Virus record (IMG/VR): IMGVR_UViG_3300032289_000484
Location: 1 to 22,129 of that record
Reading direction: 5' to 3' (one strand)
Source of the DNA: a virus
Length of the DNA: 22,129 nucleotides
The position numbers and the translations under genes are program-made. This document shows positions 1 to 22,129 of the stretch, in pieces; within the stretch, counting starts at the first letter, position 1; each line of letters begins with the position of its first letter. Under the pieces are notes generated by a model. That model did no database searches. It was not told the DNA's origin and was given only the letters and a program-made list of their open reading frames with translations.

Positions 1-1
1 A

Positions 2-544
2 GCTGAATTAGAGTTTATCAAAGGTCAGGAGCATTACGCTAATGAAGGTAATACGACTAGCAAGGATCGCAAGATTCTAAAGAACAAAGAACTTACAGAG
101 ATGCGTGAGTTTATTGAAGATTCTATGATGGAATACTTCAAAGCTATACACGCTCCTAAGTTCGATGTGAGTCTATATCTGACGCAGAGTTGGGCTAACT
201 ATACGGAAGCAGGACAGTTCCACCATAAACACGCTCACCCAAATAGCGTAGTGTCTGGTGTGTTCTATCCACAAGCTAATAGAGAAGTAGATAAGATTTA
301 CTTTTACAAAGATGGTTACGAGCGGATTAAAGTTCCTGCTGCTGAATACAATCCTTATAACTCTGAGTCGTGGTGGTTTGAGGTTGGTGCTGGTGACTTG
401 ATTTTATTCCCATCGCATCTAACGCACATGGTACAGACTAAAGAAGGTGACGATACTCGCATTAGCATAGCGTTTAATACGTTCTTAAAAGGTTACATAG
501 GCTCAGATGAAAGTCTGACAGGTTTGCATTTAGGGGAAGAATAA
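2..544 (+). CDS. Putative 2OG-Fe(II) oxygenase, 5' truncated
   Basis: The frame is open to the left window edge, so the start lies outside; an internal ATG at 101 is unlikely to be the true start because coding-like sequence continues upstream of it. Counting from that Met, the motif HKHAHPNSVVSGVFY (residues about 42-56) and a distal LTHMV His (109) followed by Arg 120 in TRISIAFN fit the double-stranded beta-helix of the phage-associated 2OG-FeII_Oxy_5 family (PF13759/TIGR02466), where His residues bind Fe(II) and the Arg holds 2-oxoglutarate. Members are common in aquatic phages next to virion genes; substrates are mostly unknown, and a hydroxylation of a virion protein, nucleotide or host target is only a guess. 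It ends with TAATG shared with the next gene, indicating one operon. Confidence 0.75.
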   Translation, partial: AELEFIKGQEHYANEGNTTSKDRKILKNKELTEMREFIEDSMMEYFKAIHAPKFDVSLYLTQSWANYTEAGQFHHKHAHPNSVVSGVFYPQANREVDKIYFYKDGYERIKVPAAEYNPYNSESWWFEVGAGDLILFPSHLTHMVQTKEGDDTRISIAFNTFLKGYIGSDESLTGLHLGEE

Positions 545-906
545 TGGCTCACTACGCACAGATTGATGAAAACAATATCGTGACTCAGGTTATCGTAATA
601 GATAACAAAGATACGGCAGATGCTAACGGTGTAGAGAAAGAATATATCGGTGCTGCGTTCTGTGAGCGTCTATTCGGTGGTACATGGAAGCAGACAAGTT
701 ACAACGGAAACATTCGTAAGAACTATGCTGGCATTGGTTATACCTACCGTTCTGACATAGATGCTTTTACTGCTCCACAGCCTTATACAAGCTGGACTCT
801 TGACGCTAATGCTCAATGGCAAGCACCAGTAGCGATGCCTACAGATGGAAAGACTTACTCATGGGATGAGGCAACTCAAGCGTGGGTAGAGGTAAATGGC
901 AACTAA
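544..906 (+). CDS. Conserved phage protein of unknown function
   Basis: A 120-residue protein whose start overlaps the upstream stop as TAATG. It opens with MAHYAQIDENNIVTQVIVID and has the central pattern FGGTWKQTSYNGN followed by RKNYAGIGYTY, then a Trp-rich C-terminal half with repeated Trp-x-x-Pro/Ala stretches (YTSWTLD, WQAPVAMP, YSWDEATQAWVEV). This arrangement is familiar from many cyanophage, pelagiphage and freshwater phage proteins found among virion genes, but no function is established that I know of. There is no signal peptide, membrane segment or catalytic motif. Position between the oxygenase and virion proteins suggests a structural or assembly role, which is inference. Its last 11 nt overlap the next gene. 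Confidence 0.7.
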   Translation: MAHYAQIDENNIVTQVIVIDNKDTADANGVEKEYIGAAFCERLFGGTWKQTSYNGNIRKNYAGIGYTYRSDIDAFTAPQPYTSWTLDANAQWQAPVAMPTDGKTYSWDEATQAWVEVNGN

Positions 907-1543
907 TTATGTTGACTTTGACTATTGGGTTCAGGGCTATGGTGAGGGTGACCTAAGCCAACCTGATCTATACGTAACTGCTGGTTATTGGGATGCTGGC
1001 TATTGCGAGAATGAAGATACTGGCGGTGTAGCATCTATCACGGCTACTGCTACAGTAACAGCAAAAGCATTAGACTTTACTTTCGGAACGGCATCAATTA
1101 CAGGTAATGCGACTGTAACTGCTCAATGCGTTCCTGATCTATACGTTGTTAGTGGCTATTGGGTTGGTGGGTATTGCGAGAACGAGGATACCGAACCTAC
1201 TGCTTCTATTGTCGGTACTGCTACCGTAACGGCTATAGGTACTCAGACGTTTACAGGTGCAGCAAGCATTACTGGCAATGCTCAGGTATCAATTAATGTC
1301 GCTAATGTTCAAGTAGGAACAGCAGCAATTACTTCTGTTACAACTGTCACAGCTAACGGTACATCAGTTTTTGTTGGTAATGGAAGTATTACTGTAAATG
1401 CTGAAGTTACTGCTCTTGGCACAGGTATATTTGTTAGGACTGCTGCTATTACTGCTAGTGCTGATGTGGGTGTAATTGGTGATGTTATTGGTTACCAATG
1501 GACTGTAGTTACTCCAGAATCAACTAATTGGGCTAGACAGTAA
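896..1543 (+). CDS. Beta-repeat virion/receptor-interaction candidate
   Basis: A 215-residue protein built from repeats. A 20-residue module beginning PDLYV, with GYW and ending GYCENEDT, occurs at residues 23-42 and again at 80-99. The rest is a series of short strand-turn-strand units of the form ASIT-x-x-A-x-VTA separated by about 18-20 residues (e.g. near residues 46, 66, 103, 123, 143, 163, 183). The composition (Thr, Ala, Val, Gly; almost no charge) suggests an extended beta structure, such as a fibre, decoration or head-tail protein. I do not recognise a named family. It overlaps the upstream gene by 11 nt and its stop overlaps the next start as TAATG, so it is co-expressed with virion genes. 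Repeat number could vary between relatives. Confidence 0.7.
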   Translation: MATNYVDFDYWVQGYGEGDLSQPDLYVTAGYWDAGYCENEDTGGVASITATATVTAKALDFTFGTASITGNATVTAQCVPDLYVVSGYWVGGYCENEDTEPTASIVGTATVTAIGTQTFTGAASITGNAQVSINVANVQVGTAAITSVTTVTANGTSVFVGNGSITVNAEVTALGTGIFVRTAAITASADVGVIGDVIGYQWTVVTPESTNWARQ

Positions 1544-3201
1544 TGGCAAAGCAAAAGATTATTTTTGGTGAGTGGTTGCCAGATCAGCCGGGCGTTACTG
1601 GTGCTGTAACTGATGCTTTTAATTGTTATCCAGTTACTAATGGCTATGCTCCGTTACGTGAGGCAGTAGATTATTCTGCTGATGCAGGTCAGAACTTATT
1701 GGTAGCGTTTGCTGGTAAGTTAGCTGGTGCTTCTAGTCTATTTGCTGCTGGTGCTACACAGATTTATAAGTTTAATCCTAGTAATACTGGCTTAGACCCA
1801 TTAACGACTACAGGTTACGCTACGGTAGAGTCATGGGATATTACCCAATTTGGCTCAAAGATGATCCTAGCCAATGGTGCAGACCAGTTACAGGCTTATG
1901 ACTTAGGTTCATCGACTTACTTTGAGGATTTGGCTGCTGCTGCTCCTGCTGCTAAGTACGTAACGGTAGTGCGTGACTTTGTTGTGGCTGCTAACGTAGG
2001 TGGTGAGGAAAACAAGGTTTACTGGTCAGATATTAATGACGAGACTGATTGGACTCCGGGGGCTGCTTCTCAATCTGACTCACAAGTAGTTCCTGATGGC
2101 GGTGAGATTACTGGTATAGCGGGTGGTGAGTACGGTCTAATCTTCTTAGAACGTGCCATCTATCGTATGTCGTATGCAGGTAGTCCGTTCTTCTTCCAGT
2201 TTGACGCTATTTCTAGGACTCTTGGATGTACTTCTAATGGCTCTATTGCTCAGTTTGGCAATCTAACTTACTTCCTGTCTGATGATGGCTTTTATGCTTG
2301 TGATGGCAAGTCAGTTAAGAATATTGGCGTAGAAAAGGTTAATCGTTGGTTCTTTGATAATGTCAGCTTGACAGAAATTCAATCAGGCATGAGTGCAACC
2401 ATTGATCCTGTACGTAAGTTAGTTATCTGGAACTTTAAAAATAACTTCGGTCGCAGATTCTTGCTGTACTACTCTATCGATTTAGATAAATGGAGCTATG
2501 GTTTAACGGACGTTAACTTCTTAGCGTATGGTCTGACACCTAGTGCCTCACTTGAGCAGTTAGATATTTACTATTTTGATAGTACAAACCAGAAAACTGG
2601 TACGTATACACAAAGTAGCACTACTGATACTGTTACCGTTACGGATCATGGGTTAGAGACTGGTGCTTATGTGTCTTTTGATGCGACATCAGGTGCTGGA
2701 GTAGATGGAACATTTGCAATAACAAAAACTAACGCTAATGTATTTACATTTACAGCCGCAACTGGTGCGACTATTACTACATCAAATTGCACAATAATAA
2801 CGTCAAGCATTGATAACGTAGCAGAGCAGATACCGTTAGATTCACGTACTTGGGCTGGTGGTCAGCTTATATTCGTTGGCGTTAGAAATCAGAGGATTGT
2901 AGTTTTCTCTGGTGCATTGCAAGCGGCATACATTACTTCTGGAGACATTGACATTGGACGTTCTATTATCACATTGGCAAAACCTATTATCGATAATGGA
3001 ATCGCGTCAGTTGCAGTTGCCAGTAGAAAACTATTGTCAGATAGCGTTGAATTCGGAACAACAGCGACACCAGACTCAGACAACCGAGTGCCATTGAGAG
3101 CTAACGGTAATTACCATCGAATTAAGGTAACTCCGACTAATGCCAATTGGGAAACTATTGTAGGTTGTGAGATTGACATTACACAACAGGGTAATCGATG
3201 A
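1543..3201 (+). CDS. Tail hub / P22 gp10-like stabilisation protein with inserted domain
   Basis: A 552-residue protein with the hallmarks of the podovirus tail accessory/packaged-DNA stabilisation group: N-terminal text GEWLPDQPGVTGAVTDAFNC, then repeated strands typical of a beta-propeller (e.g. SKMILANGADQLQAYDL, NKVYWSDINDETDWTPG, GLIFLERAIYRMSY, LTYFLSDDGFYACDG). P22 gp10 is somewhat shorter (about 470 residues); the excess matches an inserted small beta domain at about residues 352-420, recognisable by TDTVTVTDHGLETGAYVSF and FTFTAATGA, seen in many phage virion proteins as a mobile module. After it the propeller text resumes (DSRTWAGGQLIFVGV). In the family this protein plugs the head-tail channel after packaging; that role is inferred here. 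The start overlaps the upstream stop (TAATG) and the end overlaps the next start (ATGA). Confidence 0.65.
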   Translation: MAKQKIIFGEWLPDQPGVTGAVTDAFNCYPVTNGYAPLREAVDYSADAGQNLLVAFAGKLAGASSLFAAGATQIYKFNPSNTGLDPLTTTGYATVESWDITQFGSKMILANGADQLQAYDLGSSTYFEDLAAAAPAAKYVTVVRDFVVAANVGGEENKVYWSDINDETDWTPGAASQSDSQVVPDGGEITGIAGGEYGLIFLERAIYRMSYAGSPFFFQFDAISRTLGCTSNGSIAQFGNLTYFLSDDGFYACDGKSVKNIGVEKVNRWFFDNVSLTEIQSGMSATIDPVRKLVIWNFKNNFGRRFLLYYSIDLDKWSYGLTDVNFLAYGLTPSASLEQLDIYYFDSTNQKTGTYTQSSTTDTVTVTDHGLETGAYVSFDATSGAGVDGTFAITKTNANVFTFTAATGATITTSNCTIITSSIDNVAEQIPLDSRTWAGGQLIFVGVRNQRIVVFSGALQAAYITSGDIDIGRSIITLAKPIIDNGIASVAVASRKLLSDSVEFGTTATPDSDNRVPLRANGNYHRIKVTPTNANWETIVGCEIDITQQGNR

Positions 3202-3509
3202 GCTTTCAGTTTAGAACGCTACCTGTATTTGGTGCTGATGAGCGTCAAGTATCTGAGGTTGTCCGTGGGATAATGGATGGTAAGACTAACAATACTGGAT
3301 CAATTACGTTAGCTGTTGGTGGTGCTACAACGACTACTCTTTCTGACGGTCGCATAGGTAAGAATAGTCTTATATTCTTTACTCCTAAATCTGCTGTAGC
3401 TGCTGCAAGTAGTGTATATGTAAGCAGTCAAGATATAGGAACTGCGACACTAACTCATGCTGCCAACATTACATCAGGTAAAACTTATGGTTACATTGTG
3501 GTGGGCTAA
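3198..3509 (+). CDS. Small phage structural-region protein
   Basis: A 103-residue protein starting in an ATGA overlap with the hub gene and preceded by AGGGTAA as ribosome binding site. The N-terminus (MSFQFRTLPVFGADERQVSEVVRGIMDGK) is followed by an apolar beta-rich body: SITLAVGGATTTTLSD, then GRIGKNSLIFFTPKSAVAAA, then repeated SSVYVSSQ and a C-terminal GKTYGYIVVG. Proteins of this form are common beside P22 gp10-like hubs in metagenomic podoviruses, and the text suits a small beta-sandwich virion accessory protein. No catalytic residues are evident. The stop overlaps the next ATG (TAATG). The function is inferred from context only. Confidence 0.65.
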   Translation: MSFQFRTLPVFGADERQVSEVVRGIMDGKTNNTGSITLAVGGATTTTLSDGRIGKNSLIFFTPKSAVAAASSVYVSSQDIGTATLTHAANITSGKTYGYIVVG

Positions 3510-3907
3510 TGGAGTATAGATATATTGCTCCACAGGAACTAAGACAATGGTGGGCTAGTGTAAGAACTGGTTTAGAGAAAATTAAAAGTAGGAGTCCAGA
3601 AAACTGGATTATTGAAGATGTATATACAGACTGTTTCAATCAAAAGAGTCTGTTGTTTGTACTGATAGAGAATAACCACTACGCTGGATTCTTTGTCATA
3701 CAGCCACAAGGTGAGACTATGCATCTATGGGCTGCTTATTCGTTAGAAAATAGTTATGATGTTGTCGAAAATGCCTTAAAATACATAAAAGGCATGGCTG
3801 CTGAAGCTAAGGTTAAATACATAACATTTTCTAGCCATAGGCGGGGTTGGGCTAAAAGGGCGGCTGATTACGGATTCCGTCCAAAACAATGGATTTGTGA
3901 GGTTTAA
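3509..3907 (+). CDS. GNAT-like protein in virion cluster
   Basis: A 132-residue protein with features of a degenerate GNAT fold: a central strand pair (LLFVLIENNHYAGFFVIQPQ), an acidic/aromatic strand (GETMHLWAAYS), a helix and a C-terminal segment ITFSSHRRGWAKRAADYGF, which resembles the last helix and strand of acetyltransferases. T7 gp13 (internal virion protein A, 138 residues) has a comparable size, GNAT-like character and location, so an assembly role in the ejection apparatus is as likely as real acetyl transfer. The canonical acetyl-CoA loop (Q/R-x-x-G-x-G/A) is not clearly present. The ATG overlaps the upstream stop as TAATG. Confidence 0.6.
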   Translation: MEYRYIAPQELRQWWASVRTGLEKIKSRSPENWIIEDVYTDCFNQKSLLFVLIENNHYAGFFVIQPQGETMHLWAAYSLENSYDVVENALKYIKGMAAEAKVKYITFSSHRRGWAKRAADYGFRPKQWICEV

Positions 3908-3908
3908 T

Positions 3909-4643
3909 ATGGGTGGTGGCGGAAGTCCTCAAAATAGTACGACAACTACGAGCATTGATCCAGCGATCAAGCCGTATGTTACCTATGGACTCGAGGAGGC
4001 TAAACGTCTCTATGAAACAGGTTCACCACAATTCTTCCCCGGTCAGACGTATGTAAGCCCATCGGAGCAGACTCAGCAAGCCCTACAAATGGCTCAACAA
4101 CGAGCTATGGCAGGTTCTCCGCTTACTCAGGCGGCACAGGCTGAGACATTAGCAACGATTCAAGGACGAGGCGTTAATCCATTCCTAGCGGGTGCTTTAG
4201 AGCAGACGAATCGTTTAGCGGGTGAGGATTATCTGCGTAACATCCAGAAATTACAGTCAGGTGCATCGTCAATGGGGCGTTATGGCTCTGCTGCTCAAGG
4301 TCAGCTAACAGGTCAGGCTCAGGACGTATTTGCTCGTGCATTAGCGGAACAAGGCGGTCAGTTGGCTTATAACTCGGCTGAAGCTGAACGTGCTCGTCAA
4401 ATGGCGGCTGTTGGTGCTGCTCCTCAGATGGCACAAGCTGACTATGCTGACATACAGCGATTACTTAGCGTTGGTGGTGCTAGAGAGGCTCAGAGTGCTG
4501 CTCAGTTGCAAGATGCTATGAATCGCTTTAACTTCCAGCAAAACTTGCCACAGATGAAACTAAGTCAATACGCTAATTTGTACTCTACTGCTCCTCAAGG
4601 TGGCACTACGACACAAACAGCGACACCGACAGGAGGCAAATAA
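3909..4643 (+). CDS. Putative internal virion / DNA ejection protein 1
   Basis: I place the start at ATG 3909, one base after the upstream stop and behind GTGAGG, rather than at the in-frame GTG 3897, because the family begins MGGGGSPQNSTTTT. The 244-residue protein has a Gly/Ser/Thr-rich N-terminus, then TSIDPAIKPYVTYGLEEAKR, then a long Ala/Gln-rich helical region (EQTQQALQMAQQRAMAGSP, GSAAQGQLTGQAQDVFARAL, RQMAAVGAAPQMAQADYADI). This pattern is widespread in phages from aquatic metagenomes, where it precedes large ejection proteins. By position and composition it fits an internal virion protein, analogous to T7 gp14 or P22 gp7; that is inference. It ends in a TAATG overlap with its partner. 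Confidence 0.6.
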   Translation: MGGGGSPQNSTTTTSIDPAIKPYVTYGLEEAKRLYETGSPQFFPGQTYVSPSEQTQQALQMAQQRAMAGSPLTQAAQAETLATIQGRGVNPFLAGALEQTNRLAGEDYLRNIQKLQSGASSMGRYGSAAQGQLTGQAQDVFARALAEQGGQLAYNSAEAERARQMAAVGAAPQMAQADYADIQRLLSVGGAREAQSAAQLQDAMNRFNFQQNLPQMKLSQYANLYSTAPQGGTTTQTATPTGGK

Positions 4644-5134
4644 TGGGAGAGCCAGTTACTACAGGAATGATGTTAGGTGCTGCTCTTGGCGGTGGCACTT
4701 CTGCTATTCGAGGTGGTAATCCACTTCAAGGTGCGTTGCTTGGTGGTCTGACTGGTGCGGCTGGTGGTGCATTTACAGGCGGTGCTATGGGTGCGACTAA
4801 TCCTGCTAATGCTGCGCTTATTGCACAACAACCTGCGGCTAGTTATGCAGCAAGTAATTTGTCTTCTCCTACATTTATGCAACAGCTTGGCGGCGGATTT
4901 ACAGGCGTTAAAGATGCTTTTGGTGGTGCTAATGCGTATATGAAAGAAAACCCATTTACTGCACAAGCAGGTATGAGTTTAGCTAAAAGTATATTTGAGC
5001 CTGAGCAGCCTATGCCAATGGCTCCTTCTGGACAAGTTAATAGAGGTCAGGTTCAGCCAATGGATTACATGAGCTTGCTAAGTCCACAGCAACAGTCTGT
5101 TATCCGACCACCACAAATTTCACTATTGGGGTAA
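4643..5134 (+). CDS. Gly/Ala-rich putative ejection protein 2
   Basis: A 163-residue protein with a strongly hydrophobic, small-residue N-terminal half: MGEPVTTGMMLGAALGGGTS, then ALLGGLTGAAGGAFTGGAMG, resembling glycine-zipper membrane-inserting segments. The C-terminal half is Pro/Gln/Met-rich (EPEQPMPMAPSGQVNRG, PQQQSVIRPPQISLLG). Such proteins regularly follow the Gln-rich ejection protein in podovirus-like genomes, and small-residue helices would suit a channel through the host membrane after ejection, but this is inference. The start overlaps the preceding stop as TAATG, giving translational coupling. There is no signal peptide, consistent with packaging in the virion rather than export. 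Confidence 0.55.
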   Translation: MGEPVTTGMMLGAALGGGTSAIRGGNPLQGALLGGLTGAAGGAFTGGAMGATNPANAALIAQQPAASYAASNLSSPTFMQQLGGGFTGVKDAFGGANAYMKENPFTAQAGMSLAKSIFEPEQPMPMAPSGQVNRGQVQPMDYMSLLSPQQQSVIRPPQISLLG

Positions 5135-5137
5135 TTT

Positions 5138-6919
5138 ATGGCTATCGGCGATTACTTAAGTTACTTAAATCCTGCAAATTACAATGTGTTCGGTGTGGAG
5201 AATCCTACTTACAGCGGGTTACTAGGACCAGAGCAGTCTAAATCATTATCTAGGCAATCTAATATTGCTGGATTATTAGGTGCTGCTGCTGCATTGGCTC
5301 AAGGTATGGGTAAACAAGGTCCTAGAAGGTCTGGTCTGCAAAATGTCATAGGTGCTTTAGGTGCAGGTTATGGTTCGGCTGGTCAGCAATATCAAGTTGG
5401 CATACAGCAGATGGATAATGCCCAGAAGTTAGCTCAAATGCGACTTCAAATGAATCAAGCTGCTCAAACTCAGCAAGCTATTGAAGGTTTGATAAATGAT
5501 CCACGTATTAAGTCTGATCCTTTAAAAGTTGCATATATACGCTCTAATCCTTCTGAAGCATTGAAACTTTATTCTGAGTTATTGCCAATTCAAGAAGCTG
5601 CTAGAGGGACTGCTGTAACGCAACCATCGACTGCTGTTGCTCCAGTTGCAGCTCCATCACAAGTTCAGCCACAAACAGCAGTTAGTGAGACTCCAATTGA
5701 TAGAAGTTTGGATTCTGTAATGTATCAAATGCAAAATAAGCAAGATATTAACCAGCCACTTGTTTATCCTACTAATGTTCAGAATCCACAACCACCAATT
5801 GCTCAACAAGTTGTTGCTGCTGGAGAAAATCAACTTCAACCACAACAAACTGCAGCAAAGCCAAGTAGAGCAGCACCATTAATAGCGCAACAGGAAGCAT
5901 TACTTAATCAAATTCAAACATTTTCTCAGCCGCAATATCTTGGTAACCCTAGAGTTAAAGATATTATTGATAATGCTAATAAATCTCTAGACCAGCTTAC
6001 TAAACAAATTAATAAAATATCTGTTGAGGAGTTTGACTTTTCTGGCTTAAAGAGACGGCTTCCTGCTGAATATGCTGCTCGTGTTGATGATATTCAGCAA
6101 AATGCTGGTGCTATGTCTATGAATGAATTACTTCAAAGGACTGAAGCATTAAGCAAAGAAGCAGTTGAATTTAACCAAAAAACAACTGATTACACTAATG
6201 ATGTTCGTAGAACTGCTGCTGAACTTTATCCGCAAACTCCATTAAATAAACTTAATGCAGATCAAATGAAGCGGCTTAACGCTGTTTTATTGCAGCGTGA
6301 TAAAGAAGCTCGTCGTTCTGGTGCTACAGTTATAGATATGGGTCAAAAGACTGTTGCTGTAGAACGTGCAAAAGCGCAAGTAGCTGCTGAAACTGCTGCT
6401 GAAGGTGCTTTGGCTGTTGCAGGTGATGTTAGAGCTATTGTTGACGCATTAAAGCCATATAAAGGCGGTAAATTAGATGAATTTAAGGCTTCTTTAGGAG
6501 CTTATTTCCCTGATACAAGCCTTGCAAAAATGGCTAGTGCTGCTGATTTTGCTAATGCTTTAAGAGCTAAAATTGCTCCTACATTGCGCGTGCCGGGTTC
6601 TGGTGCTACTTCTGACTTTGAGATGAAGCAGTTTATGGCGGCTATTCCTTCTCTTTCTCAGTATCCTGAAGGTCGTGAATTGTTGGCTACTTACACGCAG
6701 CGATTTGCAGATAGATCATTAGCAGCGGCAGACATTAAAGCTAAAATGATTGAAGATGGTACATATTCATTAAAAGCATTCCAGACTGAATTAAAAAATG
6801 CTGGATATGAAAGAATATTAACTCCAGAAGATTTACAAAAGTTAAATGCAGCTAAACCATCTACAGGAGCAGGAAGTGCGTTACCTCCTGATGTTAGACG
6901 CAGATATGGTCTTCAATAA
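5138..6919 (+). CDS. Large Gln-rich internal virion protein candidate
   Basis: A 593-residue protein preceded by GGGG at a suitable distance from the ATG. The N-terminus (about 1-60) carries NIAGLLGAAAALAQGMGK, a small-residue hydrophobic helix like its neighbours. A Gln/Pro/Val-rich linker follows (about 155-255), with many QPQ/QQ pairs. The middle (about 250-420) is charged and helical with coiled-coil character (RVKDIIDNANKSLDQLTKQI; RAKAQVAAETAAEGALAVAG). The C-terminal third contains LRAKIAPTLRVPGSGATSDF and EMKQFMAAIPSLSQYPEGRE, a pattern shared by many phage DNA-injection-type proteins. The size and order (small, small, large, large) parallel the T7 gp14-15-16 and P22 gp7-20-16 cassettes. 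No lytic transglycosylase motif is evident. Confidence 0.6.
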   Translation: MAIGDYLSYLNPANYNVFGVENPTYSGLLGPEQSKSLSRQSNIAGLLGAAAALAQGMGKQGPRRSGLQNVIGALGAGYGSAGQQYQVGIQQMDNAQKLAQMRLQMNQAAQTQQAIEGLINDPRIKSDPLKVAYIRSNPSEALKLYSELLPIQEAARGTAVTQPSTAVAPVAAPSQVQPQTAVSETPIDRSLDSVMYQMQNKQDINQPLVYPTNVQNPQPPIAQQVVAAGENQLQPQQTAAKPSRAAPLIAQQEALLNQIQTFSQPQYLGNPRVKDIIDNANKSLDQLTKQINKISVEEFDFSGLKRRLPAEYAARVDDIQQNAGAMSMNELLQRTEALSKEAVEFNQKTTDYTNDVRRTAAELYPQTPLNKLNADQMKRLNAVLLQRDKEARRSGATVIDMGQKTVAVERAKAQVAAETAAEGALAVAGDVRAIVDALKPYKGGKLDEFKASLGAYFPDTSLAKMASAADFANALRAKIAPTLRVPGSGATSDFEMKQFMAAIPSLSQYPEGRELLATYTQRFADRSLAAADIKAKMIEDGTYSLKAFQTELKNAGYERILTPEDLQKLNAAKPSTGAGSALPPDVRRRYGLQ

Positions 6920-6927
6920 GGTTAATT

Positions 6928-8634
6928 ATGGCTATAACACTACAAGACTTAGAAAGAGCATTACTTGAAGCTGACAAGGCTGGAGATACTACGTCTGCTA
7001 ATTTGTTTGCTAATGAAATAAAAAAAATACAACAGTCGCAACAACCACAAGAAGGTGGTGTAATTTCAGGTGCTCAGAAACGATTAGCTCAAGCTGGGGT
7101 TGGGCTTTTTGGAGCAGGTGCGCGAGCTGGAGAAGCATTAGGCATTGTTTCTCCTGAGTTCATGAAAAGGTATGAAGATAAAATACAGCAAGAACGCTCT
7201 GTAATGTCTCCTGACTATCAAGCACTTACTCCTACTGGTGGTCGTGAAATTGCAGGCTCAACTATGGTTGATGTCATTGCTAGTTTAATGGGTGGTACTG
7301 GACTTAAAGCAGCTAAGAATGTTCCTTTTGTTGGTGGAACTGCTGAGGCTTTAGGTGGTGCATTAGTTCCTACAACTGTCCCCCAAGCTATTGGTGGCGG
7401 TGCATTGTATTCCTTAACTACTCCATCAGAAAGTATGTCCGAGGCTGCATCTAAAGCAGTATTAGGTGGTGGTGCTGGCGGTATAACTCAATTTGGATTG
7501 CGTCAACTTGGATTGGCTCCAAAATTAGAGCCTAACTTAACTCCACAGCAGCAAGAAGTAGCTCGTAGAGCATTAGAGCAAGGGTTCCAACTTGATCCTA
7601 CACAAATTACTGGCTATGGTGGTGGATTAAGAGAAGGCATTAAGTCTCGTTTCCCTATTGCTAGAGAAGCATTTACTCGTCTTGAAGAAAACAATCAAAA
7701 CCAGACAAATAACATTGCAAAAAGTCTAATTAAAATACCGCAATCAGCAGATTTAACTAATGAGTCAATGGAAACTGCATTTAAGTCTGCCCTTAATAAT
7801 TATCAAGTTTTACAAAAAGTTCCATCAATACAAGGCGATCAAAAATTTGTACAAACAGTAAATGGTGAATTAAGTAGATTAAATAAAATACCTAAATCAC
7901 AACTTAGTGCTGATGATAAAAAAGCTATTCGTGTATTAAATGAATATAAGAGTTTTGGCACTCAATCAATATCTGGTGATGAGGCATTTATCCGTTCTAA
8001 AGCTATTGGTAACAACTTATTCCAAGCACAGAAATCTGGCTCTGGAGAAGCTGCTAACGCATTTAAAACGCTTCGTAGCGCATTTGAACAGTCAATTGAA
8101 GATTACTTATCAAGTCCAGCTAATTTAATGCGTACTAATGGCAAAGCAACATTAGACCAGTTTAAAGATGGTCGTAAAACGCTATCTAATTGGTATTTAA
8201 TTGATAATGCATTTAATCGTGATACTGGCAATGTAAGTGCAGCTAAGTTGTCGCGTGAGTTAGCTAAGAAACCTACATATGGCACTACTAAAGAGCCTAT
8301 TGAAACTGCTGCTCAATTGAGTGGTGCGTTCCCTAGAGCATTCCCTAGTAGCGGAACATCAGAAAGAATGTCTTATGGTGATCCATTATCATTATTGTTT
8401 CAGTCACCAGTAGCAATTCCTGCTTATTTGGCTACTTCTCAGCCAGTACGTAATATTCTTGGTCAGAGATATTTAGGTGCAAAGCCGGAAGGACTATTGG
8501 GTAATATTTATGGTGGCATTTCTACTGCTGGTGGTTATTTGCCTCAACCTGCTAGAAATGAATTTGGTCGGGCTTTAATGTCTGCTGAACAACAGCAATT
8601 AATGCAAACGCTACAGCCTACTTATGGTCAATAA
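6928..8634 (+). CDS. Large internal virion / ejection protein candidate
   Basis: A 568-residue protein with AAGG before the ATG. The N-terminus (MAITLQDLERALLEADKAGD) is a short amphipathic helix with a form often seen at the front of phage ejection proteins. It is followed by Gly/Ala-rich apolar segments (QAGVGLFGAGARAGEALGIV; ASKAVLGGGAGGITQFGL) that may be membrane-active, then a helical charged body (about 200-440) including LTPQQQEVARRALEQGFQLD and SRFPIAREAFTRLEENN. The end is Pro/Gly-rich with repeated GGISTAGGYLPQPARNEFGR-like text. No peptidase or muramidase signature is visible. It is the last gene before the tail fibre and completes the presumed ejection cassette; the specific role is inferred. 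Confidence 0.6.
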   Translation: MAITLQDLERALLEADKAGDTTSANLFANEIKKIQQSQQPQEGGVISGAQKRLAQAGVGLFGAGARAGEALGIVSPEFMKRYEDKIQQERSVMSPDYQALTPTGGREIAGSTMVDVIASLMGGTGLKAAKNVPFVGGTAEALGGALVPTTVPQAIGGGALYSLTTPSESMSEAASKAVLGGGAGGITQFGLRQLGLAPKLEPNLTPQQQEVARRALEQGFQLDPTQITGYGGGLREGIKSRFPIAREAFTRLEENNQNQTNNIAKSLIKIPQSADLTNESMETAFKSALNNYQVLQKVPSIQGDQKFVQTVNGELSRLNKIPKSQLSADDKKAIRVLNEYKSFGTQSISGDEAFIRSKAIGNNLFQAQKSGSGEAANAFKTLRSAFEQSIEDYLSSPANLMRTNGKATLDQFKDGRKTLSNWYLIDNAFNRDTGNVSAAKLSRELAKKPTYGTTKEPIETAAQLSGAFPRAFPSSGTSERMSYGDPLSLLFQSPVAIPAYLATSQPVRNILGQRYLGAKPEGLLGNIYGGISTAGGYLPQPARNEFGRALMSAEQQQLMQTLQPTYGQ

Positions 8635-8644
8635 AGGTTAAATC

Positions 8645-9349
8645 ATGGCAAAGAATAAAATTTCTGAATATAGTGCTACCGCATCCAATAACACGGATAT
8701 AGGCGGTATTAACATAGCTGAGGGCTGTGCTCCATCAGGTATTAACAATGCTATACGCGAGTTAATGGCACAACTTAAAGATCAGCAAACAGGCGCAGAT
8801 GCTGATAACTTTGTCGTTGGTGGTGCATTTACCTGCTCTGGTGCTGCTGTATTTAGTTCGACTGTAGCGTTAGGCGCATCAGCTACGGCTACTACGCAAT
8901 CGGCAAATGATAACTCCACTAAGGTAGCTACGACTGCTTATGTTGCTAATAACGGAGTTCCTAGCGGTTGTATCGTTATTTGGTCTGGTTCGTCTGGTTC
9001 TATTCCTAGCGGCTGGAATCTATGTAATGGCTCTAACGGCACTCCTGATTTACGTGATCGCTTTGTGGTAGGTGCTGGCTCTACCTATGCTGTAGGTAAT
9101 ACTGGTGGTACTAAGGATGCGATTGTTGTTAGTCATAGTCACTCAGTTAGCGACCCCGGTCATAACCACTCACTAGGATTCCAAAACACAACAATCGATC
9201 AAAATAGTGGATCGGCTGGTCTTGTTAGACAAGGATCATCAAATACAGGTACAGCAAGTACAGGCATCTCAATTAACTCAACTGGTGATTCTGGTACTAA
9301 CGCTAACTTACCTCCTTACTATGCGTTATGTTACATTCAGAAAGCCTAA
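8645..9349 (+). CDS. Tail fibre with phage collar domain
   Basis: A 234-residue receptor-binding or tail fibre protein. Residues 1-50 (ISEYSATASNNTDIGGINIA, SGINNAIRELMAQLKDQQTG) are the virion-attachment type N-terminus found on many aquatic phage fibres. A short Thr/Ala beta-shaft follows. From about residue 104 a tail-collar domain (PF07484-like) runs: PSGCIVIWSGSSGSIPSGWN, LCNGSNGTPDLRDRFVVGAG, then His-x-His pairs SHSHS and GHNHS, and the typical terminus LPPYYALCYIQKA. In T4 gp12 and gp37, His-x-His sites coordinate metal ions along the trimer axis, so metal-stabilised trimerisation is plausible here. AAAGG precedes the ATG. It is short for a fibre, implying a stubby tip-like appendage. 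Confidence 0.85.
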   Translation: MAKNKISEYSATASNNTDIGGINIAEGCAPSGINNAIRELMAQLKDQQTGADADNFVVGGAFTCSGAAVFSSTVALGASATATTQSANDNSTKVATTAYVANNGVPSGCIVIWSGSSGSIPSGWNLCNGSNGTPDLRDRFVVGAGSTYAVGNTGGTKDAIVVSHSHSVSDPGHNHSLGFQNTTIDQNSGSAGLVRQGSSNTGTASTGISINSTGDSGTNANLPPYYALCYIQKA

Positions 9350-9350
9350 C

Positions 9351-9536
9351 ATGGACAAAATACAACTTACTGACGAACAGATTGACCATATTGCTGAACG
9401 TGCTGCTGAAGTAGCATTTAAGCGTATCTATGAAGAAGTTGGTCGGTCGGTTGTAAAGAAGATATTCTGGATTGTTGGTGCTGGTGCGTTAGGTGTAATG
9501 ATTTGGTTAGCTGGTAACGGTCAACTACCTAAGTAA
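9351..9536 (+). CDS. Small single-pass membrane protein in lysis cluster
   Basis: A 61-residue protein. The start chosen is ATG 9351, immediately after the fibre stop, not the upstream in-frame ATG inside the fibre gene. Residues 1-38 are a charged helix (QLTDEQIDHIAERAAEVAFK, RIYEEVGRSVVKK); residues 39-57 form a transmembrane helix (IFWIVGAGALGVMIWLAGNG). The form EQIDxIAERAA...YxxVGRSVVKK followed by one hydrophobic segment recurs in aquatic phages next to lysozyme genes. A holin or holin-modulator role is possible, but a cytoplasmic N-terminal helix with one C-terminal membrane segment is also compatible with a virion or anchoring function. The Shine-Dalgarno is weak. Confidence 0.65.
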   Translation: MDKIQLTDEQIDHIAERAAEVAFKRIYEEVGRSVVKKIFWIVGAGALGVMIWLAGNGQLPK

Positions 9537-9537
9537 T

Positions 9538-10155
9538 GTGGACCCACTTACAATTCTTGCTGCTGCAAAACTGGCTGCAAGTGCAATCAAACAAGGCTGT
9601 GAACTGTATCAACAGGCTAAGGCTGATGGTATGGAGTTGGTTGATGCATACGGTAAAGCCAAAGATGTGGTTGCTGACATTAGTAGTCATTTGGGTGGAT
9701 TTTTCAAAGCGCATGAGCAACTTGAGAAACACGTACACGAGGAAGAATTAAAGACTAAGAAGGTGCGTGATCCTGAGCTATCGGTAAACCAAGAAGCGTT
9801 TAATCGTATATTGGCTCAGAAGGAAATGATTCGGCTAGAGACTGAACTACGTGAAATGATGGTGTATCAGGCTCCGAAGGAACTAGGTGCTATTTGGTCA
9901 GAGTTTGAAGTAATGCGGGATAAGGTTAAAGCAGAACGAGCAGAGGTTCAACGTCAGGAACTAGCAAAGCAACAAGCAGCAATATGGCGACGAGCAAAGA
10001 TAAAAAAGCAGATACACAATCAACTGACTTCAGTTTTCGCAGTTCTATTCGTAACAACGTGGTTCCTATGGCTGATGATACTCCTCAGAACGAGTCACAC
10101 ATACCGTTCACTCTACTCCTCACCATATTGGTACTGTGTATTGTGCTCGTTATAG
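9538..10155 (+). CDS. Coiled-coil protein with C-terminal membrane helix
   Basis: A 205-residue protein starting with GTG 9538 (MDPLTILAAAKLAASAIKQG), the standard start text of this phage family; the competing ATG at 9536 opens an unrelated-looking short frame. Residues 20-60 are helical, about 65-150 are a highly charged coiled coil (HEQLEKHVHEEELKTKKV; EVMRDKVKAERAEVQRQELA), and about 160-182 are a membrane helix (LTSVFAVLFVTTWFLWLMIL) followed by a Tyr/Cys-rich tail. The last 172 nt overlap the next gene in another frame, so the membrane helix and tail are encoded in doubly used DNA. Location between fibre and lysozyme suggests a role in lysis; the function is unknown. Confidence 0.65.
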   Translation: MDPLTILAAAKLAASAIKQGCELYQQAKADGMELVDAYGKAKDVVADISSHLGGFFKAHEQLEKHVHEEELKTKKVRDPELSVNQEAFNRILAQKEMIRLETELREMMVYQAPKELGAIWSEFEVMRDKVKAERAEVQRQELAKQQAAIWRRAKIKKQIHNQLTSVFAVLFVTTWFLWLMILLRTSHTYRSLYSSPYWYCVLCSL

Positions 10156-10277
10156 CGTTGCCTGTGATGGGCGTAATGTACATGGACATGAATAACGCTA
10201 CCGTAGTGGCTAACGAAGAAATACGCAAGATGAAAGAATTACGCTTAAAACTGTTAACTGAAATGCAAGGACAATAA
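9984..10277 (+). CDS. Small membrane protein, nested start, i-spanin-like topology
   Basis: A 97-residue protein whose first 57 codons lie inside the preceding gene in the -1-shifted frame. Residues 1-38 are polar (STDFSFRSSIRNNVVPMADD), residues 42-66 are a strong membrane helix (FTLLLTILVLCIVLVIALPV), and residues 67-97 a charged helix (NEEIRKMKELRLKLLTEMQG). One membrane span followed by an external helix is the topology of a short inner-membrane spanin such as Rz, and overlapping lysis genes are typical of spanin loci, but no lipobox-bearing outer partner is visible next to it. The Shine-Dalgarno is weak, so translation may be coupled to the overlapping gene. The stop overlaps the next ATG (TAATG). 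Confidence 0.6.
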   Translation: MATSKDKKADTQSTDFSFRSSIRNNVVPMADDTPQNESHIPFTLLLTILVLCIVLVIALPVMGVMYMDMNNATVVANEEIRKMKELRLKLLTEMQGQ

Positions 10278-10762
10278 TGCTTACCTTACTCTCTACATTT
10301 ATGTCGTTCTTATCGGGTGGACTTCCTAGTTTGCTTAATTTCTTTCAGGATAAGTCTGATAAGAAGCATGAACTAGCTATGGCTCAGGTTCAGATGCAAA
10401 TGCAGCTAGAGATGCAGAAAGCTGGATTTCAGGCTCAGGAGCGAGTCGAGGAAATACACACAGAGCAGATACAGATACAGACAGCCTCAGACGAGCGTAA
10501 AGCACTCTACAACCACGATGTAGAGATCGGTAAGGGTGCTAGTCAATGGGTAATCAATGCTCGCGCTATGGTGCGTCCTACGGTCACCTACGGTCTATTC
10601 TTTCTGCTAGTGGCTATCGATATAGCTGGTGTTTGGTATGCATGGACTCAGAACGTGCCATTCAAGATTATGATCGATGAGGTATGGGATTCTGATACTC
10701 AGTTGATATGGGCATCTGTTATAGCGTTCTGGTTCGGTACTCAAGCATTTGGCAAAAAATGA
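10277..10762 (+). CDS. Holin candidate, GTA-type 3TM family
   Basis: A 161-residue protein with apolar stretches at about 1-22 (LSTFMSFLSGGLPSLLNFFQ), a Gln/Met-rich helix at 30-75 (ELAMAQVQMQMQLEMQKAGF), and two further membrane segments at about 99-122 (VRPTVTYGLFFLLVAIDIAG) and 142-158 (QLIWASVIAFWFGTQAF). The ARAMVRPTVTYG and FWFGTQAFGK texts fit the GTA_holin_3TM group (PF11351). Holins form lesions in the inner membrane to release endolysin. It directly precedes the lysozyme, with an ATGA overlap, the classical holin-endolysin arrangement. The role is inferred from family resemblance and this coupling. Confidence 0.7.
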   Translation: MLTLLSTFMSFLSGGLPSLLNFFQDKSDKKHELAMAQVQMQMQLEMQKAGFQAQERVEEIHTEQIQIQTASDERKALYNHDVEIGKGASQWVINARAMVRPTVTYGLFFLLVAIDIAGVWYAWTQNVPFKIMIDEVWDSDTQLIWASVIAFWFGTQAFGKK

Positions 10763-11235
10763 AGGTAAGTAATAATGCACTTAAAGCCATAATGCACCAC
10801 GAGGGGGTAAGGCTTAAACCTTACCGATGCCCTGCTGCATTGCATACGATTGGCGTTGGTCACGTACTTTATCCAGAACAAGCCAAGCTACCTATGGAAG
10901 ACCGGATTAAATACCCGATTAAACCGGAAGACAATCGCAAATTTACAATGGATGAGGTCAATGCAATTCTTGCGGCTGATTTGCAGCGTTTTGAACGAGG
11001 TGTATTACGTTATTGCCCTCGTGGGATTACTCAAGGGCGGTTTGACGCTTTGGTCTCTTTTGCATTTAACGTAGGACTAGGAACGCTACAGAGGTCGACT
11101 TTACGTCAAAAGCATAATCGTGGCGACTATGATGGTGCTGCTGATGAGTTCTTAAAGTATTGTTTAGGAGGCGGTAAGGTTCTTAAAGGACTCGTTAATA
11201 GAAGAAAAGATGAGCGAGCTATGTATTTAATGTGA
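10759..11235 (+). CDS. Endolysin, GH24 phage lysozyme
   Basis: A 158-residue muramidase. The start is ATG 10759, in an ATGA overlap with the holin candidate, giving MKVSNNALKAIMHHEGVRLK. Aligning to T4 lysozyme by eye, Glu 15 of HHEG corresponds to catalytic Glu 11, Thr 30 of HTIGVGH to Thr 26, and the position of Asp 20 holds Cys 24 (PYRCPAALHTIGVGH). The C-terminal half has the usual FDALVSFAFNVGLG text and the substrate-cleft helix, ending LVNRRKDERAMYLM. There is no signal peptide or SAR-like N-terminus, so release depends on the holin. The length matches soluble GH24 endolysins. Confidence 0.93.
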   Translation: MKVSNNALKAIMHHEGVRLKPYRCPAALHTIGVGHVLYPEQAKLPMEDRIKYPIKPEDNRKFTMDEVNAILAADLQRFERGVLRYCPRGITQGRFDALVSFAFNVGLGTLQRSTLRQKHNRGDYDGAADEFLKYCLGGGKVLKGLVNRRKDERAMYLM

Positions 11236-11264
11236 TTTGTAATATTATTGCAATAACTCCATGA

Positions 11265-11276
11265 TATACAGATCAA
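11265..11276 (+). promoter_or_regulatory. Extended -10 promoter candidate, leaderless start
   Basis: TGATATACA contains TATACA at 11265-11270 with an upstream TG in the extended -10 position. The ATG of the next gene begins at 11277, 6 nt after the hexamer, where the transcript would start. No Shine-Dalgarno is present. No good -35 box is seen. A perfect 12-bp palindrome, TTATTGCAATAA, sits just upstream at 11245-11256 and could be an operator. Confidence 0.35.
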
Positions 11277-11477
11277 ATGCCTAAAATCAAAATACCTGAT
11301 GACTGCATGCCAGCTTGTATTAGCTGCGCTTTCTATACTTGCGAACCTAAAGATGATCTAGGTTACTGCTACCGATACCCACCCACACTAGTTGAAATTG
11401 AAGGTAATTACGAGAGTTGCTATCCGGTGACTGAGCGTGTCGATTGGTGTGGTGAATTCATACGTAAGGTGAACTAA
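11277..11477 (+). CDS. Small Cys-rich phage protein
   Basis: A 66-residue protein with eight-tenths of its conserved-looking positions around cysteines: C10, C14, C17, C22, C31, C48 and C58. The core reads CAFYTCE...GYCYRYPP...YPVTERVDWCGEF, matching a widespread short phage/bacterial pattern in which GxCxRxPP is followed by a terminal WCGEF. The cysteines could bind zinc or an iron-sulphur cluster, but the ligand and role are unknown to me. It has no Shine-Dalgarno. The stop overlaps the next ATG (TAATG), coupling it to the metallophosphoesterase. Confidence 0.7.
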   Translation: MPKIKIPDDCMPACISCAFYTCEPKDDLGYCYRYPPTLVEIEGNYESCYPVTERVDWCGEFIRKVN

Positions 11478-12436
11478 TGACCACTAAAATATCGGATGAT
11501 GATTTTATTGAGTTTTGGAAAAAATTCGGTAGCGTAAATGAAGTTAGTAAAGCATCTGGATTAAGTGTTAGAGCAGTTAATTACAGACGCAGGAACATGG
11601 AGAAAAAAACTGGTGAAATACTTGTAGGTGTTGATCCTAGAAGTCCAGATTTTAATATTACATATCCTGATAATGGCGTAAGAACTAAAGTAGAACTAGA
11701 TAGTGGCGTAATTATGGTGGCATCAGATTGCCATTATTGGCCGGGAGTTATATCAGCCGCTCATAAGGCTTTTGTTCATTTAATTAAACAAATTAAACCT
11801 AAGATAATTATTCTTAATGGTGACGTATTTGACGGAGCTGGAATTAGTCGATTCCCTGCAGCAGATTGGCAAGCATTACCAACCGTAAAACAAGAACTAG
11901 AAGCCTGTCAAGATCGTGTAAATGAAATTGAATTAGCAGCAGGTAATGCTAAATTGCTATGGTCTTGGGGAAATCATGACCTTCGTTTTAATGCAAAATT
12001 GGCATCACAAGTAGGAGATGGTTTTAAAGGATTGCATGGCTTTAATTTAAAAGATTATTTCCCACGTTGGAAATTCTCTACATCAATTATGGTTAATGAC
12101 CATACGATGATAAAACATAGATGGCATAACGGAATACACGCTGTTTACAATAATGTAACAAAATCAGGTGTGTCATTCTGTACTGGACATCTTCACTCGC
12201 TAAAAGTTACCCCATATTCAGACTACAATGGTGCGAGGTATGGCATCGATTGTGGAACCCTAGCTCCTATTTACGGAGATGGCTTCAGCTATATGGAGGA
12301 TTCTCCTCGCAACTGGAGAAGCGGAGGGGCGATACTCACGTTTCACGATAGCAAGTTAATGCCACCAGAACTGTTTGAAGTAATTGATGAAGATGCTGAC
12401 TTAGTTTATTTTAGAGGCGAAGTTCTCAAAGTGTAA
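11477..12436 (+). CDS. Calcineurin-like metallophosphoesterase
   Basis: A 319-residue protein. Residues 1-45 look like a small helix-turn-helix (SVNEVSKASGLSVRAVNYRR). The phosphoesterase core shows all metal motifs in order: D84-x-H86 (ASDCHYW), GD at 115-116 (LNGDVFDG), GNHD at 165-168, a His at 214 (IKHRWHNG) and GHLH at 237-240. These bind a dinuclear metal centre for phosphodiester or phosphomonoester hydrolysis. The C-terminus (about 250-319) includes DCGTLAPIYGDGFSY. Similar HTH-MPE proteins are common in aquatic phages, often annotated as nucleases; the substrate here is unknown. The HTH suggests DNA as a target. It lies between lysis genes and the end of the plus-strand late block. 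Confidence 0.88.
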   Translation: MTTKISDDDFIEFWKKFGSVNEVSKASGLSVRAVNYRRRNMEKKTGEILVGVDPRSPDFNITYPDNGVRTKVELDSGVIMVASDCHYWPGVISAAHKAFVHLIKQIKPKIIILNGDVFDGAGISRFPAADWQALPTVKQELEACQDRVNEIELAAGNAKLLWSWGNHDLRFNAKLASQVGDGFKGLHGFNLKDYFPRWKFSTSIMVNDHTMIKHRWHNGIHAVYNNVTKSGVSFCTGHLHSLKVTPYSDYNGARYGIDCGTLAPIYGDGFSYMEDSPRNWRSGGAILTFHDSKLMPPELFEVIDEDADLVYFRGEVLKV

Positions 12437-12447
12437 GGAAGATTATT

Positions 12448-12651
12448 ATGTCCGACTTTATTCAAAAACAAATTGATGCGTCTGAGCGTTTATTCAATGT
12501 AATGCTTGAGGATCATAAGCAACGGTTTGAGAAAATTGCAGCAGTTTACGCATTAAGTGAAAGTCTGCAGAAAAAATTAAACGAGCGTGATTTAGAAATA
12601 GCAAGATTGCGTCAACAACTACGAATCTATGAATCAATAGATTTTATGTAA
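12448..12651 (+). CDS. Small coiled-coil protein
   Basis: A 67-residue, almost fully helical protein with a good AAGGAAG ribosome site. Heptad-like spacing of Leu/Ile is visible in the C-terminal half (ESLQKKLNERDLEIARLRQQ), consistent with a dimeric coiled coil. No enzyme motif. It is the last plus-strand gene before the minus-strand block, and its final 25 nt overlap the 3' end of the convergent gene. Function unknown. Confidence 0.6.
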   Translation: MSDFIQKQIDASERLFNVMLEDHKQRFEKIAAVYALSESLQKKLNERDLEIARLRQQLRIYESIDFM

Positions 12652-12875
12652 TTCATCATCTCAGCATTCATTTTAGCTCTTGCCCATTTATCTGGTCCTG
12701 ACAACTGCATTAGGGCTAGTGCGAATTGCACGAAGTTATTGAGCTTTTCTAGCTCTAGCTCGTCTACTTCACCATTACGTATTCCTCTAATGACGTTAGT
12801 AATGCCGATACGATTACCGTCAATTATGGCTTGCCAGTCATAATCTTCCTTACGCTTACGTGGATTCTTAGTCAT
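12627..12875 (-). CDS. Small helical protein, end of leftward operon
   Basis: An 82-residue protein with a basic N-terminus (MTKNPRKRKEDYDWQAIIDG), then NRIGITNVIRGIRNGEVDEL and a helical C-terminal half with ALALMQLSGPDKWARAKMNA. The basic start and helices could suit nucleic-acid binding, but no family is recognised. It is the last gene of the minus-strand operon. The ribosome site is weak. Its 3' end overlaps the convergent plus-strand gene by 25 nt, so leftward and rightward transcripts collide here. Confidence 0.6.
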   Translation of the reverse strand: MTKNPRKRKEDYDWQAIIDGNRIGITNVIRGIRNGEVDELELEKLNNFVQFALALMQLSGPDKWARAKMNAEMMNYIKSIDS

Positions 12876-12905
12876 TATTGTCCGAAGTTTGTATATCTTT
12901 TACGG

Positions 12906-13100
12906 TCATTTGCATATTCTTTCTTTAGCTTCTTTAAGATTAGAGTTCATTAGCCAAGCAGAGCATTGAGAATCGATTGTAAGGGCGTTTTTACCGTCTC
13001 TGAAGCCAGCGTTATAGGCTGACTGTACTCTGGTAGTAAGCACAACAGAACAGCCCCATAGAGCCGCTAATAAAGCCGCAAACACTAATAGCACTTTCAT
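12906..13100 (-). CDS. Small membrane-anchored or exported protein
   Basis: A 64-residue protein starting in an ATGA overlap with the XRE repressor gene. Residues 1-24 form a hydrophobic segment (MKVLLVFAALLAALWGCSVV), followed by a polar domain with two Cys (SQCSAW and ERICK). LWGC vaguely recalls a lipobox but Trp at -2 is unusual, so I treat it as a signal anchor rather than a lipoprotein. Short one-span proteins with an AYNAGFRDGK-type stretch occur in many phages. A role in superinfection exclusion or host-envelope modification is possible but unproven. Confidence 0.55.
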   Translation of the reverse strand: MKVLLVFAALLAALWGCSVVLTTRVQSAYNAGFRDGKNALTIDSQCSAWLMNSNLKEAKERICK

Positions 13101-13288
13101 AATAATTCACGTATTTGTTTAACTGGAATTTTAAATGTCTCATGGATTTTTAAAATCATGTCTGCTGAAACATTAATTACTCCGCTTCTAATCTTACTTA
13201 TTGTCGGTGCTTTTGTTTTTAATAAACGGCTAAGTTCAGCATCGTTTTTTACTTTATAGCGTTCTTTAATAAAATCTAACAATTTCAT
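13097..13288 (-). CDS. XRE/Cro-type transcriptional regulator
   Basis: A 63-residue, single-domain helix-turn-helix protein. The helix pair spans about residues 17-37: AELSRLLKTKAPTISKIRSG, with the recognition helix at APTISKIRSG. This matches the lambda Cro/434 family of small dimeric repressors. It has a good TGGAG ribosome site and ATGA coupling to the next gene. It is the obvious candidate to regulate the divergent promoters at 15177-15221. There is no C-terminal dimerisation or autoproteolysis domain, so it is Cro-like rather than CI/LexA-like. Two terminator-like hairpins lie directly upstream with no room for a promoter between them and the gene. Confidence 0.8.
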   Translation of the reverse strand: MKLLDFIKERYKVKNDAELSRLLKTKAPTISKIRSGVINVSADMILKIHETFKIPVKQIRELL

Positions 13289-13302
13289 AGTTACTCCAGA
13301 AT

Positions 13303-13328
13303 AAAAAGACAGGAGCCGAAGCCCCTGT
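13303..13328 (-). terminator. Intrinsic terminator with UUCG tetraloop
   Basis: On the minus strand ACAGGGGC, loop TTCG, GCTCCTGT forms an 8-bp stem with one G-U pair, followed by C then TTTTT. UUCG loops on GC-rich stems are exceptionally stable. It lies after the ERF/SSB-like genes and about 15 nt before the XRE start. Confidence 0.8.
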
Positions 13329-13332
13329 TAAA

Positions 13333-13356
13333 AGCCCTAGAAGGAGGATTAGGGCT
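13333..13356 (-). terminator. Second hairpin, tandem with the UUCG terminator
   Basis: On the minus strand AGCCCTA pairs with TAGGGCT around a 10-nt loop containing CCTCCTT, followed by a short TTT. It comes just before the UUCG hairpin in the direction of transcription. The T-run is weak, so it may be a tandem terminator arm or an RNA regulatory hairpin. Confidence 0.55.
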
Positions 13357-13368
13357 GCGAGATAGTTA

Positions 13369-13623
13369 TCAAAATGGTATGAGATCGTCAGGATCAGCCG
13401 CTACTACTGGCTTATTGACTGGCTTAGACGCTGCGTCAGTCTTTGGACGTACCGATAGGCTAAAGAACTTTTTACCGTCCTTCTTGCTCTCTTTAAGCCA
13501 ACCAGATAACCAGAAATCAGTACCAGATACATTGACGCTACCTGAATAATCCGGATGGTTTTCACTCGTTTTATTCTCATTTCGGTATAAAACGCCTCTA
13601 TCAGTATTATCGTATTCAGTCAT
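13369..13623 (-). CDS. SSB-like small protein with acidic IPF tail
   Basis: An 84-residue protein. The start is ATG 13623 (MTEYDNTDRGVLYRNENK), one base after the ERF stop and behind AGGGAAAT; an in-frame upstream ATG inside ERF is less likely. Text such as HPDYSGSVNVSGTDFWLSGW and KKDGKKFFSLSV occurs in small phage proteins with an OB-like beta barrel. The last ten residues, AADPDDLIPF, closely copy the C-terminal tip of bacterial SSB (acidic then IPF), which recruits replication and repair proteins. Coupling to an ERF annealing protein supports a single-stranded DNA role. That it binds ssDNA is inference. Confidence 0.7.
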   Translation of the reverse strand: MTEYDNTDRGVLYRNENKTSENHPDYSGSVNVSGTDFWLSGWLKESKKDGKKFFSLSVRPKTDAASKPVNKPVVAADPDDLIPF

Positions 13624-13624
13624 A

Positions 13625-14287
13625 TTATTTCCCTGTTGAAAATTTCTTAATTGCACTACGCTCTTTACTATCTAACCTACTCCAGAATGCAGTTTTTGTA
13701 TCTGCGTCAAACTCTTGCAGATTAATGTAATCAATAACTCCCTGCATATCATTACGTCCTATAAGCATACGTACATCCATAGCTATGTTTTCGATAAGTT
13801 CTTTAGTCTCATCATCTAGGCTATCAAATACATCTACGGTAATAGGTTTGGCTGACTTAGGTTCGTCTTTCTTGATCGTAGCGTCTACAGCGTCATGCTC
13901 CGTAATCTCTAGGGCATTTAGGAATAAGTATCGTCGTAGATACGTATGCATCGATCCTAGAGCCTGTATAGGAGGTGCTTTACCTGCTCCGGCTTCTGCG
14001 ATAGGACTGCGAAAATAAACGACTCCACCGAACTCTGAATCAAAGATACGTAATGTTGCTACATCTTCACTAATGCTAAAGACTGAGCATAGTCCTAGAT
14101 CGTCAAATATCGTATTAATGCTAGGCAGGAAGTCTGCCAGTTCAAAGTATTTGAATCCTGCGAATGAGTTAAAGCCTGACTTCTTGAGCGGTAATTCTTG
14201 TAGTAATACTCTGGCTTTTTGCAGCTTGCTATATACAAGCCATTGTTGCTGTTCGTGCTGCTCTTGCAATTGATAGTCGTTATTCAT
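13625..14287 (-). CDS. erf: ERF-family single-strand annealing protein
   Basis: A 220-residue recombinase of the P22 Erf superfamily (PF04404). Diagnostic blocks: KSGFNSFAGFKYFELADFLP at residues 36-55, then the strand-helix region ending IQALGSMHTYLRRYLFLNAL (107-126) and EITEHDAVDATIKK (127-140). Erf proteins form rings that anneal complementary strands for phage recombination and genome circularisation. The C-terminal part (about 145-220) is a helical tail that in the family contacts partners. A paired SSB-like gene follows after one base. The start is ATG 14287 behind AGGAA. Confidence 0.88.
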   Translation of the reverse strand: MNNDYQLQEQHEQQQWLVYSKLQKARVLLQELPLKKSGFNSFAGFKYFELADFLPSINTIFDDLGLCSVFSISEDVATLRIFDSEFGGVVYFRSPIAEAGAGKAPPIQALGSMHTYLRRYLFLNALEITEHDAVDATIKKDEPKSAKPITVDVFDSLDDETKELIENIAMDVRMLIGRNDMQGVIDYINLQEFDADTKTAFWSRLDSKERSAIKKFSTGK

Positions 14288-14300
14288 AGTAGATTCCTAT

Positions 14301-14471
14301 TTATCTGAATTTTTTATACTGAACAATATTGATAGGTTGTGTTTTCTCAGAAGTAGATATTTTCTCAGCCTGTTTTTGATCCTTTCTAATTTTTGCAAAA
14401 GTCTTGCGAATGTCAGTCTTAGCAGCCGTAACGTAGTCTTTCTTGTAAAGTATGTTTTTTTCATCGGTCAT
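14301..14471 (-). CDS. Small Lys-rich protein of unknown function
   Basis: A 56-residue protein starting at ATG 14471, which overlaps the stop of the 32-codon membrane ORF as ATGA; a longer in-frame start at 14516 has no ribosome site and lies inside that ORF. The sequence is strongly basic with many Lys (DIRKTFAKIRKDQKQAEKIS) and predicted helical. The basic charge suggests nucleic-acid or ribonucleoprotein contact, but nothing is recognised. The stop is 13 nt before the ERF start. Confidence 0.5.
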   Translation of the reverse strand: MTDEKNILYKKDYVTAAKTDIRKTFAKIRKDQKQAEKISTSEKTQPINIVQYKKFR

Positions 14472-14566
14472 ATTGAGCAAGCCAAAATGTATAGAAGAAA
14501 CATTATTACACCACATAATAGTGGCTTACGTGCAAAGAAATCGTTAGTGTTGAGCAATTTATTCAT
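14468..14566 (-). CDS. 32-residue membrane micro-protein
   Basis: A short frame, MNKLLNTNDFFARKPLLCGV then IMFLLYILACSI. A basic N-terminus followed by about 17 apolar residues predicts one membrane span. Its start overlaps the upstream stop by 8 nt (ATGAATAA) and its stop overlaps the next start as ATGA, so it fits the operon phase perfectly; this junction pattern is the main evidence. There is no clear Shine-Dalgarno, so translation would be coupled. Confidence 0.45.
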   Translation of the reverse strand: MNKLLNTNDFFARKPLLCGVIMFLLYILACSI

Positions 14567-14756
14567 AGTTATCATTTGATTCTAAAATATTAACAAGTTC
14601 GTGGATTTCTCTAGGAGCTACTAGCAATGCCTCGTAAGCTATATCTAGTATTTCTTGCTCCTGAGTAGTTCTTGGCTTTTTGTCTAGATTGTCTGCAAGT
14701 AATCGTAAGGCATAGACGATTTCAGCTACTTCCCAATTGTGCATATTAGTTTTCAT
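14559..14756 (-). CDS. Small helical protein of unknown function
   Basis: A 65-residue protein, mostly helical and acidic: VAEIVYALRLLADNLDKKPR, then EQEILDIAYEALLVAPREIH and a short acidic end. No domain is recognised. It starts in an ATGA overlap with the preceding small gene and is part of the early leftward operon. Similar tiny proteins in this position of temperate and lytic phages are often host-takeover factors, but this is general context only. Confidence 0.55.
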   Translation of the reverse strand: MKTNMHNWEVAEIVYALRLLADNLDKKPRTTQEQEILDIAYEALLVAPREIHELVNILESNDNYE

Positions 14757-14935
14757 AGTTCAGCCTTTGCACGAGCTTCTGCTGCACGAGCTTCTGTGTA
14801 TGCGTAATCGTTACTGAGAGTATTGAATCCTTGATAGTATGTCCATTCACCGTCTTTTAATACTTCAACGATAAGATCATATGCGTCTGTAAATGGGCTA
14901 CCTGCATGAATGGTGCGAACTGTTGCTGATTTCAT
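14753..14935 (-). CDS. Small early protein
   Basis: A 60-residue protein preceded by a strong TAGGAGAATACT leader identical to that of the upstream gene. Residues 1-45 suggest beta strands (TVRTIHAGSPFTDAYDLIVE, DGEWTYYQGFNT); the C-terminus is an Ala/Arg/Glu helix (YTEARAAEARAKAEL). Function unknown. The stop overlaps the next start as ATGA. Confidence 0.6.
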   Translation of the reverse strand: MKSATVRTIHAGSPFTDAYDLIVEVLKDGEWTYYQGFNTLSNDYAYTEARAAEARAKAEL

Positions 14936-15150
14936 AGTATTCTCCTAGTTATCTATCCATTGTTGTGACTTAATAACACTAGCATTTTTAAACTTACTTT
15001 TAAGTAATTTATCAATTCCTCTTTGAGTTAGCTGTTGTTTATTTTTGCCACGTATCCAAGTGCCAAATTCTCTGTAAGCATTAACTTCATCGTCAAAAAT
15101 TTTGTATGTAACAGAGTAAGCATATTTTGTTTTCATAGTATTCTCCTAGT
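14930..15150. repeat. Duplicated 20-bp translation leader
   Basis: The 20-mer tttcatagtattctcctagt occurs exactly at 14930-14949 and 15131-15150. On the minus strand it supplies the ribosome site TAGGAG, the spacer and the ATGAAA start of two consecutive small genes. It suggests either duplication of a whole leader or selection for an efficient early initiation region. Confidence 0.75.
14945..15136 (-). CDS. First gene of leftward operon, unknown function
   Basis: A 63-residue basic protein, MKTKYAYSVTYKIFDDEVNA then YREFGTWIRGKNKQQLTQRG and a Lys/Ser-rich end. Beta strands followed by a helix are likely. Not recognised. It lies about 35 nt downstream of the predicted start of the TTGACA promoter and has a TAGGAG ribosome site, so it should be expressed strongly and early, as is usual for host-directed phage proteins. 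Confidence 0.6.
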   Translation of the reverse strand: MKTKYAYSVTYKIFDDEVNAYREFGTWIRGKNKQQLTQRGIDKLLKSKFKNASVIKSQQWIDN

Positions 15151-15176
15151 GGTTAATAGTGTGTTGCAGCGAAGAA

Positions 15177-15206
15177 ACTATAGCTCATCACAATCTTGTA
15201 TGTCAA
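15177..15206 (-). promoter_or_regulatory. Strong sigma70-type leftward promoter
   Basis: On the minus strand a perfect -35 TTGACA (15201-15206) is followed after 18 bp by TATAGT (15177-15182). Transcription should start near 15170, about 34 nt before the ATG at 15136, and drive the operon down to 12627 subject to the hairpins at 13303-13356. An ACAA-TC-TTGT half-site pair (15190-15199) lies within the spacer and could be an operator. Confidence 0.8.
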
Positions 15207-15215
15207 CAACTTTTT

Positions 15216-15227
15216 TAAAATTATTTT
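15216..15227 (+). promoter_or_regulatory. Rightward promoter candidate, leaderless start
   Basis: TAAAAT at 15216-15221 sits 6 nt before ATG 15228, so a normal +1 would coincide with the ATG. No Shine-Dalgarno precedes the ATG. The likely -35 region (around TCTTGT, 15194-15199) overlaps the -35/spacer of the leftward promoter, so the two polymerases would compete. Confidence 0.45.
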
Positions 15228-15605
15228 ATGTACGTTCCAAGAATAGGTAGCCGAAGGGCTGAATTTATCGATATTGTTAACAATTCTGGCGGTATTAGTG
15301 TCAAAGAGATAATACAAAGGTACGGGATGATGGGTTTTGCTGTGGAGTGGGATATAACTACAGAGCTTAGGAAATTAGTCAGGTTAAAGTGCTTTAAGCA
15401 GGAAGGTGATGTATTCTTCCCATCTTATAAAGATAAGCCACAGCCAATAGATGAGAAGCAGTTAGTCCCATCGCGAGAGCCGATACCATTTAAGCCATTA
15501 CAGACATTCCCACGAACAGTCAGTCCTAGAGGTCAGCCAATTGAAAGACGAAGTTTCAAAACCTGTAAATCAGATGTCCGCTACAAAAGAGAAAACGATT
15601 TATAA
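15228..15605 (+). CDS. Winged-helix-like protein, first rightward gene
   Basis: A 125-residue protein. Residues 8-62 read like a winged helix-turn-helix: AEFIDIVNNSGGISVKEIIQ, RYGMMGFAVEWDITTELRKL and a wing-like VRLKCFKQEGDVFFPSY. The C-terminal half is Pro/Arg-rich and probably disordered (EPIPFKPLQTFPRTVSPRGQ). As first gene of the replication operon it may be a regulator or replication accessory protein. No Shine-Dalgarno; the ATG is probably at or near the transcript 5' end. The family assignment is by pattern only. Confidence 0.6.
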   Translation: MYVPRIGSRRAEFIDIVNNSGGISVKEIIQRYGMMGFAVEWDITTELRKLVRLKCFKQEGDVFFPSYKDKPQPIDEKQLVPSREPIPFKPLQTFPRTVSPRGQPIERRSFKTCKSDVRYKRENDL

Positions 15606-15612
15606 TTTTGCA
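15601..15612 (+). promoter_or_regulatory. Perfect TATAAT with leaderless-type spacing
   Basis: TATAAT at 15601-15606 contains the stop codon of the upstream gene and lies exactly 6 nt before ATG 15613, which has no Shine-Dalgarno. No convincing -35 is seen. It may drive an internal transcript of the replication operon. Confidence 0.35.
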
Positions 15613-15711
15613 ATGCAAAAGTGTCCTATTTGTAAACATTCACGTTCAGCAATTCAATTTAGAAACTCTGATATTTGTAGGACTTGCAGCAAAAGAAAAG
15701 TTACGATATAG
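15613..15711 (+). CDS. Zinc-ribbon micro-protein
   Basis: A 32-residue frame, MQKCPICKHSRSAIQFRNSD then ICRTCSKRKVTI. Two CxxC knuckles (C4/C7 and C22/C25) separated by 14 residues are a compact zinc ribbon, and the tail is basic, suggesting nucleic-acid binding. It fills the gap between the first rightward gene and the initiator. The evidence is the Cys pattern, the basic tail, and a TATAAT placed 6 nt upstream; there is no Shine-Dalgarno. Too short for most gene finders. Confidence 0.5.
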   Translation: MQKCPICKHSRSAIQFRNSDICRTCSKRKVTI

Positions 15712-15730
15712 TCCTAGAGGATTTACCGGA

Positions 15731-15808
15731 ATGGCTAGGGAATGCAACCCGAAAAGACGATTTCTCACCGTCCTGCCATACCACCTACTTTGTGAGAATT
15801 GCCATTGA
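15731..15808 (+). CDS. 25-residue Cys-containing micro-ORF
   Basis: A short frame, MARECNPKRRFLTVLPYHLL then CENCH, behind AGAGGA (spacing 9). It resembles the end of small phage zinc-finger proteins with a terminal CxxC, but the first knuckle has only one Cys (REC-NPK), so it may be a degenerate or shortened copy. The alternative frame through this stretch would extend the initiator N-terminally by 45 residues of unconvincing sequence. Low confidence. Confidence 0.35.
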   Translation: MARECNPKRRFLTVLPYHLLCENCH

Positions 15809-15818
15809 GAGGGCATAT

Positions 15819-16493
15819 ATGCATTTCTATCCACACCATATCGGTGACTTCCAGCGCGATACCGCATCATTGTCTGATTCAGACACTATGGCTTATTTAC
15901 GCTTAATCTGGATGTACTACGATACCGAATTACCATTACCTAATGACTCTAAAAGACTTGCATTTAAGATAGGTTCTAATCCTGATTCAGTTCAGATTAT
16001 CTTGGATACTTTCTTTGTAAAAGAGCAAGATGTTTACCGTCATAAGCGTTGTGACCAAGTCCTTAATGATATTTACGACAAGTCAGAAAAGGCTAAATTG
16101 GCTGCTCAAATTAGATGGGCAAACAATGCAAATGCAAAGCAAACGCAAAGCGAACGCAATGCGAACGCATTAAATAACGATGCGAACGCAATGAAAATCG
16201 ATGCTACCCATAACCCAATACCCATAACCCATATAAATAAATATATAGATCAATTTGAGGCGTTTTGGAAAATATATCCAAAGAAGGTATCTAAAGAAAA
16301 TGCTAAGAAGGCTTGGATAAAGATTAAGCCTAACGATGAACTTATTGCAAAAATTACAAAAGCCGTAAAAGATCAAAAGTTATCTGATAGAGAACAACAG
16401 TTTATTCCTCATGCAGCTACTTGGCTTAACGCTAAACGATGGGAAGATGAAATAGCTGGAACTACTCAAAAGCCAATTATGGGGTGGAAATGA
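15819..16493 (+). CDS. DUF1376 replication initiator / lambda O-like protein
   Basis: A 224-residue protein. The start is ATG 15819 behind GAGAGGG because the DUF1376 domain begins at once (MHFYPHHIGDFQRDTASLSD); a longer frame to 15684 lacks support. Residues 1-95 are DUF1376, with AYLRLIWMYYDTELPLPND, a winged-helix-like DNA-binding domain found in phage replication proteins. Residues 101-135 are Asn/Ala-rich linker, encoded by the iteron array. Residues 145-213 form a second conserved block (FEAFWKIYPKKVSKENAKKA, then PHAATWLNAKRWEDEI) seen at the C-terminus of phage O-like proteins and thought to bind the helicase. The role is origin recognition and helicase loading, as for lambda O, inferred from domain order and the in-gene iterons. 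The stop overlaps the next ATG (ATGA). Confidence 0.8.
   Translation: MHFYPHHIGDFQRDTASLSDSDTMAYLRLIWMYYDTELPLPNDSKRLAFKIGSNPDSVQIILDTFFVKEQDVYRHKRCDQVLNDIYDKSEKAKLAAQIRWANNANAKQTQSERNANALNNDANAMKIDATHNPIPITHINKYIDQFEAFWKIYPKKVSKENAKKAWIKIKPNDELIAKITKAVKDQKLSDREQQFIPHAATWLNAKRWEDEIAGTTQKPIMGWK
16128..16190 (+). repeat. Iteron array, 11-bp phased (putative origin)
   Basis: Near-identical 9-mers start at 16128 (GCAAATGCA), 16139 (GCAAACGCA), 16150, 16161 and 16182 (all GCGAACGCA). The start-to-start distances are 11, 11, 11 and 21 bp, i.e. one or two helical turns, so all copies face the same side of the DNA. The repeats fall in three different codon frames of the initiator gene, so the DNA sequence rather than the protein is being repeated. 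Confidence 0.7.
16205..16255 (+). other. AT-rich unwinding element beside iterons
   Basis: Two exact copies of TACCCATAACCCA (16205-16217 and 16219-16231, 14 bp apart) lead into ATATAAATAAATATATAGAT and further A/T (16231-16255). An iteron array followed by a low-melting stretch inside the initiator gene is the arrangement of lambda ori within O. Likely the melting site. Confidence 0.6.
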
Positions 16494-16891
16494 TAGAGAA
16501 CATACTAAGCCGACTAGAGAAGGTTAAAGGTCGCAATGGTGCTTATACGGCTTGCTGTCCTGCTCATACGGATAAGAGTCCTAGCCTAGCGATAAGAGAA
16601 TTAGACGATGGTCGTATCTTATTGAAATGCTTTGCTGATTGCAGCGCTCAAGATATTTTGGGTGCTATTGGCATGGATATGAATGATCTATTCCCTAACG
16701 TAAATAAAGACTTGCCTCAAGTCAAAAGAAAGTATTATGCTTCAGACTTGCTCAGGGTCATTGAATTCGAGGCATGGGTAGTAAGCGTAGCAGCTTATAC
16801 GATGAGTCAAGGATTACCACTATCGGAAGAAGATAGAGCTAGGATGAAAAAAGCACAAACTAGAATAATGGAGGCTGTGAAAAATATATGA
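16490..16891 (+). CDS. Primase-type zinc-finger protein without catalytic domain
   Basis: A 133-residue protein. The start is ATG 16490 (ATGA overlap, with GGGGTGG upstream), preferred over GTG 16484. Residues 19-62 match the CHC2-like zinc finger of phage primases: CCPAHTDKSPSLAI (C23, H26), then LLKCFADC (C47, C51) and ILGAIGMDMNDLFP. The remaining residues are helical (LRVIEFEAWVVSVAAYTMSQ). No TOPRIM or RNA-polymerase domain follows, so the protein could only recognise template or bridge to another primase. It precedes the helicase gene by one small gene. Confidence 0.8.
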   Translation: MIENILSRLEKVKGRNGAYTACCPAHTDKSPSLAIRELDDGRILLKCFADCSAQDILGAIGMDMNDLFPNVNKDLPQVKRKYYASDLLRVIEFEAWVVSVAAYTMSQGLPLSEEDRARMKKAQTRIMEAVKNI

Positions 16892-17124
16892 ATAGAGATG
16901 ACATTATCCGATTAGCGCGTGAATCTGGAATTGAGTACAGCAAAAATCTTAATCAGATGGTATCTCCATACTGCGATGGCGTACACATGGATGAGCTTGA
17001 AAAATTTATTAATTTAGTCGCAGCAGCAGAGCGCGAAGCGTGTGCGAAGGTTGCTGAAAGCTACATAACAATGGAAGGGTATGGTGATGAGATAGCCTAC
17101 TATATCCGCGCAAGGGGGCAGTAA
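16888..17124 (+). CDS. Small conserved phage protein
   Basis: A 78-residue protein starting in an ATGA overlap. The N-terminus MNRDDIIRLARESGIEYSKN and the mid-segment FINLVAAAEREACAKVAESY, with IRARGQ at the end, form a pattern repeated very widely in phages infecting Proteobacteria, usually among replication genes. The AAAEREACAKV helix is its best-known signature. I know of no established function. The stop overlaps the helicase ATG (TAATG). Confidence 0.75.
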   Translation: MNRDDIIRLARESGIEYSKNLNQMVSPYCDGVHMDELEKFINLVAAAEREACAKVAESYITMEGYGDEIAYYIRARGQ

Positions 17125-18119
17125 TGCACATTGAGCAAATAGCGGAACGACTTTACGAAGATCGTCATATCATCAAGTCTCAGGATATTGACGTTGAGAA
17201 GTACCTAAAGGCTAGTGACTTATCGGCACAGGTTAAATCTGCGACAAGTTGGCTAGATGAGATTTATCAAAACTATACTGATCCTCAAAAGACTGATGAT
17301 GCTGTAATGCCGTGGTCTAAGACGCATCAGGACGTTAAATTCAGACTAGGTGAAGTTACGGTATATGCTGGCTCTAACGGAGGCGGTAAGTCTCTTGTAA
17401 CAGGTCAGATAGCGTTAGGTTTAATTAAACAGAACCTAAAGGTATGCATTGCCAGCTATGAAATGAAACCTGTAACTACCATTGTCCGTATGCTCAGACA
17501 ATTCGCAGGTGAGAATATTAATCTTCCGTTAACGCATGATAAGGAAGGATATATTCGGGCTTTATTGGGTAGATTTACGGGTTTCATTGACGAGAATTTG
17601 TATCTTTACGACCAGCAAGGTTCTACGACTCCGCAGAAAACGATAGCAATGGCTCGGTATTGTGCTGTTGAGTTAGGCATAAAACATATCTTCATTGACT
17701 CATTAATGAAGTGTGTGGTCGCAGAGGACTCATTAAACGAGCAAAAGTCATTCGTTGACGAGCTATGTGCATTGGCTAGAGACCATCACGTACACATTCA
17801 TTTAGTTCACCATATACGTAAGTTGCAGTCTGAGGAAATACAGCCTTCTAAGACCGATTTAAAGGGTTCAGGAAGCATTGCAGATCAGGTGGATAATGTA
17901 TTCCTAGTCTGGCGTAATAAGAAGAAGGAGAACGCTCGTAGGAACAATGAGGACTATGACGAAAAGCAGCCAGATATGTTTCTAATGTGCCAAAAGCAGA
18001 GGAATGGTGAAGCTGAAGAATTTTATGGGATGTACTTTGAGCATAACTCACAGCAATTTATTGAAACTCAAGGTGGTCAGCCTATAGACTTTGATAACAA
18101 AGGTGCGTTTCGTGCCTGA
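17124..18119 (+). CDS. Replicative DNA helicase, RecA/DnaB fold
   Basis: A 331-residue hexameric-helicase-type ATPase preceded by AGGGGG. Walker A is GSNGGGKS (residues 83-90), Walker B is HIFID (188-192), and the later strand with VHIHLVHHIRK (223-233) matches motif H3 with its sensing His. LKGSGSIADQVDNVFLVWR (246-264) and KQRNGE (291-296) fit motif H4 and the arginine-finger region of T7 gp4 and DnaB. The N-terminal 70 residues are short and contain no primase domain or DnaB N-terminal domain, so the primase function must come from elsewhere. It unwinds the fork after loading by the initiator. It overlaps the next gene by 8 nt. Confidence 0.88.
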   Translation: MHIEQIAERLYEDRHIIKSQDIDVEKYLKASDLSAQVKSATSWLDEIYQNYTDPQKTDDAVMPWSKTHQDVKFRLGEVTVYAGSNGGGKSLVTGQIALGLIKQNLKVCIASYEMKPVTTIVRMLRQFAGENINLPLTHDKEGYIRALLGRFTGFIDENLYLYDQQGSTTPQKTIAMARYCAVELGIKHIFIDSLMKCVVAEDSLNEQKSFVDELCALARDHHVHIHLVHHIRKLQSEEIQPSKTDLKGSGSIADQVDNVFLVWRNKKKENARRNNEDYDEKQPDMFLMCQKQRNGEAEEFYGMYFEHNSQQFIETQGGQPIDFDNKGAFRA

Positions 18120-18318
18120 TAACTCAGAGGAACATCGATATAGATGTGAAGTTCGCCAAATATTAAAGTGGCGTACTCAAGATAGAAACAAAGCCATCGA
18201 ATATTTGTCTATTGTCCGCAAAAAACGCGGAGATAGAACGGCTCAGTTACTAGAGAAAGATTGTAGGGAACAATGGACATTAGGCAATCGTGGAGATGAT
18301 GGAGTATGGCATGAATAA
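18112..18318 (+). CDS. Small conserved phage protein
   Basis: A 68-residue protein. I choose GTG 18112 (MPDNSEEHRYRCEVRQILKW), behind AAGGTG, since the family starts with this text; TTG 18091 is less likely. The sequence continues RKKRGDRTAQLLEKDCREQW and ends GNRGDDGVWHE. The HRYRCEVR...RRG...L..D...QW.LGNRG pattern is common in phages next to replication genes. No catalytic residues; possibly DNA-binding by its many Arg/Lys. Function unknown. Its 3' end overlaps the next ORF by 8 nt. Confidence 0.7.
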   Translation: MPDNSEEHRYRCEVRQILKWRTQDRNKAIEYLSIVRKKRGDRTAQLLEKDCREQWTLGNRGDDGVWHE

Positions 18319-18466
18319 AAACGCAATTTGTGCAATGATTGAAAATATGGTTACTTTGATTTGTGCTTGTCTTTGTGCATATTTTATTAGCCCGTGGTGC
18401 TTTTTTCTTTTGTTAAATTTAAATAGTGTTAAAACAAAAACTGAAATAACTCGAAATGAGGTTTAG
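18311..18466 (+). CDS. 51-residue membrane protein
   Basis: A short frame with GGAG ribosome site, starting inside the previous gene's stop (ATGAATAA). Residues 9-38 are strongly hydrophobic with four Cys (MVTLICACLCAYFISPWCFF, then LLLNL), predicting one or two membrane spans; the C-terminus is polar (KTKTEITRNEV). Absent from most gene calls because of its size. A small membrane protein in an early operon could act on the host envelope, which is speculation. Confidence 0.5.
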   Translation: MNKNAICAMIENMVTLICACLCAYFISPWCFFLLLNLNSVKTKTEITRNEV

Positions 18467-18468
18467 TA

Positions 18469-18768
18469 ATGGTTTACAAGCGTGTTGACAATAATCAAAC
18501 GCAAATTGTGAAAGCATTGCGTGATATGGGTTGTACTGTTGAGCATCTTCATGCGGTAGGTAAAGGTTGTCCAGATATTATCGTTGGATTTAAAGCCAGA
18601 AATTTCTTGCTTGAGATCAAGGATGGTGATAAAAAGGTACTTACTCCAGATCAAGTTAATTGGCACAGACTCTGGAAAGGTCAAGTAAATGTAGTTACAA
18701 GTATTGACGATGCTAAAAATTTAATATGGAAACTATCAGATGAATATCGATCCGACAGAAGCAATTAA
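18469..18768 (+). CDS. VRR-NUC / PD-(D/E)xK nuclease
   Basis: A 99-residue nuclease-like protein behind GAGG. The catalytic pattern is clear: GKGCPDIIVGF (Asp 36) and FLLEIKDG (Glu 49, Lys 51), followed by TPDQVNWHRLWKGQVNVVTS. This is the VRR-NUC arrangement of small phage Holliday-junction or structure-specific nucleases. It likely processes recombination or replication intermediates with ERF and the helicase. The length is the usual minimal domain. Its 3' end overlaps the next gene by 29 nt. Confidence 0.85.
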   Translation: MVYKRVDNNQTQIVKALRDMGCTVEHLHAVGKGCPDIIVGFKARNFLLEIKDGDKKVLTPDQVNWHRLWKGQVNVVTSIDDAKNLIWKLSDEYRSDRSN

Positions 18769-19066
18769 TTTTATGATTAAAAATGCGGCTGCTTACGCTC
18801 AGGCTAAGGCGAATGTGGTGTATTTGACCGAATACAGAAAGACAGTTAAGGCTATTGGATTTCAGCGTAGCCTAAAGAGTACGATGGCTGACAAAGAGGC
18901 AGATGCTTACACTACGGATGAATACACATCGTGTGTAGAAGGGCTTAGAGAAGCCGTTGCTGAGGCAGAGAGATTACGTTGGATGCTTGTTGCGGCTCAG
19001 GCTCGTGTTGATTGCTGGCGGTCGATGGAAGCGTCGAATCGTTCTGTTGAAAGATCGACCTCGTGA
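18740..19066 (+). CDS. Conserved phage recombination-region protein
   Basis: A 108-residue helical protein. Characteristic texts are IKNAAAYAQAKANVVYLTEY, RKTVKAIGF, and EGLREAVAEAERLRWMLVAA followed by ARVDCWRSMEASNR. This combination is widespread in aquatic and proteobacterial phages beside VRR-NUC and replication genes, but I know of no assigned function. Alternating basic and acidic helices suggest a helical bundle. It overlaps the nuclease gene by 29 nt and its 3' end is crossed for 122 nt by the antisense acidic gene. Confidence 0.75.
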   Translation: MNIDPTEAINFMIKNAAAYAQAKANVVYLTEYRKTVKAIGFQRSLKSTMADKEADAYTTDEYTSCVEGLREAVAEAERLRWMLVAAQARVDCWRSMEASNRSVERSTS

Positions 19067-19244
19067 ACGGATCAAATGTTTCCTCGTCGAATAGCAGCCA
19101 TTCGTCTGCATCTTCATCAAAGTACATCCAGACACAGGCTTCTCTATCGTATTTCCAGATGACACCATCATCATCCATTTCCATGAGTTCAACTTCTTCA
19201 GCCTCAAACCAGAAATCTTGACCATCGATAGATATACCGTACAT
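18945..19244 (-). CDS. Highly acidic antisense protein, DNA-mimic candidate
   Basis: A 99-residue minus-strand protein. The start is ATG 19244 because a perfect AGGAGG lies 4 nt upstream. Acidic residues number 24 against 4 basic ones, concentrated in residues 1-62 with aromatic residues interleaved: EAEEVELMEMDDDGVIWKYD and WMYFDEDADEWLLFDEETFD. The rest is Gln/Ser/Pro-rich and probably disordered. The composition recalls DNA-mimic anti-restriction proteins such as T7 Ocr, but no homology is claimed. The 3' 122 nt are antisense to the neighbouring plus-strand gene. It stands alone against the rightward operon, with its own promoter candidate. Confidence 0.65.
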   Translation of the reverse strand: MYGISIDGQDFWFEAEEVELMEMDDDGVIWKYDREACVWMYFDEDADEWLLFDEETFDPFTRSIFQQNDSTLPSTASNQHEPEPQQASNVISLPQQRLL

Positions 19245-19264
19245 ATAGCCTCCTAGTTGGAGAA

Positions 19265-19273
19265 ATAGTAGCA
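19265..19273 (-). promoter_or_regulatory. Extended -10 promoter for the antisense gene
   Basis: On the minus strand TGCTACTAT is an extended -10 (TGn then TACTAT at 19265-19270). A start near 19258 would give a 14-nt leader carrying AGGAGG before ATG 19244. No clear -35, as expected for an extended -10. Confidence 0.45.
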
Positions 19274-19310
19274 AACCTAAATGAAATTTACGTTAATAAA
19301 GGGCAAAAAT

Positions 19311-19505
19311 ATGGATAAAGTTTATTGCGATAATTGCAACTGGATTGGTGAACGTGACGAAGTGTTAAGAGTGCGTTGCGAATATGTATTTGATGATCCT
19401 GTAGATGTGTGTCCTGAATGCAACCATGCAGAGACAATATCGTCAGTTAAATCGTTATGGAGAAAGCGTCAAATTGACCAAAGATCAGAAGAAATACCTG
19501 TCTAA
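19311..19505 (+). CDS. Small zinc-ribbon protein
   Basis: A 64-residue protein. I favour ATG 19311 (behind AAAGGG) over 19281. Two knuckles, YCDNCNW (C6/C9) and VCPECNH (C34/C37), separated by a beta-like stretch with VRCEYVFDD, form a zinc ribbon; C23 is an additional Cys. The tail is basic. Probably binds nucleic acid or a protein partner. Its 3' end overlaps the HNH nuclease gene, showing tight packing. Function unknown. Confidence 0.6.
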   Translation: MDKVYCDNCNWIGERDEVLRVRCEYVFDDPVDVCPECNHAETISSVKSLWRKRQIDQRSEEIPV

Positions 19506-19776
19506 AGTTGCTAATTTAGGTTGTATAATTTGCACTAGGCTAGGGTATGCAGGGACTCCTTCTGAGATTCACCACGTTAGAGGCTTAGGCTTGGGGATGG
19601 GAGTAAGGAGTTCGCATTACGATACGTTACCGCTTTGTCCTGAGCATCATCGGGGGAATACCGGATACCACGGAATGGGACGTAAAGCCTTTGAGCGTCA
19701 GTATGAAGTTACTGAGCAACAACTACTTGAACAAGTAAAGGAAATGCTAGATGATGAAGAAATCGAAAGCAGCTAA
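19474..19776 (+). CDS. P1 Ref-like HNH nuclease
   Basis: A 100-residue nuclease if it starts at TTG 19474 (MTKDQKKYLSKVANLGCIIC), which is the family's usual N-terminus and has GGAG upstream; ATGs at 19405 and 19426 would add residues antisense to no clear motif. HNH/zinc features: CIIC (C17/C20), EIHHVRG (H33/H34), SHYDTLPLCPEHHRGNTGYH (C55, H58, H59, H66), GMGRKAFERQY. It matches the RecA-dependent nuclease (Ref) family, which cuts at RecA-bound sites. It ends overlapping the DUF6496 ORF by 26 nt. Confidence 0.8.
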   Translation: MTKDQKKYLSKVANLGCIICTRLGYAGTPSEIHHVRGLGLGMGVRSSHYDTLPLCPEHHRGNTGYHGMGRKAFERQYEVTEQQLLEQVKEMLDDEEIESS

Positions 19777-19918
19777 GAAGGTCGCTAAAGTCATGGGTGA
19801 GTACGGTAAAGGTACATTGCACTCTGGCAAAGGTGGTCCAGTAGTCAAGTCTCAACGCCAAGCAGTCGCTATTGCTCTTTCATCTGCTGGAGTTTCAAAG
19901 AAGAAGAAAAAAGGCTAA
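19751..19918 (+). CDS. DUF6496-type small basic protein
   Basis: A 55-residue protein with AAGGA upstream. The signature KKVAKVMGEYGKGTLHSGKG, then RQAVAIALSSAG and a poly-Lys end (SKKKKKG), is the DUF6496 pattern widespread in phages. Function unknown; the charge suggests DNA binding. Too short for many gene finders. It overlaps the HNH nuclease gene by 26 nt, and its 3' 50 nt are overlapped by the minus-strand endonuclease gene. Confidence 0.75.
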   Translation: MMKKSKAAKKVAKVMGEYGKGTLHSGKGGPVVKSQRQAVAIALSSAGVSKKKKKG

Positions 19919-20411
19919 GTTCAAGTTTTTGATGTTCTGAATTTGTTAATACTTGTAGATTTTCAATTCTGTTGTCTGTTGGATTGCCATTAATATGATG
20001 AACGTGTTCATGAAATTCAAGTTTGCGTCCTAAGTGTTGTTCCATTACGTATCTATGCTCACGAACTTGTTTGCCATTAACTCTAATAACAATATACTTT
20101 CTTTGTTCTGTTTTACCTGCTCTAAGCATTAATGGACTATTGTTTCTTGCTTTTTCTGAAATTTCTGGATGAGCAAGAGTAGTGCATCTACGAGAGCAAA
20201 ATTTTGCAGTATTTTCTCTATTTTTTGCTGCATAAAACATAGTTCCGCATTGCAAGCAGTTATAATTTTTACCGTTTTTACGTTTTTCTGCTCTTGTTTT
20301 GCCATGTATTAAAGCAACATATTTTGATGAGCAAGAACGAGAACAAGATTTAGTTGTTTTTTTTGCTGGAATAAATTCTTTATCACAAGAGATGCAGTTA
20401 ATTGGCTTCAT
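19869..20411 (-). CDS. HNH homing-type endonuclease with zinc knuckles
   Basis: A 180-residue protein. Two N-terminal zinc motifs: CISCDKEFIPA...CSRSC (C6, C9, C23, C27) and CLQCGTMF...CSRRC (C52, C55, C72, C76), for DNA binding. The nuclease domain is HNH_3: REHRYVMEQHLGRKLEFHEH (H119), VHHINGNPTDNRIENLQVLT (H138, H139, N141, N147) and SEHQKLE. It lies on the minus strand between plus-strand genes, crossing the 3' end of DUF6496, the typical pattern of a free-standing homing endonuclease inserted at a gene junction. No intron is visible. The ribosome site is weak. Confidence 0.85.
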   Translation of the reverse strand: MKPINCISCDKEFIPAKKTTKSCSRSCSSKYVALIHGKTRAEKRKNGKNYNCLQCGTMFYAAKNRENTAKFCSRRCTTLAHPEISEKARNNSPLMLRAGKTEQRKYIVIRVNGKQVREHRYVMEQHLGRKLEFHEHVHHINGNPTDNRIENLQVLTNSEHQKLELSLFSSSLKLQQMKEQ

Positions 20412-20436
20412 GATATTGATTGCAATGAGTTATAAT
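20407..20436 (+). promoter_or_regulatory. Possible promoter for the next plus-strand block
   Basis: TATAAT at 20431-20436 is perfect, with only a weak -35 candidate (TTCATG, 18 bp upstream). The next gene starts at 20463 with a good ribosome site. It could restart rightward transcription past the inserted endonuclease gene. Confidence 0.35.
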
Positions 20437-20462
20437 AGCCATAGTGTATACTGAGGATGATT

Positions 20463-20624
20463 ATGAAACAAGGTCTATACAGTAATATCCATGCTAAACG
20501 TAAGCGTATAGCCGAAGGTTCTGGCGAGAAGATGAAAAAGGTAGGTGCTAAAGGTGCTCCAACTAAGGCTGACTTTGTTGCTGCTGCTAAGACTGCTAAA
20601 CCTGCTAAAAAGGCAAAGAAATGA
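20463..20624 (+). CDS. Small basic phage protein
   Basis: A 53-residue protein behind GAGGATGATT. The text MKQGLYSNIHAKRKRIAEGS, GEKMKKVGAKGAPT and a Lys/Ala-rich end (KTAKPAKKAKK) occurs in many aquatic phages at the start of the terminase/head block. Strongly basic, so DNA contact in the capsid or packaging is possible but unproven. The next ATG lies in its stop (ATGA). Confidence 0.7.
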   Translation: MKQGLYSNIHAKRKRIAEGSGEKMKKVGAKGAPTKADFVAAAKTAKPAKKAKK

Positions 20625-20872
20625 TTAAGCGTGGCAAAGAAGAATTTGCTGGCTATAACAAGCCTAAGAAAACTCCTAGCCATCCTACCAAGAGTCATGC
20701 GGTACTAGCAAAGGACGGAGACGAGGTTAAATTGATTCGTTTCGGTCAGCAAGGTGTAAAGGGTAGTCCAGACGGTAGCAAGCGTAATGAGGCATTTAAG
20801 GCTCGTCATGCTGGAAATATCGCTAAAGGAAAGCTAAGTGCGGCTTGGTGGAGCAATAAAATAAAGTGGTAA
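20621..20872 (+). CDS. Small basic phage protein, DUF5872-like text
   Basis: An 83-residue protein starting in an ATGA overlap. MIKRGKEEFAGYNKPKKTPS, the central VKLIRFGQQGVKGSPDGSKR, EAFKARHAGNIAKGKLSAAW and the final WWSNKIKW follow the pattern of small phage proteins (FG..G......FKARH....K...ARYWA...W) often next to the terminase. The function is unknown; conserved Trp/His at the end suggests a compact fold. The DUF name is a resemblance, not a search result. Confidence 0.7.
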   Translation: MIKRGKEEFAGYNKPKKTPSHPTKSHAVLAKDGDEVKLIRFGQQGVKGSPDGSKRNEAFKARHAGNIAKGKLSAAWWSNKIKW

Positions 20873-20892
20873 TCTAACGATATGGAGTAATT

Positions 20893-21210
20893 ATGAGTAT
20901 TTTGACAAGAGACCAAAACGGTAATGCAACCCAAATTTTTACTGCTGGTCCTGCTCAAGTTTTTACAGTAACTAATTCAAGCGTTGCTTCTAATGCTTTT
21001 GGCATAAACACTACCCATGTACTTGTTACGTGTTCTTTAGGTCATGGTCATATTGCTTTTGGTACTAATCCTACCGCAAGCATTACAACTTCGACAATGA
21101 TTCCTAACAATGAAGCTCTGTATTTTGCTGTAAAGCCCGGAGATAAGATAGCAGTAATTAAAGATTCTGATGTGGCATCTTGCACTATCTGCGTAACTGA
21201 ATTGGTCTAA
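20893..21210 (+). CDS. Putative virion decoration/beta-barrel protein
   Basis: A 105-residue protein with GGAG before the ATG. It is rich in beta strands and small residues: GPAQVFTVTNSSVASNAFGI, HVLVTCSLGHGHIAFGTNPT, then FAVKPGDKIAVIKDSDVASC and a VTELV end. The GH.HIAFG.NPTA followed by PGDKIAVIK is seen in small phage proteins near the head genes. A capsid decoration or head-fibre role is plausible but inferred. The stop overlaps the next start (TAATG). Confidence 0.6.
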   Translation: MSILTRDQNGNATQIFTAGPAQVFTVTNSSVASNAFGINTTHVLVTCSLGHGHIAFGTNPTASITTSTMIPNNEALYFAVKPGDKIAVIKDSDVASCTICVTELV

Positions 21211-21746
21211 TGATTCCAAAGACGCTAAATCTAGGTTCTGGCAAGGACTGGAAGGATTCTTACTTTAATGCTGACATATTGCTTAGAGTAAATCCAGACT
21301 GGTGGTGCGATATATCTAAGGTCGAGTTTGGCACTACTATCGACAGTCCTAGATTTGGCAAGGTAACGATAGAAAAGGGAATGTTCAAAACAATCGTCGC
21401 AAATGACGTTTTAGAACATATACCTGACTTAGTGGCTGCAATGACTAACTGTAAGGACTTGCTAGAAGTTGGCGGTGAGTTCCATATTAACGTACCTTAC
21501 GAACTTAGCTTAGGTGCATGGCAAGACCCAACGCACGTTAGAGCGTTTAACGAGAATAGCTGGCTGTACTACACAGAGTGGCATTGGTACTTAGGATGGC
21601 AGGATAGATTTAACCTATCGTCAATGGAGTTCAAGCTGTCAGAGTTTGGTCAGGAATTGATGGACAAAAACATTCCCGATCAGGAAATTATGCGTACTCC
21701 ACGAGCAGTAGATTCTATGAAGGTGGTTTTGTGCAAGCAATCGTAA
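21210..21746 (+). CDS. Class I SAM-dependent methyltransferase
   Basis: A 178-residue protein starting with motif I, TLNLGSGKDWKDSYFNADIL (the LGSG loop binds the SAM methionine part), then ANDVLEHIPDLVAAM (motif IV-like, residues 64-78), VGGEFHINVPYE (post-motif strand) and DPTHVRAFNENSW. This is the family often linked to glycan or lipid modification rather than DNA base methylation (no NPPY or PC motif). It overlaps a glycosyltransferase by 16 nt, suggesting joint surface-glycan or virion-sugar chemistry. Confidence 0.8.
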   Translation: MIPKTLNLGSGKDWKDSYFNADILLRVNPDWWCDISKVEFGTTIDSPRFGKVTIEKGMFKTIVANDVLEHIPDLVAAMTNCKDLLEVGGEFHINVPYELSLGAWQDPTHVRAFNENSWLYYTEWHWYLGWQDRFNLSSMEFKLSEFGQELMDKNIPDQEIMRTPRAVDSMKVVLCKQS

Positions 21747-22129
21747 TCGCTACGGTAGGTAGTCCAAGTATCCACGTACTATTGGAGAGCATTAATCAAT
21801 ATGCAAGAGAATTGCCAGTTTACATTAGTGCAAATAGTTTGGAGTTGTGGGGAGAAGTTAGAAAGAGACTTGGCAACGATAGAGTCATCTTCAGACCAAA
21901 TACTGCTACCAATTTCGGAGATGCGTATAATGCAATTGTCTCTTATGCCTTTTCTACAGGGCATTACGATTCATTAATTATTGCTAATGACGATGTAGTA
22001 TTGACTCCCGATACTATTGAAAAGATGCAAGCGGATTACAAGTACGTCAGTAAGTCATTTAAGGTTGGATTCTTAGGTGCTAGATCAGATTACGTACTAC
22101 CAGCACAGAATATACGAGTAGCTGAAGAA
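21731..22129 (+). CDS. Glycosyltransferase, 3' truncated
   Basis: A frame opening at GTG 21731 behind GAAGGTGG and running off the right window edge (133 residues seen). MQAIVIATVGSPSIHVLLES is the GT-A nucleotide-sugar fold start, followed by NFGDAYNAIVSYAF and the metal-binding acidic motif LIIANDDVVLTPDTIEKM (Asp 87/88). It likely transfers a sugar to a virion protein, host surface or DNA base; the acceptor cannot be told. Overlap with the methyltransferase gene supports co-function. Confidence 0.75.
   Translation, partial: MQAIVIATVGSPSIHVLLESINQYARELPVYISANSLELWGEVRKRLGNDRVIFRPNTATNFGDAYNAIVSYAFSTGHYDSLIIANDDVVLTPDTIEKMQADYKYVSKSFKVGFLGARSDYVLPAQNIRVAEE

Follow-up and report, generated by a model that had tools for sequence, protein, structure and literature searches.

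Intrinsic terminators with partial read-through are a familiar part of phage operons, as in the case of lambda tR1 and the T7 terminators, where the terminator separates co-directional genes and the downstream gene has no promoter of its own. Transcription attenuators also place a terminator in the leader, ahead of the regulated gene. At the ends of mRNAs, a C-rich, anti-Shine-Dalgarno-like loop followed by a terminator is characteristic of the CcsR sRNAs, which bear the name 'cuckoo' and have CCUCCUCCC loops. CcsR1-4 are described as 3'-UTR-derived sRNAs (PMC8625941). Here we describe a phage locus for which these systems are the closest known comparisons. The window, that is, the whole stretch of DNA analysed, is a 22.1-kb virus record with a leftward operon that runs from a strong promoter-like site, PL, through small genes, ERF, ssb and XRE to a 64-aa ORF. 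The 80 nt from the ssb stop to the XRE start contain two hairpins, H1 and H2, and five T. The features are as follows:

15177..15206, minus strand: PL, sigma-70-like promoter of the leftward operon (TTGACA-18-TATAGT), 11/12 consensus bases
13625..14287, minus strand: ERF-like ssDNA annealing protein gene (Pfam ERF 7.8e-13, PHROG 155 2.8e-23)
13369..13656, minus strand: ssb, single-strand DNA-binding protein gene (PHROG 7364 9e-17)
13333..13356, minus strand: H1, 7-bp hairpin with loop ATCCTCCTTC, beginning 12 nt past the ssb stop
13309..13328, minus strand: H2, 8-bp hairpin with a UUCG loop (ACAGGGGC, TTCG at 13317-13320, GCTCCTGT)
13303..13307, minus strand: U-tract of H2, five T preceded by a C; mean pairwise identity of the tail 98.9% in 38 contigs
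13294..13297, minus strand: GGAG ribosome site of XRE, from the sequence
13097..13288, minus strand: XRE-like HTH protein gene, 63 aa (Pfam HTH_3 below cut-off; PHROG 4441)
12906..13100, minus strand: 64-aa ORF with an N-terminal membrane-like stretch, its start overlapping the XRE stop by 4 nt

The true start of ssb may be an internal ATG at codon 12. The 4-nt overlap between XRE and the 64-aa ORF recurs in all eight close relatives inspected and in L188. The initial annotation called XRE a repressor, a name that goes beyond a 63-aa HTH protein matching PHROG 4441 and, only below the cut-off, Pfam HTH_3. Relatives of this protein were not found in named phages, and bacterial genomes contain a single weak one, in Collimonas. 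The window also contains an Rfam int-alpA RNA just above the cut-off, close to where a rightward gene begins (15728-15797, plus strand; 37.2 bits versus a cut-off of 35.8), as does L039 (1710-1777, minus strand; 40.8 bits versus 35.8), whereas none reached the cut-off in 12 other related loci.

The two hairpins and the source of the XRE transcript

Both hairpins are real: the 54-nt block folds at -22.3 kcal/mol, compared with -12.6 +/- 2.4 for shuffles (z -4.09, 0/200 as good). Folded alone, H2 gives -13.2 (z -5.0, 0/200 shuffles as good), and H1, composed on the minus strand of AGCCCTA (13350-13356), the loop (13340-13349) and TAGGGCT (13333-13339), gives -9.6 (z -2.4, 2/200). They had been annotated as tandem terminator-like hairpins. 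The tandem arrangement and the terminator-like character of H2 stand, but H1 does not qualify. An intrinsic terminator combines a G+C-rich hairpin with an immediate U-tract; H2 has both, conserved in 38/38 contigs (the window and the relatives described below), whereas in the 36 contigs scored no U-tract directly follows the H1 stem, the tail being UUUU-AAC in the window and UUU in most relatives (three or four U before an A, C or G). With the d'Aubenton-Carafa formula, applied with our own reading of the T-score and therefore usable for ranking alone, H2 scores 2.9 to 12.7, above zero in 38/38 contigs and top among the window sites scored on both strands, while H1 scores -53 to -25 in 36/36 (L057 and L058 were left out because their upstream RNA folded as two hairpins), which rules it out as a second terminator. 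In the first 20 kb of the window, scanned on both strands, H2 is the sole strong terminator-like site; the number of such sites is itself uninformative, since 8 were found and 13.5 were expected from shuffles. An initial wide hairpin pattern produced 0 matches. Termination may be weak, because most relatives have a C immediately 3' of the H2 stem and the run of U is only five residues long.

From the last T of H2 to the XRE ATG at 13288 there are 14 nt, leaving, as previously claimed, no room for a promoter. A separate XRE promoter was sought farther upstream, and the 38 loci have no conserved sigma-70-like site within 400 nt: under a 9-of-12 rule one is present in just 5/38, at scattered positions, which is rarer than the 36% of mononucleotide-shuffled controls. 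PL is the best promoter site in the scanned 20 kb and passes the same rule in 26/31 PL regions, with TTGAC in 31/31. Around it (window 15137-15227), GTTGTTGAC and GCAA flanks are conserved in relatives and represent a possible candidate for an XRE operator.

Since XRE has no visible sigma-70-like promoter of its own, it would be supplied most simply by transcripts reading through from PL. The dependence on read-through proposed in the initial annotation agrees with the conserved terminator and with the lack of a conserved sigma-70-like promoter; that read-through is the sole source we infer. A conserved intrinsic terminator stands ahead of XRE, which probably lives on read-through. We consider the following account of the XRE leader within a polycistronic transcript rather likely. 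A leftward early transcript from PL would carry the small genes, ERF, ssb, XRE and the 64-aa gene, and H2 would act as an intrinsic terminator at which most transcripts of ERF and ssb stop, just short of XRE. The read-through fraction would yield XRE and its overlapping 64-aa neighbour, at a level below ERF and SSB. H1 would most likely be a folding spacer shielding H2 from upstream RNA, and also from a ribosome stopping 6-12 nt before H1.

Association of the block with XRE in related phages

The ssb search, from which 80 of 270 loci were kept, yielded 39 loci with ssb at least 75% identical. L059 and L068 end before the ssb stop, leaving 37 readable relatives and, with the window, 38 contigs with 34 distinct blocks. 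In 37/37 of these close relatives, which are not independent of one another, H1 and H2 are located directly upstream of XRE. The gene on the other side is ssb in 30 of the 38 contigs, an HNH gene in three (L064, L066, L069), a 52-codon Cys-rich ORF in four (L053, L060, L063, L072) and another ORF in one (L073), the HNH and Cys-rich names being given by eye. Four kinds of upstream ORF are therefore found against one kind of downstream gene. Because the upstream gene changes while XRE stays, the block belongs to XRE and not to ssb, ruling out that it is simply the 3' end of ssb. The insertion point of the HNH endonuclease-like gene falls precisely at the junction of the ssb stop with the hairpin block, and the stop codon of this gene is as far from H1 as the ssb stop. 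When 2.9 million viral contigs were scanned with the H2 sequence, 28 stretches had one match each, all preceding XRE. No copies of the window block were found in named phages, where 19 blastn matches (E 0.1-0.4) resemble generic UUCG hairpins and were discarded, and a literature search found no paper on the block. In a distant relative, a tRNA gene lies immediately 3' of ssb (L099:339-410).

Both stems are conserved, consistent with the initial annotation. H2 pairs in 272/272 cells across the 34 distinct sequences; three of its pairs vary, always to standard pairs, with only one changed on both sides, and the covariation gain over shuffles is small. Identity is 0.92 for H2 (20 nt) and 0.99 for its tail (9 nt), where XRE third codon positions average 0.49, a comparison restricted to the 429 of 703 contig pairs whose XRE third positions are less than 0.6 identical. 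H1 is more varied, with 15 variants of nine stem types across the 38 contigs, reduced to 3 pairs in L054 and L056. Its arms pair in all contigs, by construction of the fold, and 63% of positions pair when arms are swapped between stem types (counted by script and not from the MAFFT alignment). The compensated variation of the stems, which are not fixed, and the folding of every variant weigh against a further explanation, namely, that the block is a module boundary, a short homology for swapping ssb-side and XRE-side genes by recombination with an ordinary terminator as a passenger. Although four upstream gene types adjoin one block and the H1 stem type does not, by eye, track the XRE type, we regard this explanation as highly improbable.

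The H1 loop carries CCUCC or a near form in ~30/38 contigs, on differing stems. The motif is missing in L029, L049 and L051, though all three retain GGAG, and is altered to UCCUUC in L038 and L053. It had been suggested that this loop pairs with the ribosome site of XRE. The longest match between the loop and the Shine-Dalgarno (SD) sequence is 3.97, versus 3.32 (sd 0.12) for shuffled loops and 2.55 for coding stretches. However, loop and SD do not change together, with 3.62 for own versus 3.72 for swapped partners in the window clade (24 distinct pairs) and 4.69 versus 4.83 in the leaders of sister phages (45 pairs). Together with the three contigs devoid of the motif, this leaves the pairing unsupported as a conserved translational mechanism. 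Any C-rich loop would fit any SD; pairing is possible but without covariation support. CUCC is also present in the loop of a hairpin, P3, in the sister leaders (57/59 loci), so some role for the H1 loop is conceivable. One such role would be in trans: the terminated ssb transcript could give rise to a 3'-UTR-derived sRNA, in the manner of CcsR1-4, with H1 providing an anti-Shine-Dalgarno CCUCC loop and H2 the terminator. The retention of the motif on several different stems and its recurrence in P3 are in line with this possibility, but its loss or alteration in the five contigs above and the trivial complementarity of SD sequences to such a loop make it quite improbable.

The position of H1 relative to translation bears on another alternative. 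H1 begins 6-7 nt past the upstream stop codon in 28/38 contigs and 12 nt past it in 8, including the window, being farther away only in L057 and L058. A terminating ribosome would thus be within reach, as expected for a regulated attenuator in which H2 read-through is switched by an antiterminator, turning XRE on late or on demand. The switch could be a protein, the position of a ribosome at the stop codon upstream, or base pairing between the H1 CUCCU loop and AGGGG/AGGAG of H2, and the loop is indeed complementary to the H2 5' arm in most contigs (by eye). On the other hand, the loop motif is not universal, each of the two hairpins forms on its own in the best fold, and no antiterminator gene was identified. 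Alternatives sought by eye included no antiterminator fold, the dominant fold making up 57% of the ensemble. The sequences thus lend no support to a switch, or to the self-timing device proposed in the initial annotation. We consider regulated attenuation unlikely and prefer the reading in which H2 would be a terminator with read-through and H1 its spacer.

The ssb-XRE interval in sister phages

XRE sits downstream of ERF-ssb in more distant phages too. The more surprising point beyond the window coordinates is that, in these sister phages, the same slot is occupied by an RNA of quite another kind, with strong covariation. The sister set consists of 66 contigs in which XRE is present and its leader can be read; 30 were obtained through the ssb search and 36 through an XRE search (80 loci kept of 242). 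No H1/H2 block was seen in the sister leaders inspected. Instead, XRE is preceded in 60/66 contigs by module B, which comprises a 4-bp P1, the H-type pseudoknot P2 with 6 columns, and P3 with a G/UGA internal loop:

L185:2901-2984, plus strand: module B, between ssb and XRE
L188:2901-2985: module B, between ssb and XRE
L154:2875-2962: module B, between ssb and XRE
57 further loci: module B, between ssb and XRE

Pairing holds in 95.9% of cells over 44 distinct MAFFT-aligned sequences, versus 25-54% when slid, although for P3 this is partly by construction, since the sequences were chosen by a regular expression demanding P3 pairing (P1 and P2 were not demanded). Changes on both sides are found in 14/21 pairs, and the covariation score is 0.498, compared with 0.04-0.06 slid and 0.179 shuffled. 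R1, a covariance model restricted to P1 and P3, detects a single copy per locus in 60/79 sources (13 of which have no readable XRE leader), most matches being training sequences or copies thereof; outside the regular-expression picks it recovers L082 (91.0 bits), L159 (78.3) and L195 (33.0). When R1 was applied to 16 whole records, none of the eight from the window clade (G001-G008) matched and six others gave one strong match each. On the window block, R1 scores 3.6 bits at the right site, which is not significant. Homology of H1/H2 to module B looks likely by eye, yet with this score it is not claimed: the two have their position in common, while descent of one from the other is without support.

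The six sister contigs devoid of module B have other folds in the leader: a plain hairpin in L097 and, in the other five, a loop-E-like module A, recognised by script in L074 and L094 and by eye in L079, L084 and L089. Module A (stem-GAAAGC...GAGTA-stem) is present in 68 copies in 42/66 loci, its strict pattern occurring 53 times versus 0.05 in shuffles. In L087 (4252-4692), L081 (4252-4918), L091 and L110, tandem loop-E-like modules in 1-4 copies, with further hairpin modules, occupy a long ssb-XRE stretch, and in some cases small Cys-rich genes lie between the modules. L079, L089 and L097 carry a differently built hairpin and ATTTTTAT before XRE, which speaks for the read-through account; two of these hairpin sequences are identical and one has a changed stem, CCUCG/CGGGG versus GCCCG/CGGGC. 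A run of five T within 30 nt before XRE is found in 6/66 sister loci and is absent from the other 60; a terminator ahead of XRE is therefore no general feature, which speaks against the read-through account.

Module B is also not specific to XRE, since it occurs in other settings, in Erwinia phages Ea9-2 and Tellus and, by blastn and R1, in Cronobacter phage JK004 and Pseudomonas phage LKA5. It adjoins annealing-protein-like, RNA-ligase-like and methylase-like genes as well (names by eye). A loose pattern scan combined with R1 gave at least 21 loci at E <1e-3 among the 70 loci listed, some of them in XRE settings. Module B cores away from XRE (L200:1495-1597, L201:1495-1597, L321:1497-1542, L322:1497-1557, L243, L244, L245, L272) belong to Erwinia, Cronobacter and Pseudomonas phages and to G+C-rich phages, and several of these copies start 3-9 nt past a stop codon. 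E. coli genomes gave no match. In Rfam, nothing exceeds the cut-off. The best match is Proteo-phage-1 (RF03044), with 16.2-19 bits at R1 sites against a cut-off of 42 bits, which was reached by 0/10 records; sub-cutoff matches to this family occur also in 4/14 control genomes, and L081 and L185 are not matched at all. Proteo-phage-1 and module B have in common the core AGCCGG..AGUG..AAC.CCGGCAGC and the strand order of the pseudoknot, but module B has the extra P3 hairpin with its G/UGA internal loop. Module B would thus be, at most, distant kin of Proteo-phage-1. A literature search, with most subscription papers outside its scope, found no paper naming 'Proteo-phage-1'.

Taken together, these observations allow a broader reading, which we offer tentatively, as a possibility. 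XRE might always be led by a folded regulatory RNA, with the kinds swapped between lineages: a pseudoknot and P3 RNA (and loop-E-like modules) in the sister phages, and a hairpin with an intrinsic terminator, mostly with a CUCC loop before the XRE ribosome site, in the window clade. Module B would then represent a novel phage RNA of wide distribution, remotely related to Proteo-phage-1 and extending to Erwinia, Cronobacter and Pseudomonas phages, and module B and the terminator would serve one function through different mechanisms.

Comparison with known systems

If H2 read-through sets the dose of XRE, one cheap element would couple the regulator to how much transcript of the recombination genes is made. 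One fixed intergenic site with different folded RNAs by lineage also provides a natural comparison for the role of these RNAs on the following gene, and module B is a strongly covarying, testable structure with relatives in cultured phages (Ea9-2, LKA5, JK004). Among the described systems, transcription attenuators have the leader terminator in common with this locus, but the antiterminator fold, the leader peptide and the ligand have no counterpart seen here. The CcsR sRNAs resemble it in the succession of C-rich loop and terminator, whereas here a single motif hairpin is present, in a phage setting, and the motif does not occur in all relatives. The phage terminators exemplified by lambda tR1 and those of T7 match it in lying between co-directional genes with no separate promoter for the second. 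Unlike them, however, H2 is only 14 nt from the start codon and follows another conserved hairpin, and the block stays with one regulator gene as the upstream gene changes.
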